Virus record (IMG/VR): IMGVR_UViG_3300036770_003758
Span: 38,211-102,210 of that record
Length of the DNA stretch: 64,000 nt
Reading direction: 5' to 3' (one strand)
Source of the DNA: a virus
Shown here: in pieces, positions 1-64,000 of the stretch
Position numbering within the stretch: the first letter of the stretch is position 1
How the letters are laid out: each line of letters starts with the position of its first letter
Translations under genes and position numbers: made by a program
Notes under the pieces: generated by a model
Told to the model about the DNA's origin: nothing
The model's input: the letters and a program-made list of their open reading frames with translations, nothing else
Databases searched by the model: none

Positions 1-623
1 TTCTCTACTCTAGGCGCTGGTCTATCTAACATATTAGTTACACCATCGTTAACTTGAGCAAATAAACCTAAGTAAAACGGTAAGCTGACGTGAGCTATAA
101 GGATGAATATAGACATAAACGTAGTACCATCTTGAATAGTAAGTAACGCTTTACCTATATTTCCTGATAAAAGAAAGTTTAAAAACGTGTAAGCTTCTAC
201 TTGAGTGCCTCTGCCAAGTACAATAAACCAAGTGTTAGCAAACGCTGGTAACACAGTCCATAGCCCAGACATAAGCACGTCAAGTAATTCTTTAGCGACA
301 ACCCAAATGTTTTGCTTTAACTTAATAGAAGCATATAATTCTTGGAATTGTCTATACAGTGTACTGCCAAAGACTACAGATATCGCTGCAATAGCCATGT
401 GCGAAGCTAATCTTACCCAATAATTCATATTGTGCAAGAATGCTACATCAGCAGCTATGAGACCTTCAAGTACAGCTAAGAATACTAATAGTGCTTCTTG
501 CAATACTACTTTACGATCGCGTATAGCATCGATGATATCTGTACCCTTAGACTTAGATTTGAAAATTGCATAGAGCATTGCTACACCAAGTGCAGCTACT
601 ATTGCAGGTACATACTGTGTCAT
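1..623 (-). CDS. Polytopic membrane protein, 3' end outside window
   Basis: An open frame runs from ATG at 623 to the left edge without a stop (over 200 residues). It has about five hydrophobic segments, near residues 5-22, 42-62, 70-90, 115-140 and 165-190, separated by short charged loops, so it is very likely an integral membrane protein. The start overlaps the stop of a small membrane ORF by 4 nt, which suggests translational coupling. I do not recognise the family. Its place beside other membrane proteins is compatible with a lysis or envelope role, but that is inference. Confidence 0.75.
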   Translation of the reverse strand, partial: MTQYVPAIVAALGVAMLYAIFKSKSKGTDIIDAIRDRKVVLQEALLVFLAVLEGLIAADVAFLHNMNYWVRLASHMAIAAISVVFGSTLYRQFQELYASIKLKQNIWVVAKELLDVLMSGLWTVLPAFANTWFIVLGRGTQVEAYTFLNFLLSGNIGKALLTIQDGTTFMSIFILIAHVSLPFYLGLFAQVNDGVTNMLDRPAPRVE

Positions 624-703
624 TTCTTATCAAACATTTTTTTGTACATGTAATAAATAATTAAAATCCAGATTAACCACATAATAAAGTGTAATATCAT
701 CAT
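620..703 (-). CDS. Tiny single-pass membrane protein (27 aa)
   Basis: Starts MMILHFIMWLIWILIIYY and ends with a short Lys-rich tail. It is essentially one transmembrane helix with a positive C-terminus. It overlaps the stop of the upstream gene (700-1080) and the start of the downstream membrane gene, so it fits a coupled series. Function unknown; holin accessory or host-membrane effector are both possible. Confidence 0.5.
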   Translation of the reverse strand: MMILHFIMWLIWILIIYYMYKKMFDKK

Positions 704-1080
704 TTGCCGTACATTAAGTTTCGTATAAAAGAGTTCATTCTTGTGCTAGCTTGATTTATAGTCAACACTTTTACCCTGACTAAACTATCAAGCTCTTGTT
801 CTTTTTTGTCGACAATGAAATTTACTTCTTTTAAAACAGCTTTGCGTACAAACTGAGGATTTGTAGATAAAGTATCTACCATGTGCTCACGTTCTCTTGT
901 CAAAACTTTAAACGCATTAGAGTTTACAGTTTCTATGTTTGTAGAATCGCTAGCAACAGTTACACTTACCTGAGACGTGGTTTCATCTCGTGAGCAAGCG
1001 TACTTGTTAAACAGTATAAACACTACAATCAGCGCAACGATTTGCGCAATGTTACTCATCCAACTTGATTTTTGGCTCAT
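700..1080 (-). CDS. Membrane-anchored protein, possible spanin-like
   Basis: 126 residues. After a short polar start, residues about 11-26 form one hydrophobic helix followed by Cys-Ser-Arg; the rest is a charged, helix-prone region with heptad-like spacing, compatible with a coiled coil. One N-terminal anchor plus a long outer helix resembles Rz-type inner-membrane spanins, but the evidence is architecture only. It overlaps the MazG-like gene by 29 nt and the next tiny ORF by 4 nt. Confidence 0.55.
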   Translation of the reverse strand: MSQKSSWMSNIAQIVALIVVFILFNKYACSRDETTSQVSVTVASDSTNIETVNSNAFKVLTREREHMVDTLSTNPQFVRKAVLKEVNFIVDKKEQELDSLVRVKVLTINQASTRMNSFIRNLMYGK

Positions 1081-1477
1081 GATAAAAAGGTCCTTTTTGA
1101 ATTTTACCGATGTTATTTAATAATACAAAATACCCTTCAATTTCTTCAACTGTGTATCCAGCAAGCATGTTTTCTTTTATGTAGTTTTCAAGTGCTTCTT
1201 TAGAGCTACTGCGCTTACTCATGTTGCTGTAAAAAACTTGTGCAAAAGCTTTGTTGATTTCTTCAAAAGAATAACCTAGTGCAATTACCCTTGCTGAAGC
1301 TACCCAAAGTAAATCAATAGCTTCTTTAAGCTCTGCTTCAGATTTACCTCCAGAAAACTCAGCGTCAAGTTCTCTTAGTTCTTCTTGCACTAGTTTAGAG
1401 TAAAGCTTACACGTTTTAAAATCCCTCTCTGTAGGTATTTTAAAACTTTCCATCCACTGTTTAATTAATGAAATCAT
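1052..1477 (-). CDS. MazG-like nucleotide pyrophosphohydrolase
   Basis: 141 residues, all-alpha in character. It contains EELRE near residue 32 and KEAIDLLW near 51-58, matching the EExxE and ExxD metal-binding pattern of MazG/PRA-PH pyrophosphohydrolases, followed by an amphipathic helix (YSFEEINKAFAQVF). The family hydrolyses (d)NTPs to monophosphates, and phage members may adjust nucleotide pools or alarmones. It overlaps the preceding glycosyltransferase gene by 17 nt. Confidence 0.6.
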   Translation of the reverse strand: MISLIKQWMESFKIPTERDFKTCKLYSKLVQEELRELDAEFSGGKSEAELKEAIDLLWVASARVIALGYSFEEINKAFAQVFYSNMSKRSSSKEALENYIKENMLAGYTVEEIEGYFVLLNNIGKIQKGPFYHEPKIKLDE

Positions 1478-2339
1478 TTAATAAAGTTTTGTATTGGTTA
1501 ATAGATTCGTGTATCAGCTTTACATTTTTTACTGCAGGTTTTACTGGAAGGGACATATCTTCTGGTTTATACAATATGTTTTTTTCTTTCCACCAATCTG
1601 CAGTAGTAACTAACTGCGCTTGACACAACGCAGCTTCGTGGTATGCGCTCAAAGATTTACAAACATTTTCTGGAGTAAACATGATAGGGTGAAATATAAA
1701 ATGCGGACTAATGTTACACAGCCGCATAAAATACACCATAGGTTCTGTCCAAGATATTTTTTCTGAAAACCTTGGTGAAAAACTTTCTGGTTTGATACCC
1801 ATAAAGAACCACTTGGGATGCAACCTTTCTTCTATCTCGTTAAAGATGTCTATGAAATGTTCGTAATCTGCTTTTCTAGCTGTAGATCCACGCACAACTA
1901 TAGAAGTCCTTAAGCTTTTTGTTTTAGCCGAAAGGTTTAGGTCTAAGAAGTTTTTTATAATTATTGTCTTATCACCTAGTTTTTTACTCCAATAGTTGTA
2001 CAGTTCTTCTGTGGCGCATATTACTTTATCAGCTATCTCTAAACAATCTTCATGCTCACGGTGATAGTTTGGAAAGTTAGTGTATGTCATTAAATCGTCT
2101 ATGTCACACACTACAGGTATACCAATACTCTTTGCCATAGTTATAGCAAACAAGTGGTCTCTGGTATGCGGCATACTAACAAACAATAACGATGCACCAA
2201 ATAATTCACGTGGATAACTTTCGTCGTAAACATTTATCGTTTTTGAAATTACACTCTTTGCTGCCCAGTGCAACATGTTATCAATCCTGTAGAAATTAGT
2301 ACCTCTACTTTCTGAGCGTATTATTGCAATAAAACTCAT
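1461..2339 (-). CDS. Glycosyltransferase-like protein (GT-B type)
   Basis: 292 residues. It starts MSFIAIIRSESRGTNFYRI, then has alternating strands and helices, the segment IPVVCDIDDLMTY and ADKVICATEELYNYW, a pattern typical of phage and bacterial GT4-like transferases (acceptor domain with CDIDD, then a sensor-like VICATEEL strand). The usual C-terminal EPLS-type sugar-nucleotide motif is not obvious, so activity is uncertain. It ends beside the MazG-like gene. Possible role: decoration of phage DNA or virion, or modification of host surface sugars. Confidence 0.6.
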   Translation of the reverse strand: MSFIAIIRSESRGTNFYRIDNMLHWAAKSVISKTINVYDESYPRELFGASLLFVSMPHTRDHLFAITMAKSIGIPVVCDIDDLMTYTNFPNYHREHEDCLEIADKVICATEELYNYWSKKLGDKTIIIKNFLDLNLSAKTKSLRTSIVVRGSTARKADYEHFIDIFNEIEERLHPKWFFMGIKPESFSPRFSEKISWTEPMVYFMRLCNISPHFIFHPIMFTPENVCKSLSAYHEAALCQAQLVTTADWWKEKNILYKPEDMSLPVKPAVKNVKLIHESINQYKTLLNDFIN

Positions 2340-2364
2340 TGTAATAGTTTTAAAAGTTAATTTA

Positions 2365-2389
2365 ATGTGGAGGTACTAGACCTCCACAT
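2365..2389 (-). terminator. Hairpin downstream of gene 2395-2601
   Basis: ATGTGGAGGT and ACCTCCACAT form a perfect 10-bp stem with a 5-nt loop directly after the stop codon of the 68-residue gene. The following U-tract on the minus strand is weak, so termination may be partial or the stem may protect an RNA 3' end. Confidence 0.55.
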
Positions 2390-2394
2390 TTATG

Positions 2395-2601
2395 TTATTT
2401 ATGACGTGTTTGTTTGGTTTCTCTTTCTTCTTCAACAATAACACTGTCTATGTCGTAAGAAAGTTCGTTGTGTCTACTGTACACTGTAATCTCAATGTTT
2501 TCAATCTCAGAAGCTAGCTGATCGCATAAACCTTTCACAAGTTCCGGATCTCCGTCAAAGTTTCCTTTGACTGTAATAATAAGAGTTTTACGAAAGCGCA
2601 T
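2395..2601 (-). CDS. Hypothetical protein (68 aa)
   Basis: Begins MRFRKTLIITVKGNFDGDPE, with predicted beta-alpha-beta character and an acidic, polar C-terminus. No recognised motif. It lies between a 95-residue hypothetical gene and a strong hairpin, so it is probably the last gene of this transcript. Confidence 0.55.
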   Translation of the reverse strand: MRFRKTLIITVKGNFDGDPELVKGLCDQLASEIENIEITVYSRHNELSYDIDSVIVEEERETKQTRHK

Positions 2602-2607
2602 GTGGAA

Positions 2608-2895
2608 TTAGTTTAAAGGTATAGTATCGGTATCTACTTTACTAGCTAGTTTTTGTTCTACTAGTTTTTCAACAAACGTTACAGGTAATGCGATACAACC
2701 GTCAACCTTGTTTACACACTTGCAGAAACCGTCAAGGCTTGGTTCAACATCAAGCTTAAGGCACAGTGCCAAGTAAATATTGAACATAGGTTCAAGCTTT
2801 GTTTCATCATCTAAACACGTAGCTATCTTCCACTCGTAAGGTGTACCTTTGTATTCAAAAGAAATTGTACTAGAATTAAGACATGCCATCTGCAT
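2608..2895 (-). CDS. Hypothetical protein (95 aa)
   Basis: Soluble, mildly acidic protein with several Cys (positions about 4, 27, 46, 58, 60, 67) but no clear paired CxxC knuckle. Tightly packed with its neighbours on the same strand. Function not recognised. Confidence 0.55.
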   Translation of the reverse strand: MQMACLNSSTISFEYKGTPYEWKIATCLDDETKLEPMFNIYLALCLKLDVEPSLDGFCKCVNKVDGCIALPVTFVEKLVEQKLASKVDTDTIPLN

Positions 2896-2915
2896 AATAA
2901 ATAAGTTTAAAATGG

Positions 2916-3551
2916 CTAAGTGCCACCTGTGTAATCAGGTGGCAACTTAGGACCATGGTGATCAACATTAAAAGCTTCGTATGTCGGCGGTACATAAAAA
3001 GAATCTAATTCAGATCCTTGTAGTTCTTCTTCAGATACATTGACTTCGTAGTGCTCTTGCAATTTACTCTTGAAGATAGTTACAAACTGTTCTTTCTTAG
3101 TAAGTACTGCATACAACGGATTGATGACTTTGTTTTCATACTCCGTAATACCCATTTTCTTAAGCTGTTCTACTGTGAACATTTCAGAAAACTTACCTTC
3201 GATAAAGCTGTTGTAGCTACGGTGTAACTCTTTAGGTATCCTAAATACAATAAAGACATGTGTGTTATCCTTTAGCTTCATTGGATAATCGTCTTCATAA
3301 TATTCATGTTGCCTAAGATAAGTTAGCGCTTGACGTTGTAACCTAGTCTTGTTTTCTACAAGTGCAAATAACCTATAACCAGGTTGACCATAGTTCTTAG
3401 CTTGAAGATACTTAAGGTCATACGTACCCCACATAATAGGTCTGGTCATTTGCAACTTTGTAAGACTTTCTTTATCGAAATAAGAAAGCATTGCACGAGC
3501 TAGATAAATCCTAGTACGGTTTACGTAGATTTTATTTAGCTGTATCTTCAT
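2916..3551 (-). CDS. Hypothetical protein (211 aa)
   Basis: Starts MKIQLNKIYVNRTRIYLARA and overlaps the upstream gene's stop by 4 nt. Mixed alpha/beta composition, rich in Tyr and Lys, with a Pro-rich C-terminal tail (HHGPKLPPDYTGGT). No catalytic motif seen. Its location before the recombination nuclease genes suggests DNA metabolism, but only by context. Confidence 0.6.
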   Translation of the reverse strand: MKIQLNKIYVNRTRIYLARAMLSYFDKESLTKLQMTRPIMWGTYDLKYLQAKNYGQPGYRLFALVENKTRLQRQALTYLRQHEYYEDDYPMKLKDNTHVFIVFRIPKELHRSYNSFIEGKFSEMFTVEQLKKMGITEYENKVINPLYAVLTKKEQFVTIFKSKLQEHYEVNVSEEELQGSELDSFYVPPTYEAFNVDHHGPKLPPDYTGGT

Positions 3552-4327
3552 ACAGTAAAGAATTTGTACGCCTCAAGTACTTTATCTGGCCTTGCAATAG
3601 ACACTTCACGATCTTTACCTATCGTATAGGTCATTGCTTGGTACAGATCATACCTGGTGTATACACCATCTGGCTTGTGATACTTACCGTTAGGCTTAAA
3701 CGATAAGTCCATCATCTGAGAAAAGTGTGTCTTCATCGCAATAGCTTTGTGAGCTTTGAGTGCCACCTGGCCAATGACACGTTCAAGTTGCTCACCTTGT
3801 AATTGTTCGCCAGTAAGTAATGCGTGTGCTTGTACAAGTTCTTGCCTACGTGTATCGATACGCTGTAGGTAGCTATCAATCGCCTCGTAAATCGCGCCAA
3901 AATCTGTAGATGCAAAGTCACGCTGTGCAATATCTACCGCATTGAACACAGATAGGTTCAAACATGCTTGGTTCTCAAAACCTAAGTACACCTTCATGAT
4001 AGGTTTACTTACGTCATGGGCGTAGAGAAAACCAACAACTGTTTTGTACTTGTCGCTACCAAAGACTTGATCTTCAGTGTTGAGCACAGCTTCTACAAGT
4101 ACGCGATCTGCGAACATGTACTTCTCGGCAATTTCACCGCCCTCAGTAGTATCTACTGCTTTGCGGTTAGGTTCTTGCACGTAGCAGTTGTAGCTACTAA
4201 CATGTGACGATAGCTTTGCGAACGCAGGTGTAAGCACTGCTTCCGGCGAAGGTAGTGTTAGAAACTGATTACCTTCTTGTTGTGACGCTTTGTAGCGCAA
4301 CAAGTCACTTAATTGAACTTGCTTCAT
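3548..4327 (-). CDS. Hypothetical protein (about 259 aa)
   Basis: I chose the ATG at 4327 because it follows an AAATACTTTACC box like other genes here; an in-frame ATG at 4357 would add ten residues and overlap the upstream stop. Soluble, with a helical middle region (residues about 150-200, many Gln and Arg) that could form a coiled coil. No family recognised. Co-transcribed with the RecB-like nuclease and resolvase. Confidence 0.6.
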   Translation of the reverse strand: MKQVQLSDLLRYKASQQEGNQFLTLPSPEAVLTPAFAKLSSHVSSYNCYVQEPNRKAVDTTEGGEIAEKYMFADRVLVEAVLNTEDQVFGSDKYKTVVGFLYAHDVSKPIMKVYLGFENQACLNLSVFNAVDIAQRDFASTDFGAIYEAIDSYLQRIDTRRQELVQAHALLTGEQLQGEQLERVIGQVALKAHKAIAMKTHFSQMMDLSFKPNGKYHKPDGVYTRYDLYQAMTYTIGKDREVSIARPDKVLEAYKFFTV

Positions 4328-4347
4328 GGTAAAGTATTTATTGATTA

Positions 4348-5292
4348 TTAATTCCAAATAGATGGGATATCTAACGCATCTTGTTCTCTAGGCTCAAAGT
4401 ATTCAACCCAGCCTTTAATGCGCATACGGTGTTTTACGATGCTGTCGTTAATGTAAATATCACCAAGGTCTTTAACAGCACCGTATTTAGCAATCTGTAA
4501 ATCTAAATCTGAAATATCTATAGTCACACAGGTATTATCTACTTTAGAATACACAGCAATATGACATGTTACTGGCTTATCGTAAATAAGCTGTAACGCT
4601 TCACGATAAAATGATAGCTGCATATCAGTTCTACGCCTACGTATTTCAGTGTTGTAATCTTCAATAGGTAACTCTGTGTACTTGATGTCGTAGAGTTCAA
4701 TGCTATCTTCATTAAACACAACTAGGTCTATAAGACCTTTACATTCTTTACCGTTGTACTTAAAGTACACAGGCTTTTGAGCTTCATGCTCTGACGCTAG
4801 CTGATCTTTGAGGTGATATCTGAGTAGTTCACTGGGCGCATACAGGTTAATGCGTAAATCAGCAGGTACTAATTTTCTATCACCTTGTAGATGTAGATGT
4901 TCTAAATACTTTTGACCGTTTTTATTTACAACTACTGTGTTGATTCGAGTAGGTGTTTTATAACGCATGTTGTATTCTAGTTCATCCATGATTTGAACTA
5001 GACCTTCTGTATTGCGATGTAGTTCTTTTTCTTCAGGAAATCTTTTGTAATAGGTATCTACAATCTGTTTTACTTTACCTGTAGGCATTGCTGAAGATTG
5101 AGTCCACTCACAAAATAACTTTGTGTACAGTGATGGTGTGAGGACTAAGCAGTCAAAGATAGAACCTTTGAGTAACGCAGGGTTATCATCATTCTTTTCT
5201 TTTCTTGCTATTCCCAGCTCTACTTTTATTTGACTTTGGCTTATTGCTGGGTGATTGTAGTACTCCTTGATTTGTTGCACCTTCGTATCCAT
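4348..5292 (-). CDS. PD-(D/E)XK exonuclease, RecB/ExoVIII-like
   Basis: 314 residues. The N-terminus (YYNHPAISQSQIK, then LLKGSIFDCLVLTP) resembles the start of DUF3799/exonuclease VIII-like phage nucleases. GLIDLVVF (Asp189) followed by ELYDIKYT (Asp202, Lys204) gives the D...(D/E)xK core, and a later Gln in MQLSFYREAL fits the QxxxY motif of RecB-type folds. Expected role: 5'-3' resection for recombination, working with the SSB-like and Sak4-like genes. Its 5' end overlaps the resolvase gene by 104 nt. Confidence 0.75.
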   Translation of the reverse strand: MDTKVQQIKEYYNHPAISQSQIKVELGIARKEKNDDNPALLKGSIFDCLVLTPSLYTKLFCEWTQSSAMPTGKVKQIVDTYYKRFPEEKELHRNTEGLVQIMDELEYNMRYKTPTRINTVVVNKNGQKYLEHLHLQGDRKLVPADLRINLYAPSELLRYHLKDQLASEHEAQKPVYFKYNGKECKGLIDLVVFNEDSIELYDIKYTELPIEDYNTEIRRRRTDMQLSFYREALQLIYDKPVTCHIAVYSKVDNTCVTIDISDLDLQIAKYGAVKDLGDIYINDSIVKHRMRIKGWVEYFEPREQDALDIPSIWN

Positions 5293-5635
5293 GTTCTTTA
5301 AGGTATGAAGTTATTAATTTGATGAATGTTTCTTCAGTCATTGTCACGTAAGTACCGTGCCTTGGTTTTTTATGAAACAAGACATTAAGTAAGTTCTTAG
5401 GCATTGCGTCTAAGACTTCTATGTAATTAGGTCTGTTGATGTAATATTTACATTGTACACCAAAGTCACCAGTGTTTACAAGGTCAATGCCTTTATCATC
5501 TGCGTGCTTAGACATTAAACGAGAAGTAGCTACATTATCAAAACCTAATAGTTTAAACAATGCAGCTACTTTGCGTTCATACGCATGGCCACTAGTCCTG
5601 TTTCTCTTACCAATACTCGCTTTGTCTTTTTTCAT
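5189..5635 (-). CDS. Hjc-type Holliday junction resolvase
   Basis: 148 residues. Glu20 in AYERKVAALFKLLGF, Asp51 in DDKGIDLVN and the pair Gln61/Lys63 in GVQCKYY reproduce the E...D...(E/Q)xK active site of archaeal-type resolvases, which cleave four-way junctions. The last ~35 residues are a low-complexity basic Ser/Lys/Asn tail, encoded in the stretch that overlaps the downstream nuclease gene. Likely role: resolving branched replication or recombination DNA before packaging. Confidence 0.75.
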   Translation of the reverse strand: MKKDKASIGKRNRTSGHAYERKVAALFKLLGFDNVATSRLMSKHADDKGIDLVNTGDFGVQCKYYINRPNYIEVLDAMPKNLLNVLFHKKPRHGTYVTMTEETFIKLITSYLKEHGYEGATNQGVLQSPSNKPKSNKSRAGNSKKRKE

Positions 5636-5637
5636 AA

Positions 5638-6324
5638 TTAAAACGGTAATGTAAATTCAAACTGTACGTTGTATATAGATTTGTACAGATCAGCAAACTG
5701 TTGAAACTTATCTTTGAAGTCTCTGTCTTCATACGAAGCCCTAGCTGGATGTTCAGACGCTATTACATAGTTACGTAATGGAAATACTAACGTAGATAGT
5801 TTAATAGCTTCTTGACCCATAAAGTAAAAGATAATGTCTTGCTTATTATCGTTGAGCCATCCAATAAGTACTTTACTAAACGCAGACCACAGTTCTACAT
5901 GTGCAGTGGGATTACTCGGTATTGCTGTTAACGCAGTGTTTAACAATAGTACACCTTGTTGTCTCCACATACTAAGATCTGATTGTAGATACTCACTAAT
6001 AGGATCTTGTTTAGTTATCCTACGTATAGAATCTGCAATCTTTTGTAAGCTTTTAGGCCATTCGTGATAACTACGACCTGTTTCTTCAATAGCAAACGCA
6101 TATCCACATGCGTGATCTGTACCGTCAATAAACTTACCTGGATATGGACTCAAGCCTACAATAACAGCTTTAACATCATCTACAGGCATTTCAAAAGCCC
6201 TAAATATATTAGGACCTGGTTGTGGCTTGTATGTTCCTGGCGTGAGCTGTGCCATAATATCTGGCACAAGCTCAAACGCAGGACACTTTATCCAACTTTC
6301 ATGCGCTAACTTTGGTTTTGTCAC
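5638..6324 (-). CDS. Family 1 uracil-DNA glycosylase-like protein, altered active site
   Basis: 228 residues with the order of Ung motifs: water-activating loop at 57-63, ACGYAFAI at 72-79, LLLNTALT near 126-133, and the SEHPARAS minor-groove loop near residue 190. The canonical loop GQDPYHG is GLSPYPG here, so the catalytic Asp is Ser and the His is Pro; the usual HPSPLS loop is HPARAS. Uracil excision is therefore doubtful, and binding to DNA or uracil without cleavage is possible. UDG-like genes are common in crAss-like phages. Confidence 0.75.
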   Translation of the reverse strand: MTKPKLAHESWIKCPAFELVPDIMAQLTPGTYKPQPGPNIFRAFEMPVDDVKAVIVGLSPYPGKFIDGTDHACGYAFAIEETGRSYHEWPKSLQKIADSIRRITKQDPISEYLQSDLSMWRQQGVLLLNTALTAIPSNPTAHVELWSAFSKVLIGWLNDNKQDIIFYFMGQEAIKLSTLVFPLRNYVIASEHPARASYEDRDFKDKFQQFADLYKSIYNVQFEFTLPF

Positions 6325-6557
6325 AGTCTTGGTTCTTTAAGATATTTAATTTTTACACGACTTGGATCTACTACACGAGTAAAAGTATCTCCAAAGTGTT
6401 TTGCTTCTTCAAAATTATCAAACTCGAATTGCATTTCGTACATCGTGTTTAATGTTAAAAAATCTTTCAAGGTCTCAGAACTCATTATTTTCTCTTTAAA
6501 CTTAAGTAAATCCTGAGAGCTTTTAAATTCCATAAACACTGGATAGCTAAAATTCAT
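6321..6557 (-). CDS. Hypothetical protein (78 aa)
   Basis: Begins MNFSYPVFMEFKSSQDLLKF. It looks like a small alpha/beta fold: a strand, the helix SSQDLLKFKEKIMSS, then MQFEFDNFEEAKHFGDTF. Four-nt overlaps with both neighbours indicate a coupled operon. Function unknown. Confidence 0.6.
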   Translation of the reverse strand: MNFSYPVFMEFKSSQDLLKFKEKIMSSETLKDFLTLNTMYEMQFEFDNFEEAKHFGDTFTRVVDPSRVKIKYLKEPRL

Positions 6558-6814
6558 TTTTTAGGTATTAATACACTGTACAAAGCATTTTCAACTTCAC
6601 TTGGATGGTAAATAACTTCTCCAGCAGGTAACACAATAACTTCAGTCTTAATTAAATAAGCGCCGAAATCACTAGGGTTTATTTCAGGAAAGCTATCTAA
6701 AAGCAACCTGATTTCATGCGCAGTATAACCTTCTTTGTTAGCTCTTTTAAACTCAGAAGTTACCGCGCTAACTTTTTCTACTGCTTCAAATACTTTTTGT
6801 TTTAATGCGTCCAT
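6554..6814 (-). CDS. Hypothetical helical protein (86 aa)
   Basis: The ATG at 6814 gives MDALKQKVFEAVEKV and overlaps the stop of the small hydrophobic frame upstream; an in-frame ATG at 6850 would add 12 residues and is less likely. Two amphipathic helices are followed by a beta-rich end with EVIVLPAGEVIYHP. No family recognised. Confidence 0.55.
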   Translation of the reverse strand: MDALKQKVFEAVEKVSAVTSEFKRANKEGYTAHEIRLLLDSFPEINPSDFGAYLIKTEVIVLPAGEVIYHPSEVENALYSVLIPKK

Positions 6815-6882
6815 AGTTCTATAATTGTAGTTATTAAAATACCTATGCACATACCTAATAGCATAGCGACTATAGTTATCAC
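6802..6882 (-). pseudogene. Small membrane protein frame with an in-frame TGA
   Basis: From 6918 the frame reads ATG-AGT-AAA-CGC-TGA and then continues as a hydrophobic segment (LYLVLGVVITIVAMLLGMC) to a stop at 6802. The ATG overlaps the thyX stop in the style of this genome, so the TGA at codon 5 looks like a nonsense mutation, a recoded stop or a sequencing error. A GTG at 6882 could still start a 26-residue membrane peptide; that span is given here. Confidence 0.4.
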
Positions 6883-6910
6883 TACACCTAATACTAAATA
6901 CAGTCAGCGT

Positions 6911-7573
6911 TTACTCATAGCCCATTGCCTCAGATACTACAGGGAACCTGTGTTTAAATAGTGAAAGAATTTCATAAGCTACCTGACGATGTTCTAGCTG
7001 CGTGTGTTCATCACAACGTACAGAAAGATAATGTATCCAAGAACGTACAGAACCTTTCATGTACATCGTAGTACTGGTAGCTAACGGTAATATACTTCTT
7101 GCAGTTTCTCTAGATACATCAGCGTTTAACAACGCTTCATACGCATCAAAAGTAAGATCTGTGACCATACTTACAAGTTCATCAGCTTGGTACTGTTGAT
7201 CGTGCAATGTTACAATAGGATTAAATTCTTCTTCAGAAGATTGTCTATTGTTCTTAGCTTGTTTACGTAAAGAGATAGGTTCTATGCCTTGTGCATTTGC
7301 ATATCTCTGTGAACGTTCTTGAAAAGAAAAAGAACGATGTCTAAGAATCTGTGCTGCTATAAATCTACTGGTTACAATCTCAACAGTATAATCTACCATT
7401 TCAAAAGGAGACCAGTGTTTTTTGTTGATCAGGTAGCGTAAAAGCTTAGGTGCTGTATTTAAGTTAAGTTGATTCTCTGGATTACTAACCCTAGCTTCAT
7501 ACACAATTAGATCTTCTGCTTTATCAATACCTTTTACTAAAGGCATTGTGATAGATACTTCAGATACTTTCAT
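6911..7573 (-). CDS. thyX: FAD-dependent thymidylate synthase ThyX
   Basis: 220 residues, normal length. RHRSFSFQERSQRY at residues 78-91 is the ThyX signature RHRxxSxNExSxRY with Asn replaced by Gln, and SVRCDEHTQLEHR gives the later conserved block. It makes dTMP from dUMP using methylenetetrahydrofolate, FAD and NADPH, raising thymidine supply for AT-rich phage DNA. It starts after a TAAACACT box and is co-transcribed with the UDG-like gene. Confidence 0.92.
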   Translation of the reverse strand: MKVSEVSITMPLVKGIDKAEDLIVYEARVSNPENQLNLNTAPKLLRYLINKKHWSPFEMVDYTVEIVTSRFIAAQILRHRSFSFQERSQRYANAQGIEPISLRKQAKNNRQSSEEEFNPIVTLHDQQYQADELVSMVTDLTFDAYEALLNADVSRETARSILPLATSTTMYMKGSVRSWIHYLSVRCDEHTQLEHRQVAYEILSLFKHRFPVVSEAMGYE

Positions 7574-7578
7574 AGTGT

Positions 7579-7818
7579 TTACATTAACGATAGGATAAAT
7601 TCATAAGCTTGTGCTAATTTTTCGACATGAGTTTGCTTACTAGAATTTTCCATAATGTGATTAAATATAAGACTTAAACTCTTTACTTGTAAGGAGTCGT
7701 CTATGTTTAGATTAGGTATTTCGTGTTCGCTGTAATGGGTTAGATACAGAGACATTATCCTTAACTTCTGTATCTTCGGTAGCCTTTGAAAACTTTCTGA
7801 TAAATCTGCGATGTTCAT
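7579..7818 (-). CDS. Hypothetical helical protein (79 aa)
   Basis: Starts MNIADLSESFQRLPKIQKLR. Helical throughout with a basic N-terminal half; no motif identified. The ATG at 7818 is preferred over an in-frame start at 7851. Its first 107 nt lie inside the zinc-knuckle gene in another frame, so one of the two may be shorter than drawn. Confidence 0.45.
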   Translation of the reverse strand: MNIADLSESFQRLPKIQKLRIMSLYLTHYSEHEIPNLNIDDSLQVKSLSLIFNHIMENSSKQTHVEKLAQAYEFILSLM

Positions 7819-7909
7819 TTTTTGGATTTTTAGAACAATAATACAAATCATTTACGGTTTTACAACCATTTTCTTGACCACAAACTACACATTTCTCAAC
7901 TTGCTTCAT
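7712..7909 (-). CDS. Small zinc-knuckle protein (65 aa)
   Basis: The N-terminus holds CVVCGQENGC followed by YYCS, three to four Cys positioned to bind one zinc ion. The C-terminal half is polar and overlaps the next gene. The start ATGAAGCAAG overlaps the stop of the DUF3310 gene. Such small zinc proteins are common phage accessory or DNA-binding factors; the role is unknown. Confidence 0.5.
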   Translation of the reverse strand: MKQVEKCVVCGQENGCKTVNDLYYCSKNPKNEHRRFIRKFSKATEDTEVKDNVSVSNPLQRTRNT

Positions 7910-8111
7910 CTTCTAAGTTTTTTATATGCCTGTTTAAATACCACTGTGCTTTTTTAAGATCTTCAATAGTCTTGTTTTCATCTTTGCGACCTGCACGTAG
8001 TATGTACTTAAGCACGTTACCTAAATGAAACCCTAAGTTTTTAGCTTCAATGATTTTAATAGGCTCGTAAATATCATCTTTACCGCCATAATGTTCTGGA
8101 TGATCTATCAT
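7896..8111 (-). CDS. DUF3310 family phage protein
   Basis: 71 residues: HPEHYGG, then YEPIKIIEAKNLGFHLGNVL, KYILRAGRKD and DLKKAQWYLNRHI. This is the full DUF3310 pattern, sometimes annotated as nucleotide kinase-like in phages though the activity is unproven. It begins 4 nt inside the primase gene end, so it belongs to the replication transcript. Confidence 0.85.
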   Translation of the reverse strand: MIDHPEHYGGKDDIYEPIKIIEAKNLGFHLGNVLKYILRAGRKDENKTIEDLKKAQWYLNRHIKNLEDEAS

Positions 8112-9082
8112 TGTAGTGCAGTTATTAACATGTTTCTAGCAATATTGCTAAAACCAGCAACAACTAAATCATCAGTGTCTTTACCTAGTTGTTGTGGGTA
8201 AAACAACTTTTTACTGTCAGTGATCATAGAACTTAACCTTTTAGCACCTTCTACACCAGCTTGATCATTGTCGTATACAATAACTTTTTTAGAGTACTTA
8301 TTTAAAAAGCTAAGGTCAGAAGGTATAGTACCTTCACTTTGAAAAGCGTATGTATCGCATCCTGTAAGCTTGTTAATAAGCAATCCGTCTTTGTAAGATT
8401 TTGTAACGATACAACTAGGTGTACCTGTTTCCCATTTCCACACGTCGTTTTTAACAGCAGTAGATAATGGAAATCTTTTATCTTTTTCGTTGTACGGACA
8501 ATACATTTTAAACCTTAGTGTATCTTGAAATGTAAGTGCATAGCATGGATATGTCTTAGGATAATATGCTCTACCATCCACCCAATATCTATACACAGAA
8601 TAACAAGGTTGCTTAGATTGTAATAACTCAGGATAAGATACATCTCTCTTAGCCCAGTAATCTACATCAGATAAAGTGTATGTGACTTCACCGTTGTCCA
8701 TGTAAGCTTCGTAATACACATCTTTTTTAGTATCTGTTTGCGTGACAACAAACTGTGTTACTTTAAACATAGGCCTGTTAACACTTATTGGTACTTTGTG
8801 GTATACAAAATTAGCTAACAGTTGTTCAGCTTCGTTAAATTGTATACCTTTGAGGTGCGCAAGTGCGTGTATTACAGTATATTTATTATACTCTTGAAAA
8901 GCCCAATCAGTAAATAACATGATACCGTTGTACGTACGCAGATAACAATTAGCTCTAGTATCTGCTCTAAATGGACTAGTGATTAATTGATTAGGTTCTA
9001 CATCTTGACCTAATACCATAGACCATAACACACGCTGATCTACATTGCGCAAGTTAAATTTGGTGTTTGTAATTCCATACAT
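8108..9082 (-). CDS. DnaG-type primase (Toprim domain)
   Basis: 324 residues. The N-terminal part (ITSPFRADTRANCYL ... FTDWA) resembles the degenerate zinc-less front of phage primases. A Toprim fold follows: IVTKSYKDGLLI near residue 229 and VIVYDNDQAGVEGA near 271. The DxDxxG acidic motif is intact, but the usual Glu of the first motif is Ser. It should make RNA primers for the polymerase encoded downstream. A strong terminator precedes it. Confidence 0.75.
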   Translation of the reverse strand: MYGITNTKFNLRNVDQRVLWSMVLGQDVEPNQLITSPFRADTRANCYLRTYNGIMLFTDWAFQEYNKYTVIHALAHLKGIQFNEAEQLLANFVYHKVPISVNRPMFKVTQFVVTQTDTKKDVYYEAYMDNGEVTYTLSDVDYWAKRDVSYPELLQSKQPCYSVYRYWVDGRAYYPKTYPCYALTFQDTLRFKMYCPYNEKDKRFPLSTAVKNDVWKWETGTPSCIVTKSYKDGLLINKLTGCDTYAFQSEGTIPSDLSFLNKYSKKVIVYDNDQAGVEGAKRLSSMITDSKKLFYPQQLGKDTDDLVVAGFSNIARNMLITALQ

Positions 9083-9095
9083 GACGGTTTTGTTT

Positions 9096-9133
9096 AAAAA
9101 GAGAAGGAGGTACCTGCAAAGTACCTCCCTTCT
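9096..9133 (-). terminator. Rho-independent terminator after the SSB-like gene
   Basis: GAAGGAGGTAC pairs with GTACCTCCCTTC (11 bp with one unpaired base) around a 7-nt loop, followed on the minus strand by TCTCTTTTT. It lies 13 bases past the stop of gene 9146-9799 and just before the primase start, splitting the replication region into two transcripts. Confidence 0.75.
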
Positions 9134-9145
9134 AAAAATGGAAAA

Positions 9146-9799
9146 TCAAAAGTCGGTTTCACCTTTAATTACAGGCGCTGGTGCATTAGGGTTATCCTTA
9201 GTCCAGCGTACTGATTTCATGTACTTGGTGTCTGGGTCTCCAATCTTCTTAGGGTTGAGAACCGTACAGAAGAAATCTCCAACTACGTACATCTCATCAG
9301 GTACTTCCATGTACTGTGAGTTAGCTTTGAACCCTGCTGCAATAGTACCTTCTACGGTGTTGTACGAAGCAGGTAACATGGACTTAGCCATGATTACAAA
9401 TTGATCAAAGCTAGGCTCGTGGACACCAGGTACAAAGTTATTGGCTTGCACCCATTGGTTTATCTTTTCCACCCATACATCTTCGGTAACAAACCCTGTG
9501 ACGATATGCTTGATGTAAGAGCTGAGGTCTTTCATCTTTGAGCCTGCAATATCATCAACAGTGCGCACGGTACCGTCTTTTTTCTTGAACCTTTCCGGGT
9601 ATTTGTCAAGGTCAGAAGCAATTTTGCCCTTGTCGATGGGAAACTTGCGAACGCTTAGATCTAAGCCATTTTCAAGCTTAAATACAATGTCCAGCACAGG
9701 GCCTTTGTACTTATCTGTTGTCACCATGGACAACTCGAACTTCTCCAGCGTGCACTTCTGTACACCAGCTTTTGTTGATGGAGTGGTTTCTCCGTACAT
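9146..9799 (-). CDS. Possible single-strand DNA-binding protein
   Basis: 217 residues, beta-rich, with lower AT content than its neighbours, as expected for an abundantly made protein. It follows the Sak4-like ATPase directly; in many phages that slot holds an SSB or annealing protein. The N-terminus (VQKCTLEKFELSMVTTDKYK, then PVLDIVFKLENG) fits a beta-barrel. The assignment rests mostly on gene order. Confidence 0.45.
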   Translation of the reverse strand: MYGETTPSTKAGVQKCTLEKFELSMVTTDKYKGPVLDIVFKLENGLDLSVRKFPIDKGKIASDLDKYPERFKKKDGTVRTVDDIAGSKMKDLSSYIKHIVTGFVTEDVWVEKINQWVQANNFVPGVHEPSFDQFVIMAKSMLPASYNTVEGTIAAGFKANSQYMEVPDEMYVVGDFFCTVLNPKKIGDPDTKYMKSVRWTKDNPNAPAPVIKGETDF

Positions 9800-9813
9800 A
9801 ACGATAATATTTA

Positions 9814-10578
9814 TTAGTTAAGAAAATCCGTTTCTAACCCAAAATACTCAGATATCACCTTTAACGCTTCACCTGCGTCGTTGATCAAAGTACCATCGCC
9901 TTTGAACATACCGTAAGGTGCTCGTGCTGGAGTATCACCGAGTGGCTTAGTCCTGAACACATACTTAGGTTGTTGTGTCATAGGATCTGTTTGCACATCG
10001 GTGACTAAGATAATGTCCCAGAGCGAAGCTAAAGGTACATTCTTTTTCAACATTTGACCAGCACAAGATATTTCATGTTTGGTTCGCATAATGTAACCAT
10101 CCATGATTTCTGTTGCTGTCAAGTGAAAGTTAAAAATAATAAATAAATCTTCTCGGTTCAACTTAGGGTTAGCAGTAATTTTATCTAAGGCATCAAACAT
10201 TTTGTAAGTGTTGACACCTAGATCAGCCCAATCTTGGCGTTCAAGCTTAGACTTTTGCATTACTGTTTTACCCATCGTAAAGTTAGCGTCGTCAACTACA
10301 ATAACTTTAATGTCAGGTCTTTTTTCTGCTACGTAAATAAGTACGTCAGCAATCTTTTCTGGATCTATGGTGGCTAAATACCTACCACCTTCCATGATTT
10401 TTTTGTCAGCGTTGAATACATTGCGCCAGTTAGGTACTGGAATAAGCTTACCAGGACCAGCACAGGTAATGTACAACGTCTTGTCAACAGGTAAACCTTT
10501 AATCCCTAGCTCTTCGTTAGGAAATAACGATGTAGTTTTACCTGACGCTGGATAACCAGCAATTACAAATGATACCAT
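9814..10578 (-). CDS. P-loop ATPase, Sak4-like recombination protein
   Basis: 254 residues. Walker A GYPASGKTT at residues 8-16 and Walker B VIVVDDANF near residue 95, within the compact RecA-like layout of phage AAA_24/Sak4 proteins. Sak4 proteins are RecA-like annealing ATPases that act with a phage SSB; here the likely SSB gene follows at once. A mobile-loop motif was not identified, so generic NTP-binding protein is the alternative. Confidence 0.7.
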   Translation of the reverse strand: MVSFVIAGYPASGKTTSLFPNEELGIKGLPVDKTLYITCAGPGKLIPVPNWRNVFNADKKIMEGGRYLATIDPEKIADVLIYVAEKRPDIKVIVVDDANFTMGKTVMQKSKLERQDWADLGVNTYKMFDALDKITANPKLNREDLFIIFNFHLTATEIMDGYIMRTKHEISCAGQMLKKNVPLASLWDIILVTDVQTDPMTQQPKYVFRTKPLGDTPARAPYGMFKGDGTLINDAGEALKVISEYFGLETDFLN

Positions 10579-10590
10579 AATTAATCAGTT

Positions 10591-11652
10591 TTAAATTTCA
10601 TAAAAGTGTGAACCACCAACAAAACCTAATCGCATATCCGCGTTATCGCCGTAACGATTCTCTACAATGTGCGCAGATCTGTACTTCGCAGCACCAGCTT
10701 GGTTAAACGCTACGAAATCATAGCCCATGTGTTTAGTTAACCTGTAGCTAGGATCTGATGGGTCCATCATGGTAATCATTACGGAACAATCTTCGGAGAT
10801 ATTACCAGTATCTTTAATCGAATCTGATGTAGGTTTTATCTTATCACCGTAAAACTTTAACGTATCTACATTTACCCACCTGTTCAAGTGAATCACACCA
10901 ATGTTTACATGACCAAATATCCTAGCAGATTCTACAAGGTAACTAGACATTGCGTCTACGTTATCTTTCATACCATAACCACGTTCACGATGCAATTGCC
11001 GCATGTGGTCTATGATATTAATTACAATCTTGTTAGGGTTATTTGGTTTGTAACCAACAATACGTTCTACTATTTTAGTACCAGTATCTTCTTGAATGTT
11101 ATACTGTTGCGTAATCAACGTACCATTTTCACTAGCATGTTGTCTGAAGTACTTGCTTAAACCAGTAGGGTTATCTTTACCTAACCAGTTTATTTTACCT
11201 TTATGTAACAACACACCATCTTCTGAGTACTCGCCAGATATAGGTACTACGTAGTCTTTGTAAATGCGTTCAATAATACGATAATGATCATCGCTAACAC
11301 GAATCCTAGAACCATCTGGGTTTAACTTCCTACCCATAATGTAGTCAGTGCCTAGTATAATCCTATGCTCTAAGTAAATCTTTCTTGAAATCATCTTAGC
11401 TTCAATATCTTGTCTTGGCATCTCTGTTGATACAAAGTTATACTCGATATCTAAGTCTGGATTAAGTTCAATTAAAGAATTGACAAAGAACTCTGTAACA
11501 AATGTAGACTTACCTACTTTTTGTTCTGAAGCAATGGCTATGTACATTCCTGGATGTATACCATTCATGTTCATATTCATGGTTTTAGATGCTGTTTTAG
11601 CACCGTTGATCTCACCACGCATTGCTTTTTGAATGTGAAATAGTAAGCTCAT
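10591..11652 (-). CDS. DnaB-like replicative helicase
   Basis: 353 residues. A RecA-type core with AIASEQKVGKST (Walker A, near residue 45), FVSTEMPRQDIEAKMISRK (the DnaB sensor helix), NIIDHMRQLHRERGYG (Walker B region) and GVIHLNR. There is no N-terminal collar domain, so it is a minimal helicase core as in several phages. Expected to unwind the fork 5' to 3'. The stop touches the next gene's start. Confidence 0.75.
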   Translation of the reverse strand: MSLLFHIQKAMRGEINGAKTASKTMNMNMNGIHPGMYIAIASEQKVGKSTFVTEFFVNSLIELNPDLDIEYNFVSTEMPRQDIEAKMISRKIYLEHRIILGTDYIMGRKLNPDGSRIRVSDDHYRIIERIYKDYVVPISGEYSEDGVLLHKGKINWLGKDNPTGLSKYFRQHASENGTLITQQYNIQEDTGTKIVERIVGYKPNNPNKIVINIIDHMRQLHRERGYGMKDNVDAMSSYLVESARIFGHVNIGVIHLNRWVNVDTLKFYGDKIKPTSDSIKDTGNISEDCSVMITMMDPSDPSYRLTKHMGYDFVAFNQAGAAKYRSAHIVENRYGDNADMRLGFVGGSHFYEI

Positions 11653-12167
11653 TAGGCAATCTTGTAGGCTATGCTAGCGTCATTTCTTAGAAATGATTTC
11701 AATGACTTAGCTTTACCTGTTTGTTGATAATAGTTTGCTGTAGCTTGTATTAGTTTTTCTAGGTTAAAGTCATCCGTAGACATTTTAAATCTAGCGAACA
11801 ACAATCTGGTTTCTTCATCGCTGGTAAGTACAGTGTAATCTTGTAAATTGTAGCTAAAGCCTTGTAGTTGCATACCAGCGTCAATAAGACCTTGTAAAAA
11901 GCCATCAAAGTCTTTGTCGTTAGGTACATCAACGTACAATGGATAACGTAATGTTACATTGCCATCTTCATCTACAGTGCACAAGTTAATCCTGAACAAA
12001 TGTTCGTTCTCAGTAGTTAGCAAATCTTTGTCGATAAGCTCTTCAAGTAGTCCATGTGTAGGGTGTGCTATCGAGAAACAAAAGAATAGGGCACTAGCCC
12101 TATCTATTGTTATTTCATCGATAGCGTCAAGCAATTTCTGGTTAATCGGTAAAATGTCCATATTCAA
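11652..12167 (-). CDS. Hypothetical protein between two helicases (171 aa)
   Basis: Acidic, mostly helical (MDILPINQKLLDAIDEITID). The C-terminus has LIQATANYYQQTGKAKSLK. It overlaps the SF2 helicase gene by 26 nt and abuts the DnaB-like gene. A helicase loader or adaptor would fit the position, but no motif supports this. Confidence 0.6.
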   Translation of the reverse strand: MNMDILPINQKLLDAIDEITIDRASALFFCFSIAHPTHGLLEELIDKDLLTTENEHLFRINLCTVDEDGNVTLRYPLYVDVPNDKDFDGFLQGLIDAGMQLQGFSYNLQDYTVLTSDEETRLLFARFKMSTDDFNLEKLIQATANYYQQTGKAKSLKSFLRNDASIAYKIA

Positions 12168-13362
12168 AGTTGTTTAATTCCGCAATGTGCAAAACCTTTG
12201 TCTTTTCTTCATAACCAGCGATAAACTTTTGAAAGTTTACATGGTCTTTGGTTACAGGTACGTACAGAACATAGACTACTGGGTTAACACCTCTAGTAGA
12301 CCTACCTCTTCTCTGAATGTTTTGAATATCCACGCCACTTAACGATAGTATTACTACAGCGTCAATATCAGATAAGTTAATACCTTCGTTAAGCATACGT
12401 ACAGTATTCAATACTTTGATCTGTTTCGTGTTGAACTTGAAAATAGCTCTTTCAACTTCTTCTTTGGGCATCTTAGAGTGGATACAAGTACCTTCAAGAC
12501 CTTGTATTTGTTCAATAGTCTCTGCGAATACAACATATCGCTTACCTTTAAGATGTTGCTGTATGTATTGCATGTACTTAGCTTTGTGGTCAGCTAGTAT
12601 TCTTTTGCGAAGCGCACCTAACGGTAGCCATCGAGTGTCTTTTACCCACTGTTGTTTACAGTGATAGTAATAGTTTTTCCAATAATCCATCTCTGATGAT
12701 ACTACATTAAGGTACTCTTCAAAAGTACAACCTTGCACAAAGAAATCTGTGTTTATAAAACGCTTGCGACGTTCGTAGTCTCTGTATGGAATCTCATCAC
12801 TACCACGGTTCATCCTCTTAACAGGTACGCTGTAAAGGGCTGTATCTAAGTCTACGGGTACTTCTAAGCCAACAATCTTCATTGGTGGTATAATACCATT
12901 TTTCATACCTTCTGTGAGCGTAATACGCCATGATTTTACGTAGCCAGTAACTTCTTTAAGTAAAGCTCTGCGCTCTGTTGTGATAGAAGCAGACAAGCAA
13001 ATACAGTACTCAAACTTGATCTTACGTAAATCTTTAGCTGACTCTGGTGTTAACCTATGACATTCGTCTAAGACGATACCTTTAAACGTATGGTTCTCGT
13101 ACTTATATAAAGAACGGTAATTAACAAACACAAAAGAAGGCTTTAAGTTAAACTTTTTACATTCTTCTATGATGTTTTTTTCTTGAACGTTCTGTGACAT
13201 TACCCAAAGCCAAGTGCCACCAATTTCTTTAGGTGCTTTAAGCGCAGGTAATGTTTTACCAACACCAGTTTCCCAGTTTAAAAAGATACGTTTGTATTCT
13301 TTAATAAGCTCTACAGCTTTGTCTTGTATCTGAGTTAGATACTCAAAGTTTTTAGTAAACAT
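12142..13362 (-). CDS. SF2 helicase (DECH box)
   Basis: 406 residues: Q-like motif (FEYLTQIQDKAVELI), Walker A NWETGVGKTLP near residue 30, motif II LDECHR near residue 98, motif III LSAS, motif V NTVRMLNEGINLSDIDAVV and motif VI IQRRGRSTRG. This is a complete two-RecA-domain SF2 enzyme close to phage SNF2/UvsW-like helicases. A likely role is remodelling branched DNA in recombination-dependent replication. Confidence 0.85.
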   Translation of the reverse strand: MFTKNFEYLTQIQDKAVELIKEYKRIFLNWETGVGKTLPALKAPKEIGGTWLWVMSQNVQEKNIIEECKKFNLKPSFVFVNYRSLYKYENHTFKGIVLDECHRLTPESAKDLRKIKFEYCICLSASITTERRALLKEVTGYVKSWRITLTEGMKNGIIPPMKIVGLEVPVDLDTALYSVPVKRMNRGSDEIPYRDYERRKRFINTDFFVQGCTFEEYLNVVSSEMDYWKNYYYHCKQQWVKDTRWLPLGALRKRILADHKAKYMQYIQQHLKGKRYVVFAETIEQIQGLEGTCIHSKMPKEEVERAIFKFNTKQIKVLNTVRMLNEGINLSDIDAVVILSLSGVDIQNIQRRGRSTRGVNPVVYVLYVPVTKDHVNFQKFIAGYEEKTKVLHIAELNNFEYGHFTD

Positions 13363-13679
13363 TAGTTGTCATGATTTTCTTTGTAAAAAACATACATTTG
13401 TCCGTCATCGTCTTCGTACATAGAGCAAAACAACATATCTGAATACAAGAGGTCTTCAACCCTAGACACAGGTTCTCCAGTATAAAAACCTTCTTGTGCA
13501 GATATGTAAAAAGCTATTTTACATTCAGCTATAAGTCTTTCCACACCGTCTTCGTCGTCTAAATCTTCGACAACATCCAGTGCTTCAGCAAAATAATCTG
13601 GATCTAATACCCAGACAAGTAATATATTCTCAGGGTATGTGTCAGCTATAGCTTTAAGCTCCATGTACATTAAGTTCAT
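13362..13679 (-). CDS. Acidic hypothetical protein (105 aa)
   Basis: Strongly acidic (VEDLDDEDGVERLIAEC, YEDDDGQMYVFYKEN). One-base and 4-base overlaps tie it to the helicase and polymerase. Acidic phage proteins in such positions can be DNA mimics or polymerase cofactors, but nothing specific is visible. Confidence 0.6.
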   Translation of the reverse strand: MNLMYMELKAIADTYPENILLVWVLDPDYFAEALDVVEDLDDEDGVERLIAECKIAFYISAQEGFYTGEPVSRVEDLLYSDMLFCSMYEDDDGQMYVFYKENHDN

Positions 13680-15550
13680 ATAAATAGCGTTAGTTGGTTT
13701 TGTATTAAACCAAGGTCTGTAAGTATTTCTTCTGCTTTACGTTTGTAAAAATTGTAGTCTATGTTGTAAGGACCTTTAACATACTTATTAAATATCGTAA
13801 CCTTAGTAGATTTGATATTACCTAACGCATGTTTCTTACCTTGACGCTCTTTAAACAAAAAGTTTCCATCTTTAGAAACATAATACACATTTAGACGCTG
13901 TGGTAATTGCTCATCACCCAGGTACATCGTGTAAGACTTATCTATCTTTTGCGCACCACAGAAATCGTAGATACAACACCTATCAAAAGTATCTTGTAAA
14001 GGTGTGGTATTGACTAAATAATTTTGTACTGCTTTAGGTACTGCTAAAAAGTCCACCTTATTACCTAAGTCTGGGTCAGTAACAAACCAACCTTTTTCTT
14101 TGATAGAACCATCTTCAAATACGCCTAAATAGCTGTTCACATTAAGCATATAAAGCGTATTGTATTTAAAATGTTCTAATTCAAAGCCAGTGTACTCTTC
14201 CCATTCTTTGCATTTAGCCATGAACTCGTCAAACTTATGTTCAGGTACATAAAGCTCAAAACCGTCAGTGTTAGCCATAATAGGTTCACAACCTAAGCTG
14301 ATAGCTTCTTCCAGTAACATCAACAAAAACAGTTGACCGTTAATAGTAATCCTAAAGAAACTGTATGGGTCATACACTGGTGAGTTTTCTTGGTTAAAGT
14401 TACCGATAGTACCATTAGCTGCTAACTTAAGCAAGTTAGCTTCTGGTGATTTACCTTGACCAGAATGTTTAAGTTTAAGTCTTTCTTTACGGATGTAACC
14501 TAATTGCTCGTATAACTTACACTGTAACGTTTCAGCTAGTGCAGGGTAATAACCAGCGACATCTAAAGAATGAAAAATATACCCTGGTTTATTACGATAT
14601 GTAGCTGGTTTATTTTTACTATGCAAGCCACCTTGCTTAAGTTCAAACTGCACACCAGCTAATGTCACGTTAAGATGCAAAGGTTTTTTACGGTGATGCT
14701 TGTTGACTTGAGTAAGTAGTACTTTAAGTTCGTGTGATTTGAATTTGATGCGATTGTCTACGACTTCATAGAAGAAATTAAAGTCCCTAGGTTCAGATAT
14801 AGGCGCGTCGGTAAGTTTAAGTGCTACGTTAAGACCTAGTTTAACAGCATCTGCACTAAGTATAGATTTGTTAAACCCATACTTTTGTATTGCTGCTTTA
14901 CGTAGATCTATCATTTCAGGAAACGTAGTAGATTTACCTTGCCAGTTAAACTTTTTAGTAAGCAGATACCTTAAAATACCTAAGTCGTGAACTGCGTTAT
15001 ATTCCAATAGCTTCATTCGCATATCATCCTGTACAGGTTGATCTGGTTTAATAGGTAACTCTTGAATAACAGGATAACGTAACTGCACAGCTAAGCCTTT
15101 TAAGCTTATTTTTTTGGTGATACGCAGCATTCTAGACCAGTACGTAAATAAGTCAATGTCGTGCCACTTGTGATGCCACTTATACTTCTTGTAATCTTCG
15201 TTCATAAACCAAGTGTCATCTGTAATCACTAAGTCTGAAAACATCTTAATGTCTTCGTTATTAGCTTCTGGGTTAAGACGCACGTAGTTTAGCACAGGAC
15301 AATCGTAGTGTACACCGTTAAACGTAACTACTTCAGTTCTTTTCTGATCTAATAAGTTTAGGTAATGTATAAGTAACTGCCTATCGTCTTGGTACTTATC
15401 GTAAATAAAAACGTGGGTGCTACCGTTAAAATCAGTAACACCCACGCAAAAGAAATTTACAAAGCACTCAACGTCTAACCCAACTCTAGTAGCATTACAG
15501 AGTTGCGTATAAACGTATGGCATGTTTTGAATCATAGAAGGTGTGGTCAT
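13676..15550 (-). CDS. Family B DNA polymerase
   Basis: 624 residues, short for the family. Exonuclease motifs: GLDVECF (Asp26, Glu28), FNGVHYDCP, and YNAVHDLGILRYL. Polymerase motifs: A as HSLDVAGYYPAL near residue 330, B as KLAANGTIGNF near 377, C as ANTDGFEL near 427 in place of YGDTDS. These identify family B rather than A. All catalytic Asp residues are kept. It starts inside the SleB-like gene end and is the main replicative enzyme of this module. Confidence 0.85.
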   Translation of the reverse strand: MTTPSMIQNMPYVYTQLCNATRVGLDVECFVNFFCVGVTDFNGSTHVFIYDKYQDDRQLLIHYLNLLDQKRTEVVTFNGVHYDCPVLNYVRLNPEANNEDIKMFSDLVITDDTWFMNEDYKKYKWHHKWHDIDLFTYWSRMLRITKKISLKGLAVQLRYPVIQELPIKPDQPVQDDMRMKLLEYNAVHDLGILRYLLTKKFNWQGKSTTFPEMIDLRKAAIQKYGFNKSILSADAVKLGLNVALKLTDAPISEPRDFNFFYEVVDNRIKFKSHELKVLLTQVNKHHRKKPLHLNVTLAGVQFELKQGGLHSKNKPATYRNKPGYIFHSLDVAGYYPALAETLQCKLYEQLGYIRKERLKLKHSGQGKSPEANLLKLAANGTIGNFNQENSPVYDPYSFFRITINGQLFLLMLLEEAISLGCEPIMANTDGFELYVPEHKFDEFMAKCKEWEEYTGFELEHFKYNTLYMLNVNSYLGVFEDGSIKEKGWFVTDPDLGNKVDFLAVPKAVQNYLVNTTPLQDTFDRCCIYDFCGAQKIDKSYTMYLGDEQLPQRLNVYYVSKDGNFLFKERQGKKHALGNIKSTKVTIFNKYVKGPYNIDYNFYKRKAEEILTDLGLIQNQLTLFI

Positions 15551-15998
15551 GATACGTAACTACTTTTTCATTTTTAATAGTCCTTAACCATTTCTTGTCA
15601 GTTGCAATTTTTTCGTTTGCAAAATACAATACTGTTTCTGGTAGAACTTTCTCTTCCATGACCAGTACTCTAAACGCAGCGTCATAAGATTCTTGATTAG
15701 GTTTTTGATGAAAGTATTTAGTGCTTACACCGTCAAATTGTCCTTTAGACAATATTACGGAACGAATACTAGTTTTCACACCTAATTTTGAAAAATATTT
15801 CTGCCTGTTTACAACAACTTGTGCTACTGCTAGTTTACCGACCATAGGTTGATTACCAGCTTCGCAGTAAACAAGTCTTGCAAGTAGTTGTAAATCGTCA
15901 CAAGACTTTGCTGATACTGTAATTGTGTCACCGTATGCTACATAAATAGGTTCTGGAGACACGAACATTAACGTAAACCATAAACATAATTTCATCAT
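15495..15998 (-). CDS. SleB-like cell wall hydrolase
   Basis: 167 residues. An N-terminal hydrophobic stretch (MMKLCLWFTLMFVSP) looks like a signal peptide. LLARLVYCEAGNQP followed by KLAVAQVVVNR and FDGV matches the Hydrolase_2/SleB fold, with Glu in YCEAG as the catalytic acid, and the end YHDHTFY is typical. It should cleave peptidoglycan during release. Finding it inside the replication block rather than beside other lysis genes is notable. It overlaps the polymerase gene by 56 nt. Confidence 0.8.
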   Translation of the reverse strand: MMKLCLWFTLMFVSPEPIYVAYGDTITVSAKSCDDLQLLARLVYCEAGNQPMVGKLAVAQVVVNRQKYFSKLGVKTSIRSVILSKGQFDGVSTKYFHQKPNQESYDAAFRVLVMEEKVLPETVLYFANEKIATDKKWLRTIKNEKVVTYHDHTFYDSKHAIRLYATL

Positions 15999-16020
15999 TA
16001 TGTATTTGGTGAAACAATAA

Positions 16021-16144
16021 CAAGGTACTTACACCTTGCCTTAGACAAAAAAACTGTTTGAGTTAGGTGTTACCCTAACCCAAACAGTATTGATACCTAG
16101 TCGATTATAGGTAGGTACCCACTAACATATACGTAAAGTTAGTG
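16021..16144 (-). terminator. Terminator within a string of four hairpins
   Basis: The gap after the AAA+ gene holds CAAGGT/ACCTTG, a long stem ACTGTTTG-GTTAGG with its partner CCTAAC-CAAACAGT (16053-16088), TACCTA/TAGGTA and CACTAAC/GTTAGTG. The long stem is followed on the minus strand by TTTTTTT and is a strong intrinsic terminator. The other stems are not needed for termination. Confidence 0.75.
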
Positions 16145-16160
16145 AATTACCTCCAATAAA

Positions 16161-17594
16161 TCAACCCTTGTAATCCTCAGATGAATACTCAGCAATGATA
16201 CCAGGCGCAGCCTTCTGAAGAACAGTGTGCATAACCTTACCTGCGTAGTACTCAAGGCCAGCAGGTTTCTCCTGATCTTTGTGAATAAACGCATTGTGCT
16301 GCGTGATCTGAGAAATGTTTGCTTCGATGAAATCTTCGGTAAGTTCAATGTTGAGTTCTTCAGCAGCCAAGATCAGACGCTTGCACAACTGAGTAACTTC
16401 TGAGCCAGCGATGTTTTCTGGCAAACGATTTGCAAGCTTCTCGGTGTCGATGTTCTCAAAGCCAGCGATGTGATCCAAGTTGAGGTCCATGATGGTTTTA
16501 GACATCTCTTTGGTGCAATACGGAAACTCCACGATGAAGTCAATCCTGCCACTGCGACGGAAGCTCTGATGAATACGATCGATGTTGTTTGTAGTAAACA
16601 CAAAGATAACATCGGTATTCTTCAAGCTTTGGCCATCGATAGTATTAAGGATATCGTTCATATCCGAGTTACGCTCGCCACCGAGAACATCGTCAATGTC
16701 TTCTGCAAACACTGTAGAGTAACCATAGTTCTCCAAGTATGGAAGAAGAGTTTCGAGTTGGTTAGAGTTGTGCAGATAAAAGAATGTTCTACCAGCATCA
16801 ATAGATTCTTTACCAAGACGAATGGCAGTTTCTGTTTTACCCGTACCGTAAGGGCCATAGAACAACATCTTCTGAGACTTCTTGTTGTGAAGTTTCACAT
16901 ACGGAAGAATCAGGTTCGTAATCGTGACGTTGGTATCACGGCTAAGCACGATGTTCTTAGCTACCTTGAGGTTGATAGGGTGCATAAGCAAACCAGAACG
17001 CAATTGTTCAATAGTAACAGCTTTACCTTGCATCACCTTGTTGGTAGCAACTTCTTTGCCGATGTTGCTCAGGAATGCTTCTGCTGTTTTCTTGTACCTG
17101 TTCTTACACCGGATACCAATAGCACTTGGTGTCAACGTAAGGATAGCATCATCCCACACCTTGATAACCATAGAGCCGATGAACGCAGATTCTTCGATCT
17201 TGTTACCCTGGTCATCAAAACCAATAGGAATTTGCATGTACGTAGATTGCGTACGATCACCAGTGTAATCACGTGGCGATTCGATGAACTTACCAATAGT
17301 TTTGGTAAGCACGCGGTTTACGGTAAGCAAGAAATCGTTCAAGAAAAAGTTGGAGTAACTTTGTGCTACGGTAGTAATGCTTTCTTCGTGCTCATACTGC
17401 GCAATCAGTGTTTCTGATGCTTGTAAGTAGTCCATACCTCTTGGTAACAAGATGTGTGGATGGTCGTGATACAGAGGTTCTTTTGAGTTCTGATCAACTC
17501 TTGACTTGTAGCCGCTAGGCTTCACTGCGTTGAAGAGATCTTTGATAAACTCAAGACCTGCTGCAACTTGAACTTCTTTGACTTTTTTAGTCAT
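16161..17594 (-). CDS. AAA+ ATPase
   Basis: 477 residues. The N-terminal ~230 residues are not recognised. The AAA+ core has Walker A YGPYGTGKTETA near residue 250, Walker B VFAEDIDDVLGG near 297, sensor-1 FVFTTNNIDRI and arginine-finger region FRRSGRIDF, as in BCS1/proteasomal-type AAA proteins. It is less AT-rich than the array upstream. It directly follows the tiny-gene array and ends at a strong terminator, so it may share that transcript. Confidence 0.8.
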   Translation of the reverse strand: MTKKVKEVQVAAGLEFIKDLFNAVKPSGYKSRVDQNSKEPLYHDHPHILLPRGMDYLQASETLIAQYEHEESITTVAQSYSNFFLNDFLLTVNRVLTKTIGKFIESPRDYTGDRTQSTYMQIPIGFDDQGNKIEESAFIGSMVIKVWDDAILTLTPSAIGIRCKNRYKKTAEAFLSNIGKEVATNKVMQGKAVTIEQLRSGLLMHPINLKVAKNIVLSRDTNVTITNLILPYVKLHNKKSQKMLFYGPYGTGKTETAIRLGKESIDAGRTFFYLHNSNQLETLLPYLENYGYSTVFAEDIDDVLGGERNSDMNDILNTIDGQSLKNTDVIFVFTTNNIDRIHQSFRRSGRIDFIVEFPYCTKEMSKTIMDLNLDHIAGFENIDTEKLANRLPENIAGSEVTQLCKRLILAAEELNIELTEDFIEANISQITQHNAFIHKDQEKPAGLEYYAGKVMHTVLQKAAPGIIAEYSSEDYKG

Positions 17595-17628
17595 GATAAA
17601 GTGTTTATGAGTAAATAAATAAATAGCC

Positions 17629-17730
17629 TTATTTGCGTGCGATAAGTACCGTTAACCCACCGGGTTGTTCGTACAAATCGCAGTTTTCATCTTTAGGGGT
17701 AATTAGCCAATGTAAATAGTACACTTGCAT
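17629..17730 (-). CDS. Array unit 56 (33 aa)
   Basis: Begins MQVYYLHWLITPKDENCDLY and ends GGLTVLIARK. Last unit before the AAA+ gene; well-formed soluble sequence, overlapping unit 55 by 38 nt. Confidence 0.6.
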   Translation of the reverse strand: MQVYYLHWLITPKDENCDLYEQPGGLTVLIARK

Positions 17731-17821
17731 ATCTTAGTATTAAAAAGTAAGAACTGTTTGTTAAATTGTTTTCTATTCTAAGGTGCACGTGCATGTGGTA
17801 ATAAAACGTTATAAGTTTCAT
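17693..17821 (-). CDS. Array unit 55 (42 aa)
   Basis: Begins MKLITFYYHMHVHLRIENNL. Its ATG overlaps the stop of unit 54 as ATGA. The end runs into unit 56 rather than stopping at its start. Confidence 0.5.
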   Translation of the reverse strand: MKLITFYYHMHVHLRIENNLTNSSYFLILRYASVLFTLANYP

Positions 17822-18012
17822 GTTTTAAACTTTAACGTTGCCGTCATAGCACTGTGGTCAGACTTAGCGTAATTAAAAGAATCTCTTATCACGTGGTTTA
17901 AATCTAAACCAAGTATAAACTTAAGTTTGTTTAATTCCATTGCTGTAGTTTTTGAATGTAGAAAATAGAAGTCTTTACCAGCAAGAATACAGTTCGTCGT
18001 TTCATAGACCAC
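17818..18012 (-). CDS. Array unit 54 (64 aa, GTG start)
   Basis: Frame starts with GTG (VYETTNCILAGKDFYFLHS) and contains an internal ATG at 17,940 giving a usual-size 40-residue product MELNKLKFILGLDLNHV. The longer frame looks protein-like; a competing 39-codon frame (17,931-18,050) overlaps its first half. Confidence 0.5.
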   Translation of the reverse strand: MVYETTNCILAGKDFYFLHSKTTAMELNKLKFILGLDLNHVIRDSFNYAKSDHSAMTATLKFKT

Positions 18013-18050
18013 CAGTATTTCTTATTCATGTGAATGCTGTATATATTCAT

Positions 18051-18131
18051 CTATTGTAATTTTTGAACTAAACCGCAATAGTTATATTCGTATACTAAAC
18101 TACAGTGAAAAGTAGGATGTACCCACTGCAT
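18051..18131 (-). CDS. Array unit 53 (26 aa)
   Basis: Begins MQWVHPTFHCSLVYEYNYCG. Shortest unit; it starts after a TTTAAAAGT box and stops with TAG. Confidence 0.45.
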   Translation of the reverse strand: MQWVHPTFHCSLVYEYNYCGLVQKLQ

Positions 18132-18142
18132 ACTTTTAAATA

Positions 18143-18253
18143 TCAACATATTAACTTATTTATTAATATAAATATTTTTGAAGCAGCGTCTATTTTAACT
18201 GCACTAGTGTAATATTGATACGGAAACATTGTTGAAATTCCTCTTATCAGCAT
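18143..18253 (-). CDS. Array unit 52 (36 aa)
   Basis: Begins MLIRGISTMFPYQYYTSAVK and ends SKIFILINKLIC, following the hydrophobic-Lys ending common in the array. Confidence 0.55.
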   Translation of the reverse strand: MLIRGISTMFPYQYYTSAVKIDAASKIFILINKLIC

Positions 18254-18363
18254 ACCGTGTGCTTAAGTGTTAACAAATACTTAGTTCTAACAGTATTTAC
18301 TTTAGCGATATGAAAGTTAAAGTGAAAATTCTGGCATTTGACAACTATATTAATTACTTGCAT
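18247..18363 (-). CDS. Array unit 51 (38 aa)
   Basis: Ends NTVRTKYLLTLKHTVC; the segment TKYLLTLK also occurs near the end of unit 45 (TKYLLTIK), suggesting common origin. Confidence 0.55.
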   Translation of the reverse strand: MQVINIVVKCQNFHFNFHIAKVNTVRTKYLLTLKHTVC

Positions 18364-18464
18364 ACCATGTATTTCAACAAGGCTTTTACATCGACTCTAT
18401 TTTCATTAGCGTTTCTGAAGCAAAAGTCTTGTGCCCTTGTTAATCTTAAATCAGATAGCTCCAT
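18354..18464 (-). CDS. Array unit 50 (36 aa)
   Basis: Begins MELSDLRLTRAQDFCFRNAN and ends ALLKYMVCK; compare ends of units 20, 48 and 49. Coupled to unit 49 through ATGTAATGG. Confidence 0.6.
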   Translation of the reverse strand: MELSDLRLTRAQDFCFRNANENRVDVKALLKYMVCK

Positions 18465-18592
18465 TACATGTATTTTAATAAAGTTATGTAATTCTTTCTT
18501 TTGTAATGTTCAGCATACGTGGTTATCATCTCGTAGCTGTTACCAATTGCGTAGTCTAATATAATGTCGTATAAACGATCGTTTATTTCCAT
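18464..18592 (-). CDS. Array unit 49 (42 aa)
   Basis: Begins MEINDRLYDIILDYAIGNSY and ends KNYITLLKYM. Well-formed amphipathic helical sequence. Confidence 0.65.
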   Translation of the reverse strand: MEINDRLYDIILDYAIGNSYEMITTYAEHYKRKNYITLLKYM

Positions 18593-18708
18593 AACATGTA
18601 TTTTGCGATTAACCTAATGTCAACGTCAAGTTTTTCTGCAGTATCTTCAAATCGTATAAGTTTCTTTGAACCAAAAAAACTTACATTATACAATGTAGTA
18701 CACCTCAT
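18583..18708 (-). CDS. Array unit 48 (41 aa)
   Basis: Begins MRCTTLYNVSFFGSKKLIRF, ends IRLIAKYMLWK. Its stop lies just inside unit 49, so the last residues are read across the next start. Confidence 0.6.
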   Translation of the reverse strand: MRCTTLYNVSFFGSKKLIRFEDTAEKLDVDIRLIAKYMLWK

Positions 18709-18818
18709 ACAATAAATTTTAGACAGCAATCGTGAAAAACAAATGGCCAAGTAGAAGCTTTGTATAGTTCTTTACAACCAGCAGAGTAGTTTGTGAACCT
18801 AAACATTAACGTGGTCAT
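18705..18818 (-). CDS. Array unit 47 (37 aa)
   Basis: Begins MTTLMFRFTNYSAGCKELYK. Three Cys, aromatic-rich. ATGA overlaps on both sides. Confidence 0.55.
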   Translation of the reverse strand: MTTLMFRFTNYSAGCKELYKASTWPFVFHDCCLKFIV

Positions 18819-18943
18819 TTGTATTTGTTTTTAGACTTACGTTGATCTTTTTTGTATTCTACGTAGGCCATCGTGTAAGCAAACACTAGAATAAAGCTTA
18901 CGATAAACAAAAACCCTAAAATTATTTTTGCGAAATTATCCAT
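18815..18943 (-). CDS. Array unit 46, membrane miniprotein (42 aa)
   Basis: Begins MDNFAKIILGFLFIVSFILV: one transmembrane helix (about residues 5-26) followed by a Lys/Arg-rich tail. It differs from the soluble units and may be an unrelated gene nested in the array. Confidence 0.65.
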   Translation of the reverse strand: MDNFAKIILGFLFIVSFILVFAYTMAYVEYKKDQRKSKNKYK

Positions 18944-18945
18944 GG

Positions 18946-19050
18946 TTATATGTATTTAATTGTTAACAAATATTTAGTATTAAACATTTCTCCTGATATA
19001 AAAGTGTGTACAGGTTGTATGTGGTATCTGTTTAATCTTTCTGTTGGCAT
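18946..19050 (-). CDS. Array unit 45 (34 aa)
   Basis: Begins MPTERLNRYHIQPVHTFISG and ends TKYLLTIKYI, similar to the end of unit 51. Confidence 0.55.
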   Translation of the reverse strand: MPTERLNRYHIQPVHTFISGEMFNTKYLLTIKYI

Positions 19051-19217
19051 TGGTGAAATTTTACAATTAGTTGATAAGTATTTCTAACAGTAGGTGTGTA
19101 AAACATCATGGTGTATACGTGATATTTTATCTTTACTACAGGCATTTTACAATTAGTTGTTGATAAGCATTTATAATAGTAGGTACATGATAGGGCATGT
19201 TGTGCGCATGATACCAT
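19032..19217 (-). CDS. Array unit 44 (61 aa, perhaps a fusion)
   Basis: Begins MVSCAQHALSCTYYYKCLST. Two internal DNA copies of CATTTTACAATTAGTTG (plus-strand sense) suggest two former units merged; an internal ATG would give a 37-residue product ending YQLIVKFHQCQQKD. Confidence 0.45.
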   Translation of the reverse strand: MVSCAQHALSCTYYYKCLSTTNCKMPVVKIKYHVYTMMFYTPTVRNTYQLIVKFHQCQQKD

Positions 19218-19224
19218 ATTTTTA

Positions 19225-19329
19225 TCACATGCATTTTACAATTATTTTTAAGTAGTGATCATAATAAGGTTTCCACATAAGCTTTCTACTTATACGAGCA
19301 CGTGTGTAATCTATTTCTTCACTCCACAT
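19225..19329 (-). CDS. Array unit 43 (34 aa)
   Basis: Begins MWSEEIDYTRARISRKLMWK. Its start overlaps the end of unit 42 in a different phase from the usual ATGA. Confidence 0.5.
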   Translation of the reverse strand: MWSEEIDYTRARISRKLMWKPYYDHYLKIIVKCM

Positions 19330-19432
19330 ATTTTGTAGTTATTAAAGTGTACGCGGCTGTATACGTAAATGTTCTATACAGTATATAAACATTATTCTTG
19401 TCAAATAAATAAAAAGATTTAGCTATATTCAT
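19319..19432 (-). CDS. Array unit 42 (37 aa)
   Basis: Begins MNIAKSFYLFDKNNVYILYR. Tyr-rich, with the ending TLITTKYVE. ATGA overlap with unit 41. Confidence 0.55.
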   Translation of the reverse strand: MNIAKSFYLFDKNNVYILYRTFTYTAAYTLITTKYVE

Positions 19433-19551
19433 TTTTGTTTAAATACGATTAAATAAATAGTATTTACATTGTCAAAATCTGCATCACAGTACTTTTCTTT
19501 TTTAGAGCAGTAGTAATACTGATAATAAAAATCGTCAACTTCAAATTCCAT
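19429..19551 (-). CDS. Array unit 41 (40 aa)
   Basis: Begins MEFEVDDFYYQYYYCSKKEK. Acidic and Tyr-rich, unlike most units. Confidence 0.55.
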   Translation of the reverse strand: MEFEVDDFYYQYYYCSKKEKYCDADFDNVNTIYLIVFKQK

Positions 19552-19554
19552 AGT

Positions 19555-19653
19555 TTACAGTTTATACGTTTGTGATACAATAAAGTGCAACTTAGTTCCA
19601 CCAAACTTGATTTTGTGAACAAAAACTTCTTGCATAATAAAGAATATGTTCAT
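19555..19653 (-). CDS. Array unit 40 (32 aa)
   Basis: Begins MNIFFIMQEVFVHKIKFGGT. Beta-prone; ATGA overlap with unit 39. Confidence 0.5.
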   Translation of the reverse strand: MNIFFIMQEVFVHKIKFGGTKLHFIVSQTYKL

Positions 19654-19745
19654 AGCTGTTTAATTAGCACAAGATTTGAACCTAAATTGTAGTTAAATGG
19701 TACAAAAAGTTGACCAGGTACGTGAAATTTAAACTCCATTATCAT
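19650..19745 (-). CDS. Array unit 39 (31 aa)
   Basis: Contains MEFKFHVPGQLFVPFNYNL, which lines up with unit 38 (SYTFYVP..YPAITIEYHL); probable paralogue. Confidence 0.55.
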   Translation of the reverse strand: MIMEFKFHVPGQLFVPFNYNLGSNLVLIKQL

Positions 19746-19746
19746 G

Positions 19747-19845
19747 TCAGTAGTATTTAAGCATTGTGATAAACGCGTGTAGATGATACTCTATCGTTAT
19801 AGCTGGATAGCATTTAGGCACGTAGAACGTATAGCTTTGTTCCAT
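19747..19845 (-). CDS. Array unit 38 (32 aa)
   Basis: Begins MEQSYTFYVPKCYPAITIEY; probable paralogue of unit 39. Ends FITMLKYY. Confidence 0.55.
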   Translation of the reverse strand: MEQSYTFYVPKCYPAITIEYHLHAFITMLKYY

Positions 19846-19859
19846 AGTAGATATTTTAC

Positions 19860-19982
19860 TTATCTGCATCGTATATGTTTTACTACAATTCTAAATCCAA
19901 TGTCTAGTGTAAGGTCTAATATATTTCTATTAGGAAACCTGAGTTCGTAATTAGCTTGTACAAGCGTGTTATAATACATCAT
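19860..19982 (-). CDS. Array unit 37 (40 aa)
   Basis: Begins MMYYNTLVQANYELRFPNRN and ends FRIVVKHIRCR; reads past the next start before stopping. Confidence 0.55.
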   Translation of the reverse strand: MMYYNTLVQANYELRFPNRNILDLTLDIGFRIVVKHIRCR

Positions 19983-20104
19983 TGCCGTAGAAATTTTAAC
20001 ATTAAAATAAACCTATCTCTTTCTGTCATATTGTTGTGTATGTATTGAATAACACTTTTACCCATACCTCTAAAATCTGGATATATAGCTGTTAAATACA
20101 TCAT
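19979..20104 (-). CDS. Array unit 36 (41 aa), paralogue of unit 35
   Basis: Begins MMYLTAIYPDFRGMGKSVIQ. 23 of the first 40 positions are identical to unit 35 without gaps, including YP.FR.MGK, IQY and DRFI..LKF. The sequence resembles the acetyl-CoA-binding turn of GNAT enzymes but is far too short to be one. Confidence 0.7.
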   Translation of the reverse strand: MMYLTAIYPDFRGMGKSVIQYIHNNMTERDRFILMLKFLRQ

Positions 20105-20223
20105 GGTATAAACTTTAGTGTAAAAATAAATCTGTCTATTTCAGATATATTCTCAGGTAAATATTGAATAATGTTCTTACCCATGTTTCTAAACTCTGGG
20201 TACATAGCAAGTAAAGACATCAT
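20101..20223 (-). CDS. Array unit 35 (40 aa), paralogue of unit 36
   Basis: Begins MMSLLAMYPEFRNMGKNIIQ; the closest pair in the array is units 35 and 36. Conserved protein positions with diverged codons argue that the frame is translated. Confidence 0.7.
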   Translation of the reverse strand: MMSLLAMYPEFRNMGKNIIQYLPENISEIDRFIFTLKFIP

Positions 20224-20342
20224 AGTATTTGTTTTAATGTTATACTAAACCCATGACATACTGGTTCACGTAAACCATGTAGATAAGTGTATTTTATTTT
20301 TGTGCGACTGTGATTAAATAAAATCGCAATTAAATTTCTCAT
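20220..20342 (-). CDS. Array unit 34 (40 aa)
   Basis: Begins MRNLIAILFNHSRTKIKYTY and ends GFSITLKQIL; the ending FSITLK recurs in unit 28. Confidence 0.6.
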   Translation of the reverse strand: MRNLIAILFNHSRTKIKYTYLHGLREPVCHGFSITLKQIL

Positions 20343-20470
20343 GGTACGTGTTTTAAGATAAGTTGAAATCTATCATAAGATGTGATTCTTTCTTGTGTTT
20401 TAAGCGTTTTTTTCAAAGGTGTAAATTTTCTGCGATAAGTTTTAAGAAGCCAGAAGTGTATTGATTTCAT
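20339..20470 (-). CDS. Array unit 33 (43 aa)
   Basis: Begins MKSIHFWLLKTYRRKFTPLK and ends YDRFQLILKHVP; DRFQLILKH is identical to unit 32. Confidence 0.6.
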   Translation of the reverse strand: MKSIHFWLLKTYRRKFTPLKKTLKTQERITSYDRFQLILKHVP

Positions 20471-20586
20471 TACATATGTTTTAAAATAAGTTGAAACCTA
20501 TCCTCGTACACAATATCAGCTACAAGATTTGCTTCTACCCTACTCTTGTAAGCTGCAGGATTGCGTACAAATATTACTGCTAACAT
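20470..20586 (-). CDS. Array unit 32 (38 aa)
   Basis: Begins MLAVIFVRNPAAYKSRVEAN and ends EDRFQLILKHM, sharing nine consecutive residues with unit 33. Confidence 0.6.
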   Translation of the reverse strand: MLAVIFVRNPAAYKSRVEANLVADIVYEDRFQLILKHM

Positions 20587-20693
20587 GGTATTTGTTTTAA
20601 TGTAGCATACAATCTGCGTACAGTATTTCCTGGGTTACATAAGTTTATGCGCAAGTATCTGTAAAAATCAATTTGTATTTCAATATTCTTCAT
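20580..20693 (-). CDS. Array unit 31 (37 aa)
   Basis: Begins MKNIEIQIDFYRYLRINLCN; ends ATLKQIPC, reading across the next start. Confidence 0.55.
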   Translation of the reverse strand: MKNIEIQIDFYRYLRINLCNPGNTVRRLYATLKQIPC

Positions 20694-20803
20694 GATGTTT
20701 GTTTTAATATTACAGTAATTTTTATACGTTTTATATCTATCTCAATATTTCTTACAAAATCATCACAACGTGTACTTGAACAATCGATAATTACAACTGT
20801 CAT
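20690..20803 (-). CDS. Array unit 30 (37 aa)
   Basis: Begins MTVVIIDCSSTRCDDFVRNI; ends ITVILKQTS. ATGA overlaps on both sides. Confidence 0.6.
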   Translation of the reverse strand: MTVVIIDCSSTRCDDFVRNIEIDIKRIKITVILKQTS

Positions 20804-20904
20804 TGTATATGTTTTAAAATAATAGAAAAGCCCTCGCGACCGCTGTATCCTAGTATCATTACAGTCAAATAAGCGGCTGTATATCCATATGAGTAAGTTT
20901 TCAT
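20800..20904 (-). CDS. Array unit 29 (34 aa), paralogue of unit 28
   Basis: Begins MKTYSYGYTAAYLTVMILGY. Same length as unit 28 with 16 of 34 identical positions, including LG.SG.E.FSI.LK. Confidence 0.65.
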   Translation of the reverse strand: MKTYSYGYTAAYLTVMILGYSGREGFSIILKHIQ

Positions 20905-21005
20905 GGTATCAACTTTAAAGTAATCGAAAAGGATTCATCTCCACTATGTCCTAGTTCGTGCACAGAAATACAACTGTATGTGTGTTCATATGCCCATGTG
21001 TTCAT
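20901..21005 (-). CDS. Array unit 28 (34 aa), paralogue of unit 29
   Basis: Begins MNTWAYEHTYSCISVHELGH and ends DESFSITLKLIP. Tandem copy of unit 29. Confidence 0.65.
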   Translation of the reverse strand: MNTWAYEHTYSCISVHELGHSGDESFSITLKLIP

Positions 21006-21106
21006 AACATTAGTTTTAATATTATTGATAAATCATCTTGAATAAAATCGTACACTTCAGGTGCATTTATAATATGTGTTCCAAGAACTAAGTGTATCGT
21101 GTTCAT
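21002..21106 (-). CDS. Array unit 27 (34 aa)
   Basis: Begins MNTIHLVLGTHIINAPEVYD and ends QDDLSIILKLML; belongs with units 22 and 24-26 sharing an acidic-aromatic-LK ending. Confidence 0.6.
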   Translation of the reverse strand: MNTIHLVLGTHIINAPEVYDFIQDDLSIILKLML

Positions 21107-21213
21107 AGTATAAACTTTATCATAACTAGAAAATCATCGTCAAAAAATGGTATTAAACCACGATCTTTGTCTACTAGTTTGCAAGAATATATTACGTATG
21201 TTGTTACGTCCAT
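21103..21213 (-). CDS. Array unit 26 (36 aa)
   Basis: Begins MDVTTYVIYSCKLVDKDRGL and ends DDDFLVMIKFIL, parallel to unit 24 (NDDFIITLKLIL). Confidence 0.6.
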   Translation of the reverse strand: MDVTTYVIYSCKLVDKDRGLIPFFDDDFLVMIKFIL

Positions 21214-21290
21214 AATATTTTCATTGTAATTAAAATACTATCTTCTCCATAGAATATGTGATCTACAAGTGTTATGTATTTTGTGTCCAC
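21204..21290 (-). CDS. Array unit 25 (28 aa, GTG start)
   Basis: Starts with GTG after TTAAAACTAATATT; contains DTKYITLVDHIFYGEDSILI. Short member of the acidic-ending group. Confidence 0.5.
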   Translation of the reverse strand: MDTKYITLVDHIFYGEDSILITMKILWT

Positions 21291-21397
21291 AATATTAGTT
21301 TTAACGTGATTATAAAATCATCGTTTAGGTTAGTAGAATATTTTAACACGCTCAATAAACACGAGTGCGCAGTAACTAATGTTTTTGTACATTCCAT
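21272..21397 (-). CDS. Array unit 24 (41 aa)
   Basis: Begins MECTKTLVTAHSCLLSVLKY; contains NDDFIITLKLIL then WTQNT read across the GTG start of unit 25. Confidence 0.6.
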   Translation of the reverse strand: MECTKTLVTAHSCLLSVLKYSTNLNDDFIITLKLILWTQNT

Positions 21398-21522
21398 CTC
21401 AATACAATTAAGAAATCTTTATCTTCAAGTTTTGTTTTTTCTAGTCTATCCAGTAAATGCTTGTTATCGTGTGTACCAATAGGCATACATAGATCTAACA
21501 TTGTAAAATGTGCTATTTCCAT
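21376..21522 (-). CDS. Array unit 23 (48 aa)
   Basis: Begins MEIAHFTMLDLCMPIGTHDN; includes RLEKTKLEDKDFLIVLRW, whose KDFLIVL resembles the DDF.. endings of neighbouring units. Confidence 0.6.
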   Translation of the reverse strand: MEIAHFTMLDLCMPIGTHDNKHLLDRLEKTKLEDKDFLIVLRWNVQKH

Positions 21523-21647
21523 CACATGTATTTAACCATAAAAATAAAATCATTCTTGACGTAGCTACAATTACTAAATGCTAAGTAATCTAAATACAGT
21601 TTACAATCTATACTGTGTACCCACATTGTTAAGTCTGTAAATTTCAT
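21522..21647 (-). CDS. Array unit 22 (41 aa)
   Basis: Begins MKFTDLTMWVHSIDCKLYLD and ends KNDFIFMVKYM. Confidence 0.6.
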   Translation of the reverse strand: MKFTDLTMWVHSIDCKLYLDYLAFSNCSYVKNDFIFMVKYM

Positions 21648-21766
21648 AACATGTACTTATTTGCTAACTGTAAAATAACCTTAAGATGTGCACAGTTGAT
21701 ATAAGATGGAGTAAACACATCATTATCTAGTAAGATGTATTCCCAATCCCTATGTTCTACTTGCAT
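21644..21766 (-). CDS. Array unit 21 (40 aa)
   Basis: Begins MQVEHRDWEYILLDNDVFTP; ends LQLANKYML. The first half resembles unit 20 (VETGWNYI.D.F..PYI). Confidence 0.6.
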   Translation of the reverse strand: MQVEHRDWEYILLDNDVFTPSYINCAHLKVILQLANKYML

Positions 21767-21876
21767 AACATATACTTTTTTATAAGCCTAAAGTTAGGTT
21801 TAAAGAAAGCGTATTTAATAATATAAGGTTCAAGAAATGCATCTGTAATATAATTCCAACCAGTTTCTACTTTCAC
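21757..21876 (-). CDS. Array unit 20 (39 aa, GTG start)
   Basis: GTG-started; begins VKVETGWNYITDAFLEPYII, alignable with unit 21 (QVEHRDWEYILLDNDVFTPSYI). Ends LIKKYMLCK. Confidence 0.55.
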   Translation of the reverse strand: MKVETGWNYITDAFLEPYIIKYAFFKPNFRLIKKYMLCK

Positions 21877-21992
21877 GATATCTGTTTTACAATAATTAAA
21901 GGTAATACAGTAGGCTTACTTATTTTGCGATCAGCATCATACATTGGATTTGATATAGGGAGGTTTACGTAAAACGTCATAAATGCTATCAT
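21873..21992 (-). CDS. Array unit 19 (39 aa)
   Basis: Begins MIAFMTFYVNLPISNPMYDA; ends PLIIVKQIS. Confidence 0.55.
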   Translation of the reverse strand: MIAFMTFYVNLPISNPMYDADRKISKPTVLPLIIVKQIS

Positions 21993-22114
21993 GGTACATA
22001 TTTTAATACGAATACAGTAATATCTATGTTAGGTGCATGTTTTGATTCAGTGTGAAATCTATAGATATCGTGAAGTCTATAACTATCAAAAGTGTAATCT
22101 AATGAAGCTTTCAT
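21989..22114 (-). CDS. Array unit 18 (41 aa), paralogue of unit 16
   Basis: Begins MKASLDYTFDSYRLHDIYRF; shares M+A.L.YT, a KH.PN.DI.V core and the VxKYV ending with unit 16, with a six-residue insertion. Confidence 0.65.
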   Translation of the reverse strand: MKASLDYTFDSYRLHDIYRFHTESKHAPNIDITVFVLKYVP

Positions 22115-22206
22115 ACAAGCGTTTTAAGAGTTACAATAAACTGTTGTGTCAAATACGAGTGTGAATAAAATCTCCAGTCTAGTTCGTATACTTTCTTTAC
22201 GCTCAT
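22111..22206 (-). CDS. Array unit 17 (31 aa)
   Basis: Begins MSVKKVYELDWRFYSHSYLT; ends FIVTLKTLV. Confidence 0.55.
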   Translation of the reverse strand: MSVKKVYELDWRFYSHSYLTQQFIVTLKTLV

Positions 22207-22310
22207 TGTACGTATTTTATTACAAGTACAGCAATATCCCTATTGTGCGGATGTTTTAATTCAGGATGGATTTTATGACCACCTCTAGTGTAGTTTAATA
22301 AAGCTCTCAT
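22203..22310 (-). CDS. Array unit 16 (35 aa), paralogue of unit 18
   Basis: Begins MRALLNYTRGGHKIHPELKH and ends IAVLVIKYVQ. See unit 18. Confidence 0.65.
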   Translation of the reverse strand: MRALLNYTRGGHKIHPELKHPHNRDIAVLVIKYVQ

Positions 22311-22408
22311 ACAGATATTTTATTGATGGTTAAAAAAGATGTACCTGCGTAAGTTATTTTTAATTTTACTCTAGGGCTGTCGACCCATAAAATGTATAAC
22401 AACTTCAT
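22307..22408 (-). CDS. Array unit 15 (33 aa)
   Basis: Begins MKLLYILWVDSPRVKLKITY; ends FLTINKISV. Confidence 0.55.
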   Translation of the reverse strand: MKLLYILWVDSPRVKLKITYAGTSFLTINKISV

Positions 22409-22506
22409 TCTGCATTTTTTATGATAGCAAATAAACATAATCCAGCTTTACCAGATCTTCTGTCATTTTTAAGGTTAGTGCCTACGACACTGTGTGTTAT
22501 AATCAT
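22405..22506 (-). CDS. Array unit 14 (33 aa), paralogue of unit 12
   Basis: Begins MIITHSVVGTNLKNDRRSGK. Ungapped match to unit 12 with 12 of 33 identities, including N.K....SG.AG..LF.I.K. Confidence 0.65.
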   Translation of the reverse strand: MIITHSVVGTNLKNDRRSGKAGLCLFAIIKNAE

Positions 22507-22619
22507 TGTATGTGTTTTAAGTTAATTCTAAATCTAAGTACAGTAATGACATAGGTTTTAAGATCTATTTTAAGTACTATGTCAGGTTGCATAGTTTGTA
22601 CAAATCCTACAAATTTCAT
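22503..22619 (-). CDS. Array unit 13 (38 aa)
   Basis: Begins MKFVGFVQTMQPDIVLKIDL; ends RFRINLKHIQ. Lies between the paralogues 12 and 14, so any duplication was of a multi-gene block or was followed by rearrangement. Confidence 0.6.
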   Translation of the reverse strand: MKFVGFVQTMQPDIVLKIDLKTYVITVLRFRINLKHIQ

Positions 22620-22717
22620 GGTTTGTATTTTAAAATAAAAAATAAAGAAAATCCTGCTTCACCAGATTTGTAATTGTGTTTAAAATTAGATTCTCCAATA
22701 CTTAAAATCGCTGTCAT
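22616..22717 (-). CDS. Array unit 12 (33 aa), paralogue of unit 14
   Basis: Begins MTAILSIGESNFKHNYKSGE and ends SLFFILKYKP. Confidence 0.65.
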   Translation of the reverse strand: MTAILSIGESNFKHNYKSGEAGFSLFFILKYKP

Positions 22718-22863
22718 GGTATGTGTTTTACAATAGCTCCAAAATTACTTGCGTTGTGATTCAAGTTTAAATAATCTACAGCTTCGTGTAAACGTATAGT
22801 CATGTAGTTATTTATGTACGGTGTAGTAACTGCTCTGTACATCATTAAGTCTATAAACTTCAT
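22714..22863 (-). CDS. Array unit 11 (49 aa)
   Basis: Begins MKFIDLMMYRAVTTPYINNY at the ATG that overlaps unit 10's stop. The frame is open further upstream to 22,941, but that extension is antisense in phase to unit 10 and unlikely. Ends FGAIVKHIP. Confidence 0.6.
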   Translation of the reverse strand: MKFIDLMMYRAVTTPYINNYMTIRLHEAVDYLNLNHNASNFGAIVKHIP

Positions 22864-22985
22864 GATATAAGTTTTAATATAAACAAATGTCCACGACTTT
22901 GGTGAGATGCGTTCATTACGTAGTTTTTTGGAAGTGTCCAATCATTTACAGGTGGTACGTATGCAATTATGTGTTTTGTTTCCAC
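22860..22985 (-). CDS. Array unit 10 (41 aa, GTG start)
   Basis: GTG-started after TTAAAAGTAATACC; begins VETKHIIAYVPPVNDWTLPK. Ends LFILKLIS with the usual ATGA overlap. Confidence 0.55.
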   Translation of the reverse strand: METKHIIAYVPPVNDWTLPKNYVMNASHQSRGHLFILKLIS

Positions 22986-23089
22986 GGTATTACTTTTAAT
23001 ATGATTAATGTTTTTATTGATATCATACTTGTTAGCAATCGTACGTTGTGAGAATATTTATCGTTTTTAAAAAGCGGTACTGTTCTCAT
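22967..23089 (-). CDS. Array unit 9 (40 aa)
   Basis: Begins MRTVPLFKNDKYSHNVRLLT; ends IILKVIPWKQNT, the last five residues being read across the GTG start of unit 10. Confidence 0.55.
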   Translation of the reverse strand: MRTVPLFKNDKYSHNVRLLTSMISIKTLIILKVIPWKQNT

Positions 23090-23217
23090 AAAACTAGTTT
23101 TAACGTAAAATAAGCAGAATAAGGTGGTACATTATCTAGCTGTAATATCTCAAGTGCGTGGTCTGTTAAAGTACATACAAACTCGTCTTTAACAAGTGTC
23201 ATTTCAATAAACCTCAT
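23086..23217 (-). CDS. Array unit 8 (43 aa)
   Basis: Begins MRFIEMTLVKDEFVCTLTDH; ends YFTLKLVL. Confidence 0.6.
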   Translation of the reverse strand: MRFIEMTLVKDEFVCTLTDHALEILQLDNVPPYSAYFTLKLVL

Positions 23218-23336
23218 AGCTTATACTTTTGTACAATTATTACTTTCTTCTTAGTAGTTGTGTAGTTTAACGGCCCTTTCCATGTAGTAAAGTGCGTACG
23301 TACAGTATCTATAAATATTAAATCGACATTGTTCAC
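23214..23336 (-). CDS. Array unit 7 (40 aa, GTG start)
   Basis: GTG-started after GCAAAAACATAAGCT; begins VNNVDLIFIDTVRTHFTTWK. It lies within the 3' part of unit 6 in another frame and has the standard position and ending (VIIVQKYKL). Confidence 0.5.
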   Translation of the reverse strand: MNNVDLIFIDTVRTHFTTWKGPLNYTTTKKKVIIVQKYKL

Positions 23337-23472
23337 AGCTTATGTTTTTGCACAAAAAAAAGTAATTACGATCTTTAAAAGTGTGATCTACCACTATAGG
23401 TATTTCCGCAAAGTTGATTGTCAAAAGTGTAAAGCTGTTTTTGAATATTAATACTATATAAACATTGCTCAT
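23251..23472 (-). CDS. Array unit 6 (73 aa)
   Basis: Begins MSNVYIVLIFKNSFTLLTIN. It runs 86 nt past the start of unit 7 without a stop, so the natural product may have ended nearby before a small deletion. It has paired Cys in FFLCKNISCEQCRF. Confidence 0.45.
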   Translation of the reverse strand: MSNVYIVLIFKNSFTLLTINFAEIPIVVDHTFKDRNYFFLCKNISCEQCRFNIYRYCTYALYYMERAVKLHNY

Positions 23473-23582
23473 AGCTTATATTTTAATAAGATATTGTAAT
23501 GAAGCATGTAATTACCTCTACCTGTGAGATATACATCTATACCATTGTCACGTATATCTAACAATAATCTGAGTGTGTTCAT
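23469..23582 (-). CDS. Array unit 5 (37 aa)
   Basis: Begins MNTLRLLLDIRDNGIDVYLT; ends YNILLKYKL. Confidence 0.6.
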   Translation of the reverse strand: MNTLRLLLDIRDNGIDVYLTGRGNYMLHYNILLKYKL

Positions 23583-23704
23583 TTTCTGTATTTTATTACA
23601 GCCCAGAAATGCATCAATAAACCTGTACCTATATGTCGATGTAATATTATATTACCATCTGTAGATTTAAAGTTTGATATCTCAAGTACTCCTAAGTAGT
23701 TCAT
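23579..23704 (-). CDS. Array unit 4 (41 aa)
   Basis: Begins MNYLGVLEISNFKSTDGNII; ends WAVIKYRK. ATGA overlaps on both sides. Confidence 0.6.
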   Translation of the reverse strand: MNYLGVLEISNFKSTDGNIILHRHIGTGLLMHFWAVIKYRK

Positions 23705-23805
23705 GGCACCAGTTTTAATATCGATAAATAACAAAAATCAATTTTTAAAAATCTCTTTGATTTAGGGCACTCATCATGCAGTGAGTACATTATAAATAAG
23801 TACAT
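23701..23805 (-). CDS. Array unit 3 (34 aa)
   Basis: Begins MYLFIMYSLHDECPKSKRFL; ends YLSILKLVP. It starts after TTAAAACACATACC but with six extra bases before the ATG. Confidence 0.55.
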   Translation of the reverse strand: MYLFIMYSLHDECPKSKRFLKIDFCYLSILKLVP

Positions 23806-23905
23806 AGATAGGTATGTGTTTTAATATTGCAAAAGCAGTTAGCTTAGATATAGATAATAATCTACTGTACACTTTAATATCAGCAAACAAAATTGTAGTT
23901 TTCAT
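23774..23905 (-). CDS. Array unit 2 (43 aa)
   Basis: Begins MKTTILFADIKVYSRLLSIS; FAILKHIP sits where other units end, but no stop follows and the frame runs 32 nt into unit 3. Confidence 0.5.
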   Translation of the reverse strand: MKTTILFADIKVYSRLLSISKLTAFAILKHIPIYVLIYNVLTA

Positions 23906-24006
23906 AACATGGTTTTAACTGTTACAGGTATGCTAATTTCATCAGGTAGTAATATATATGAATAAAGTTTATTTTGCTGCGTTATGTACAAAACTTCCAT
24001 TTTCAT
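23902..24006 (-). CDS. Array unit 1 (34 aa)
   Basis: Begins MKMEVLYITQQNKLYSYILL; ends VTVKTML. First unit in transcription order, preceded by TTTAATATACC and by a hairpin at 24,028. Confidence 0.55.
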   Translation of the reverse strand: MKMEVLYITQQNKLYSYILLPDEISIPVTVKTML

Positions 24007-24027
24007 AGGTAGGTATATTAAACACAA

Positions 24028-24050
24028 ATGCCCTTGGTTTACAAGGGCAT
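24028..24050 (-). terminator. Hairpin bounding the tiny-gene array
   Basis: ATGCCCTTG and CAAGGGCAT form a perfect 9-bp stem with a 5-nt loop just past the stop of the 46-residue gene. The T-run after it on the minus strand is interrupted (ATTTGTGTTT), so it may be a weak terminator or an attenuator for the array. Confidence 0.5.
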
Positions 24051-24056
24051 CGTGGA

Positions 24057-24197
24057 TTATGCAATTTCTGCAAGTTCTGGTTCTAAACCTGGGTAGATTT
24101 CTCGTATCTTAATCTCAGCTTCATCTTTACTAGAAGCTTCAATATGTACGACACCAGCACCAATAAAAAAAGTAAAAATTTGCTTTTCTTCTTCCAT
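24057..24197 (-). CDS. Small acidic protein (46 aa)
   Basis: Begins MEEEKQIFTFFIGAGVVHIE, then the helix SSKDEAEIKIREIYPG. A compact beta-beta-alpha layout similar to the next upstream small gene (24,278-24,442), which also has a beta hairpin and then SIEAIKESLP. Both lie between hairpins upstream of the array. Function unknown. Confidence 0.65.
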   Translation of the reverse strand: MEEEKQIFTFFIGAGVVHIEASSKDEAEIKIREIYPGLEPELAEIA

Positions 24198-24221
24198 AAT
24201 GTTTTGTTTATTAAATTAGAC

Positions 24222-24251
24222 AAAAAACCAGGGCTATATTTCAAGCCCTGG
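24222..24251 (-). terminator. Rho-independent terminator
   Basis: CCAGGGCT pairs with AGCCCTGG over an 8-nt loop, followed by TTTTTT on the minus strand. It lies 27 bases after the 54-residue gene's stop. Confidence 0.75.
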
Positions 24252-24277
24252 TACATAGTGAATCAAAGTATAAGGAG

Positions 24278-24442
24278 TCACTTGTTTTTCCAGATACGTT
24301 CTTTAGTCTTTTTTCCAGTAACAGTACACACTGTTTCTAAGTAAAACGCGCCGTGATTAGGTAAGCTTTCTTTAATAGCTTCGATGCTATCAGCTTCTAA
24401 GATGCGTTTACCTTTTTCGGTCACAATGTAATACTTTTTCAT
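24278..24442 (-). CDS. Hypothetical protein (54 aa)
   Basis: ATG at 24,442 gives MKKYYIVTEKGKRILEADSI; a longer open frame to 24,556 runs antisense in phase through the FGE-like gene end and is rejected. Two strands and a helix followed by a basic tail. Similar size and layout to the gene at 24,057. Confidence 0.65.
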   Translation of the reverse strand: MKKYYIVTEKGKRILEADSIEAIKESLPNHGAFYLETVCTVTGKKTKERIWKNK

Positions 24443-24449
24443 GTTTGTG

Positions 24450-25280
24450 TCAATAGAAAAAGACATTAGACATGTACTCTTCTTTTGGAAACTTATCCTT
24501 CCAGATATCCTCGTCCATATAGGGCAAGTTATCTGGAACAGCCATTTTCCACACATTGCCTACAGTATCGTAAATACCGTACTTGTTTGGTTTTTTCTTC
24601 TTTACAGGTTGTGTTTTTCCGCCCATTTCTGCAGTAGTCCATGCAATCTCTTGAATATCTGTTCGAGTGTCCAAGTTCTCAGCATGATCTGCAGCAATGA
24701 TAGTCCATTCGGCTTTTGTAGGAAACAAGAATACAGCGTGACCTTTGATAGCTGGATTATACCAGAACCACCACTGACCATTGTATTCTTTCATGATATA
24801 CGGCATTGGTTTACCGTGCATATCGTTGAGCCAGTTGATGTATGCGATTGCGTTCAAGATCTCAAGATTAATCGCTGGGCGATCATCTCGACCATAGTTT
24901 TGATCATTAGCGAGATCTCGTCCTGTCATGTAACAGAACGCGTCAAACTGGTTGAACGTAACTACGGTATCTGCTGATGCTACAAGTGGAAAACATTCTG
25001 CTGGTAGTGGTACAAAAGTACCTAAGTCGATGTCCTTGTCGCTGATAGTCTTTTGCTCAAATGCACGTTGTGATGTAGCTACAGCAACTACAAACGGTTC
25101 TACAGGTTTTCTGTTGACCACATTGATAGTTGCAATAGCATTGCGGTGTACTTCTTCAAGCTCTGGTGTATTGAAATGTGCACGCATTTTAGGTAATGCT
25201 TGTGCATACCATTTACCAAAGTCTTTAGGTGAAAAAGAAGATTTCTGTTGAACTTGCTTCTTAAACTCTTCTACAGTCAT
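24450..25280 (-). CDS. FGE/SUMF1-like domain protein, divergent
   Basis: 276 residues. The C-terminal two thirds carry SUMF1 landmarks: VTFNQFDAFCYMTG, RPAINLEILNAIAYINWLN, FLFPTKAEWTIIAA, EIAWTTAEMGGKTQPV, KKPNKYGIYDTVGNVWKM. The FGE fold is related to C-type lectins and is used for catalysis or ligand binding. The usual RGGS...CR...R...GFR end is missing, so a binding role is more likely than sulfatase maturation. Its DNA is less AT-rich than its surroundings. Confidence 0.7.
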   Translation of the reverse strand: MTVEEFKKQVQQKSSFSPKDFGKWYAQALPKMRAHFNTPELEEVHRNAIATINVVNRKPVEPFVVAVATSQRAFEQKTISDKDIDLGTFVPLPAECFPLVASADTVVTFNQFDAFCYMTGRDLANDQNYGRDDRPAINLEILNAIAYINWLNDMHGKPMPYIMKEYNGQWWFWYNPAIKGHAVFLFPTKAEWTIIAADHAENLDTRTDIQEIAWTTAEMGGKTQPVKKKKPNKYGIYDTVGNVWKMAVPDNLPYMDEDIWKDKFPKEEYMSNVFFY

Positions 25281-25296
25281 GATTGTGATTTTAGTT

Positions 25297-25327
25297 AAAA
25301 AGAGAAGGGAGTATTAACTCCCCTCTC
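25297..25327 (-). terminator. Rho-independent terminator
   Basis: GAGAAGGGAGT pairs with ACTCCCCTCTC (one mismatch) around a 4-nt loop, followed by TTTTT on the minus strand, just after gene 25,352-25,660. Confidence 0.75.
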
Positions 25328-25351
25328 CAAAGACGTAATGAAATAAGACTC

Positions 25352-25660
25352 TTAGTCCCAGGCATCGCTGATCGAATCCTCTCCTTCGCCAAGTGGGTTG
25401 TACTCAATCTGGATAGAAGAAATGTGAAGATCCGGCTCCAGTTCTACAGTTGGATGCACTGGATGCTTGAGAAAAGCTTTTTTACCTTCTGGTACCACAA
25501 AGGCAACAATGTTACCCCTATCCGAAGGAATAGGAGTAGGCATTGTAAACCCTACAGGTGCCTTGAAATTTGGTTTGAAATCATCGCGTACTACAATGTA
25601 GTCGCCTTCAAGGACGTGCTTTTCAGCACTCCCTGGCGTAACGGTTACGATCTCGTTCAT
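25352..25660 (-). CDS. Hypothetical protein (102 aa)
   Basis: ATG at 25,660 gives MNEIVTVTPGSAEKHVLEGD; an in-frame ATG nine codons upstream overlaps the preceding gene. Pro/Gly-rich beta protein with an acidic C-terminus (GEGEDSISDAWD). Higher GC than its surroundings suggests good expression. Function unknown. Confidence 0.6.
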   Translation of the reverse strand: MNEIVTVTPGSAEKHVLEGDYIVVRDDFKPNFKAPVGFTMPTPIPSDRGNIVAFVVPEGKKAFLKHPVHPTVELEPDLHISSIQIEYNPLGEGEDSISDAWD

Positions 25661-25670
25661 GATAACGAAT

Positions 25671-26378
25671 TTAAGATTGTTCAACAATAAGTTTAAAGAA
25701 ATCCTCTTTGTTCATGTGGTACGGTGAATCTAACCACGGTTTACCTACATATTCTGGTTTAATCGTAGTGATAATAACTTCACCTTGACGGCGTATACAC
25801 TTAATGTGCTCAAGTGGTATCCTAGTTCTAAAAGCCCATGCTACTGCTGCTGCAGCATCATAGCTGCCTTTTTTGCAGAATTTTTCAGTGTGCGGCACCA
25901 TCAAGAAATACGGTGTACCAAAGTGTACGTCGAATACTTGTACAGCATACACGTGTGTTACCTTTTTACCGTTGATTGCAGGTTCACGCATCTCAGGGAA
26001 TACCTCTTTAATAGGCCTCCTTCTGAGAATGTAGTGGTTCGTAATCGTAGAGTCTTTCTGCTTAGTTTCTACAGTACGCTCATCTACAATTTCTGCATCA
26101 GCAAAGATAGTAGAAAACGGTAAAAACCTGAACAGTGCTTGGCGTTTAGCAGAAGCTTGTTCTGCCCGTAAATTAGGGAACAGTGACTTAAAATCAGAGA
26201 GTTCAGAAAACGTAATTGGTGTTACATCTTTCCAGATTTCTCTGATAAAATCATTGTTAAGTACAGGAAGATCTATGAACATGTCATCAAGATCTTCCTT
26301 GTACTTAGCCTTTAGTACCCTCAGTGCAAAGTCGAAAGGGAACAAAAAGTTCCCAATCTGAAGTACTTTCATCTTCAT
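25671..26378 (-). CDS. Hypothetical protein (235 aa)
   Basis: Begins MKMKVLQIGNFLFPFDFALR. Mixed alpha/beta, with HYILRRRPIKEVFPEMREPA in the middle and a helical C-terminus. No motif recognised. The 4-nt overlap with the upstream gene suggests coupling. Confidence 0.6.
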   Translation of the reverse strand: MKMKVLQIGNFLFPFDFALRVLKAKYKEDLDDMFIDLPVLNNDFIREIWKDVTPITFSELSDFKSLFPNLRAEQASAKRQALFRFLPFSTIFADAEIVDERTVETKQKDSTITNHYILRRRPIKEVFPEMREPAINGKKVTHVYAVQVFDVHFGTPYFLMVPHTEKFCKKGSYDAAAAVAWAFRTRIPLEHIKCIRRQGEVIITTIKPEYVGKPWLDSPYHMNKEDFFKLIVEQS

Positions 26379-26686
26379 AGTTTCATCTTCTTTTTGGTGG
26401 CAGCGTAATTCAATTTCACCAGCTTGCGTTTAGCAGCTAGTAACATGTGCGTGCGTGCTCTTTCTTCTTTGGAATCCTTCCAGAGCCTCACATAGTGCTC
26501 GTAAAGCTCCTCATTGCACACGGTAAGGTAGAACACCGCTTCTGCATCAGACAAGCTCCTGGAGACCGTGTGAGCCTCCAGGATACCTTCTGGTGTTACA
26601 TACTCTGTAACTTCATTTACATGAGGTAAGATATGCTTCCAGTATTTGACAATGTTCATAATAGTAGATTCATTTCGGAGTGTCAT
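26375..26686 (-). CDS. Hypothetical helical protein (103 aa)
   Basis: Predicted helices with a basic end (AAKRKLVKLNYAATKKKMKL). An internal ATG (MNIVKYWKHILPHVNE) nine codons in is an alternative start. Coupled to the 235-residue gene. Confidence 0.55.
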   Translation of the reverse strand: MTLRNESTIMNIVKYWKHILPHVNEVTEYVTPEGILEAHTVSRSLSDAEAVFYLTVCNEELYEHYVRLWKDSKEERARTHMLLAAKRKLVKLNYAATKKKMKL

Positions 26687-26711
26687 GATCTGTAGTTTTT
26701 CAGATTAGTAA

Positions 26712-26885
26712 TTACTTTTTTTCGTTTTTCCAAATCATCTTTCCGTTACCTTCACGGATTGTAGTGGTCTTGCCATCTGCAGTTTTCACTTCAGAGTCAA
26801 AGCCTTTTCCTTTACCAGTAGTAACTGCAGTAACACGCTTACCAGTTTCAGGGTGCTTGACGTTTACACGAATTTTCTGTTTCAT
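26712..26885 (-). CDS. Small basic protein (57 aa)
   Basis: Begins MKQKIRVNVKHPETGKRVTA; repeated Gly/Lys/Thr turns (TTGKGKGFDSEVKTADGKTT) suggest a small beta-barrel or nucleic-acid binder. Start preceded by TAAATTTTATATC. Too short for the longer-ORF list but clearly open and well formed. Confidence 0.65.
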   Translation of the reverse strand: MKQKIRVNVKHPETGKRVTAVTTGKGKGFDSEVKTADGKTTTIREGNGKMIWKNEKK

Positions 26886-26916
26886 GATATAAAATTTAAT
26901 TGTTAGAAAATATTAG

Positions 26917-27021
26917 TTAATTATCGCTGTTGTCATTCCAGTTAATAACAGTTGAGTATATTATTGGAAAAACAACTACTACTAGCAAAATAATAGTTGC
27001 TACAATTTCATATACATTCAT
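26917..27021 (-). CDS. Single-pass membrane miniprotein (34 aa)
   Basis: Begins MNVYEIVATIILLVVVVFPI: one transmembrane helix with a polar C-terminal tail. No family recognised. Confidence 0.55.
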   Translation of the reverse strand: MNVYEIVATIILLVVVVFPIIYSTVINWNDNSDN

Positions 27022-27032
27022 AAATACTAAGT

Positions 27033-27260
27033 TTAGTTGTTAGAAAATATCAGTTCTTTAGCGAATACTTCTTCGGTGTGCCCTTTGTAATCACGGATAC
27101 GCATAATCGTATCCGGTTCTAGTTGTGCAATACCTTCTTCTACAGGTTCTGCGATCCACACTTTTAGTTTGTAGTAGTGTGCACGGTATTTACCTGCAGT
27201 GTTTGGTTTAGCATCTTTGTAAGATACTTCACCGTTGTAAAGTGCGCGTGGTGCTTTCAT
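27033..27260 (-). CDS. Hypothetical small beta-barrel protein (75 aa)
   Basis: Begins MKAPRALYNGEVSYKDAKPN; regular strand-turn pattern with EPDTIMRIRDYKGHTEEVFA near the end, like a small SH3-type barrel. Stop lies just before the membrane miniprotein. Confidence 0.6.
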   Translation of the reverse strand: MKAPRALYNGEVSYKDAKPNTAGKYRAHYYKLKVWIAEPVEEGIAQLEPDTIMRIRDYKGHTEEVFAKELIFSNN

Positions 27261-27261
27261 G

Positions 27262-28095
27262 TTAACTCATGTTTATTTTGATAGAAATGTTGTCACGATC
27301 AGTACCTTTTATTTCTAAATACCAGCCTCCTATGTTTTTAGGTATAGCTAATTTTTCTATAGCCCATCCATTGCTCACAGTATATTCTTCTTTATATGTA
27401 CCTGATTTAATAAAATACTGTGGTTTTGTCAGCAATGTTCCAGTTTTTGTTACGTCATATCTAATAATTTCAGCTAAGTGTCTATCGTGTGTATGACCAC
27501 TAACAACAAAGTCAGCGTCTGTTACAGCACCGTATCTACTGTTAGCTTGAAACCCTTTCATTACTACACCTCCCCAAAGACCGTGATGATAATAAAGCAT
27601 GTATGTTTTTACATTAGCTCCATTACGGTGTAGTACAAACTTAATAAAACCGTGGTAACCTCCAGCATATACTTTATGTTCTGGAGTTTTATATAGATTT
27701 GAGACATCTACAAATCTTTTGATAACATCAGTTTCTAATCTGTTTAATATAGAATTTTCATGATTACCTTTAGAAACTAACGCTATAGGATAGTCCATTA
27801 ATTTAGCTACTGTATCTTCTATTACAGCATCTATGTAATTAGGAGTATTGTGTTCTGGTCTAATATCTTTTTTACTAGACCTAGGATCGTATTTCCCTTG
27901 CATCATGCAAAAGAAGTCACCAAACACAAATATCCTACCGTTGCGCTCTGCTACATAGTCTAAATGCTTATGTAGTTTATCACGTTGACATTTAGGGTTG
28001 TCATAGTGAAAATCACTGCCTAAAAAGAACAGTGCATCTTCTCCGTATGGTATGCGTACTTCTAAAAGCACGTCACTAATCTGTTTAATTTCCAT
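27262..28095 (-). CDS. Calcineurin-like metallophosphoesterase
   Basis: 277 residues from ATG at 28,095. Motifs in order: GSDFHYD (DxH), FGDFF (GD), GNHEN, a His in YYHHGLW, and SGHTHDRH (GHxH). These are all five metallophosphoesterase motifs for a two-metal centre. Substrate unknown: nucleotide, RNA or phosphoprotein. It is the only obvious hydrolase in this accessory stretch. Confidence 0.85.
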   Translation of the reverse strand: MEIKQISDVLLEVRIPYGEDALFFLGSDFHYDNPKCQRDKLHKHLDYVAERNGRIFVFGDFFCMMQGKYDPRSSKKDIRPEHNTPNYIDAVIEDTVAKLMDYPIALVSKGNHENSILNRLETDVIKRFVDVSNLYKTPEHKVYAGGYHGFIKFVLHRNGANVKTYMLYYHHGLWGGVVMKGFQANSRYGAVTDADFVVSGHTHDRHLAEIIRYDVTKTGTLLTKPQYFIKSGTYKEEYTVSNGWAIEKLAIPKNIGGWYLEIKGTDRDNISIKINMS

Positions 28096-28135
28096 GTTTT
28101 TTAATTTTTTTTTCAAAATTAAACAGATTTCTGAT

Positions 28136-28167
28136 AAAAGTGAGAGGATCTTTTACGACCCTCTCAC
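28136..28167 (-). terminator. Rho-independent terminator
   Basis: GTGAGAGG pairs with CCTCTCAC around a short loop, followed by TTTT on the minus strand, 23 bases past the stop of gene 28,191-29,222. Confidence 0.7.
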
Positions 28168-28190
28168 AAAACTACAGTCAAAACTAATTC

Positions 28191-29222
28191 TTACAGATAT
28201 TCGTATTCAGGATGATAGATACGTGCAATGTGTTCTATATCCTCTAGTGTAATATTGTTGTCAATAAACCATTGCACACGTTCAACAGAGTCGTACGCAA
28301 ATATTTCATCACACCAGATTCTTTTTTTCTTATCGGTGTGTTGGTAATACGATAACAACGAAGGCATTGTAACTTGTATATTACAGCACATGCTTTCGAT
28401 TTCAAACGAATCTATAGCTGCGCTGTAAAGTACAGCTCTTTCTGTATCAGTAAGCTTAAGATTGCTTACAGTGTGTATAAACTTCTTGACATTTTTAGCT
28501 TCTTTTTTTATTTCAGATACAGATTCTTCTGAAACACCATAGATTTGTGCAATAGAGTTTGCTGTACTATACAGCAATCTATGCGTAGGATCATTTTGCA
28601 CAATCATACGATCCGTGAAATCGTCTTGAATTTTCAAGATATCGTATTTCTCGTCTTTTTCCACTTTACCGTTAAAATCTATTGGCGCAAGCGCTATGCC
28701 GTCATTAGAAGCAGTTTTAGCTAGGATTTCTAACATCTTAGCTAAGTTTCCTTCTTCACTTTGCATAACTTCTATTTTCATCCTATGCTTAAATAAAAGT
28801 AAGATGTATATCTCACTTTTACTGTAGGTTTCTTCGATAAATTTAACTGCGTATGAACGTCTACGGATTAACCCGTAACACAGCACAATCCAAGTATGCC
28901 ATGCAGCAAACTTATTTATGCGTATGTCTTCTGATAATAAATCTAAGTTTTCTACAATACTTTCTACATCGTAATGTTTTTTTACACGATTGATTGCGAA
29001 TTGTTTAATACGCGTGTGTGGTCGTGCAAAACACATTATCGCTGTTTTATCGTCGTTAAACATGCCGACAACGTCATTACTCAACATAAGTGCAAGTTCT
29101 CTTTCGTTGAATAAAGGAAAGTACTGAAGCATGTTTTTACCTTCAATTCTCTCTTTGAAGTTTTGTTCGTCAATACCACAAGCATCAAAAATACCTCTAG
29201 CTTCGTGATTATATGGTTCCAT
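28191..29222 (-). CDS. Hypothetical helical protein (343 aa)
   Basis: Starts MEPYNHEARGIFDACGIDEQ. Almost entirely helical, with several Cys but no zinc pattern. Bracketed by two terminators, so it is a single-gene transcript, which suggests independent expression. No family recognised. Confidence 0.65.
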   Translation of the reverse strand: MEPYNHEARGIFDACGIDEQNFKERIEGKNMLQYFPLFNERELALMLSNDVVGMFNDDKTAIMCFARPHTRIKQFAINRVKKHYDVESIVENLDLLSEDIRINKFAAWHTWIVLCYGLIRRRSYAVKFIEETYSKSEIYILLLFKHRMKIEVMQSEEGNLAKMLEILAKTASNDGIALAPIDFNGKVEKDEKYDILKIQDDFTDRMIVQNDPTHRLLYSTANSIAQIYGVSEESVSEIKKEAKNVKKFIHTVSNLKLTDTERAVLYSAAIDSFEIESMCCNIQVTMPSLLSYYQHTDKKKRIWCDEIFAYDSVERVQWFIDNNITLEDIEHIARIYHPEYEYL

Positions 29223-29245
29223 AATTATTTTATTCTAAGGTTAAG

Positions 29246-29274
29246 AAAAAGGGTAGCTATATTTCAAGCTACCC
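29246..29274 (-). terminator. Rho-independent terminator
   Basis: GGGTAGCT pairs with AGCTACCC, then TTTTT on the minus strand, 28 bases after the stop of gene 29,303-30,103. The loop ATATTTCA is the same as in the terminator at 24,222. Confidence 0.8.
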
Positions 29275-29302
29275 CTAAATACACTCAATTGTGAGAGACT
29301 TG

Positions 29303-30103
29303 TTACTTGATTCCTGTAAGCAGCGTAATCTCTGCTTCTTCAAGCTTTGCCGCATTCACAGAGTTGGTCAATACACTTGGCACAGTGTATGGATCTTCCA
29401 TGAGTGAAGTCAAAACTTCAAGTGAAGCGTCATTGCTGGCCATTTGCACAACTTGAGAAGGCAGTAAAATGTGAGCTTTGTCACCATTCTTCACTTTCTC
29501 AACGTACTGCTGGATGCTTTGGTTCTCGAGGCCATGAAGCTCAGATACGAGACGAATCTCAGTGTGCCTGTAATAAGGTGCACTGTTACCTTCCGGTGTC
29601 AGTACTTTTACAGGTTGCCTGCTTACAGGATTCAGAACAGGAGCCATGTTTACCCTGTACGGGTTTGGTGTGAAGCTCTCGATGACTACAATAGTAGTCT
29701 CGTCATTTTCTACGCCAAAGAACTCATCTGCAGAAAGAGCCTTGTCTACAACAGTGTAATCACCTTCGATGTTAGAATCTACAGAAGAGCCGTTGAGATT
29801 TTGGCTAACAAAGAAGATGTTTTTCCCGTCCCAGTTTGGGAACTTCTCGCGAATCACCTTCTCGTTTAAGGTAATGATTGCGGTGTTGGTAACCCAGGCA
29901 TTGATACCTAGAGCTACGCGGAGTAAAGAGTTTTGCGACGGTGCAGATGCTTTTGCGGGTGATTGCTGCACAATGGTGGCCCTGTAACCAGCTTTTCCTC
30001 CACGAGCGCGGTTGTCTTGGTAAAAAATAGCCCTGATATAGGGCTTAGTAGCTTTCCCAGTCTCAAGTAATTGATCGAGCTGAGTCTTTGCGGTTTGTGA
30101 CAT
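29303..30103 (-). CDS. Hypothetical abundant-type protein (266 aa)
   Basis: Begins MSQTAKTQLDQLLETGKATK after a TTTAAAACC box. Lower AT content and balanced codon use compared with neighbours suggest strong expression. Mostly beta in the middle (VIREKFPNWDGKNIFFVSQN), helical at the end. Could be a nucleic-acid-binding or virion protein; nothing specific recognised. Confidence 0.6.
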   Translation of the reverse strand: MSQTAKTQLDQLLETGKATKPYIRAIFYQDNRARGGKAGYRATIVQQSPAKASAPSQNSLLRVALGINAWVTNTAIITLNEKVIREKFPNWDGKNIFFVSQNLNGSSVDSNIEGDYTVVDKALSADEFFGVENDETTIVVIESFTPNPYRVNMAPVLNPVSRQPVKVLTPEGNSAPYYRHTEIRLVSELHGLENQSIQQYVEKVKNGDKAHILLPSQVVQMASNDASLEVLTSLMEDPYTVPSVLTNSVNAAKLEEAEITLLTGIK

Positions 30104-30139
30104 GGTTTTAAATTAAACAGTGATTGAATAAATAAGAAA

Positions 30140-30478
30140 TTACTTCATGTTGATCTCAAAGTGAATGACGATTTTACCGTCAGATTCACTTACTGTAAAT
30201 GGCTTTACCTTGAACTTACTTTTTTTAGGAGTAAACGGCAATTCAAATACTTCTGTTACTGCAGTTTTCTCAGGTGGTTTTTCTTCCGATTTAGGAAAAA
30301 TAGTTTCTGTAATCCTTTTCTTAATCGTTGTAACTCGTGAGTTTACAGCGCCTTTTGTCCTTTTAAGCTTTAAGCAAGCTTTGTTTAAAAGAACTACGTG
30401 GCTTGATTCAGTTTGAATCAAACTTAGAAGATAGGCGTCTTCTTCTTCGCTCCATTTTGTGTTGTTTCTTTCGTTCAT
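30140..30478 (-). CDS. SANT/Myb-like DNA-binding protein
   Basis: 112 residues. The N-terminus (TKWSEEEDAYLLSLIQTES, then KACLKLKRTKGAVNSRV) fits the three-helix SANT/Myb layout with W, EED and a basic recognition helix. The C-terminus is beta-rich with a Pro linker. Likely a small transcription or chromatin-type regulator. Its 5' end overlaps the next gene by 71 nt. Confidence 0.65.
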   Translation of the reverse strand: MNERNNTKWSEEEDAYLLSLIQTESSHVVLLNKACLKLKRTKGAVNSRVTTIKKRITETIFPKSEEKPPEKTAVTEVFELPFTPKKSKFKVKPFTVSESDGKIVIHFEINMK

Positions 30479-30632
30479 TGTAAATTAATTTAGGTGAATA
30501 AATATTTTCAAAATGGTATTTATGTGTCAAAATCAAAAATGACACAGGCATCACTTCTTTAATCGTATCACGCGTTTGTGCGTGTACAGTTATAGAAATT
30601 AGCATGAATACAAACAGGATGATGTTTTTCAT
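30408..30632 (-). CDS. Secreted or membrane-anchored small protein (74 aa)
   Basis: ATG at 30,632 gives MKNIILFVFMLISITVHAQ, a good signal peptide with cleavage after AHAQ-like VHAQ. The mature part is basic and ends KMERRRRRLSSKFDSN in the overlap with the SANT-like gene. Exported phage peptide of unknown role. Confidence 0.5.
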   Translation of the reverse strand: MKNIILFVFMLISITVHAQTRDTIKEVMPVSFLILTHKYHFENIYSPKLIYNERKKQHKMERRRRRLSSKFDSN

Positions 30633-30642
30633 GATTACGCTT

Positions 30643-30906
30643 TTATGATTCAATAATTACATTCTCAACTAAGTAAGGGTTTGGAATATATGCCCATTTA
30701 GAGACATCTTTGATTTCAGAACCATACCAGTTAGAATCTTTGTGAGCTAACACAAAGCTACCTATTACACTTCCTGTGTTTTTACACACTGAGTAAAACT
30801 TACCGTTGCGATAAATACCTGCCCATTGAACACCATTTTTAGGTGTTATAAAGTTAATGGACATGTTTTCTTCTGGTTTTTTTTCTTTTACTGAAATAAA
30901 TTCCAT
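30643..30906 (-). CDS. DUF551-like protein (87 aa)
   Basis: Begins MEFISVKEKKPEENMSINFI and ends with WAYIPNPYLVENVIIES; the ISV.EKKPEEN start and WxYIPxP end match small phage DUF551-type proteins. Start preceded by TATAAAATACAAAATC. Role unknown. Confidence 0.6.
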   Translation of the reverse strand: MEFISVKEKKPEENMSINFITPKNGVQWAGIYRNGKFYSVCKNTGSVIGSFVLAHKDSNWYGSEIKDVSKWAYIPNPYLVENVIIES

Positions 30907-30933
30907 GATTTTGTATTTTATATTTGTTAGTAG

Positions 30934-31001
30934 TGGTCAAAACAGGAATCGAACCTGTATCTAGATGTTATCTAGGTTTTAGCCATTAAACTATTTGACC
31001 A
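30934..31001 (-). tRNA. tRNA-like gene, anticodon arm short
   Basis: The minus strand shows a 7-bp acceptor (GGTCAAA/TTTGACC), D-arm GTTT..AAAC, and a perfect T-arm ACAGG-TTCGATT-CCTGT. Only 17 nt separate the D- and T-stems, about six fewer than normal. The best anticodon arm is CTAG-ATAACAT-CTAG, which would place AAC (valine) at 34-36. CCA is not encoded after the discriminator. It may be a divergent functional tRNA or a decayed one. Confidence 0.7.
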
Positions 31002-31005
31002 TAAA

Positions 31006-31058
31006 GGGACACTCGCTTAGGAAATAACACCTGCCTTAAATGTTATAAGCGGCGTCCC
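31006..31058 (-). ncRNA. Hairpin leader directly before the tRNA
   Basis: On the minus strand GGGACGC pairs with GTGTCCC (with one G-U), then CGCTTA with TAAGCG and ATAACA with TGTTAT, giving a long hairpin that ends 4 nt before the tRNA acceptor. The G-U pair would be A-C on the other strand, so the RNA is probably minus-strand. It could be a processing signal or a separate small RNA. Confidence 0.55.
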
Positions 31059-31063
31059 AGTTC

Positions 31064-31282
31064 TTAGAACCAACCTTTGTGTAACCTGTTTCTAGGCGTG
31101 AGCATTGGTTGTGTATACACACCTTCATTACCTTGTTTACGTAAGTATTTGACGTAAATGCGTTCTACACCGAACTCATCTACGACAATCTTAGTAATGA
31201 TTCCTTTTTCCCAGTGTTCTTTACTACATCCTTCGTAAGGAATGTAGTGCACTGCATCGTCGACTTGGTAGTTTGTTTTCAT
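31064..31282 (-). CDS. Hypothetical beta-barrel protein (72 aa)
   Basis: MKTNYQVDDAVHYIPYEGCS then EKGIITKIVVDEFGVERIYV: a pattern like small SH3-fold phage proteins that begin with a 'gdxVhYip' strand. Overlaps the upstream gene by 4 nt. Confidence 0.65.
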   Translation of the reverse strand: MKTNYQVDDAVHYIPYEGCSKEHWEKGIITKIVVDEFGVERIYVKYLRKQGNEGVYTQPMLTPRNRLHKGWF

Positions 31283-31533
31283 GACTTATTTTTTAACGCG
31301 TTATACGCTTGCATACACTGGTGCAGTGTATCGTATAGCTTAGGTTTACCATTAGGGTGCTTACTAAGTCTGTTGTAATACTTAATCTGCACACCTATTT
31401 GCTTTCCCTTGTTACTGATGCAGTCACAGTTACCAGAACACTGACATGCACCATCATCGTAGACACCACTGACAACCTGGTGTATACCAGGCATAATGGT
31501 TTTTCCACATATCGGTTTTGTATATGTTCCCAT
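31279..31533 (-). CDS. Cysteine-rich small protein (84 aa)
   Basis: Contains GACQCSGNCDCISNKG: five Cys in 13 residues with another at 9 and 72, likely zinc or disulfide bound. Its N-terminus MGTYTKPICGKTIMPG suggests metal binding. One-base overlap with the upstream gene. Confidence 0.6.
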   Translation of the reverse strand: MGTYTKPICGKTIMPGIHQVVSGVYDDGACQCSGNCDCISNKGKQIGVQIKYYNRLSKHPNGKPKLYDTLHQCMQAYNALKNKS

Positions 31534-31859
31534 TACAATTCTTTAGAATTTAAAAATTCTTTTGCAAGTGTTATGTCTTTTTCGTATGCAATTTTTTCTA
31601 CTTCAGTAAAGTTAACTTCCATAGATAAAATTTGTCTGTAGTAATGAACTGCCTCGTTTACTAATTCTTGCTCGTGTAAAAACTCTGCAAAAGCACGTAA
31701 ATTCATAGGATTTTTATGTGCTTTAATGGAGTTTAAAAAGAACTCAGTAGCTTTTCTAACTCTTTGTTCTTTTGGAACATCGAAGTTTATAAGTGAAAGT
31801 CTAGCTGCTACTAAATATTCAAAAGACAATTCAGCTAGCTTTTGCGCGATGTTTTCCAT
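31533..31859 (-). CDS. Helical repeat-like protein (108 aa)
   Basis: MENIAQKLAELSFEYLVAAR, then alternating helices with ALxxxAxxxxY spacing (FLHEQELVNEAVHYYRQIL), reminiscent of TPR helices. Start preceded by TTAAAACAACAAAA. Function unknown. Confidence 0.6.
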   Translation of the reverse strand: MENIAQKLAELSFEYLVAARLSLINFDVPKEQRVRKATEFFLNSIKAHKNPMNLRAFAEFLHEQELVNEAVHYYRQILSMEVNFTEVEKIAYEKDITLAKEFLNSKEL

Positions 31860-31880
31860 TTTTGTTGTTTTAACTGTAAT

Positions 31881-31917
31881 AAAAAAGCAACTCCCAACAT
31901 TTCTGTTAAGGAGTTGC
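31881..31917 (-). terminator. Rho-independent terminator
   Basis: GCAACTCC pairs with GGAGTTGC, followed on the minus strand by TTTTTT. It lies after the 65-residue membrane gene. Confidence 0.8.
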
Positions 31918-31944
31918 CTAAGATAATCTCAAAAACCCTATTCT

Positions 31945-32142
31945 TTAAAGCAATCTTGTTTTTTCAATTACTATTGCTGATACAACTACACACGCTACTG
32001 TTTTCGCTACAGTGACTATCTCAAAGACTATTACATCAATAAAAGATAGTTGATTAGGATACCTTTGCATTAAAGATAACAGTAGCCAGATTACAATGTA
32101 AATGATTGTTCCGATAATAGCCGCACTAATTTTCTTTTTCAT
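31945..32142 (-). CDS. Two-helix membrane protein (65 aa)
   Basis: MKKKISAAIIGTIIYIVIWL begins helix one; SFIDVIVFEIVTVAKTVACV and VVVSAIVIEK form helix two; positive N-terminus. Holin-like in size and topology, but without lysis context. Confidence 0.55.
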   Translation of the reverse strand: MKKKISAAIIGTIIYIVIWLLLSLMQRYPNQLSFIDVIVFEIVTVAKTVACVVVSAIVIEKTRLL

Positions 32143-32149
32143 AGTGCGC

Positions 32150-32263
32150 TTACTTGTACATTAAGTAGTTGCTAACTGCAACTACAAAGAAGATGATGGA
32201 TACCATTAACGTAGTAGCTAGTACCCAAAACAAAATTTTGTTACCCTCGTTGTTCTGTTTCAT
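32150..32263 (-). CDS. Single-pass membrane miniprotein (37 aa)
   Basis: Begins MKQNNEGNKILFWVLATTLM: a polar start then one transmembrane helix ending SNYLMYK. The start overlaps the stop of gene 32,263-32,580. Confidence 0.6.
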   Translation of the reverse strand: MKQNNEGNKILFWVLATTLMVSIIFFVVAVSNYLMYK

Positions 32264-32580
32264 TAACCTACGATTTTACCGTAAACAATAGAATCATCCT
32301 CTTCACGGATGGCGAGAGTCTTGACCTCCCATTGCTGTGTAGAATTGTACGTATCGCTGAGTTCGCCAGTACTTTGGTTGTAGTACTTGTACTCACGATC
32401 AAGTACGCGTACAACCTGCATTGCAGTGTTGTACTTAGTGCTGGTAATCGTGTTGTTTACCACAACTTCATCGCTAGTGTTGAACGCATACTTTTTTAAG
32501 TTGCGGCATTTTTCACTTGTGAGAAAATTGTTAGTAAATACTACGATAATCGTCTTACGTTTGCGCAAATCAATACTCAT
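32263..32580 (-). CDS. Hypothetical protein (105 aa)
   Basis: Begins MSIDLRKRKTIIVVFTNNFL after a TTTAAACC box; beta-rich, ending REEDDSIVYGKIVG. No motif recognised. It lies directly downstream of the structured segment 32.63-33.08 kb. Confidence 0.6.
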   Translation of the reverse strand: MSIDLRKRKTIIVVFTNNFLTSEKCRNLKKYAFNTSDEVVVNNTITSTKYNTAMQVVRVLDREYKYYNQSTGELSDTYNSTQQWEVKTLAIREEDDSIVYGKIVG

Positions 32581-32630
32581 GGTTTAAATATTATAAATAG
32601 TTATGTAATACAAAATAAATCATTAGGTTA

Positions 32631-33080
32631 CCAGAGCAGGATTCTGCTTATTTTATGTTTTCTGGGTCAATGGTTACACCCAATAAGGGCGTGGATGCTC
32701 TCTCTTATACATCACAACAGCGTTTTATACATCCATCGCTGTGTGATTTTGTTTGAGGCTATCTCACCTAGCTGGTGAATGATACTCACTACTTACTTGC
32801 TATTACAAGGCGTACCATGTACTCAAGTTTATTTCGTTGACCTCAAACGTAATAATGCTGTTGTTGGGAAACCAATTTTTAGTGCCCAACGCAAACAGCA
32901 AATCAGATGGGGCAAAAATCAAAGCGCACCGCAGTAAAACGGTGAAAAGCCCCAGTTAAGTACCTCTTAGTTTTTAATTTAGTCATCGCAGAAATAAGAG
33001 GAGTAGAATAACCTACGTTACCCTAAAAACTGCGCTTTTTTGTTGTAGTAGCTGAAAAGCCCTCAGCTTTACGGCTTTTT
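32631..33080. ncRNA. Structured RNA candidate, about 450 nt
   Basis: No ORF, but many perfect stems: AGCAG/CTGCT (32,635), ATCACAACAGCG with CGCTGTGTGAT (32,711-32,747), GTTTGAGG with CCTCAAAC (32,751 and 32,841), TGCTGTTGTTGGG with CCCAAC..AACAGCA (32,856-32,900), TGGGGC/GCCCCA enclosing CACCG/CGGTG, CCTCTTA/TAAGAGG (32,963 and 32,995). The last ~25 bases form a terminator-like stem for the gene at 33,086. Strand not settled. Confidence 0.6.
33055..33079 (-). terminator. Hairpin terminator candidate
   Basis: AAAAGCC pairs with GGCTTTT just after the stop of gene 33,086-33,430; on the minus strand the stem ends in TTTT. A second overlapping stem GCTGA/TCAGC competes with it. Confidence 0.5.
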
Positions 33081-33085
33081 AGAAT

Positions 33086-33430
33086 TTAATCACGCTTGTC
33101 TACTACAACTGTTTCACGTTGTACTTGTTCTAAGTACTGTAATTCTTCACGCAACTCAGATAGCAAAGCGTTCCACTCTAAGTGAAACTCATATAAATCT
33201 GATACGTTTTCAATGTCGTGTGCAGAAATGCGATTAGCCTTTCTCAAGGCTTCGATTTCTGCAATTTCCTTTTTGATTTCAGTAATCCTACCGTTTATAT
33301 CAACAGGTAGGTTTCTGTCAGCTTCTAAACATTGCTGACAAACAATTTTGAGTTCTTCGTCGCACGTGCACGTTAAATTAGGGTTAACCTGATTTAACAT
33401 GTGCATGTCATTAGTTTCTTCGTAAGTCAT
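33086..33430 (-). CDS. Zinc-binding coiled-coil protein (114 aa)
   Basis: ATG at 33,430 gives MTYEETNDMHMLNQVNPNLT. CTCDEELKIVCQQC supplies four Cys for a zinc ribbon; the rest is a long charged helix (ITEIKKEIAEIEALRK, LLSELREELQYLEQV) likely coiled coil. Possibly a small regulator or anti-host factor. Confidence 0.65.
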   Translation of the reverse strand: MTYEETNDMHMLNQVNPNLTCTCDEELKIVCQQCLEADRNLPVDINGRITEIKKEIAEIEALRKANRISAHDIENVSDLYEFHLEWNALLSELREELQYLEQVQRETVVVDKRD

Positions 33431-33443
33431 GGATACTCTTGTA

Positions 33444-33710
33444 TTATAAATTTTCCCAACTCTTACTAAATGTTTTAGCCTTCTCAGCACTTTGACAATA
33501 AGTAACTACTTTCTCAAAGTACTCTTTTTCAAATTCGTAAAAGTCCTTGTCTTTAAGCCTTTCGGCTTTGTATTCTTCCCACGATAAATCGCGGAAAGTA
33601 TCTCCAGTTCGCTTGAGGATTACCATGATGTTCATGGCAACTGTTTCGTGTTCTGAACTGCGAAAAATAGATGAATAAGGATACTTAGAAGTGAATTGTG
33701 ATGGTGTCAT
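33444..33710 (-). CDS. Hypothetical protein (88 aa)
   Basis: MTPSQFTSKYPYSSIFRSSE then VAMNIMVILKRTGDTFRDLS; mostly helical with a charged centre (YKAERLKDKDFYEFEKEYFE). No family recognised. Confidence 0.6.
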   Translation of the reverse strand: MTPSQFTSKYPYSSIFRSSEHETVAMNIMVILKRTGDTFRDLSWEEYKAERLKDKDFYEFEKEYFEKVVTYCQSAEKAKTFSKSWENL

Positions 33711-33740
33711 TTTTTAAAGTTTTAAAGTTTTTAAGTTTAT

Positions 33741-33832
33741 AAAAAAGTAACTCCCAGCAGCCTGCTGAATACCTCCAACACTGAAGTTGTGTTGCCCTAT
33801 CCCTTTCGAGGAAGAGGTTTTGGAGTTACTTT
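33741..33832 (-). terminator. Branched terminator with three inserted hairpins
   Basis: The stem AAAGTAACTCC / GGAGTTACTTT (11 bp, ending in TTTTTT on the minus strand) encloses not a simple loop but CAGCAGCCTGCTG, CAACAC/GTGTTG and CCTTTCGAGG, making a cloverleaf-like junction. The stem overlaps the last codons of the FGE-like gene at 33,826. Confidence 0.7.
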
Positions 33833-34527
33833 GTAAGTGCTAAACGAAATCCACTGCCACCTGAAGAAAGAACAACAAGGCGAGACGCAATGCGGCAGTT
33901 TATGATATTGGCACTATAAGCACCACCACGTTCTGCCCGAAGAGGAGTTCCATCATATTCGTAATAACCTACTATGTCTTCGCACCATTCCCTTACATTA
34001 CCAGTCATATCGTAAAGCCCCAACTCATTGGGCTTCTTCTGCCCCACTGGATGCACTGTATTTCCAGAATTACCTTTATACCACGCAACTTCATGCAAGT
34101 TATTACTGCCTGCGTACCTGTATCCTTTGGTTTTTAAACCGCCACGGGCTGCAAACTCCCACTCTGCTTCCGTTGGCAAGCGATATTTCAGACCTGTTTT
34201 TTTGTTTATCTTAGCCAGAAACTTTTCAATCTTATAACAGTCTGCATATTGTACTGGACAATTGTCGCAGGTTCTCAAATACTTTGCTTTGTTTTTTATA
34301 ACTTCCCGCCACTGTTTCTGCGTAACCGGATACTTGCTAATATAGAAATCCGATACCGTTACTTGGTGTACAGGCTTTGTGTCCCTATCCCAATACACAA
34401 AACTTCTGTAATTACGTTCTCCTGGGAAAACGTTGATTCCCTGTTCTGAAGTGCGGCCCATCATTAATGTACCGCCTTTGACAAGAACCATGTTATTAAA
34501 AATTTCTTCTAAGATTTCTTCTAGCAT
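33826..34527 (-). CDS. FGE/SUMF1-family protein
   Basis: 233 residues. FYISKYPVTQKQWREVI, YRLPTEAEWEFAARGG, VAWYKGNSGNTVHPVGQKK, GLYDMTGNVREWCED and RGGAYSANIINCRIASR with GSGFRLA are the complete SUMF1 series. TCDNC near residue 95 may bind metal. It has the CR...R...GFR end used as the variable region in some diversity-generating retroelement targets. Composition is less AT-rich than neighbours, hinting at acquisition. Role unknown: surface binding is most likely. Confidence 0.85.
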   Translation of the reverse strand: MLEEILEEIFNNMVLVKGGTLMMGRTSEQGINVFPGERNYRSFVYWDRDTKPVHQVTVSDFYISKYPVTQKQWREVIKNKAKYLRTCDNCPVQYADCYKIEKFLAKINKKTGLKYRLPTEAEWEFAARGGLKTKGYRYAGSNNLHEVAWYKGNSGNTVHPVGQKKPNELGLYDMTGNVREWCEDIVGYYEYDGTPLRAERGGAYSANIINCRIASRLVVLSSGGSGFRLALTK

Positions 34528-34557
34528 TTGTTTCTTGTTTTTTAAGGTTACAAAATA

Positions 34558-34688
34558 ATTGCACTTAGCCTAACACTATAAGGATTTGGAACTTCGTCGA
34601 TATTACTATCTCCATCCACTGTTCTTATATATTACTTGTGTTCGGGTGGTAATGAACACAACTTTCCTGTGTTAGAACTAAGTACAAT
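34558..34688 (-). ncRNA. Structured 3' element after gene 34,707
   Basis: ATTGTACTTAG pairs with CTAAGTGCAAT on the minus strand (11 bp with a U-G in place of the A-C seen on the plus strand, so the RNA is minus-strand). Inside, CTAACAC pairs with GTGTTAG and TTGTGTTC with GAACACAA. It may be a terminator with a branched loop or a small RNA. Confidence 0.55.
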
Positions 34689-34706
34689 TTTTATTTCAGT
34701 TACGGA

Positions 34707-35273
34707 TTAACGATTGAACCACGGATGATACCACACCCGACATGCTGCTATTGGTGTACCCTGCTGAATCATCTTGGCATTAGGATGAATTTCATTTGCA
34801 GAGAAACCGGGATACGTTTTGTTTTGGTTTCCCAGCCAATTCATGTGATACATTTGCCAATCGTAATATTGGCGTACCGTTTCGCGAATGTGGTCGTGCA
34901 CTGTTTCGCGAAATTTGTGCAAATCCTGGCCAATAAATTTAATAGGTCCGGCGTAAAAACCGTCCCTCATGTGCGTTTTAAACCCGCCATTGTCTATTTC
35001 TTCTTGAAAAAGGAAATAGATTTTTTCTATTTCATCTTCCAAGTATTGCGGAATCGCTAACTCAAAATCTTCTGGGTTAGCCTCTAAGGCAAAAAACCAT
35101 CCATCAAGAATTTCTTGATGCTCTTTTGGTATGTCTTCGTAATAAGTAACACAGTTTCCGGCGCGGCGAGGGTCATTTAGCTTGATTTGAAATCCTGGTT
35201 CTTTTCCATTTTTGTACGTAAAAAAGCTCGCCCAAAACGATAGCTTATTTTGTCCTGAAATATCAAAAGCCAT
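34707..35273 (-). CDS. Hypothetical protein (188 aa)
   Basis: Begins MAFDISGQNKLSFWASFFTY. Rich in Trp, Tyr and His, with two long helices and a WYHPWFNR end. Codon use is more GC-rich than nearby genes, suggesting recent acquisition. It sits between two structured segments. No family recognised. Confidence 0.6.
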   Translation of the reverse strand: MAFDISGQNKLSFWASFFTYKNGKEPGFQIKLNDPRRAGNCVTYYEDIPKEHQEILDGWFFALEANPEDFELAIPQYLEDEIEKIYFLFQEEIDNGGFKTHMRDGFYAGPIKFIGQDLHKFRETVHDHIRETVRQYYDWQMYHMNWLGNQNKTYPGFSANEIHPNAKMIQQGTPIAACRVWYHPWFNR

Positions 35274-35388
35274 AATTCTTCGCCCATGCCCTTGGGTCTT
35301 TTTCCGGCTCCTGGCACGCCGTGGTTTTTGAAATTAATAAGGTTATCACGCTTACCTTTCGCGACAAGTTTTATATAAGCACTAATAC

Positions 35389-35632
35389 TGTATCAAGTAC
35401 AGATATAAGCCATGCAAAAACTTGCAAAAACTTTCAAGGATTCTCACCTTAACTAAAATGTAGTATGTCAGCATCAATGACATCCATAGAGAACATGAGT
35501 ATTGTACTCTCTATTATACTACATTATAATTGCACACTTTATCTGGGAACTACGAGATGCTAAGTACATAGCGATCCATAGTGAGTGTGCATAAAACATA
35601 TCTACCAGTTTTCTCTAGATATGTTATAATAT
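35389..35632. ncRNA. String of stems (structured RNA candidate)
   Basis: Perfect stems follow one another: CTGTA/TACAG (35,389-35,402); ATGTAGTAT/ATACTACAT (35,458 and 35,516) enclosing GTC-ATGAC and ATAGAGA..GAGTA/TACTC..TCTCTAT; TGCACACT/AGTGTGCA (35,531 and 35,584); AACATATCTA/TAGATATGTT (35,595-35,625). No ORF. Direction unknown. Confidence 0.55.
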
Positions 35633-35633
35633 T

Positions 35634-35770
35634 AAAAACCAGGTGCGGTTACTACCGTATCTTATAGACCTTAGTAGCTAGGCTTTAGAGATGACAATTC
35701 TCTACCCTATCCTTTATTCGATGTACTACATAACTATAAAGGCAATAGTTATATAGCGCACCTGGTTTTT
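35634..35770 (-). terminator. Giant branched terminator or ncRNA, 14-bp closing stem
   Basis: AAAAACCAGGTGCG pairs perfectly with CGCACCTGGTTTTT 110 bases away. Inside are TACTA/TAGTA, TAGAGA/TCTCTA and ATAACTAT/ATAGTTAT. It directly follows the stop of gene 35,774-36,043, and the 3' strand of the stem ends in U's on the minus strand, like a terminator with a cloverleaf inserted in its loop. Confidence 0.65.
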
Positions 35771-35773
35771 TTA

Positions 35774-36043
35774 TTAAGAAATAGCTATTTCTTTTGATTT
35801 GTAAATTTCATCATCAGGTGGTATAGATATTACTACTCTGACAAAATGATTTTCACACAACCCCCAAGCTACAACAGCTAGAGGTTCGTATTTTTCAGAT
35901 TCTTTGTATTCTATCGCAATTTGGTATCCAGATTGCCACGGTAAATTCCTTAATCCTTCTCGATACGGAGTTAAAAAGCTGTCAATTTCTTCTTGTGCTT
36001 TTTCACTGTACATTTCATACTGTATCTTAACAGTTTTTATCAT
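35774..36043 (-). CDS. Hypothetical protein (89 aa)
   Basis: MIKTVKIQYEMYSEKAQEEI, then YQIAIEYKESEKYEPLAVVA: strand-helix-strand-strand. Ends at the giant branched terminator. Function unknown. Confidence 0.6.
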   Translation of the reverse strand: MIKTVKIQYEMYSEKAQEEIDSFLTPYREGLRNLPWQSGYQIAIEYKESEKYEPLAVVAWGLCENHFVRVVISIPPDDEIYKSKEIAIS

Positions 36044-36051
36044 AACATTAC

Positions 36052-36119
36052 CTCAACGATTTTAGAGGATTTATTTAAACCAGTACGTTACTCTGGTTTT
36101 AAGGTTTTTGAAAGTTGAG
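36052..36119. other. Nested stems in a 110-bp gap
   Basis: CTCAAC pairs with GTTGAG around AAACCAG/CTGGTTT (both perfect). A leader or attenuator of the gene at 36,043, or the 3' end of gene 36,155, is possible. Confidence 0.4.
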
Positions 36120-36154
36120 ATAAGCAGTTTATAGAGGTGCTCAGCTCTCGTATC

Positions 36155-36514
36155 TTAAAACACTTGCTGTTCCCAGTAAGTGTTAGTATACTTGTCCCAG
36201 TGCATCAGTATTAAGGAAACAGGTTTTTGGTCGTATTCTGGCTTCATATACCAGTCCCATGACTTGAATGTATAACAGTCAACAAATGCAGCCAAAAATT
36301 CCGTAGTTGCTGGCGTTAAACCAGTAATTATTACCCGTACTTCTACAGGTACTTCAGAATTTTTTGCTAGTGTCAAAGCTTCTTGCCATTTTTTTGATTT
36401 TACAACTTTTTTGGTTGCAAAATCAAAGTCCAGGCAAAGAGCGCCATCATTGGCTGGTAAATTATGTCCTGGACGCCCTTCAAAAAGAGCATACGTTTTA
36501 ACTATTTTTTTCAT
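36155..36514 (-). CDS. Hypothetical protein (119 aa)
   Basis: MKKIVKTYALFEGRPGHNLP, then VEVRVIITGLTPATTEFLAA: alpha/beta protein of unknown family. Start after TTAAAACA. A strong terminator lies upstream of it, so it has its own promoter. Confidence 0.6.
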   Translation of the reverse strand: MKKIVKTYALFEGRPGHNLPANDGALCLDFDFATKKVVKSKKWQEALTLAKNSEVPVEVRVIITGLTPATTEFLAAFVDCYTFKSWDWYMKPEYDQKPVSLILMHWDKYTNTYWEQQVF

Positions 36515-36537
36515 TGTTTTAAGGTTAAGAGATTAAC

Positions 36538-36576
36538 AAAAAAGGTGACGCAGCTACATTACATAGACTGCGTCAC
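36538..36576 (-). terminator. Rho-independent terminator
   Basis: GTGACGCAG pairs with CTGCGTCAC, then TTTTTT on the minus strand, 15 bases after the two-helix membrane gene. Confidence 0.8.
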
Positions 36577-36591
36577 TAAATCAAAGGATGT

Positions 36592-36786
36592 TTATTCTTT
36601 AATGTCCGTGAAGACTATTACGGGTGGAATCCACCCGAATATTATCAAGAGCATAATCATCCCGTTGCTCGTTGCGATTTCTCGCAACGATAATCCAGGA
36701 TTGAATATTAGCCCTAGTGTGGCGAAAAATAACCACGTTATAAGAAACGTGATTACCACGATGATCATAGTTTTAGTATTTTTCAT
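36592..36786 (-). CDS. Two-helix membrane protein (64 aa)
   Basis: MKNTKTMIIVVITFLITWLF (helix one), a Pro/Gly turn, then SNGMIMLLIIFGWIPPVIVF (helix two). It is the first gene after the large structured segment 36.83-37.69 kb. Function unknown. Confidence 0.6.
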   Translation of the reverse strand: MKNTKTMIIVVITFLITWLFFATLGLIFNPGLSLREIATSNGMIMLLIIFGWIPPVIVFTDIKE

Positions 36787-36831
36787 ACTAGTATATTATA
36801 TAGGTTAAAAAATTGTGTTTTACACCTAAAA

Positions 36832-37641
36832 CTTTGATTATTCATACAATGTCTTCTATTTGAAGATTCTGTAGTTGTCTACAGTAGTAAACACTCGATA
36901 CTCGAGTGGTTTTTAATCAAAGAAACTGGTGCCCTCAACAACTTGGGAATTTATTGAGTTTTTTATTCTCTGCACTCAGTTGTAACCTATAGAATCTATC
37001 ACTGTTACAGAACCTACAACTCTACAGTTTTTTGTAACGAAGGTTCAATAGGTTGATTCTTTTAGATACCTTAGACCTGTAGCTACTCAGGAAAGGTTAC
37101 AACTGTAGTGCAAAAACTAATCAACCGCTGTGAGCTTTTTATCACAGATAATAGAGTATTACCTCTTAGCCACTAATTAACTTAAAAAAAGTTAAAAAGT
37201 GCAGTTGATTAGTTTGTTATGTAATAAGTGATAATCCTTAAAACATAACTGGCTGTGGTAGGTGAACAGCTTAAACACCAATAGATTTTACAGTTCTATT
37301 CAACTGGCTGCAACAGGCATCACAAAGCTAATATCAGATTATCCTGATATTGGTCAAGCTTTGTTTAGCCCCTCACCCGTTAGGGCATGTTGCAGCAATT
37401 TCTAGCTTAATCTACACTTATAGCCGACCAAAGCTATAAGCTGATTTAAAAAAGATTAAAATAGGTACATGTGGTAACGATACAATTTAGTACCGCTACC
37501 GGAATATTTAAAAGTGATAAAATTTGTCTTAAAACACTGGATTTGAGCCGCGAAAACTCAAATCACTTTGTAGTTGAAAGAGTTGTGATAAATGGTGTTG
37601 AGTGGTTAATACCCTCTACACACACTACACAACTCCTTCAT
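36832..37641 (-). ncRNA. Large structured RNA candidate, about 800 nt
   Basis: No ORF; more than fifteen perfect stems. Domain 1: CTTTGATTA/TAATCAAAG (36,832 and 36,914) around hairpins at 36,852, 36,869 and 36,892. Domain 2: TGCACT-CAGTTGTAACC (36,971-36,987) with GGTTACAACTG-T-AGTGCA (37,095-37,112). Domain 3: CTAATCAAC/GTTGATTAG (37,117 and 37,204) around three hairpins. Domain 4: GCTGCAACA/TGTTGCAGC (37,307 and 37,388) enclosing two 8-bp stems. Last: GAA-GAGTTGTG with CACAACTC-TTC, where a G-U favours the minus strand. Confidence 0.65.
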
Positions 37642-37654
37642 TGTCAGGTTTTTG

Positions 37655-37690
37655 TAAAAAACCAACTAAGGATCTACAAGAGATCCTTAG
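37655..37690 (-). terminator. Rho-independent terminator
   Basis: CTAAGGATCT pairs with AGATCCTTAG over a 5-nt loop, followed on the minus strand by TTGGTTTTTT. It overlaps the final codons of gene 37,674-37,964 and separates it from the large structured RNA. Confidence 0.75.
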
Positions 37691-37964
37691 CGGTTATCTT
37701 CACTCTGGCTTGCGCTTCATCAGCGCGAAGCCACTCTGAGGTGGCACTGGCTTTACGCCAGTTACCACTGAAGAACATCTTGTTCCCACTCTTTGATGCA
37801 ACAATCTGATCCCCCATCTCTTCCAGATGGCGAATCGAGACCAGGTACAAAGATTTGTCGTCTTTGAGGACGACCGCACCCTGTTCGGGTGCAACCTTTA
37901 CAACCTCTAGCTTATTTGGGACGCTAGTGCCCATTGCTTCGTTTACGAAGTCAATTGCTCTCAT
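37674..37964 (-). CDS. Hypothetical protein (96 aa)
   Basis: ATG at 37,964 gives MRAIDFVNEAMGTSVPNKLE; an earlier in-frame ATG is less likely. Beta-rich with a basic C-terminus (EAQARVKITAKDLL). GC-richer than its flanks. It is the first gene downstream of the operator-like repeats at 38.1 kb. Confidence 0.6.
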   Translation of the reverse strand: MRAIDFVNEAMGTSVPNKLEVVKVAPEQGAVVLKDDKSLYLVSIRHLEEMGDQIVASKSGNKMFFSGNWRKASATSEWLRADEAQARVKITAKDLL

Positions 37965-38106
37965 GTCTTTAAGGTTTTGAGAGTACAGGGGCAATATCGC
38001 CCACAAGTACAAGGGGGGGTTGGAATTGGGAAGCCTAAACTCTCTCTATTATATATAAGCTATATTATATTACGACTTGTATTTTAGCTCAAACTCTCAC
38101 TACAAG

Positions 38107-38129
38107 ATTATACGCGATCAGATATAATT
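38107..38129. repeat. 23-bp repeat, copy 1
   Basis: ATTATACGCGATCAGATATAATT (positions as given; 21 of 23 bases match copy 2). The outer ATTATA and ATATAAT halves make it an imperfect inverted repeat, as expected for a dimeric protein site. Confidence 0.65.
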
Positions 38130-38146
38130 CAACCTATATCTAATAA

Positions 38147-38169
38147 ATTATATGTGATCAGATATAATT
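38147..38169. repeat. 23-bp repeat, copy 2
   Basis: ATTATAT-GTGATCAG-ATATAAT followed by T; exactly 40 bp (close to four helical turns) from copy 1, so bound proteins would face the same side of the DNA. Operator or iteron. Confidence 0.65.
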
Positions 38170-38506
38170 TTAAGATACAAACTACCTAGGGGAGATCTTT
38201 ATCAGAAGATAAAGGTAGGGGGTATAAAAACTAAGTAGAGGTAATACGGGGATACAAGATCTATAAAAGCGTTCGCGTATAGATAGTACTCACCCAAAGG
38301 AGGATAAATAAGATGAAGAATTAGTAGGAGAACATTAGTACGTGTACTAGTTTATAAACTATCACGTAAAACCGTAATTATCTTTTCTTCGTCTTATGCT
38401 AATACGAACAATTTTTTTTTGACATAAGTTCGCAGAAGTTCCTACTTTTTTAAAAAAATATTAAAATATCTAAACTACGTAACATTTTTTGTTAACTATA
38501 CTAAAA

Positions 38507-38536
38507 TAAAAAAACCTAGGGCTTTTACACCCTAGG
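38507..38536 (-). terminator. Rho-independent terminator
   Basis: CCTAGGG pairs with CCCTAGG over an 8-nt loop, followed by TTTTTTT on the minus strand. It closes the transcript with the phosphatase and glycosyltransferases. Confidence 0.85.
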
Positions 38537-38567
38537 CTTAAACACTTGACCATGACAACAAAAAGGA

Positions 38568-39011
38568 TTATATCTTCAGCTTGTATTCTAGTATAAGGTC
38601 TTCTACAATACCGTCACCACCTTTAACTTCTAAGCGGTGTATATCTGGAACATCGTAAAATAAGATACTAGCGTCAAAAGGAATACAAGCATGTCTACTT
38701 AAGATTAAAGCTTCTTTATCTAAGAAGTAGTCGTCAGCACACATTAAAGTACTATCCCAATCTACATCTATTTTATGCTTGGCTTTAGTGTAGATATATT
38801 CAACACCTACTTTTTCAGCCCAAATTTTAGTACCTGGCCATTCATCTGCTGTACAGATAATAATTCTGTAATAATCAGATAATCTACGCAGTGCGCTAAT
38901 GTCTCTACAGTTAAATGTTTTAAACTGTTTGGAACCATCTGCACTTACGTTTTGATATGCTGGTGTAAGTACGCCGTCACAGTCAAGTATTATAGTAGTA
39001 ATTTTACTCAT
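38568..39011 (-). CDS. KdsC-like HAD phosphatase
   Basis: 147 residues. LDCDGVLTPA (Asp10, Asp12), CRDISALRRL, IIICTADEWPGTKIWAEKVG, Lys in TKAKHK, and CADDYFLDKEALILSRHA followed by KGGDGIVEDLI match KDO-8-phosphate phosphatase-type HAD proteins. Together with the two glycosyltransferases upstream it suggests nucleotide-sugar or glycan metabolism. The exact substrate cannot be read from sequence. Confidence 0.8.
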   Translation of the reverse strand: MSKITTIILDCDGVLTPAYQNVSADGSKQFKTFNCRDISALRRLSDYYRIIICTADEWPGTKIWAEKVGVEYIYTKAKHKIDVDWDSTLMCADDYFLDKEALILSRHACIPFDASILFYDVPDIHRLEVKGGDGIVEDLILEYKLKI

Positions 39012-39186
39012 CGTTTTTTACTTTTTCGTTGTCTTCTTCGGTAAGTAAAATAACGCGTAGTGGAATTTGAATGAGACCGTCAAAGTCTCCAAGTTTTACA
39101 AGTTCACCAAAGTCTAAAGTTACAGTAATGCTACGATCTACGCGAGTAGCTACTTTGGTAATTACGGCACCGTTTACATCAATCAT
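39004..39186 (-). CDS. Hypothetical protein (60 aa)
   Basis: MIDVNGAVITKVATRVDRSI then LDFGELVKLGDFDGLIQIPL: small beta protein ending in an acidic tail. Overlaps the phosphatase gene by 8 nt. Unknown role. Confidence 0.55.
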   Translation of the reverse strand: MIDVNGAVITKVATRVDRSITVTLDFGELVKLGDFDGLIQIPLRVILLTEEDNEKVKNDE

Positions 39187-39231
39187 GGTAAGTAAATTTA
39201 ATAGTTATTAATAGCAATAAAGATAAGTATA

Positions 39232-39855
39232 TTAAATAAATATTTGATTAAAACTTAAGATTGTTTTCCAACCTTGTCCGTATTTATTTATAAGAGCTGC
39301 TACAGTTTCTTCGTCATAGTATTCACGCAGTAATGCCCTAGCTTGTGTCACAGGGTGAGTATGTAACATGTGCCTATTGTAGACGTGCGTAACTTCTGAA
39401 GTATGATCTACGTACATGTTGTAACCTTTAGCGTTAGCCCTATAGCTCCAGTCTAAGTCAAAGCCCCAGTACGGCATGTTTTCATCAGCTTCACCTACGT
39501 CAAACAACAAGTTAGTTTTAAACATAGGTGCTGTAAATTCTATAAATGGAACTTTACCGGAACCAAATCGTATGTGAGGATGGTCAGAGTTAAACTGTGG
39601 ATGTACTGCACAAGCTAACTCATTTTGTTGAAGTACGTTTATTAACTTGTCTTTAGCACCGCGTTCAAACTCTACGTTGGTAATCCACCATACGTAATCA
39701 CAAGATGGTAGTTTACGTAGAGCTTCGTTAAAAGCTACTGCCATAGAACCTACTCCTTGGCGATCTACGTAGATGATGTCTTTCTTGTCAAAGTCTTTAG
39801 TTACGCTAGAACAAGTACCTTCATCGTACTCTAATACTAATGCGATTGTTCTCAT
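39232..39855 (-). CDS. Glycosyltransferase family 2-like protein
   Basis: 207 residues from ATG at 39,855. FNEALRKLPSCDYVWWITNV (donor domain with a VWWITNV metal-site strand in place of DDD), PFIEFTAPMFKTNLL, and YWGFDLDWSYRANAKGYNMY (the acceptor ED-type motif) fit a GT-A fold. Four-nt overlap with the GT4 gene. Probably adds sugar to a virion or cell-surface glycan, or to DNA. Confidence 0.75.
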   Translation of the reverse strand: MRTIALVLEYDEGTCSSVTKDFDKKDIIYVDRQGVGSMAVAFNEALRKLPSCDYVWWITNVEFERGAKDKLINVLQQNELACAVHPQFNSDHPHIRFGSGKVPFIEFTAPMFKTNLLFDVGEADENMPYWGFDLDWSYRANAKGYNMYVDHTSEVTHVYNRHMLHTHPVTQARALLREYYDEETVAALINKYGQGWKTILSFNQIFI

Positions 39856-40805
39856 AATGAAATTATTTTTTCTAGAAAACGTATGTCCCATCGAAAAGGT
39901 TTACACCCAGATCTCAGGTCTTCTAAAAATTCATGATCTGAATACATTTTATCGGCCCAGAATAATAATTCATCTATGTTATAATTGCAACGTACAGAGT
40001 TTTGTAAGTGGTGTAAATCTTCATCGCCGTTTATGATAGCTCTGCACACTGGCGTAGAACAGCTAATACTTTCTAGACCTACATAAGATCTACAGTCGTA
40101 TTTAGTAGCTTGTATTGTAAATAAACTTTTGTTGTAAAGTTCTACAAGATCTGTAGTATCAGCACCCTGTACATATAGGTCTGGAATATCGGTGTACCAT
40201 TGCATAGGATCTGCACCATAAGCTGCAATCTTTACGTCATACTTCTTTTTAAGGAACTGTGCTACACGAGGGCCTAGTGCATCTACATCTTTAGCTGGAT
40301 TCTGTGCGTTCCAGTTAGCAACAAGGATATATTCTCTATCTAGGTTCTTATTTATAAACTGTTCATCTACGCCAAGATCTATATAGTGCATTACGCTGTT
40401 TACGCCCATAGAACGCAATCTGTACATTAGCCAGTGACTAATAGTAATTATAGGCATACCGCTATAATATGCTTGCATACATTCTGTGTACCACGTAGTA
40501 TCACCTGGTTTAAATAGTTCTTCTGCCATTTGCAAGAATAAGAACTTCTTAACAGGATAGTCTTTAATAGCATTTGCTATAACTGGACTACCACATATAA
40601 CAACATCATATCCCAGTAAGTATAAGTTTGTACCAACAGTAGTGAACACCTTAAGGTTAGCCCATTTCATATCATCTTCGCTACCAGCTTCAAGACTGTG
40701 AAATACAACATGATGGCCTCTATCTTGTAATTTAGATGACATATCTATTAAAGACCTAACACCCCCATGTGGTCTTAAACAAGGAGATATGATTAAAATG
40801 TTCAT
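39852..40805 (-). CDS. Glycosyltransferase family 4-like protein
   Basis: 317 residues. MNILIISPCLRPHGGVRSLI is the classic GT4 N-terminus; ITISHWLMYRLRSMGV and IDLGVDEQFINK follow, then YILVANWNAQNPAKDVD, and YDCRSYVGLESISCSTPVCR in the place of the E(x7)E motif. This is the first gene of the leftward block, next to the divergent promoter. Confidence 0.85.
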   Translation of the reverse strand: MNILIISPCLRPHGGVRSLIDMSSKLQDRGHHVVFHSLEAGSEDDMKWANLKVFTTVGTNLYLLGYDVVICGSPVIANAIKDYPVKKFLFLQMAEELFKPGDTTWYTECMQAYYSGMPIITISHWLMYRLRSMGVNSVMHYIDLGVDEQFINKNLDREYILVANWNAQNPAKDVDALGPRVAQFLKKKYDVKIAAYGADPMQWYTDIPDLYVQGADTTDLVELYNKSLFTIQATKYDCRSYVGLESISCSTPVCRAIINGDEDLHHLQNSVRCNYNIDELLFWADKMYSDHEFLEDLRSGCKPFRWDIRFLEKIISL

Positions 40806-40824
40806 GATATATTTGATTTTGTCA

Positions 40825-40858
40825 CAAAATTAAACAAACTTTGTAAAAAATTTGCAAA
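40825..40858 (-). promoter_or_regulatory. Bacteroidota-type promoter, leftward
   Basis: On the minus strand TTTG (40,855-40,858) lies 22 bases before TAATTTTG (40,825-40,832), matching the -33 TTTG / -7 TAnnTTTG consensus used by Bacteroidota sigma factors. It faces the GT4 gene, 20 bases away. The plus-strand promoter for the structural genes must share this 57-bp gap; TTTG at 40,812 and AAACTTTG at 40,837 are weaker matches. Confidence 0.5.
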
Positions 40859-40862
40859 TGTC

Positions 40863-41219
40863 ATGAATATTAGTTTGAACTTTACAGATAAGGAAGCATT
40901 TTATAGACAAGTACTGAGATGCTTAAATGCTTTTGTAGAAGAAGATTGTCTCTTAACGCCTACAGAAGAGACGTTGCTCGTGTATGTGTTATGTACTCCT
41001 GGCCCTATAGAAGGTAGGGTGCGTAGAGTAATACTTCAGAAATCTAAGATGTCAACACAGTCTTTATCTGCACACATCAAGCGTATAAAAAATAAAGGTT
41101 GGCTTGATAAATATGGTATTCCAGATAAAGCAATTAAGCGTTTTCAAGATGAGCAAGAAGCTAAGTTCTCTATAACACTGTCTTATGGAAATAACGAAAA
41201 TACTAGCACAGGAGTTTAA
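40863..41219 (+). CDS. Winged-helix-like protein (118 aa)
   Basis: First rightward gene. LTPTEETLLVYVLCTPGP, then KSKMSTQSLSAHIKRIKNKG, resembles a winged-helix with a Ser-rich recognition helix. It could be a regulator of late genes or the small terminase subunit, both of which suit this position upstream of the packaging genes. Confidence 0.6.
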   Translation: MNISLNFTDKEAFYRQVLRCLNAFVEEDCLLTPTEETLLVYVLCTPGPIEGRVRRVILQKSKMSTQSLSAHIKRIKNKGWLDKYGIPDKAIKRFQDEQEAKFSITLSYGNNENTSTGV

Positions 41220-41544
41220 CTTATCAGAAGAGATAATTAAACTGGTAATCAAAGATTATTGGAAAGAAGTAAAAAGATATTGTTATAGGCCACATGAAAT
41301 TAAAGCTGGCTTAGTACTCGGTAGGATATTTAAACTTAACGTTAGGTACAAACAAGTAAAGCGGTACTCTTTTGAGTATGAAAGATCTGAGTACCCTAAG
41401 TATAGGATGCTAGCTGAATATTATAAAGAGATATGTCGTGTTCAAGAAAAATATGTAATGAACACACCCAAAAGACAAGCGGAAGTACAAAGATTAAATG
41501 AATACTATTTAAAACTTTTTTCAGATGGAAATAATGAAAGGTAA
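41185..41544 (+). CDS. Hypothetical helical protein (119 aa)
   Basis: MEITKILAQEFNLSEEIIKL then basic helices (YCYRPHEIKAGLVLGRIFKL). Overlaps both neighbours by 20-35 nt. A small terminase or DNA-binding role is possible because of position and basic character. Confidence 0.55.
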   Translation: MEITKILAQEFNLSEEIIKLVIKDYWKEVKRYCYRPHEIKAGLVLGRIFKLNVRYKQVKRYSFEYERSEYPKYRMLAEYYKEICRVQEKYVMNTPKRQAEVQRLNEYYLKLFSDGNNER

Positions 41545-42145
41545 TCAGAAGCTAAAAGAAAGTACGCTTCAAGATTTTATTGAAAGTAAAAAGGATAAAC
41601 CTAAGCAATTTGCGTTTGTAACCAGTAAAGAAGAAGCAACTTATAACTGGAGTGAACGTGAAAACATCCTTAAAAACCTTAACGATGAAGTTAAGGAAAA
41701 ACAAGTGTATAATGAAAGTATACGAGAACTTGATCCGATGTACGCTAATCTCAAGCCTACGGATAGTTATGTGCTTAGACTTTATGTTAAAGAAGCACTT
41801 CAAACAGAATCTGGGCTTATTATTAAGTCAGAAGAAAGGGTACAATCTGTACGTCAGGGTTCACATACACCTGGTGAACTTATTGCAAACCCTTATGATT
41901 TTGACTCGTTAGCTGTAGTAGTAGCGTGCCCTAGCTATGAGCAAAATCTTAAACCAGGAACACTTGTACAGGTAATTAGACCTAAAGCAGAAGTACTTGG
42001 TCAAGAGGTTGTAGGTTATGAGTATGGGTATGCGCATCCTAGCTATAGACTTGGTCAACTACCTAAGTCTTGTAGGGATCGTCATTTTGGATATTGTTTA
42101 ATGCCTTATAATAGGATAAAAGTTATCATAGATGAACAAGTTTAA
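41525..42145 (+). CDS. Hypothetical protein, C-terminal barrel (206 aa)
   Basis: The N-terminal half is charged and helical. The C-terminal half (LIANPYDFDSLAVVVACPS, then LKPGTLVQVIRPKAEVLG) has the spacing of a co-chaperonin-like beta barrel, as in phage Gp31-type proteins, but the similarity is only suggestive. An in-frame ATG at 41,534 is an alternative start. Confidence 0.55.
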   Translation: MEIMKGNQKLKESTLQDFIESKKDKPKQFAFVTSKEEATYNWSERENILKNLNDEVKEKQVYNESIRELDPMYANLKPTDSYVLRLYVKEALQTESGLIIKSEERVQSVRQGSHTPGELIANPYDFDSLAVVVACPSYEQNLKPGTLVQVIRPKAEVLGQEVVGYEYGYAHPSYRLGQLPKSCRDRHFGYCLMPYNRIKVIIDEQV

Positions 42146-42362
42146 ACTTGTACTTAAAGAACCGTTAAGGATACTGTACTTTATTCAAGGCCATATTCTA
42201 TGGTTTATACATAAGTACGCAATACTTAAGTTTTTAGAAAGGTCTATTGAATGCAACAACTGTTACAGATCAGGGTTTTGCACACACTGTGGGTGTGAAA
42301 TAGGTCCTATGTTTATGTCATCTATTAAATGTAAAAAAGATGTGGTCGAACAAGATAGCTAA
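42132..42362 (+). CDS. Small zinc-binding membrane protein (76 aa)
   Basis: ILYFIQGHILWFIHKYAIL is hydrophobic; ECNNCYRSGFCTHCGCEIGP supplies five Cys in a zinc-ribbon layout. Thirteen-nt overlap upstream and 23-nt overlap downstream. Role unknown. Confidence 0.6.
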   Translation: MNKFKLVLKEPLRILYFIQGHILWFIHKYAILKFLERSIECNNCYRSGFCTHCGCEIGPMFMSSIKCKKDVVEQDS

Positions 42363-42633
42363 CTTAGGTGAAGTTAAACCTAGAAGTATCCATCACGTAA
42401 AGTTTGAATATCTAGGTCCATCTAATATTAAGGAGTTAAAATCTTCTTGCGGTTGTTCTGTAGCTAAGTTTCAACAGAGGCTTATTACAGTTAAGTTTAC
42501 AACACCAGATTTTCCATCACATCTTAGGATATCTAAGATTAAAGAAACTACGGTGTCTAGAAACATTCGTGTAACTACAGAAGACGGTGATCAGCATTTA
42601 CTTACTATTAACGCCATCATTAAAGATGTCTGA
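42340..42633 (+). CDS. DUF1573-like protein (97 aa)
   Basis: LGEVKPRSIHHVKFEYLGPS and LKSSCGCSVAKFQQ are the DUF1573 signature (immunoglobulin-like ASH fold with SCGC). Such domains are widespread in Bacteroidota; the use in a phage packaging cluster is not understood. Confidence 0.75.
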   Translation: MWSNKIANLGEVKPRSIHHVKFEYLGPSNIKELKSSCGCSVAKFQQRLITVKFTTPDFPSHLRISKIKETTVSRNIRVTTEDGDQHLLTINAIIKDV

Positions 42634-43207
42634 TTTTGTAAGACCAGGGAATATTGATATAGATAACTTCTGGGAATTAAACCCGCAGTTAAAATATGTA
42701 CAACCTTTTAATAAGGTTAAAGACTCTAAGTTGATGTGGTCTATTTGGATGTGGTGCGATCCACATCAAGATAATAAGATTTATCGATTAGATCTTAGCA
42801 ATAAGCTTAATTCTATCAGGAACTACTACAAAAACTTTGATCCTGAAGATGAATTTACTGCTAGTTGTATTGAAGCGTATAATGTACATTGTTTATCACC
42901 AGCAGCGAGAGCGCTTAAAGAAGAAGAAAACGCGCTCAACATGCGTGCTGAAATGATACGTCTTGTGCGTGTAGAACTTCTTGATCGCACTAGAAAAAAC
43001 CCTATGTCTATGGTAGATAAAGATGTACAAGCGCTATGGGCTAAAGTAGAAGCGCTTCATGCGAATACCGCTAAAGCTTATCAGCAGTATGAAACTGCTA
43101 GAAAGATATTTGAAACAGAAACTGTAGCACCTAAAGTGTATGGTGGTAGAAAAGAAACAATACGCGAAAAAGGAGAACTGGTAATACCTAAAGAAGATTA
43201 TGAATAA
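42626..43207 (+). CDS. Conserved-type protein upstream of terminase (193 aa)
   Basis: ATG at 42,626 gives MSDFVRPGNIDIDNFWELNP. Helical, with long charged helices (KEEENALNMRAEMIRLVRVE, VEALHANTAKAYQQYETARK). It ends inside the start of terL. Position suggests a packaging accessory or small-terminase-like helical protein. Confidence 0.65.
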   Translation: MSDFVRPGNIDIDNFWELNPQLKYVQPFNKVKDSKLMWSIWMWCDPHQDNKIYRLDLSNKLNSIRNYYKNFDPEDEFTASCIEAYNVHCLSPAARALKEEENALNMRAEMIRLVRVELLDRTRKNPMSMVDKDVQALWAKVEALHANTAKAYQQYETARKIFETETVAPKVYGGRKETIREKGELVIPKEDYE

Positions 43208-45578
43208 TTACTTTATTGGAGATAGGAATATATCTACAGACTACGTTAAACTTGAGAACAGAGATCAGTTCTTAACTAAAGTACCTGTATTACATCCGCT
43301 ATCTCCAGAGTATACACAGTTTTGGTCGCTACAGTTTAAACGGTGTATTGAAGGTTTATGGGGTAAGATGTTTGATAAGTGGAGGTACTGTCCTGGGTTT
43401 TTATATTTTTACGGTAACTTTTTTGTACTTGAAATAACAGATAAAAAGTCTAAAGTAACAAACTATCAAGTACCTAGGATAGACGACATTGAATGGGAAA
43501 TAGCGTATTATCTATTAGAGTCTTTTGGTTTTTCAGGGTTTGAGCAAGATGATGAATATTCGTGTTTATCATACCTAAACAGTTCTACGTTTTCTGAAGA
43601 GTACATACGAAGTAATTACCCCAGTGTCGTAAGCTCTTCTGGTTCATTAAAGAAATATGTACCTGTAGATATTTACTTAAAAAAATTACATGACAAACCA
43701 CTTGGTTCACCGCTATATGAAAATGAAACAAAAAATGCCATCATTTTTGGTACTCGTGGTGGCGGTAAGTCTTATTTCACTGCTGGGATTATTGAACATC
43801 GTTTGGTTTTTGACGGTGCTGTACGTTATAATGAGAGTTTTATTAATGGTGAGCTAACGACTAAGATGGTACTTGGCTCTTCTGTTACGGATAAATCTTC
43901 TGACCTAGCAAATAAAGTACATAAGTCTATACTTGCAAAAGCAGATCCTATCTTAGGTAAGAAGTTTGGTGTATGGGGTACACACAAAGATGATGATTTT
44001 ACACCATGTCCTCTCTTCAAAGATATGACAGGTAGCTTAGAAGCACCTAACAAGAAAAACCCATATCGACATTCGTATAAAGTAAGTTCTGGTAATCGTT
44101 GGGTACAAAAGGGTACTGATTCTACTCTTTTTCATGTGAACTATTCATTAAACAAAGGTGATGGTTCACAAGCAGCAGTTGGTGGTAGGTATTCGTTATC
44201 TGTTGTTGAAGAAGTAGGTCTTGTACCTAATGTTATTGACATTCATGTCGCTAACGAAGCTACACTATCTAGAGATGGCAGATTTGGTACTGAACTATAT
44301 CTAGGTACTTCTGGTAACTTGTCTAGGGTACTTGGTGCTAAGAGAATGTTTCTAAGCCCTCAAGATTATAACATCACACATCGTGATAACAAACATGGCA
44401 CAGAAGGTACAGATGGTAAAATAGGGTTCTTCTTACCTAACTACATGATACAACGTGATTGTAAAGATCACGATGGTAATACAGATTATAACATGGTCAT
44501 AGCTAAGATTAACGCTAGACGTAGTGACTTTGCTAAATCTGCTGACCCTAACATTCTACGTAACGAGAAAATAAATAGACCTTGTTTTGTAGATGAAATG
44601 TGGATGGGTGTTGAAGAACAGTTAATGCCTATAGAAGAACTACAATCTCGTGAAAAACAACTTATGATGTTTAACGAGTATCGTCAGTTATATACTGGTG
44701 TTAAGTTGTCGTGGGATTCTACGATGCCTAATGGAGTTAGCTATGCGGTAGATCACGACGCAGAACCATATTTAGATTGGCCTTTGAACTTAGCTAAAAG
44801 AAAAGATCCTAGAGGGCCTATTATTATTTATGATTTTCCTAGGACTATTAACAATAGCATACCTAATGATATGTACAGGTTCATAGGCCATGACCCTTAT
44901 GTAGAAGAAGATTTTAACAGAGGTGGTTCTGTAGGTGCTACGTACATACTTATGAACCCAGCGTACATTGCACAAGGAATGCCTGGGAATATTATCGTAG
45001 CTTCTTATATTGATAAACCACTAGGTGGTTTAGATGAGTACTACGAAAATCAAGAAAAGTTATTAGCATTTTACGGTAACCCTAATCAAGGTCTTTGGTT
45101 TGAAAAAAACAGAGGAGCTGATTGTAGAGCGCATTATGTGCGTAAGCATAAAGCACATCTACTATCATTGACACCTCAGTACCACGAAGGTAGTAATATT
45201 AGACAAAAAGCAATATCGTCGTTTGGATATCTTGTAGGTAACAGGATTACTAAAGCTAGGCTTGCAAAAATGGTAAGAGACTGGCTTTTAGAAGAAACAG
45301 AAATTAGTTGCGAAGACCCTAAATACAACGGTGTTAAGAAAAATTTTGAACGGATTCCATGCTTGTTCTTGATACGTCAAATGTTAGCGTATAACTTAGA
45401 TGATAATTTCGACGCATTTGATGGTTTCAGAGGTGCGATACTTGGACTTAGGGAATATGAAGTAAGGTTAGAATCTACAACAAACAAAGAAAGAAAAGCA
45501 CTTGAGACTAAGGTCTTAAGTCATTATGTAAACAACGAAAGAATATTTAAAAATTATGAACGACGCTATAAAACTTAG
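43200..45578 (+). CDS. terL: Terminase large subunit
   Basis: 792 residues. Walker A IIFGTRGGGKSYFTAG near residue 182 and Walker B SLSVVEEVGL near 335 identify the packaging ATPase, followed by the coupling TSG (YLGTSGN). The C-terminal half should be the RNase H-like nuclease (IGHDPYVEEDFNRGGSVGAT with an Asp metal ligand). Length and the neighbouring portal match the crAss-like gene pair. It overlaps the portal gene by 23 nt. Confidence 0.9.
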   Translation: MNNYFIGDRNISTDYVKLENRDQFLTKVPVLHPLSPEYTQFWSLQFKRCIEGLWGKMFDKWRYCPGFLYFYGNFFVLEITDKKSKVTNYQVPRIDDIEWEIAYYLLESFGFSGFEQDDEYSCLSYLNSSTFSEEYIRSNYPSVVSSSGSLKKYVPVDIYLKKLHDKPLGSPLYENETKNAIIFGTRGGGKSYFTAGIIEHRLVFDGAVRYNESFINGELTTKMVLGSSVTDKSSDLANKVHKSILAKADPILGKKFGVWGTHKDDDFTPCPLFKDMTGSLEAPNKKNPYRHSYKVSSGNRWVQKGTDSTLFHVNYSLNKGDGSQAAVGGRYSLSVVEEVGLVPNVIDIHVANEATLSRDGRFGTELYLGTSGNLSRVLGAKRMFLSPQDYNITHRDNKHGTEGTDGKIGFFLPNYMIQRDCKDHDGNTDYNMVIAKINARRSDFAKSADPNILRNEKINRPCFVDEMWMGVEEQLMPIEELQSREKQLMMFNEYRQLYTGVKLSWDSTMPNGVSYAVDHDAEPYLDWPLNLAKRKDPRGPIIIYDFPRTINNSIPNDMYRFIGHDPYVEEDFNRGGSVGATYILMNPAYIAQGMPGNIIVASYIDKPLGGLDEYYENQEKLLAFYGNPNQGLWFEKNRGADCRAHYVRKHKAHLLSLTPQYHEGSNIRQKAISSFGYLVGNRITKARLAKMVRDWLLEETEISCEDPKYNGVKKNFERIPCLFLIRQMLAYNLDDNFDAFDGFRGAILGLREYEVRLESTTNKERKALETKVLSHYVNNERIFKNYERRYKT

Positions 45579-48075
45579 GGAAAAGGTTAAAGATAAAGAA
45601 TGGTATAAGTATCAACTTGAACGCTATGTACCTTATACTGCATCTCCTATAGTACACGATTATTACGAGATGAAGAAACTTTACGAGTTTGTAAATAACG
45701 ATTTATCAAACTTTAAAGATGACATTGCTTATTACTGTGGTTCGCTAGAAGAATACGGTGCTACTGAAGAAGTACTTGTACCGTATAATCCTATACCCAA
45801 TAAGCTTGAAGTACTTAAAGGTGATTTGCTTTCTCGTAGCTTTAACCACAGGATATTACTGCTAACTGCTAAGGCGGTTAGGGATAAGAACGAAGAACTT
45901 ATTAATGTTTTTAGGCAAAGTATTGATGAAGAACTTAGGCTTACAATAGAGAAGCAAAAAGCTATGATGGAAGGTATGCCACCTGAAGAACTTGATAAGT
46001 ACATTCAACAACTTAGGGTTGGTTTAGAACCTAAAGATCTAGCGTTAAAAACATTTAACGGTGAAGCAGAAATACTCTATTCTAAGTTGTTACAACATGC
46101 TAACTTAGATCAGGATGTTGCATACAAAAAGCTAGAGACATTAGAAGATCTTGTTACGGTAAGTAGGGTATTCTTGTATACAGGTTGGAAAAACGGTAGA
46201 CCTTATATTAAAGTACTTAATCCCCTACATGTTGGTTTTCAAAAAAGCCCTGATGTAGCTTTTATTGAAAAAGGAGATTATGTGTTTCATTGGGACGAAA
46301 TCACAGTAGGAGATGCACTTCTAGAGTATCAAAACAGGTTAGATGATGAGGAAATACAAAAGATACTAGACTACAGTTATACATTAAACCCACTTACAGA
46401 AGCACACATGACGAAACCTGTATTTGATCACGTCAAATACTATTCGCTGTTAACATCACTTGGTGAGTTTCGTAGAAAAGGTATTGGTACACATCAAGGT
46501 AACCAACTTACAAATTACAACCTTAATCAAACTCTACAGCGTTTACATCTTGAGTTTAGGGCTTTTGAAGAAGTTATATTCTTAACTGTTAAAGATGAAT
46601 ATAACACGCATATCACATTGAAAGCAAACGCAGATATTATTCCATCTACAGCAGCTAAGGTTAAGTTTACAAATCGTTGGATGGAAGAATCTACGAAGTA
46701 TGTGTGGGACGATGAGTATACAGGTGTTACTATGGAAGCTGAAGTACTTATGATCCCTAGGCGTTATGAAGTAACTAGGCTGGGTAGTGATATTATTGTA
46801 GACTACAGAGAAGTACCTTTTCAGCCAGATTATGGTAGCAATCCATTTTCTAAGTTTGAACTATCGTATAAAGGTACGATACTTTATAACAGGAACTCTA
46901 AATGGCTTTCGTTAGTACAACGTGCAATGCCTACTGCGTTTCAGTACATGGCTGCAAAACGACTACAAGATCGTGAAATAGCTAAGTACGTAGGCCAAGA
47001 ACGTGCTATTGACGTAGATCAAGTACCTGATGAACTAGGTATGGACCATGAAGGTAATGCAGAGATGTCTACAGATCCTACACTTAAAGCAGAAGTTATT
47101 GCTAGAAAAACTGGTACCAGGTTTTATTCTTCAGGTAGAAATGCAAATGGATTACCACCAGCACCTACAAGGTCTATTGGTGTAAATTACAATGTGGTAG
47201 ATACATCACCGCAGCTACTTAATCTACAGCAGTTTTGTTCTGCACTAGATATGGAAGTAGGTATGCGCATGGGTATTCCACCACAGCGTGAAGCGATGTC
47301 TGTACCTAATACAAATGTTACAGATAACAGGCAAGCACTTATGCAGTCTTCGTTAGCTACACAGACACTGTTCTATACTTTAGATATGGTATGGGCACAT
47401 GCACTCAATGAGCATGTTATGAACATGCGCACATATATTAAAAATTATTTGAGTCAAAACCCTAATCTAAAGACGTTTGATCTTGAGTATGTACTCCCTG
47501 ATGGTACTAAAGAATATCTACAGGTAGAACCAGATCATGTAGATCAATTAGAAGACCTTGGTCTTTATCTTTATGATAATGGTAGGGAACAAGTGTACTT
47601 TAATTACATGCTACAGTCTGTATTTAGCTTTGCACAAAATGCTGGTCAAGGTGTAGAACAAGTATCTTCTGTACTTAAAGCACTTACATCTACTACTTCT
47701 GTTGAAGAAATGCACAAGATTATATCTACAGAAGCTAGGGCACTTCAAGATAGGGTACAGAAACAACAAGAACAACAACAGCAACTTATTGAAGAACAGA
47801 AGAAAGCTATGCGTGAACTTGAAGAATATCGCGCTAGTCTTAAGTTAGAATCTGATATTGCTAAGATACAAGAGCAGCGTATTAGTTCTAGGGAGATTGC
47901 TGAAATTCAATCACAAGCATTAGCTAATCAGTATGACATTGATAAGAACAAAGAAAATGATCTTATTCAACGCGATCGTGAAAGAATGGCGCATGAAACT
48001 AGCGAAAAACAAAAAGATAGGAATTTACAAATAGAGCTTGCCCGTATTAAAGGAAGTTCTGTAAAGAAAGATTAA
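45556..48075 (+). CDS. Portal protein
   Basis: 839 residues, long as in crAss-like portals. It directly follows terL, has NKLEVLKGDLLSRSFN (typical portal N-terminal loop), a middle barrel, and a C-terminal Gln-rich coiled coil (QKQQEQQQQLIEEQKKAMRE). It forms the dodecameric DNA gate of the capsid. Confidence 0.85.
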   Translation: MNDAIKLREKVKDKEWYKYQLERYVPYTASPIVHDYYEMKKLYEFVNNDLSNFKDDIAYYCGSLEEYGATEEVLVPYNPIPNKLEVLKGDLLSRSFNHRILLLTAKAVRDKNEELINVFRQSIDEELRLTIEKQKAMMEGMPPEELDKYIQQLRVGLEPKDLALKTFNGEAEILYSKLLQHANLDQDVAYKKLETLEDLVTVSRVFLYTGWKNGRPYIKVLNPLHVGFQKSPDVAFIEKGDYVFHWDEITVGDALLEYQNRLDDEEIQKILDYSYTLNPLTEAHMTKPVFDHVKYYSLLTSLGEFRRKGIGTHQGNQLTNYNLNQTLQRLHLEFRAFEEVIFLTVKDEYNTHITLKANADIIPSTAAKVKFTNRWMEESTKYVWDDEYTGVTMEAEVLMIPRRYEVTRLGSDIIVDYREVPFQPDYGSNPFSKFELSYKGTILYNRNSKWLSLVQRAMPTAFQYMAAKRLQDREIAKYVGQERAIDVDQVPDELGMDHEGNAEMSTDPTLKAEVIARKTGTRFYSSGRNANGLPPAPTRSIGVNYNVVDTSPQLLNLQQFCSALDMEVGMRMGIPPQREAMSVPNTNVTDNRQALMQSSLATQTLFYTLDMVWAHALNEHVMNMRTYIKNYLSQNPNLKTFDLEYVLPDGTKEYLQVEPDHVDQLEDLGLYLYDNGREQVYFNYMLQSVFSFAQNAGQGVEQVSSVLKALTSTTSVEEMHKIISTEARALQDRVQKQQEQQQQLIEEQKKAMRELEEYRASLKLESDIAKIQEQRISSREIAEIQSQALANQYDIDKNKENDLIQRDRERMAHETSEKQKDRNLQIELARIKGSSVKKD

Positions 48076-48116
48076 GCATATAGACAAGTATATATTTTAA
48101 CGTTAATTTTGAGACG

Positions 48117-49106
48117 ATGGAAAAAAAATCATTGTTTGAAGACCTAGTGTCTTTCGACGAACCAGTGAACTTGGAAGAACCTACAGAGGGTAAAGATCCA
48201 CAAAACCAGGAACCTAACGAGGATCCTGTTGAGCAAACAGAAGATGAAGTTAATGACGTAGAAGATGATCGTGTCAAAGTACTTTATGATATTATGGTAG
48301 ATTCTAATATCATAGAAGCTGACGAAGAGTTTAAACCTACTGTCGAAAACTTTGAAGAACTAGTATCTGTATTACCAGAGCACTTTTTAGCGCAAGCTGT
48401 AAGTAAGCTACCTGATTTTGTACAAGATATTATTCAACTTGGTTTTGAAAACCCTTCACTTTCTGTAGATGATATTTCCAAGTTCTTTGAAACCTATCAC
48501 GTTGCACAGGAAAGATTAGTAGAACCTACTACTGATGATGAAGCTTATGACTTTCTTAAGCCTGTGCTATTACAAACTAAGTTGTTTCCAACTGAAGCTA
48601 AGGCTGAAAAGTATCTAGACGATCTTCTGGATGAAGGTTTGCTTTTGGATAAGGCTAAAGAGGTATATCAAGAACGCTTAGAAGAACTTGATAAACTTAG
48701 GCAAGAAGAACTTAGTCAGGTATCTGCTATGCGCAAGCAAGCAGAAGAACAACAACGTGCGTTTTATGAGACGCTTTTTGACACTGTAGAAGATCTAGAT
48801 TGGGAATCTTCGCGTAAAAAGACAGTACTTGATAATCTACATCCAGATGAAGTACAACGTAAGAACCAGTTAATTGCGCAGTCTCCTAAAGCACTTGTAC
48901 AGCTCGCTGATATCTATTCGTATTTTAACGAAGATAAAGGCGAGTTTGATTTTAGTGATTTTGGTATACGTAAAGTATCCAAGAAACTTAAAGAAGATAA
49001 AGAGAATATTGAAAGGGATAGGGTGTCTTCACATCTATCTAAATTAAAAACAAACCCGAAAGATCCAGGTGGTTCTTTCTGGTCTTCATTTAAACAAACT
49101 AATTAA
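48117..49106 (+). CDS. Scaffold-like acidic protein
   Basis: 329 residues, very acidic N-terminus (DEPVNLEEPTEGKDPQNQEP, DEVNDVEDDRV), long charged helices in the middle, basic C-terminus (IRKVSKKLKEDKENIERDRV). That charge layout and the place between portal and capsid genes are those of scaffolding proteins. No protease domain seen. Confidence 0.75.
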   Translation: MEKKSLFEDLVSFDEPVNLEEPTEGKDPQNQEPNEDPVEQTEDEVNDVEDDRVKVLYDIMVDSNIIEADEEFKPTVENFEELVSVLPEHFLAQAVSKLPDFVQDIIQLGFENPSLSVDDISKFFETYHVAQERLVEPTTDDEAYDFLKPVLLQTKLFPTEAKAEKYLDDLLDEGLLLDKAKEVYQERLEELDKLRQEELSQVSAMRKQAEEQQRAFYETLFDTVEDLDWESSRKKTVLDNLHPDEVQRKNQLIAQSPKALVQLADIYSYFNEDKGEFDFSDFGIRKVSKKLKEDKENIERDRVSSHLSKLKTNPKDPGGSFWSSFKQTN

Positions 49107-49117
49107 AATTATTAAAC

Positions 49118-50716
49118 ATGTTGAGACGTAGATCGGCACTTGAAAAAGTTGTACGCACTGGTTGGGGTGGATCTTATGCAGATTCATTCACACATGCACA
49201 ACTGTTCCGTAGTTATGGCCCTACGTATTTTGGTATGGTTGACGCACAACTTTTCTCTTCTGAGATAGAGTCAAATATCATTAACAAACCTTGGGTCTGG
49301 ATGACTATGGCTCAAGGCAATATGATGACAACCAAACCTGGGCATACGGATTATTGCTGGAGGCTTGCAGAAGACGTGCAAACTGATGCACGTATTACGC
49401 GAGTAGATTCTAGCTTACCTACTTATCCTGGAAAAGGTAACACACAGTTCAAGATTTATCTTGATCGTGGTTGGTTCCATGCACCAGTATTGTTGAAAAC
49501 AGATAGTGCAGATGCACCTCTGTTGCGTATTGTAGGTTCACCTGCACAAGTTAGTGCTACTGAATGGGAATATGTAGTTCAGTTGCAAACTGGTGACCCT
49601 AATGTTTACATCCTTCCTAAGTACCTTGAAGTTAACCGTAGGGTTATTGACGGTGGTACTTCTGTTGCAGATGAACTAAACTACGAATTTGGTGGTGACT
49701 ACTTCGGTAGCGTATTTGAGCTTCAGTCTCATATTGGTTACGTTGCACGTAAAGTAGAAGTTACCGATAAGTTTATTCGTCTTGAGATGGATGGTAAAAG
49801 CGATGGTATGAGCTATGGTATCTCTGGTAACGGCGGTGCTTATAGCGATGGTAAAGCAATCAGCGCTGGTTATTTGTACCAACCTGGTCTTAGCGATAAG
49901 ACTACACCTAAAGTTCTTGAGAAAGGTTCTTTCATCTCCATGGCTGAAGCTCGTCTTAGCGAGCGTCTTATGGAAGATAAGAACTTCATGATGGAATTTG
50001 GTCAGAATGAAGTTACGTATCACCCAGTTACCAAGCGTGTAATGAAAGTAGCTCCAGGTTGGAGGCAAGTACGTAAAGATGGCCACTATCATCCGCACAA
50101 CGGTTCGCTTACGCTGTACGATATCTATGATCGTATTCAGACGGTGTTTACTACGCGTTATGGTGTTGGTGAACCTGTAGTAGTACTGCGTACCGGTAAA
50201 GGTGGTATTGAGTGGTTCTCTAAACTTGTAAAGGACGAAGCTGGTCTTTCTCCGTTTACACTTCTGGATAGCTTCTTTGTATCTCGTACAAACTCTGAGA
50301 TTACACCTAACGCACTCAAGTTTGGTGCACAGTTCACTGAAATCTTGATGCCTAATGGTATTACGCTTAAAGTAATGTACGATCCTACTAAGGACAATCC
50401 TAGGTACTATCCTGAGAAAGTTCCTGGAACTAATTACTCTTACGAGTCTTATACGTTTGATGTTCTTGATCTTGGTAATACGGATGCAGCTCCAGCAGGT
50501 GCACGTACTAAGTCTAACATCTCTATGATCTATGAAGATGCTTACGAGTCTTACTTCATGGTAAGTAACGTATATGACATTATGAGCGGTGCTAAAAAGA
50601 ATGGTGAAACGGTATCTGTGCTTGATAAAGAAGCTGGTATTTACCGTGAATCTTCTTGTGCACTTGCAGTGTGGGATACTTCACGTATCTTGAGTATGCC
50701 TTACTTGGCACTTTAA
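49118..50716 (+). CDS. Major capsid protein
   Basis: 532 residues, more GC and better codons than average, as expected for the most abundant late protein. It follows the scaffold gene at once. An HK97 fold is expected but cannot be shown by eye. N-terminus LRRRSALEKVVRTGWGGSYA; no collagen or Ig-type decoration domain. Confidence 0.8.
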   Translation: MLRRRSALEKVVRTGWGGSYADSFTHAQLFRSYGPTYFGMVDAQLFSSEIESNIINKPWVWMTMAQGNMMTTKPGHTDYCWRLAEDVQTDARITRVDSSLPTYPGKGNTQFKIYLDRGWFHAPVLLKTDSADAPLLRIVGSPAQVSATEWEYVVQLQTGDPNVYILPKYLEVNRRVIDGGTSVADELNYEFGGDYFGSVFELQSHIGYVARKVEVTDKFIRLEMDGKSDGMSYGISGNGGAYSDGKAISAGYLYQPGLSDKTTPKVLEKGSFISMAEARLSERLMEDKNFMMEFGQNEVTYHPVTKRVMKVAPGWRQVRKDGHYHPHNGSLTLYDIYDRIQTVFTTRYGVGEPVVVLRTGKGGIEWFSKLVKDEAGLSPFTLLDSFFVSRTNSEITPNALKFGAQFTEILMPNGITLKVMYDPTKDNPRYYPEKVPGTNYSYESYTFDVLDLGNTDAAPAGARTKSNISMIYEDAYESYFMVSNVYDIMSGAKKNGETVSVLDKEAGIYRESSCALAVWDTSRILSMPYLAL

Positions 50717-50746
50717 TGTTTTAACAACCTATAAATAGAAGCAAGA

Positions 50747-51859
50747 ATGCAAGGTTTAAGACTGATTATAAAGCCTGTTCCTAGAGATTCAGTTCAACGC
50801 AGGCACCTTACACCAGTTAGGGTGTGGGATCCAGAGAAAAAGACGCTTGTTGATACGGGTCAAGTTACAGCACAAACTAAAGCTAAAGGTGCTGTAGAGA
50901 TTTTAAGTTTTATACCAAATTTACAAACAGGTAAGTTTGCAACAGGACTTGAAGAAATAGTACCCAATCCGTTTAAAGATATGGAGATACTTGCCTTAAA
51001 AGGTAGGTATCTCCTATCTGATGAGTGGGATTTAGTAGCTCCTCAGATTGTTAAGTCGGATAAAATTATGCGTCAAACCTGGTATGAAATCCTTGACAGT
51101 GTAGGGCCTAATAGTTATACACCATTGATGCCAAGGAATATTCAAACTATTGGCCCTATGCGTGTAACAAGTGATGAGAAAGTACCACGCACATTTATTG
51201 AAACGTTTAAAGTAACGCTTGTAGATGGCGCTAATGTATTTTTGTGGGATCATTCTAGATCGCGAATGGCTATACAATTGCTTAAAAACCATATTGCTGT
51301 AGCACCTACGCGTGAAGTAGCTAACCCTACGCTACATAACTGGTACATTGCACTTGAAGATGAAGAAGAACTTAGTCGCATAGAAATCGATGATCTTGAA
51401 AACGATGCTATTGCAGAACTTGTCATGCTTCAGAAGAATGCTCCTGAAGATCGCATGTACAAACTAGCAGTAGTACTTGATCTAGCTAGGGGTGAGATGT
51501 CACCGCTCGTTGTTAAAGATATGCTTAACAGGTATATCAAAAACAAGACTTCAGATAAGAAGTCACGTATTGAAAAGTTCACAGACACTGTATCTATCTT
51601 GAAAGAACAAGAGGGTAGGTTTAACGTGATGTATGCTGTAACACAAGCTATTAACGTTAGTCTAATGGTTTTTGATGCTGGTTTCTTGTATTGGAGGTCT
51701 AAAGCAGATCAAGCACAGATTTATCGTTGGCGCAGTAGAGAAGAGCTTATTGCTTTCCTCGAAGGTGAGTACGCTAAGTACAAGCCTAAATCTAAAGATA
51801 ACGGTGTAAATTATTACGCCGATCTTTTAGCTGAACTAGAAACTAGAGGTGTGAAATGA
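50747..51859 (+). CDS. Head-associated protein (370 aa)
   Basis: Begins MQGLRLIIKPVPRDSVQRRH; a beta N-terminus, then helices with a basic stretch (RYIKNKTSDKKSRIEKF). Coupled to the next gene by a 4-nt overlap. In crAss-like phages the genes after the capsid gene encode cargo or neck parts; which of these applies is not visible. Confidence 0.6.
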   Translation: MQGLRLIIKPVPRDSVQRRHLTPVRVWDPEKKTLVDTGQVTAQTKAKGAVEILSFIPNLQTGKFATGLEEIVPNPFKDMEILALKGRYLLSDEWDLVAPQIVKSDKIMRQTWYEILDSVGPNSYTPLMPRNIQTIGPMRVTSDEKVPRTFIETFKVTLVDGANVFLWDHSRSRMAIQLLKNHIAVAPTREVANPTLHNWYIALEDEEELSRIEIDDLENDAIAELVMLQKNAPEDRMYKLAVVLDLARGEMSPLVVKDMLNRYIKNKTSDKKSRIEKFTDTVSILKEQEGRFNVMYAVTQAINVSLMVFDAGFLYWRSKADQAQIYRWRSREELIAFLEGEYAKYKPKSKDNGVNYYADLLAELETRGVK

Positions 51860-52560
51860 TTATAACAAAGATGCACTGGTTATTTAAGGAGAGGTACAAT
51901 AGGTCTTCTTCTAATTATTATCCTGATTATTCACCTGCTCAGATAGATCAACTATTGAACGCAGCGGGTGAAGATATGCTACATCAATTTGCAGCTAGAG
52001 AGGATAAGCAGATGTTCTTTGATATGATGTCACCTCTGTTGACTACTGGTGTACTAGAGCCTGTATCTAATGACGGTTCTGTATACAAGTTTGACTTATC
52101 GCAATTAGAAAAACCTTATTTCTACAATAAACGCATTGTAGCTAAGACTGATTGCGGTAGCGTAAAAGTTAATATTATCGGTCACGGTACGTTAAATGAT
52201 GTTCTAGCGGATGCGTTACAAAAGCCATCTAAAACATGGAACAGGATATACGGTGTATTTCAAGAAGGTGGTATCACGCTCTACACAGATCATATTGTAG
52301 ACAGTATTAAAATTGAATACTATCGTATACCTAAACCTGTGTTTTTTGGTGGTTATGATACTTTTGAATATCTAAATTGTTTGAAGTCAAGCACAAACTG
52401 CACTCAATTTTATTCAAAAGAGAGTAACACTCAAGACTGTGAATTTGATGCAAACTATCATACGCGAATCGTAGATTTTGCAGTAAGAGAAGCACAGCGA
52501 ACTCTAGGTCAACAGGAAATAGCCTTGACTGTTAATAAGGTGGATACATTATTGAACTAA
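51856..52560 (+). CDS. Head-to-tail connector-like protein (234 aa)
   Basis: Begins MIITKMHWLFKERYNRSSSN; a helical N-terminus (SPAQIDQLLNAAGEDMLHQF) with a beta-rich rest and paired Cys in LNCLKSSTNCTQFYSKESN. Size and position suit a ring or stopper protein. No direct motif. Confidence 0.55.
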   Translation: MIITKMHWLFKERYNRSSSNYYPDYSPAQIDQLLNAAGEDMLHQFAAREDKQMFFDMMSPLLTTGVLEPVSNDGSVYKFDLSQLEKPYFYNKRIVAKTDCGSVKVNIIGHGTLNDVLADALQKPSKTWNRIYGVFQEGGITLYTDHIVDSIKIEYYRIPKPVFFGGYDTFEYLNCLKSSTNCTQFYSKESNTQDCEFDANYHTRIVDFAVREAQRTLGQQEIALTVNKVDTLLN

Positions 52561-52576
52561 AAAATTTTAATTAAAT

Positions 52577-53974
52577 ATGAAACGAACGAATCGTTCTCAA
52601 GCACCTATGGAGACTTTTCTCGTAGGTAAATCTAACCAGGCTATCGTTGTTAGTGGTGACTTGGTTACTGCTGGTACCTCTCTTAACATTGCTGATGGAC
52701 AACTTGGTGTACTCTCTGCAGATCCTAATGGCACTGTAAAGCCAGGTAAGTTTATTCCTGCTGCTACTACTGCAGCTCAGGTTAAAGCAATTGAGATTAT
52801 CCAAGGTACGCCTAACTCTTCGCAGACTACTGAAGTAAACGCGTTTGGTATTGGTCATAAAGCATATGTACGCTCTGGTGTTATCGTTAAAGATAAGATC
52901 CGCTCTGTATCTACGCTTGTATACCAGCACCCCAGGTATTCTATCTGGTATCTGCAAAGTGTATCTGGTATTACTGCTAATACTAGCTACTATGCAAACA
53001 TTACGCTTGAAGGTGAGCGTATTGACACTACTCATGGTATGAACCGTGAAGTAATCCGTCAGAGTGTTAAAGTACCTTCTACGCTTCCTACGAATGCAGC
53101 AGACTTTGTACTTCAGAACCTTGCTCTTAAGATTAACCAGTCTAGTAAGTTTGTAAACCCAAATACGAACTATTCTGGTAACAAGCCTATTATTGCTTTT
53201 GGTATTAAGTCTTCTGGTGGTTCTGGGACTACGATTGGTACGCTTACTAAGAACACTGCAGCATTTAACTTTGCTAAGTACACTGTAGGCGGCAGTGCTA
53301 TTCAATCTACATTTAAGACTGACCTTGATCTTATCAACTCGCTGAAAACTGCGATTGGTTCTGTTGCTGGTCTTTCTACTGCTACGATTGAAAACGTTGG
53401 TAACGTAGCTCCAGGTACTGCAGCTACTATCGATGGTCTTTTGATTATCGCATTCCGTGAAAAAGAAATCGCTGCATTTGACGATGTTAAAGAACTCTCT
53501 ATCCGCGCTGATGTTAACTTCGGTGCTGAGATGGGTGTAGCACAACCTGTGTATACGTTGACCCACGTATGTACACCTTCTGAAGGTGTAAACACTGGTC
53601 GTCAAGTATATCTGCGTTACGCTGATCGTGCAGAGCAACAAATCTTTACATTACAGAACTGGCCTATCAATGGTAAGCCATATCCTGCACCTGAGAACTA
53701 TCTGAGCAAAACTGGAAAGTACACTGTTACGATTATCGAATATTACGATAACGATAACGGTATTTCTGGTGAACACGAGTTTGTTAAAACTGCAGTCATT
53801 TGTTTGCCAGCAGCAATTTCTAGTGAAACTGTAGATGCGGACACTGGTCTTACGATTGCTACCAGTGATACATCTACGGTAACAGCATTGAACAACACAC
53901 TTTCTGCTTGGATTGCAGGTTCTGCAAATGTAGAGTATCTTGGTAGCGCTACATCAGGAACTATCTTTGTATAA
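52577..53974 (+). CDS. Structural protein, possible head fibre (465 aa)
   Basis: Thr/Ser/Ala/Gly-rich, beta-type sequence throughout, good codons, no Cys until the end. MKRTNRSQAPMETFLVGKSN start; repeated TAGTSLNIADGQLGVL-like turns. A large antisense frame exists but is a shadow of this gene. Likely an abundant surface or tail-tube protein. Confidence 0.6.
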   Translation: MKRTNRSQAPMETFLVGKSNQAIVVSGDLVTAGTSLNIADGQLGVLSADPNGTVKPGKFIPAATTAAQVKAIEIIQGTPNSSQTTEVNAFGIGHKAYVRSGVIVKDKIRSVSTLVYQHPRYSIWYLQSVSGITANTSYYANITLEGERIDTTHGMNREVIRQSVKVPSTLPTNAADFVLQNLALKINQSSKFVNPNTNYSGNKPIIAFGIKSSGGSGTTIGTLTKNTAAFNFAKYTVGGSAIQSTFKTDLDLINSLKTAIGSVAGLSTATIENVGNVAPGTAATIDGLLIIAFREKEIAAFDDVKELSIRADVNFGAEMGVAQPVYTLTHVCTPSEGVNTGRQVYLRYADRAEQQIFTLQNWPINGKPYPAPENYLSKTGKYTVTIIEYYDNDNGISGEHEFVKTAVICLPAAISSETVDADTGLTIATSDTSTVTALNNTLSAWIAGSANVEYLGSATSGTIFV

Positions 53975-54312
53975 TGGAAAAGTTTGTAGATACTTTTATT
54001 AATCAGTTAGCGAAAGCAAATCCTGCAACGGAAACCGTCTACTCTTTGATCTTATTGATCTTGGTAGCGGTTTCCGTTACTTTCTATCAACTCTATAAAA
54101 CTGAACGCAAAGAGAACAATGAGTGGGCTGAGAAAAGTATGAAAGTAGCTGAGCTTATGTCTACAATTCACTTGCGCTTAGAAGATCAACGTAAAGATAA
54201 AGGTAAGATCGATGAGTTTAACTATAAGATAGATACCTTAATTAAAAACGTTGAAGAGCTTAGAGAACTTAGAGATTTGCTTATTGCGATAAGGGAATCT
54301 GTAAACAAATGA
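53974..54312 (+). CDS. Holin-like membrane protein (112 aa)
   Basis: One transmembrane helix (VYSLILLILVAVSVTFYQLY, residues 22-41) and a long charged coiled-coil tail (ELMSTIHLRLEDQRKDKGKI). Topology fits class III-type holins or a tail-chaperone-like membrane protein. It starts one base into the preceding stop. Confidence 0.55.
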   Translation: MEKFVDTFINQLAKANPATETVYSLILLILVAVSVTFYQLYKTERKENNEWAEKSMKVAELMSTIHLRLEDQRKDKGKIDEFNYKIDTLIKNVEELRELRDLLIAIRESVNK

Positions 54313-54695
54313 AAAATTACTTTAAAACCGAAAACAGGGCGTTAAAAGAGTTTTCTCATAAGCTTTGCGAACTTGAAAACTTTGTGAACGAACATGTAAC
54401 TGACAATGTTCAATACCCTGATACTTACATAAGTGTAAAAAAGGATGTTAAAGTAAGGAACATTAAGAATGCAGAAGACCTTACTGATCCTGATGAACAA
54501 GAACACAGTGAAGCTTTTAGTGCTTGCGACTTTGTTAATAACTTGGTAATGGCACTTAAGTTTGAACAACGTGAGGGTTTTCCCAGCTACAACGAATGTG
54601 TACAAGATGTGATTAAATACCTTAAAGGCAAACACGAGTTACATTCTTTTATACCTGTAAAGAAAGGATTCATTATCGTTCAACTTAAAAAATAA
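54309..54695 (+). CDS. Hypothetical protein (128 aa)
   Basis: MKNYFKTENRALKEFSHKLC then acidic middle (DLTDPDEQEHSEAFSACDF) and a beta C-terminus. Coupled to the holin-like gene by a 4-nt overlap. Unknown. Confidence 0.6.
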   Translation: MKNYFKTENRALKEFSHKLCELENFVNEHVTDNVQYPDTYISVKKDVKVRNIKNAEDLTDPDEQEHSEAFSACDFVNNLVMALKFEQREGFPSYNECVQDVIKYLKGKHELHSFIPVKKGFIIVQLKK

Positions 54696-54701
54696 ATAAC
54701 A

Positions 54702-55277
54702 ATGAGCAAAGACAAACCTATCAATGATGTGATGCGAGCTATTATGATCGCCAGTCTTAAATTTTTTAGGTCACAAGTACTTAAACGTATTGACGATCAG
54801 AACGAGAATCTTGAAAAAGGTGTAGAGGTTAGCTTTATGCCTGTTGAAGATATCATACTTGCACTTAACGACAATGATCCTAATAACAAGGAACAAGTTA
54901 CCGCGATTATTTTAGATTGGATTAACGGACCTGTAGCAGATCTTGTAGAAGATATCTTTAAAGATCTTATTGAAAAGAACGATGATGAAAACATTAAAGC
55001 TGTTTTTTCTCAAGTTTTAATGTTAGGTATTGAAATACTTAAAGCATACAGCGATAACGACGAAAAAAACAAAGAGCAGCTTAAGGCAATCTTTGACAAG
55101 TTTATTGAAGCACCAGAAACTCAAGCGTTGATTACAGATAATATTCTTAGGCCAGTGCTTATTAAAATTATAAAAGATGAAACTTGGGCAGAATACATTA
55201 TAAGCTTGATAAAAAATTCTTTAGCTAGCTTAAAGCGTATTAAAAGCTCTGACAATAACAGCGTTAAATTAATTTAA
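54702..55277 (+). CDS. Hypothetical helical protein (191 aa)
   Basis: Helical repeats with acidic loops (ALNDNDPNNKEQVTAIILDW, AYSDNDEKNKEQLKAIFDKF): the same DND..NKEQ.xAI pattern occurs twice about 60 residues apart, indicating an internal duplication. Function unknown. Confidence 0.6.
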   Translation: MSKDKPINDVMRAIMIASLKFFRSQVLKRIDDQNENLEKGVEVSFMPVEDIILALNDNDPNNKEQVTAIILDWINGPVADLVEDIFKDLIEKNDDENIKAVFSQVLMLGIEILKAYSDNDEKNKEQLKAIFDKFIEAPETQALITDNILRPVLIKIIKDETWAEYIISLIKNSLASLKRIKSSDNNSVKLI

Positions 55278-55279
55278 TA

Positions 55280-55780
55280 ATGGTACTTGCACCAACTTAT
55301 AGCCTTATTACAATTACAAGTAGTCCTGCTATTACCGCTTTTGTAGCAGATAGTACTAAGGAACTCAAGCTAGATATTTGGTATAACTGTAATAAGTTTG
55401 ATACAATTACAGTACAACCTAATCAAATTGTAAACGGTACGATACAAATTACACCTGCTATGTTGTCCATGGCAAGTGAATTTAAAAATGGTGTTTACCG
55501 CATACGCCTTAAGTATTTAGCAACTACTGTTATTGAAGATAATGGACTCGCGTATATTGACAAGGGTATAAATTGCAGCCTTATTGATTTATTTAGCAAG
55601 CATATAGAATGTCTTGAGGGTAAATCTTGTGATGAGAATTATGCTTTTTGGGCATATGCTTTTCACAAGATCCTTCAAGACATTGTAATATGTGACGATC
55701 TGGTTTATGAAAACGCGTGTGTTGTGTACAACAAATTACAAACAATTTTAAACGAAGAAGTAGACTGTGGATGTAACTAA
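55280..55780 (+). CDS. Hypothetical structural protein (166 aa)
   Basis: Beta-type N-terminal half (YSLITITSSPAITAFVADST), Cys-rich helical C-terminal half (IECLEGKSCDENYAFWAYAF) ending EEVDCGCN. Probably a virion component in the adhesin cluster. Confidence 0.55.
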   Translation: MVLAPTYSLITITSSPAITAFVADSTKELKLDIWYNCNKFDTITVQPNQIVNGTIQITPAMLSMASEFKNGVYRIRLKYLATTVIEDNGLAYIDKGINCSLIDLFSKHIECLEGKSCDENYAFWAYAFHKILQDIVICDDLVYENACVVYNKLQTILNEEVDCGCN

Positions 55781-56066
55781 CCAGTTATTGTGCAAGCTTA
55801 TTAAAGATGCTGCAAAGGTTTCTAAAAACTATGATTACATGATTTCATGTAATCCTGTAGAGTTTTGCTCAGACGTAAGTGATTATTTTGCATACACTTT
55901 AGCACCAGCTTGCAACGAAGATGTGCAGAGATATATCGAACGCAAGTATAAAAAGTTACCTCCTGTTACTATAACATCAGTTACACAAAAAAACTGTGAC
56001 ATTGATGTACAAGATGTTACTCCTTCTGTGATCTGTTTTCCAATAACTATACAAACATTACAATGA
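55767..56066 (+). CDS. Hypothetical protein (99 aa)
   Basis: MDVTNQLLCKLIKDAAKVSK then CNPVEFCSDVSDYFAYTLAP; Cys-rich. Overlaps the previous gene by 14 nt. Likely works with it. Confidence 0.5.
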   Translation: MDVTNQLLCKLIKDAAKVSKNYDYMISCNPVEFCSDVSDYFAYTLAPACNEDVQRYIERKYKKLPPVTITSVTQKNCDIDVQDVTPSVICFPITIQTLQ

Positions 56067-57499
56067 TAAAAGTTGTCAAGCGTATAAAGATTACTACTGG
56101 TCAAGCGCCGTTCACGTATCAGTGGACTACGAGTAACAACTGCTTGACATTTTCACAAGCATCTGGTGTAGTCAACGGTGACGTGTTAGAGACTACATTA
56201 AATTTTGCTGATGAAACTTGTAACCCTACTATAAATCTAATTATAACCTCAGCGTGCGGTAACAGTGAAACATTCAATGTACCTGTTACATTACCTTGCG
56301 GAAACTTTACCTTAAACAATATAACTGCAAGTAAACATAAGTTTACAGTAACAGGGTCGTCTTCAGGTTGTTCTTCTGTAAATTTTAAGTGGGACTTCGA
56401 TTCTGCAGTGTGGGATTTAGTATCTCTGGTAGATTCTGCATTTAGTTCCACATTAGATTTAAAATTAAAAAAAGACTATAGCTTAAATACACCTATAAAA
56501 GTTACGGCCACAGACTGTAACAACTGTGTAAAAGAAGCTACATATACTTTTACTTCGACCTTGGACAAAGCTCCTGATGAAACCATTGTGCTTTATCCTA
56601 TTGAAAATTCTACAGGATATGAGTCAGGTGAAATTAACTTTAAGTTAATACCTGGAGGTGTAGCTAGTAGTATAACACAATCGTTACCTCCTGACATTGT
56701 TTCAACTAAGATAAAAGACGGTACGTTTAAGTACAGCTTTCCTTTGTTTTCTTTTCCAGAAAATAAGTTTGTAGCAGAAGGTAGTTATACTTTTTTCAAT
56801 GCAGATAATATAAGGACAGCTCCAGGTAAACTTACGTTTATATTAAAGCCTAAAGAAGAAACAAGCCCTATTAGTTTTCAACCTAAAGTTGTAAAATTAA
56901 AATGTGAATCTACACTTAACTCTATTACACTTATAGACATCACTGACGATGTTGTCGTTAAACAAGGTTTTGTAGTAGATTGGTCTTCATTCTTGTTGTT
57001 ATCTCCACCAGAACCTAGCTCACCTAGTATTAAATTAATATCTATCGACGGTAGACAATATATTGAGTACACGGCACCTGAGCCTATAACACAAGATGTA
57101 TTTCAATTTAGAATTTGTACTGGAACCACAGCCACAGGTCAACGTGGATGTACCACTGGGGTAGTTACAATTATTCCTTGTATTCAAGAACCAGAAGCAA
57201 TTAACGATACGTTTACTGTAGCGTCTAACACGACTACAGAGTTAAACATTTTGCTTAATGATTTAGGCAATGGATCTCCACCTAATGAAAACTCTATAGT
57301 AGTATCTGAAATACAAGCTGGTTTAACTGTAGTTATAGCTAATGGTAAAGCACTTGTAACAGTTCAATCTGGTGTTACAGGTACTAGAACGTTTAAATAC
57401 AAGTTTAAAAACTGGGCAGGTTACGAATCTAATGTAGCTACAGTTACTTTAAATGTAGTGAGTGCTGGTGTGAATACTAACGTAATACTTTGTGATTAA
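56063..57499 (+). CDS. Ig-like adhesin / tail spike component
   Basis: 478 residues with repeated beta-sandwich features: TTGQAPFTYQWTTSNNCLTF (PKD/Ig-like start), NNITASKHKFTVTGSSSGCS, and a C-terminal EAINDTFTVASNTTTELNIL domain typical of cadherin/VCBS-like Ig modules (NDxxxV.. LLNDLG). Surface-exposed, probably receptor binding or stacking on the tail. Confidence 0.65.
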   Translation: MIKVVKRIKITTGQAPFTYQWTTSNNCLTFSQASGVVNGDVLETTLNFADETCNPTINLIITSACGNSETFNVPVTLPCGNFTLNNITASKHKFTVTGSSSGCSSVNFKWDFDSAVWDLVSLVDSAFSSTLDLKLKKDYSLNTPIKVTATDCNNCVKEATYTFTSTLDKAPDETIVLYPIENSTGYESGEINFKLIPGGVASSITQSLPPDIVSTKIKDGTFKYSFPLFSFPENKFVAEGSYTFFNADNIRTAPGKLTFILKPKEETSPISFQPKVVKLKCESTLNSITLIDITDDVVVKQGFVVDWSSFLLLSPPEPSSPSIKLISIDGRQYIEYTAPEPITQDVFQFRICTGTTATGQRGCTTGVVTIIPCIQEPEAINDTFTVASNTTTELNILLNDLGNGSPPNENSIVVSEIQAGLTVVIANGKALVTVQSGVTGTRTFKYKFKNWAGYESNVATVTLNVVSAGVNTNVILCD

Positions 57500-58497
57500 T
57501 GGCTACTACAATAATACTGTACGATCAACTTACGTCAGCAGATACGGGGGGTACTTGGAGTTATGTTGGTACAACAACTCCATTTCCACCTGCACCTAAT
57601 ACGTACAACGGAAGCATAGATTTTGCAGGTTATTCTCCTGGGTTATATGTTTACCGTTATACTAAAACCACGTCAGGTGTAACTGCTACTGCAGATGTAG
57701 CAATTACATGGCAAGGTAGTTCACCAGCAAGGATTAATGATACTTGTACTACGGCATTTGAAATACCAGGTACATTAGTTAAGCCATTTACTATTGTCGT
57801 ACAAGATGATAACCGTAGTATATGTCCTAATCTAAAAGCACCTAGTTTACCTTCACCTGCAGATTATCCTGCGCAATGGAACCAAGGTACTTACTCTGGT
57901 GACTTGTGGTATAAACTATACTTACCTGCAAAGTTTTATAACTACATGTTAGAAATAACTGTAGATAGTTCTACTTATAGTCTTACTACAGCAGCTCAGG
58001 GTGTAGCGTTACAAGTTTATAAAAATACACTTTCAGCAAATTGTGTAGACGATGAGCTTTTTGGATCTATAACAGCTTCAAAAACAAATAAAAGCTGTAC
58101 GCTTAAAGTTCCAATATGTGCTGATCTTGCTACACTAGTTAGGTTTAGAATTGCTTCAATAACACCTGGTAATTATAACATTACCACAAAAGTAATATGT
58201 GATATGGCAACTGTCATAAGTACAGAATATTTTGATTGCGACGTATCTTCAATACCAGTGTACAGAAAAGTACAAACTGTTCAAGATGTTAACGGCACTG
58301 GCATACTAACTTGGACGTTAGATAACGGTGATCTACCAGATAACATCATTGGATATTTTGAAGTATATGCGAACGGTAAGCGTTTAGATTACCCTGATGA
58401 ATTTACAGTACAAGAATTTGTAACTCCTGTTACATCTAGGATTACAATACTCAATCCTGTTGCGGGTACTTATTATACAATGATAAAATATTCATAA
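57499..58497 (+). CDS. Secreted-type beta protein of the tail module
   Basis: 332 residues. ADTGGTWSYVGTTTPFPPAP, SPGLYVYRYTKTTSG and NGTGILTWTLDNGDLPDNII suggest two or three beta-sandwich domains; paired Cys in DTCTTAF and NRSICPNLKAP. One-base overlap with the adhesin gene. Likely a receptor-binding accessory. Confidence 0.6.
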   Translation: MATTIILYDQLTSADTGGTWSYVGTTTPFPPAPNTYNGSIDFAGYSPGLYVYRYTKTTSGVTATADVAITWQGSSPARINDTCTTAFEIPGTLVKPFTIVVQDDNRSICPNLKAPSLPSPADYPAQWNQGTYSGDLWYKLYLPAKFYNYMLEITVDSSTYSLTTAAQGVALQVYKNTLSANCVDDELFGSITASKTNKSCTLKVPICADLATLVRFRIASITPGNYNITTKVICDMATVISTEYFDCDVSSIPVYRKVQTVQDVNGTGILTWTLDNGDLPDNIIGYFEVYANGKRLDYPDEFTVQEFVTPVTSRITILNPVAGTYYTMIKYS

Positions 58498-58498
58498 G

Positions 58499-61400
58499 AT
58501 GAAATTCATACATATATTGTTTTTATTAATTCCAGTTTCTGTTTTTGCACAGTGGGGGACACCTAATCCTAGAAATATCGTATTAGGTTCTCAGACAACT
58601 GGAGATGGTCTTGTGTATAGAGGTGGTGCAATAGGTAGTGTAAATTATGTACCTAGTTCAAAAGGGTATGCTTGGATGCATCTAGATACTGTAAATAACA
58701 GGTTGTATTCTTATATTAATAGTCAGTGGCAAGAAATGAGCGCTGCGTCTATATTAGGGTTTTACAGATCTAATGATACTTTGTACTTGCAGACTACAGA
58801 TTCGTTATTTTACGCAATGACTACATCTTCTGTAATTAGTAATTCTACATATTTTAATAGCAATGGTAATGATCTATCTGGTTCGCAGGTAGATTCTATT
58901 GTAGATATTGCAGATTTACATACCTTTTATGTAAGACTTCAAAGCACAGCAAGTTCAGACGCAGAAATAACATTTAACACACCAGGGTCTGATGATGTTA
59001 GTAAAACAATCACGTTTGTAGCAAAGAATGAAAGTTCTACATATAGTATTTCTTTAGCTAATTTATATTTTCAAGGTTCGTTACTCTCCCCTTATATTGT
59101 AAATACAGGGGAAACTATAATCATATCGGCTCAAAAAACACAAAGTGGTAACCAGTGGCACGCTGCTACAATTAGTCCTGGAACTAATTTAAGCTTTTCT
59201 GGTGTATCATCTCCTGTAACATTACAGAGCAATACTGGTACAGATGTAACACTTACTGCAGGATCTGGTATAAGTTTAAGTGCAAATAGTACAAACATTA
59301 CAATTACAAACACAGGTACTTTAAATTTAGATGGAGATAAAGGAGACGTTGTGATATCTTCTTCTGGTACTGTTTACACAATAGATACTTTTGCTGTAAC
59401 TACTATTAAAATTGCAGATTCTTCAGTAACAAGCGCAAAAATGGCTGCATCATCCGTTGACCTAAGCTCAAGCGTTGTTACAAATACGCTTCCCGTATCG
59501 AAAGGCGGCACCGGATCTACCCAATTTCCAAGAGGCAGGCTACTTGTCGGGGATAGCAATTCTACTTTTATAACCAACAACAATTTGTATTGGGACACCT
59601 TAAACAAACGATTGTTTGTTGGCACGGGCTGGAGTAAAGCAGGTAATACGGTCGGCTCTCGCATCACATCGTTTGCCGCAGATAGTTCTGAGCTGGACGG
59701 AGTTGGGCACTTGCTTGTTTATCCCAATATGAATACGGCTTTTTATGGTAATGCGGCAGGCTTTTTCGTATCTAAGAACTTAAATGTAACGGATATCCTT
59801 ACAAGAAATCCATCAGAAACAGCTTTAATATTAGGAAGGCCGGGACTTCAAAATGCCTCATGGGGCAACCTTGCAAGATTTGACTTATCTAAATACACGA
59901 CCGGACAGGAGCCAAAAACGCAGTTAGACATACGCCTATCTAACGATTACAACGAAGGCGATAGCACGCCCAAGATAATGACCCTTCGCGCTGATGCAAA
60001 GGTCGGCATAAACGATACAGTGCCTACCAATACGCTTACCGTAAATGGAGATGTCCGTATAAAAAATTTGAACACAAGCGGAGACCCTACTTATTTGATC
60101 GGTGCACAAAGCGACGGCGACTTGGATAGCGTAAAACTTGGTGGCGCAATTAGCTTTGTAAACGACACGCTTACCGTAAAAGCAAGCGGCATAGATTCAA
60201 ATATGCTGACATCGTCCTCCGTTACTTGGGTTAAATTAGCGCAAGCGGTAAAGGATAGCATCGGCGCGGGCGGCGGTGGCGGCGTTACAAGCATAACTGC
60301 CGGAACCGGGTTAACAGGCGGAACTATTACAACGAGCGGAACCATTGCGGCAGATACCGACTTCCTTGTTACCGTCAACGATACGGCCTCTATGCTGTCG
60401 CCTTATCTAAGGGACGCTGACACGACAGCCATGCTCGCACCATATCTACGGGAGGCTGATACCCTTACTTTATCCAATAGGATCAATCTAAAGGTCAATA
60501 TATCTGACACAACTGCTATGCTGTTGCCTTACCTAAGAAAAGTAGTTGACAGCTTGTCTTTTGTTACAACGTATGAAGGCGTTGCAGTGTCCGGCGAAAT
60601 GATTTGGAACAATCAATCTGGGACCGTACATCTTGGAATGACGGGCGACATTGAAATGCCTATTGGACAAGCAGAGGCGCACATGGTTAGAAATACGACC
60701 GGAAGTCAGATTGCAAAAGGCAAGGTTGTGTATATCTCTGGAGCATCAGGACAAAGGCCGCTAATTTCACTTGCCGATGCAGATAGCGAAAGCACAAGCT
60801 CAGGTACATTTGGAATTACCGCAGAGGCGATAGACAACAACGATACAGGCTTTGTTTTTGTGAGCGGATATATTCACGGAATTAATACCAGTGCAATATC
60901 CCCTGGAAGCGCACTTTGGCTCGATACTATTGCAGGAGGGTTTACTACTTCTAAGCCTGTTGCCCCAATACACGCCGTCCTTGTCGGGTATTCAATTACA
61001 CAAGCCAACAACGGCACCATTTTTGTCAAAGTACAAAATGGGTACGAACTCGGAGAGCTTCACGATGTAAATGTAAGCGGGGCTGTAAACGGAAATCTTC
61101 TACGGTACAATTCATCGTTAAGCATTTGGGAGGATGCACAAGCGGATAGCGCCTCTATTGCTACAAGCGCAATAAAAACGGTACACATTGCAGATTCAGC
61201 GGTAACTTCTGTTAAACTTGCAAGTGCAAGCGTTGGGCTTAACACTGCGACTACAAGCGGAACGTTGCCTGTATCAAAGGGCGGAACGGGGCTAACGACA
61301 TTTGGAGGCGCTGGAAGGGTGCCGTACAGTACGGGCACGACAGGGACGGGGTTGCAGTTTGACACGCTTTTTAGGGTTTTCCCGGCAAATAGCAATTTTT

Positions 61401-62995
61401 TCTTTGGACAAAATACAGGTGCCGCAATCACTACTGGACTTTTTAATAATTTTATAGGTGGCGACGCTGGAAGAGAAACCACAATCGGTAATTTTAACAA
61501 TTTTTTGGGGTCATCTGCTGGAGAAAAAAACACCACTGGATCAGCTAATCAATTTATTGGAAACGCAACGGGCGCTAACAATACAACAGGCAGCAGTAAT
61601 ATTTTTATCGGCAATTCTACCGGAAACGAAAACAGGACTGGTTCCTTTAATTATTTTATTGGCAATAGCGCCGGGCGAAATAATAGAAATGGGAACATGA
61701 ATATTTTTATCGGTCGTCAAGCTGGATATAATACAGTAGATACATTGAGCGGGTCAAATAATATAGGTATTGGCGCTTTAGCTGGAGACAATATAAAGTT
61801 TGGCGCCTCAAAAAATATTGCAATAGGCGATAGCATAGACTATCCTATTGCCGACGGAAATAAACAGCTCACGATTGGCAACCTGATATTTGGCGTAAAC
61901 ATGGATAGTACCGGTACTGCTATCCCTGTCAATGGCAAAATCGGCATACTCAATAACAACCCCTCAACGGCACTCGATGTAAGTGGCGCAATTACAGCTA
62001 CCGCTTTTCAGCCTTTGATTTTAAGGCGCAACCTTAGCACGAACACATCGCAGTTACAGCAATTATTTCAGCTAAAAAATGCCTCCGACGCTTATGTCAA
62101 TTACGGTGCGATCGCTTCTGAAATCGTAAGCAATACAGCAGGAAAACAAATTGGCAACATGCGATTTTCTGTAATTGATAGCTCAGATAACGGAACACTT
62201 GTCAATAGGCTTATCCTCGGAGGCAATGGCCTTTCGGCTATTGGGAAAGACCTTAATACAAGCGCAGCAAGGACACTGGACGTATTTGGCGAAATGCGTA
62301 TCAGGGATTTAATTACCGATACCCCAACCCGCATTGTCGGCGCGGACGCGGACGGCGACCTGGGGCAACTTATAATAGGCACCGGGCTTAGCCTTGTGGG
62401 CGATACGTTGACTTCGACTGGGGGCAGCGGTGTAGCCGACGGCGACAAAGGCGACATTGACGTAACAAGCAGCGGCACGGTGTGGACGATTGACACGGCG
62501 GCGGTAACGAAGCTGAAGCTGGCCAATAACAGCGTCGGGGCAAACCAGCTTGACACGACGGCGGTAACGGCGGGCAGCTACGTGAATCCACGTATCACGG
62601 TAGATCAGGACGGCAGGCTCACGGCGGCGGTAAGCGATACAATGGCCATGATTATAGCGTGTAGTGATGAAACCACCAATCTGACCACCGGAGCGGCAAA
62701 GGTAACGTTCCGGGCACCGTTCGCGTTCACGATACTTGGTGTTAGGGCAAATGTAAAAACAGCACCTACGGGCAATACTATTGTTGTGATTATTAAGGAA
62801 GGCGGCAATAGTATTTTCAGCACTAATCTTAGTATTGATGCTTCAGAAAAAACAAGCGTTACGGCGGCGGTGCCAGTTGTAATATCTGACACTTCTATTG
62901 CCGACGATGCGGAGATGACTATTGACATAGATCAAATAGGCAGCACGGCGGCGGGCGTCGGCTTAAAATTAACCATCCTATATCGGAAAAATTAA
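58499..62995 (+). CDS. Long tail fibre, mosaic composition
   Basis: 1,498 residues, with an apparent signal peptide (MKFIHILFLLIPVSVFAQ). Three copies of a module ending DGDKGD...SSGTV.TIDT...PVSKGGTG or its variants (about 59.33, 61.15 and 62.43 kb) are typical phage tail-fibre connectors. Residues around 980-1,080 are N..G..N.FIG...G repeats. The last ~120 residues form a beta domain (IKEGGNSIFSTNLSIDASEK). Base composition changes inside the gene at about 59.45 kb. Confidence 0.8.
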   Translation: MKFIHILFLLIPVSVFAQWGTPNPRNIVLGSQTTGDGLVYRGGAIGSVNYVPSSKGYAWMHLDTVNNRLYSYINSQWQEMSAASILGFYRSNDTLYLQTTDSLFYAMTTSSVISNSTYFNSNGNDLSGSQVDSIVDIADLHTFYVRLQSTASSDAEITFNTPGSDDVSKTITFVAKNESSTYSISLANLYFQGSLLSPYIVNTGETIIISAQKTQSGNQWHAATISPGTNLSFSGVSSPVTLQSNTGTDVTLTAGSGISLSANSTNITITNTGTLNLDGDKGDVVISSSGTVYTIDTFAVTTIKIADSSVTSAKMAASSVDLSSSVVTNTLPVSKGGTGSTQFPRGRLLVGDSNSTFITNNNLYWDTLNKRLFVGTGWSKAGNTVGSRITSFAADSSELDGVGHLLVYPNMNTAFYGNAAGFFVSKNLNVTDILTRNPSETALILGRPGLQNASWGNLARFDLSKYTTGQEPKTQLDIRLSNDYNEGDSTPKIMTLRADAKVGINDTVPTNTLTVNGDVRIKNLNTSGDPTYLIGAQSDGDLDSVKLGGAISFVNDTLTVKASGIDSNMLTSSSVTWVKLAQAVKDSIGAGGGGGVTSITAGTGLTGGTITTSGTIAADTDFLVTVNDTASMLSPYLRDADTTAMLAPYLREADTLTLSNRINLKVNISDTTAMLLPYLRKVVDSLSFVTTYEGVAVSGEMIWNNQSGTVHLGMTGDIEMPIGQAEAHMVRNTTGSQIAKGKVVYISGASGQRPLISLADADSESTSSGTFGITAEAIDNNDTGFVFVSGYIHGINTSAISPGSALWLDTIAGGFTTSKPVAPIHAVLVGYSITQANNGTIFVKVQNGYELGELHDVNVSGAVNGNLLRYNSSLSIWEDAQADSASIATSAIKTVHIADSAVTSVKLASASVGLNTATTSGTLPVSKGGTGLTTFGGAGRVPYSTGTTGTGLQFDTLFRVFPANSNFFFGQNTGAAITTGLFNNFIGGDAGRETTIGNFNNFLGSSAGEKNTTGSANQFIGNATGANNTTGSSNIFIGNSTGNENRTGSFNYFIGNSAGRNNRNGNMNIFIGRQAGYNTVDTLSGSNNIGIGALAGDNIKFGASKNIAIGDSIDYPIADGNKQLTIGNLIFGVNMDSTGTAIPVNGKIGILNNNPSTALDVSGAITATAFQPLILRRNLSTNTSQLQQLFQLKNASDAYVNYGAIASEIVSNTAGKQIGNMRFSVIDSSDNGTLVNRLILGGNGLSAIGKDLNTSAARTLDVFGEMRIRDLITDTPTRIVGADADGDLGQLIIGTGLSLVGDTLTSTGGSGVADGDKGDIDVTSSGTVWTIDTAAVTKLKLANNSVGANQLDTTAVTAGSYVNPRITVDQDGRLTAAVSDTMAMIIACSDETTNLTTGAAKVTFRAPFAFTILGVRANVKTAPTGNTIVVIIKEGGNSIFSTNLSIDASEKTSVTAAVPVVISDTSIADDAEMTIDIDQIGSTAAGVGLKLTILYRKN
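61434..61740 (+). repeat. Head-type NxxxGxxNxFIG repeats in the fibre
   Basis: Six consecutive ~16-residue units with the consensus N-x-T-G-x-x-N-x-F-I-G-x-x-x-G (for example NTTGSANQFIGNATGANNT). This is the left-handed beta-roll pattern of YadA-type trimeric adhesins, so this segment is probably a trimeric receptor-binding head. Confidence 0.75.
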
Positions 62996-63020
62996 TTCAT
63001 TAACGAAAAGCAACAGTATC

Positions 63021-63851
63021 ATGTATAGCGAAGAAAAAATCTACGATGTGTTAGGCACTATCCACAATCAATCCAAACCTAAGCCGTATTTCGCAATCTG
63101 CCAACCCCGGCGCGATGCAAGCGAAACCCCGGCGCAGGACTTTGCAGCGCAGTACGGCGGGGCTTTCCCGCTGGCACTTGAAAACTACTCGCATACGTTT
63201 CTTCAGGTAAGCGGGCAACCCGTGGACGTGGCACGAAATATGCTGCTTGAGGCGGCGGTGGAACGCGGGGCGAAGTACGCCTTTTTCATTGGCGAAGATA
63301 CGGTACTGCCTTTTTACGCGTTTCAGGAGTTGCACCGACTCGCAGAAGCCAACCCGGACGCGGTGATTAGCGGGGTGTATTACTTTAAGTGCGGAGGGCC
63401 TATGATAATGATACGCGATGAGGAAAACCGCCAATGCCTTGCGGATGCAACGCCGGGAAAGATGATTGAAAACCCACTGCTTTGCGGGCTGGATGTGATG
63501 CTCATACCAACGGCGATCCTGAAAAAGATGCAAGAAAATGAACCGGATACGCCATTTACCTGCGTTTTTCCGGGGAATGAAGAAATACGATTTGTGGGCG
63601 AAGATGACTTTTTCTTGACACGCCTATACCGCAATGGTTTTCGCGTGTTAATTACCACCGACGTGCAATGCCTGCACATGGACTTAGCTACGGGCAATTA
63701 CACGGCGCACCCGGACGTTGTGCTGGAGGACTACAACACCTGCATTCCTATCGGCAGGCCACTTACCTACCGCGATAAGCACTACATTGATAAGCGCTGG
63801 AATGATCGAATGCCGAAGCCGGAATATCTAATTGAAAATATTGAAGCATGA
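63021..63851 (+). CDS. Glycosyltransferase-like protein (GT-A)
   Basis: 276 residues, GC-rich. YAFFIGEDTVLPFYAFQELH is a GT-A nucleotide-sugar site (EDT as metal ligand), VISGVYYFKCGGPMIMIRD and RFVGEDDFFLTRLYRNGFRV (acceptor ED motif) follow. It begins just after the fibre gene and shares its composition, so it probably came with the fibre and may glycosylate the fibre or host receptor. Confidence 0.75.
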   Translation: MYSEEKIYDVLGTIHNQSKPKPYFAICQPRRDASETPAQDFAAQYGGAFPLALENYSHTFLQVSGQPVDVARNMLLEAAVERGAKYAFFIGEDTVLPFYAFQELHRLAEANPDAVISGVYYFKCGGPMIMIRDEENRQCLADATPGKMIENPLLCGLDVMLIPTAILKKMQENEPDTPFTCVFPGNEEIRFVGEDDFFLTRLYRNGFRVLITTDVQCLHMDLATGNYTAHPDVVLEDYNTCIPIGRPLTYRDKHYIDKRWNDRMPKPEYLIENIEA

Positions 63852-64000
63852 AATATTATAGCGTGTTTTTCGCTCTCCCCCTGCTGCTGCTCACCGATGC
63901 CCCGGCGCTCTCCTCCGTGGGCTGGCCGGGCGCGGTGATGCTGGCATTGGCCTTGCTTTTTGGCGGGGCGCGCAGGGGGCTTTCTCAGATATATATTAAC
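63848..64000 (+). CDS. Membrane protein, 3' end outside window
   Basis: ATGA overlap with the glycosyltransferase. Open to the right edge (51 codons). MKYYSVFFALPLLLLTDAPA, then AVMLALALLFGGARRGLSQI: two hydrophobic segments, GC-rich like its neighbours. Unknown family. Confidence 0.55.
   Translation, partial: MKYYSVFFALPLLLLTDAPALSSVGWPGAVMLALALLFGGARRGLSQIYIN

Follow-up and report, generated by a model that had tools for sequence, protein, structure and literature searches.

A divergent hatchet-ribozyme relative between two small genes of a distant crAss-like phage

Hatchet ribozymes (Rfam RF02678) have a P1 helix of three or six base pairs, are cut between C and U at the base of P1, and carry their most conserved bases in the linker between P1 and P2 and in the bulge between P2 and P3; a further hairpin, P0, is present in about 90% of them, and when the class was described there was no completely sequenced genome carrying one, all according to the excerpted text of the original description (PMC4604424). 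In the Rfam consensus the P2-P3 bulge is asymmetric, with UGG and AGACGUUAAAAU as its two sides. The theta ribozymes have an HDV-like fold, which is a double pseudoknot, and in this they differ from the element reported here. They resemble it in being small ribozymes of gut phages, often located near tRNA genes, and processing of the transcript has been proposed for those next to phage tRNAs, as far as the accessible part of PMC10879173 goes. RAGATH-7 and RAGATH-9, two Rfam families of conserved RNAs, are carried by similar phages: in contig L046 a canonical hatchet is followed after about 1.1 kb by RAGATH-9, and L129 contains RAGATH-7. Their structures are different, and no RAGATH RNA was found in the 64,000 nucleotides of viral DNA analysed here (the window).

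The window is part of a virus record of 102,210 bases (G000). The head proteins encoded in the record match the PHROG families of major head, terminase and portal proteins, and the best matches of the major head protein in the phage collection are the crAss-like "cr" phages with about 25% identity; on the basis of these matches the phage is a distant crAss-like phage. The structures considered here occupy a gap of 500 bases flanked by two minus-strand genes without a known family, one upstream (35774..36043) encoding 89 amino acids and one downstream (34707..35273) encoding 188 amino acids, and the gap is located near the start of a leftward gene block that is probably early. A 5' leader at 36040-36113 on the minus strand, containing the stem AAACCAGAGTAACGTACTGGTTT, is 99% conserved in the related contig L001 and in part in L002 and L004. 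The leader precedes different genes, as if gene exchange had happened behind a constant start, and in L001 another gene is found behind the same 5' region in place of the 89-residue one.

A first-pass annotation had marked 35389-35770 as a run of long perfect stems ending in a cloverleaf, and had proposed one RNA with several modules. All of the claimed stems are present where they had been placed; besides the cloverleaf there are stems at 35592-35628 and 35451-35531. Folded as RNA, the region reaches -100.6 kcal/mol on the plus strand (z -5.32) and -112.2 kcal/mol on the minus strand (z -5.16), and none of 100 dinucleotide shuffles was as good in either case, so the comparison with shuffled sequence that the annotation had suggested comes out in its favour on both strands, with z about -5. 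Stability alone says little about function, since in a scan of the whole window (914 tiles of 140 nt over both strands, every tile compared with 16 shuffles, mean z -1.0) 18 tiles have z <= -5.8 and are equally extreme; by the same count the region is not a unique structured spot. The most extreme fold of the scan, with z about -11 on both strands, is at 26182-26321, inside an ORF (25671-26378). The many stable spots are what would favour stems arising by chance in AT-rich DNA, an explanation with next to no probability against the shuffles on either strand and the covariation described below, by which chance is already refuted for the core.

Comparison with close relatives separates the region into parts of different constancy. 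The terminase of L001 is 98% identical to that of the window, and the identity of L001 is 98% over 35364-35454 and 93% over 35531-35630; the 76-base stem between these blocks and the whole cloverleaf are missing, and the other gene replaces 35774-36043. L004 keeps 35325-35450 with 95% identity, and the upstream stems have no match there. From L001 and L004 it is the low-coordinate end that is the constant piece, while the striking stems are the variable part. The conserved element reaches 28 bases below the annotated start, to about 35361, and it is a unit of about 93 nt on the minus strand rather than a single RNA of 382 nt. The modular layout proposed for the region holds, with stems gained and lost between close relatives, and so does the expected covariation, at one end only and not over the 382 nt as one unit. 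The greatest stability lies outside the conserved element: the core folded alone has z -1.36, with 17 of 200 shuffles folding as well, and it is recognised by covariation, its energy being unremarkable.

The two hairpins lying in the upstream block of 93% identity, hairpin C (ACATATCTA/TAGATATGT, 35592..35628) and hairpin B (GCACACT/AGTGTGC, 35532..35590), both read on the minus strand, are common to the window and L001, and in L001 hairpin B stands directly 5' of P1. Their retention, and the clustering of all stems within a single intergenic gap whose flanking genes share a strand, would suit a multi-domain RNA of the full 382 nt with the cloverleaf as a working domain; this is improbable, as the cloverleaf and the P0-like stem are cleanly gone from L001 next to an almost identical core, L004 lacks the upstream stems, and no homologue of the cloverleaf was found.

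The cloverleaf itself (35634..35770, minus strand) starts 3 nt behind the stop codon of the 89-residue gene, and is closed by the arms AAAAACCAGGTGCG (35634-35647) and CGCACCTGGTTTTT (35757-35770), which are 14 nt long, 100% complementary and 109 nt apart; it has an A-tract and a T-tract. Folded alone it gives z -5.87 and -5.78 on the two strands, with none of 200 shuffles as good. Neither the search for a homologue of the cloverleaf in the phage collection nor a blastn search of phages with the full 500 nt gave a match (best E 2 in both), and a tRNA or tRNA remnant was rejected, as neither the tRNA model nor ARAGORN matched 35634-35770. Since it has no homologue, is absent from L001 and lies 3 nt behind the gene, the cloverleaf looks like the 3' end of the 89-residue gene, a separate and strain-variable structure. 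We incline, with modest confidence, to a terminator or 3'-end stabiliser of this gene, unrelated to the core, which is compatible with the explanation preferred below for the core. The A-tract, G+C-rich stem and T-tract directly behind the stop codon agree with this, as does the disappearance of the structure where the gene is exchanged; compared with an intrinsic terminator, stem and T-tract are present, but the 109-nt loop far exceeds the normal size and the terminator scan does not call it.

The annotation had also seen a kinship in style to a larger RNA 1 kb away, which finds no support, as the RNA there holds a different conserved element (motif 1, 36808-36966, minus strand) that shows no relation to the core at the level of sequence. 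Motif 1 is a second conserved RNA-like motif, with CTCAATAAMTTCCCAAGNNRTTGAGGGCACCAGTTTCTT ... AAGTTTTAGGTGTAAAA around a variable stem; it was aligned in 12 sequences (the 3' end is missing from the L037 slice), its 5' block is present in 72 viral contigs, and the window copy has no Rfam match. A CCC/GGG pair of blocks is changed to TCC/GGA in L010, L041 and L042, as would be the case in a pseudoknot. Upstream of motif 1, at 36990-37480 on the minus strand, there are long-range stems (37114-37128/37201-37215 and 36977-36988/37094-37105), and L001 has no alignment over 36815-37522.

The constant piece has three blocks, GGUGAGAAUCC, GGCUUAUAUCU and AGUAUUAGUG, in common with the crAss-like phage cr115_1. 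Pattern scans added phage contigs, and nine sequences folded together show covariation; the pattern matches in L025, L027 and L031, without the AGTATTAGTG strand, were dropped as chance. Rfam names the gut-phage copies Hatchet ribozyme (L046 91.0, L061 90.3, L064 76.4 and L009 103.5 bits), and the Hatchet model scores such canonical places at 76-103 bits. A new RNA family was ruled out by this identification, and a riboswitch of one gene family by the genes behind the element, which differ from phage to phage. With RF02678 the window copy gave no match in G000, nor in 35270-35780 at E <= 10. Model R2, built from ten window-type sequences only, was searched over 25 sources and found 12 canonical hatchet copies at 11 loci with E values from 2.3e-6 to 0.024, ranking directly below its own three members and ahead of all other matches. 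R2 also gave E 0.39 and 0.71 for two more canonical copies, and it failed to find four others present in these loci (one each in L035, L037 and L039, and the second one in L009). This homology is good support for the core being a hatchet relative, although a divergent one.

In an alignment of 22 members (A5) the core of the window belongs to subtype a and extends from P1 to P2' over 35361..35453 on the minus strand, where R2 gives 88.4 bits, the window being itself among the ten sequences of the model. P1 (35434..35452, with 35452-35447 paired to 35439-35434) is a hairpin of 6 bp, in agreement with the known lengths, and has the loop UGAGAAU as in phage hatchets; over the 22 sequences 97.0% of its cells are paired, and three of the six pairs have double-sided changes. 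The linker L1, AAGUUUUUG (35425..35433), takes the place of CAA in canonical phage hatchets, and leads into P2 (35365..35424, with 35424-35417 paired to 35372-35365), which has 8 bp and as in the hatchet is the closing helix, enclosing P3 and P4; here 97.7% of the cells are paired, with double-sided changes in five of the six counted pairs. The P2-P3 bulge reads UGCAU on its 5' side (35412..35416) and UUAUAU on its 3' side (35373..35378), the latter in the place of canonical AGACGUUAAAAU. P3 (35381..35410, with 35410-35404 paired to 35387-35381) contains an internal U.U mismatch and a bulged U35403 towards P4. Its strands are the same as in several phage copies, and one of its pairs is A-U in 11 and G-C in the other 11 of the 22 sequences. 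P4 (TGTATCAAGTACA, 35388..35402, with 35402-35398 paired to 35392-35388), the first stem of the earlier annotation, is variable as in the hatchet, each of its three outer pairs being changed on both sides in 14 of the 22. The predicted cleavage step is at the base of P1, 35452..35453, a position taken over from the hatchet as given in the text used of PMC4604424. The motif AAGUUUU occurs twice in 35417-35433 on the minus strand, in the linker and in the 5' strand of P2, and both copies could pair with AAAACUU at 35372-35366, so that a switch between pairings is possible in the window and in L001.

Directly 5' of P1 there is a nested stem (35454..35528, minus strand), the one absent from L001, which in the fold of the window leaves 1 nt before P1. 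In 21 folded copies the 3'-most stem before P1 ends 0-17 nt upstream, and a hairpin adjoining P1 in this way fits the variable P0 stem of the hatchet.

Over the 22 distinct sequences and 27 pairs (P1-P4 and linker-bulge), 96.1% of 591 cells are paired against 77.3% in shuffled sequence, none of 500 shuffles reaching this value, and double-sided changes are found in 116 cells against 31.8 in the shuffles; controls with partners slid by 1-3 columns give 26-47% pairing. This alignment was fitted to the model and leans towards its structure, and a hand-aligned count for ten members (59/60 cells in P1, 74/80 in P2, 47/50 in P4) agrees with it. The first ten members were collected with patterns that prescribed the P1 loop together with parts of P3, or by a terminase search, and the other twelve with a pattern fixing only the P1 loop and linker L1, so that P2, P3 and P4 of the twelve were not selected. 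Conservation of the pattern-fixed letters (P1 loop, P3 pieces, linker) is no evidence, because the sequences were selected by them; free to vary were P2, P4, the bulge and the base preceding P1, and among the twelve also P3. P2, P3 and P4 follow each other in the order of the hatchet, and the energy fold shows this for the window and for several, not all, members, the fold of L004 containing only P1 of the proposed structure and that of L021 lacking P1. An element acting as DNA, such as a cruciform, an origin or a recombination site, would share the strong inverted repeats and the modular gain and loss, but it is very improbable, as the double-sided changes, with G-U pairs among them, are those expected of RNA helices formed by one strand, and as the core is related to a known ribozyme.

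The differences from RF02678 are concentrated where the hatchet is most conserved. Canonical phage copies have the linker CAA (12 of 12), a P2 of 5 bp and the bulge AGAC-GUUAAAAU, whereas P2 of the window type has 6-9 bp and the bulge is short and without AGACGUUAAAAU; AGAC is found in the bulge of none of the 22 members, subtype b having AGAA next to P2. The first seven nucleotides of the linker exist in three versions only, AAGUUUU in 5, AACGUUU in 10 and AACGCUU in 7 members; the AA is kept with no fixed C before it, the preceding base being the outer base of P1 (G in 9, A in 5, U in 4 and C in 4 of the 22). The base before P1 is a purine in all 22 (A in 14, G in 8), in contrast to a pyrimidine in 12 of 12 canonical copies, with C among the last two bases. 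Because the changes in the linker, in the bulge and at the cleavage site are themselves conserved, the element is, judged from these alignments, a subfamily and not an ordinary hatchet; several defining features of the class were examined and read differently here, for which reason it is not filed as one, and the Rfam model does not detect it. Subtype b has an additional pairing not found in the hatchet, since RcCGU, which follows the 5' strand of P2, is able to base-pair with ACGY of the linker. In this pairing the Y-R pair co-switches in 17 of 17 members of this subtype (10 U-A, 7 C-G), on several P1 and P2 backgrounds, which is equalled by 5 of 100000 permutations, and the other three linker-bulge pairs are invariant in the 17. 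In subtype a, to which the window belongs, there are only five members and the pairing is not clear. L013, L141, L142, L146 and others of subtype b have in common a 3' stretch behind the core, in which a hairpin is followed by GATAAACCAGTAATGG with a GNRA-like loop.

The limitation to three linker versions in 22 members and the Y-R pair kept in 17 of 17 point to a maintained function, as far as can be read from the alignments. We give slightly better than even chances to a core that still cleaves. A descendant that has lost self-cleavage and is kept as a structural or protein-binding RNA, serving 3'-end protection or elongation control, is a less probable reading that nevertheless deserves weight: the changes are concentrated in the linker, the bulge and the cleavage-site bases with P1 loop and P3 kept, and it is surprising that a ribozyme should conserve a P1 loop that had been removed in an active construct, according to the portion of PMC4604424 consulted. 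Against such a loss, linker and subtype-b linker-bulge pair are conserved as expected for a rebuilt, not a decayed, active site, and L142 carries canonical and subfamily copies side by side. It is also conceivable, at somewhat under even chances, that a separate ribozyme class has arisen on the hatchet scaffold, which would cut next to a purine, with the AA-N-N-Y-U-U linker as active site and, in subtype b, pairing of this linker with the bulge as a pseudoknot across P2, and which would replace the ordinary hatchet in several crAss-like lineages.

Our preferred reading, which we consider fairly probable, is a divergent hatchet relative with a variable P0 in front, cutting an early polycistronic message between two small genes. 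The RNA would fold while the polycistronic message is made and would be cleaved at the base of P1, at about 35453/35452; the stems of P0, of hairpins B and C and of the cloverleaf would then protect the 3' end of the upstream mRNA, and the downstream mRNA would start with the ribozyme. Both types are on the coding strand wherever annotation or ORFs permit a look, and a tRNA gene often lies no more than a few kilobases away. In annotated gut phages their position is close to the beginning of a gene block opening at a divergent gap, and the genes that follow them differ. On the simplest reading they would process a long early transcript, in a role comparable to that proposed for theta ribozymes, and that the cutting serves mRNA end formation is a tentative suggestion.

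For the window type, the linker pattern returned 4 contigs of subtype a, all of which were already in the set, and the other pattern 17 of subtype b, 12 of them new, which brings the members to 22 phage contigs, that of the window included. Canonical hatchets above the Rfam cut-off are present in 11/22, 3/50, 3/9 and 1/12 records of the four sets searched, and in nine of 15 named phage records (W01, W02, W08, W09, W10, W11, W12, W13 and W15), several gut phages carrying two or three; the cultured phages crAss001, crAss002 and DAC15 have no canonical hatchet above that cut-off. Both types were found together in a single record, G066 (L142), on the same strand and 0.7 kb apart, with the canonical hatchet at 12676-12809 (82.1 bits) and the subfamily copy at 13484-13608; neither ARAGORN nor Rfam called a tRNA between them. 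Neither type was found in G002, the terminase of which is 76% identical. Nine of the 12 new contigs encode a homologue of the window's terminase, as do 12 records in a further set of 18; misses say little here, most contigs being fragments. A further model, R1, combines the two types and did not detect the canonical copies that RF02678 finds in W08, W09, W10 and W12, so its negatives were not counted as absence. Of the 70 new loci of motif 1, 45 were searched for both ribozyme types.

No report of hatchets in crAss-like phages was found in the open-licence literature by title or opening of the abstract. The hatchet class gains with these phages a carrier and a genomic place in which it can be tested, early gene blocks often near tRNA genes, and in the subfamily nature has provided an experiment on the ways in which the active site of a ribozyme scaffold can be altered.

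Elsewhere in the window, 17693-24006 on the minus strand contains about 45 tandem mini-ORFs of 20-73 codons (mostly 31-45), which cover 5349 of 6441 bases. Many have a similar tail (..ILKHI., ..TLKFIP) and a repeated lead resembling TTTTAAAACATA, and the run may be a large array of related microproteins.

Follow-up and report, generated by a model that had tools for sequence, protein, structure and literature searches.

The locus considered here raises the question of what a phage might make from a long intergenic stretch that folds much better than shuffled sequence. We analysed a window of 64 kb from a 102-kb virus record, in which the terminase resembles that of the crAss-like Cellulophaga phage phi14:2 (29% identity over 93%). 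The stretch of interest, at 36.8-37.66 kb, is flanked by minus-strand ORFs at 36592-36786 and 37674-38012. The original prediction was that it specifies one large noncoding RNA of about 800 nt, and the ORF listing agrees that no credible gene is present; the sole frame is a 112-aa ORF with a GTG start (37471-37809, plus strand) that lies antisense to the upstream gene. Folding of 36800-37670 against dinucleotide shuffles gave z-scores of -8.5 on the plus strand and -14.4 on the minus strand, with 0 of 20 shuffles as good on either strand. Some neighbouring coding windows also reach z-scores of -4 to -7, so that the fold z-score is by itself weak evidence and our case has been rested on comparative evidence. 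Taken together, the two bear out the prediction of a structured noncoding RNA in a phage.

The comparisons show that the minus strand from 37660 to 36809 encodes a series of structured RNA modules. The final one belongs to a family that we call M1, and its predecessor is a degenerate member of a second family, M2 (Table 1). The RNA had been read on the plus strand. This was rejected on the grounds of wobble pairs, which fix the strand, and of synteny: of 1020 pair cells in M1, 956 are standard on the correct strand and 913 when the other is read, and the corresponding counts for M2 are 989 and 949 of 1000.

Table 1. Structured elements of the intergenic stretch and its upstream border (window coordinates).
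Element	Coordinates	Strand	Basis and remarks
M1 (core and inner cargo)	36809-36970	-	cmsearch, 92.6 bits, E 2e-19; 3' module of the stretch
M1 A-tract (36964-36959) and P1 5' arm (36958-36953, CUCAAU)	36953-36964	-	alignment A1
M1 5' dinucleotide YR, pseudoknot-type	36939-36940	-	pairs with 36816-36817
M1 P2 5' arm RCACC (36932-36928) and U-rich internal-loop strand AGUUU (36927-36923)	36922-36932	-	
M1 P3 5' arm (CUU...)	starts 36922	-	covaries
M1 cargo of the window phage	36841-36913	-	fold; three simple hairpins
M1 3' core: P3 3' arm, UUUUA, P2 3' arm GGUGU (36826-36822), AAAA, dinucleotide (36817-36816)	36816-36840	-	
M2-like module	36972-37111	-	bulged closing stem GCACUACAGUUGUAACC / GGUUACAACUGAGUGC; match to M2 ends by sequence
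Domain C	37114-37215	-	fold; closing stem AAACUAAUCAAC / GGUUGAUUAGUUU, three inner hairpins
Domain D	37307-37396	-	fold; three-way structure closed by GCUGCAACA / UGUUGCAGC
Domain E	37397-37520	-	fold; hairpins
Domain F (5' domain)	37523-37660	-	fold; long hairpin and 10-bp hairpin; 97% kept in near relative L087
Terminator-like hairpin, TGGTTTTTTA tail	37665-37691	-	end of upstream gene

M1 was recognised from a single block of 45-50 nt that blastn of the stretch against named phages returned at an unannotated site in about 12 crAss-like phages. This first block and a second one of 20 nt, located 12-200 nt downstream, recur in 72 IMG/VR stretches, and the family comprises 67 distinct copies. 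The minus-strand consensus runs A5-6, CUYAAY, AACUUYCCAAGN, YRUUGAG, G, RCACC, AGUUU, CUU up to a variable inner domain (the cargo), and resumes on its 3' side with AAG, UUUUA, GGUGU, AAAA, YR, CA. The window copy has the core, the P2 and P3 helices and the YR/YR pairing that define M1, and it is the only match to the M1 model (R1) in its own genome at E <= 0.01; its cargo has no match past the core among the collected loci. Further M1 candidates at 27595-27698 and 22826-22923 were dismissed as chance, the first lying inside a CDS (27262-28116) and the others being weak.

Support for M1 as a folded RNA comes from an alignment of 51 copies with the inner domain trimmed (A1). The YR/YR dinucleotides are paired in all 51 sequences, as UA, CG, GC or AU (in one case by wobbles), with changes on both sides, and P3 covaries at five of its eight pairs. 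P2 is 100% paired and near-invariant except at one G-U/A-U pair, which is G-U in 26 of the 51 sequences. P1, with 97% of cells paired, is the weakest M1 helix because it shows no double-sided covariation, and RNAalifold, unaided, chose a YRUU/AAYR helix over it. Doubly changed cells number 118, as compared with 47 in column shuffles that ignore relatedness, and shifting the pairing partners by one to three columns abolishes pairing. The sequences were gathered via exact cores, which inflates apparent core conservation, and invariant helices in the M1 and M2 cores carry little information on pairing; P1 and P2 of M1 are less certain than the other helices. For the M1 part, then, homologues retain the stems through compensatory changes, which is the outcome that the original prediction had anticipated. 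An intrinsic terminator 3' of M1, looked for by eye, is not consistent among copies.

The second family came from the module that directly precedes M1 in several loci and terminates in UUACAACUGAGUGCAGAGGG. Its motif is AAUGCAC, CAYAA, CUCAC-UUCCCAAGG-GUGAG, CAGUUGUAAU, the variable domain, AUUACAACUG, A, GUGCA and GAGGG. These make up a hairpin whose loop is UUCCCAAGG, the arm that bears the cargo, the closing helix and, at the 3' end, a tail that complements the hairpin loop. M2 is present in more than 120 viral contigs at one or two copies per carrier genome; 257 Gb of bacterial genomes held two matching stretches, and none was found in named phages. Seventeen of 18 genomes picked for M2 gave no M1 match among the limited number of candidates scored. 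Across 40 copies 98.9% of pair cells are standard, and 83 are doubly changed versus 20 in shuffles, which again ignore relatedness. P1 of M2 covaries at four of five pairs (for example CUCAC/GUGAG, CCUGA/UCAGG and CUGGU/ACCAG) and P0 at three of five. The loop CCC and the tail GGG are complementary but invariant; by eye, and with exceptions, several copies that have lost the hairpin have also lost the GGG tail. M1 and M2 have three parts in common, in a different order: a hairpin that carries the CUUCCCAAG loop, an arm for the cargo, and a 3' tail that folds back to pair with the hairpin. We infer that the two are related architectures. Two variants were also seen: a third scaffold (GATGTGAAACYACCTGATTAAT ... 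ATTAATCAG) is fused at the M2 hairpin position in L068, L195 and L032, upstream of some M2 copies, and apparent tandem M2 copies occur in L126, L172 and L135, where GCAGAGG is followed within a few bases by AATGCACC.

In the window, the M2-like module retains the outer M2 stems (GCAC/GUGC plus CAGUUGUAA/UUACAACUG) and lacks both the P1 hairpin and the GGG tail that define M2, and its match to the M2 model (R2) is weak (16 bits, E 0.05). The long bulged stem described earlier for this region does exist, 37111-37095 pairing with 36987-36972. So do the segments proposed to pair across domains, GGTTGATT at 37051 and AATCAACC at 37119, along with GTTGATTAG at 37204; AATCAACC is able to pair with either of the other two, and the minimum-energy fold places it in a 12-bp stem of domain C. 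Domains C, D and E have no homologues among the collected loci and are single-sequence folds. At the upstream end, the terminator-like hairpin may separate the RNA stretch from the preceding gene; six terminator-like sites were found where 0.9 were expected.

Would these modules nevertheless be domains of one continuous, ornate RNA of about 850 nt that works in the manner of GOLLD or ROOL? A long-range stem forms when the whole stretch is folded to minimum energy, the size is right, and the nearby tRNA noted in the original prediction is there, on the same strand about 6 kb off (30934-31000, minus; detected by Rfam and missed by ARAGORN). In GOLLD, too, the 3' part is conserved and the 5' part varies, and both GOLLD and ROOL form a homo-oligomeric RNA cage (PMC12286853). 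Like them, the present stretch is large, structured and located in a phage near a tRNA; M1 and M2 differ in being separate small modules, with cores of about 70-80 nt, that appear in variable combination in crAss-like phages. Each occurs apart from the other, or without it, in other phages, and past the 3' end of domain F the nearest relative has an entirely different sequence. In L087, about 178 nt at and around domain F are conserved at 97%; the roughly 700 nt that follow are replaced by unrelated structured sequence of half that length (about 360 nt), which contains an M2-like stem of its own and lacks M1. We regard a single long RNA as very doubtful, and the notion of one fixed molecule of about 800 nt is not supported.

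Membership in a catalogued family fared no better. A cmscan search against Rfam 15, run on the whole window at the gathering score and on 36500-38100 at E values up to 10, gave no covariance-model match to GOLLD, ROOL, OLE or any other Rfam family that is relevant to the stretch. The suggestion of a new class was thereby upheld, if in the plural, as M1 and M2 are two new RNA families of crAss-like phages that Rfam does not list. Our literature search found no published description of either motif, although one may exist: a survey of human microbiomes that lists candidate structured RNAs by the thousand (PMC8040213) may include the gut form of M1 among its numbered entries.

Searched with the M1 model, 26 of 30 crAss-like phage genomes yielded exactly one copy each, a figure that describes copy number rather than prevalence, most of the 30 having been chosen as M1 carriers. 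In the remaining four genomes searched (phi14:2, two Kehishuvirus genomes and the nearest relative of the window phage) no match was found, and M1 is therefore dispensable, since the nearest relative does without it. Named carriers span five Suoliviridae subfamilies (that of cr272_1 by a weak match) and one Steigviridae, and loci from different subfamilies with little further DNA in common carry a block of 45-48 nt at 100% identity. Of the two divergent gene blocks, one has M1 close to its head, with the strand switch 1-4 kb upstream in most annotated cases. In the window this is the replication block (DNA polymerase, primase, helicases), and in cultured relatives such genes are early or middle genes transcribed by the virion RNA polymerase (PMC10136315). 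Only one of 68 M1 copies and none of 120 M2 copies lie inside an ORF of at least 80 aa, so that the motifs are not coding. No conserved partner gene or protein adjoining M1 was found.

A single copy near the head of one gene block is what might be expected if M1 and M2 were cis-acting leaders that control the replication block or the next gene through antitermination, translation or mRNA stability. Consistent with this idea, 53% of M1 and 30% of M2 copies are located 10-50 nt before an ORF of at least 30 aa, compared with 11% of intergenic controls. The put RNAs of phage HK022, which bring about processive antitermination, are likewise structured RNAs near the head of an early phage operon; M1 differs from them in having a variable inner domain and in sitting several genes into its block. 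From the sequences we consider a leader function unlikely: (i) the genes behind M1 are mostly unrelated; (ii) in most gut phages M1 has no start codon close by; (iii) M2 sometimes occurs twice and (iv) a leader would have no need for an exchangeable inner domain of 12-200 nt.

The inner domains of these elements are exchanged. Those of 84 M1 and 148 M2 copies fall into about 150 clusters, and several cargo families keep their base pairing through compensatory changes. The cleanest case of exchange is that of cr109_1 and cr113_1, members of one genus whose loci are 96-98% identical in their surroundings and have the same M1 core, with cargos of 49 and 111 nt, respectively; core and cargo of cr113_1 are in turn 96-97% identical to those of cr114_1 and cr115_1, which belong to another subfamily and show little other similarity at the locus. 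Exchange also crosses core types. A 134-nt cargo is common to M1 in L028 and M2 in L047 (74% identity), the joint fold having four compensatory pairs and none broken; a 201-nt M1 cargo recurs at 97.5% in a core without a hairpin (L124); and M2 cargos turn up again in L195, within the third scaffold type, in L064, within a short M2, and in L176 and L147, where the stems are unrelated or plain. Such sharing across cores is certain in few clusters, most cargos being found in one core only. In both M1 and M2 a constant core surrounds an inner RNA domain that is hypervariable and moves as a unit. The comparisons show this core to be under selection as RNA, near-invariant in sequence, and indifferent to both the adjoining gene and the domain that it encloses.

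Invariant flanks would aid recombination, and the cargos do recombine, which raises the matter of whether the cores act as DNA, as recombination sites or promoter hairpins, with the RNA-like structure a by-product. Precedent exists in the N4-like virion RNA polymerase promoters, which are DNA hairpins. We nevertheless hold a DNA-level role to be highly improbable. Wobble pairs, such as that in P2, are common and strand-specific, pairs are lost on the other strand, and the cargos themselves retain base pairing; the strand-specific G-U pairs in particular led us to disfavour a hairpin promoter or recombination site.

The reading we lean towards, tentatively and at somewhat less than even chance, is that M1 and M2 are early RNA scaffolds carrying exchangeable effector domains. 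With a constant core, and with enclosed domains that are structured, diverse and traded, the simplest reading is a division of labour between a part facing a constant partner and a variable part. Transcription early in infection would follow from the position of the modules near the head of the replication block, which in relatives is assigned to the virion RNA polymerase. The invariant core may cap, protect or present the inner domain, perhaps by way of a protein or of a triple helix; the U-rich internal loop and A-tracts of M1 would allow the latter, which we offer as a suggestion. On this view the work would be done by the inner domains, and their action on targets in the host or in rival phages would account for their diversification and trade. 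A broader proposal, that crAss-like phages possess a modular RNA system in which near-invariant pseudoknotted scaffolds display interchangeable, fast-diversifying domains, traded as cassettes, as early RNA effectors, is possible and is put forward with still more reserve. Several observations sit poorly with the scaffold reading: the start codon that follows about half of the M1 copies at a distance of 10-50 nt is more in keeping with a leader than with a free RNA, M1 has no linked partner protein and is dispensable, and most cargos are confined to one core.

Two known systems invite comparison. The Y RNAs bound by Ro (TROVE) proteins also have a constant stem bearing a variable module. A Ro/Y RNA system was rejected, as TROVE is absent from 39 of 40 phages tested, including all M1 and M2 genomes, and the single carrier, crAss001 (L246, 97428-97706), has neither M1 nor M2. 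ENE and related triple-helix elements are RNA stability elements, and the U-rich internal loop and conserved A-tracts of M1 recall them; the U runs of M1 are short, however, and M2 has no such feature.

A different function is suggested by the RNAs that accompany the modules, and because of them a ribozyme reading is nearly as likely as the scaffold reading. M1 and M2 might each be a self-cleaving ribozyme of a new class, or an element for RNA processing, by which a long noncoding phage transcript is cut into pieces; the inner domain would then be no more than a tolerated peripheral extension. In gut relatives M1 is the first of a same-strand series of structured RNAs, preceding RAGATH-6, RAGATH-7, RAGATH-14, hammerhead and hatchet motifs in ORF-poor sequence of about 1.4 kb. 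In cr53_1 it is followed by RAGATH-14, a sub-threshold hammerhead and two hatchets, and in cr114_1 by RAGATH-6 (just below the gathering score), RAGATH-7 and a hatchet; M2 loci elsewhere contain a hatchet, a near-threshold pistol and tRNAs. The core is also compact and pseudoknotted, many of its loop nucleotides are invariant and one stem varies freely, as in known small ribozymes. Against this, the Rfam hatchet, hammerhead, pistol, twister and RAGATH models match beside M1 and M2, and none matches the motifs themselves. No ribozyme or RAGATH match lies in the window at 36500-38100 (Rfam 15, E up to 10). Furthermore, near-invariant core helices are unusual for nucleolytic ribozymes, and cleavage leaves the unit-wise movement of inner domains between cores unexplained. 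On balance, we consider cleavage by M1 and M2 possible, though less likely than not.

The consequences would differ accordingly. Effector inner domains, as in the scaffold reading, would amount to RNA-based diversification in phages comparable to protein ORFan islands; cleaving cores would constitute new ribozyme classes. CrAss-like phages are among the most abundant human gut viruses, M1 and M2 carriers include both gut and environmental members, and the long gene-free stretches near the head of one of their gene blocks, hitherto unannotated, prove to contain two undescribed RNA families beside known ribozymes. In 2015 hatchet ribozymes were reported from metagenomic DNA only, with no assigned source (PMC4604424); they are now placed in named phage genomes.

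Several further observations were made in passing. Named gut crAss-like phages (L002-L014) have long ORF-poor stretches in which matches to hatchet, hammerhead and RAGATH-6/7/14, and weak ones to twister, crowd a single strand, for example at 865-2620 in L008 and 1148-2620 in L011. In two viral contigs tmRNA genes lie kilobases from M1 (L016, 5709-6083; L071, 6064-6414). The window itself contains a second gene-poor region, at 17595-24440, comprising 6.8 kb of 30% GC without an ORF of 100 aa or an Rfam match, in which (17.6-24.4 kb) recoding of TAG or TGA opens no ORFs. Finally, 33826-34527 on the minus strand encodes a protein with an FGE-sulfatase domain, a fold that frequently serves as a variable receptor, and this protein is a possible diversity-generating target.
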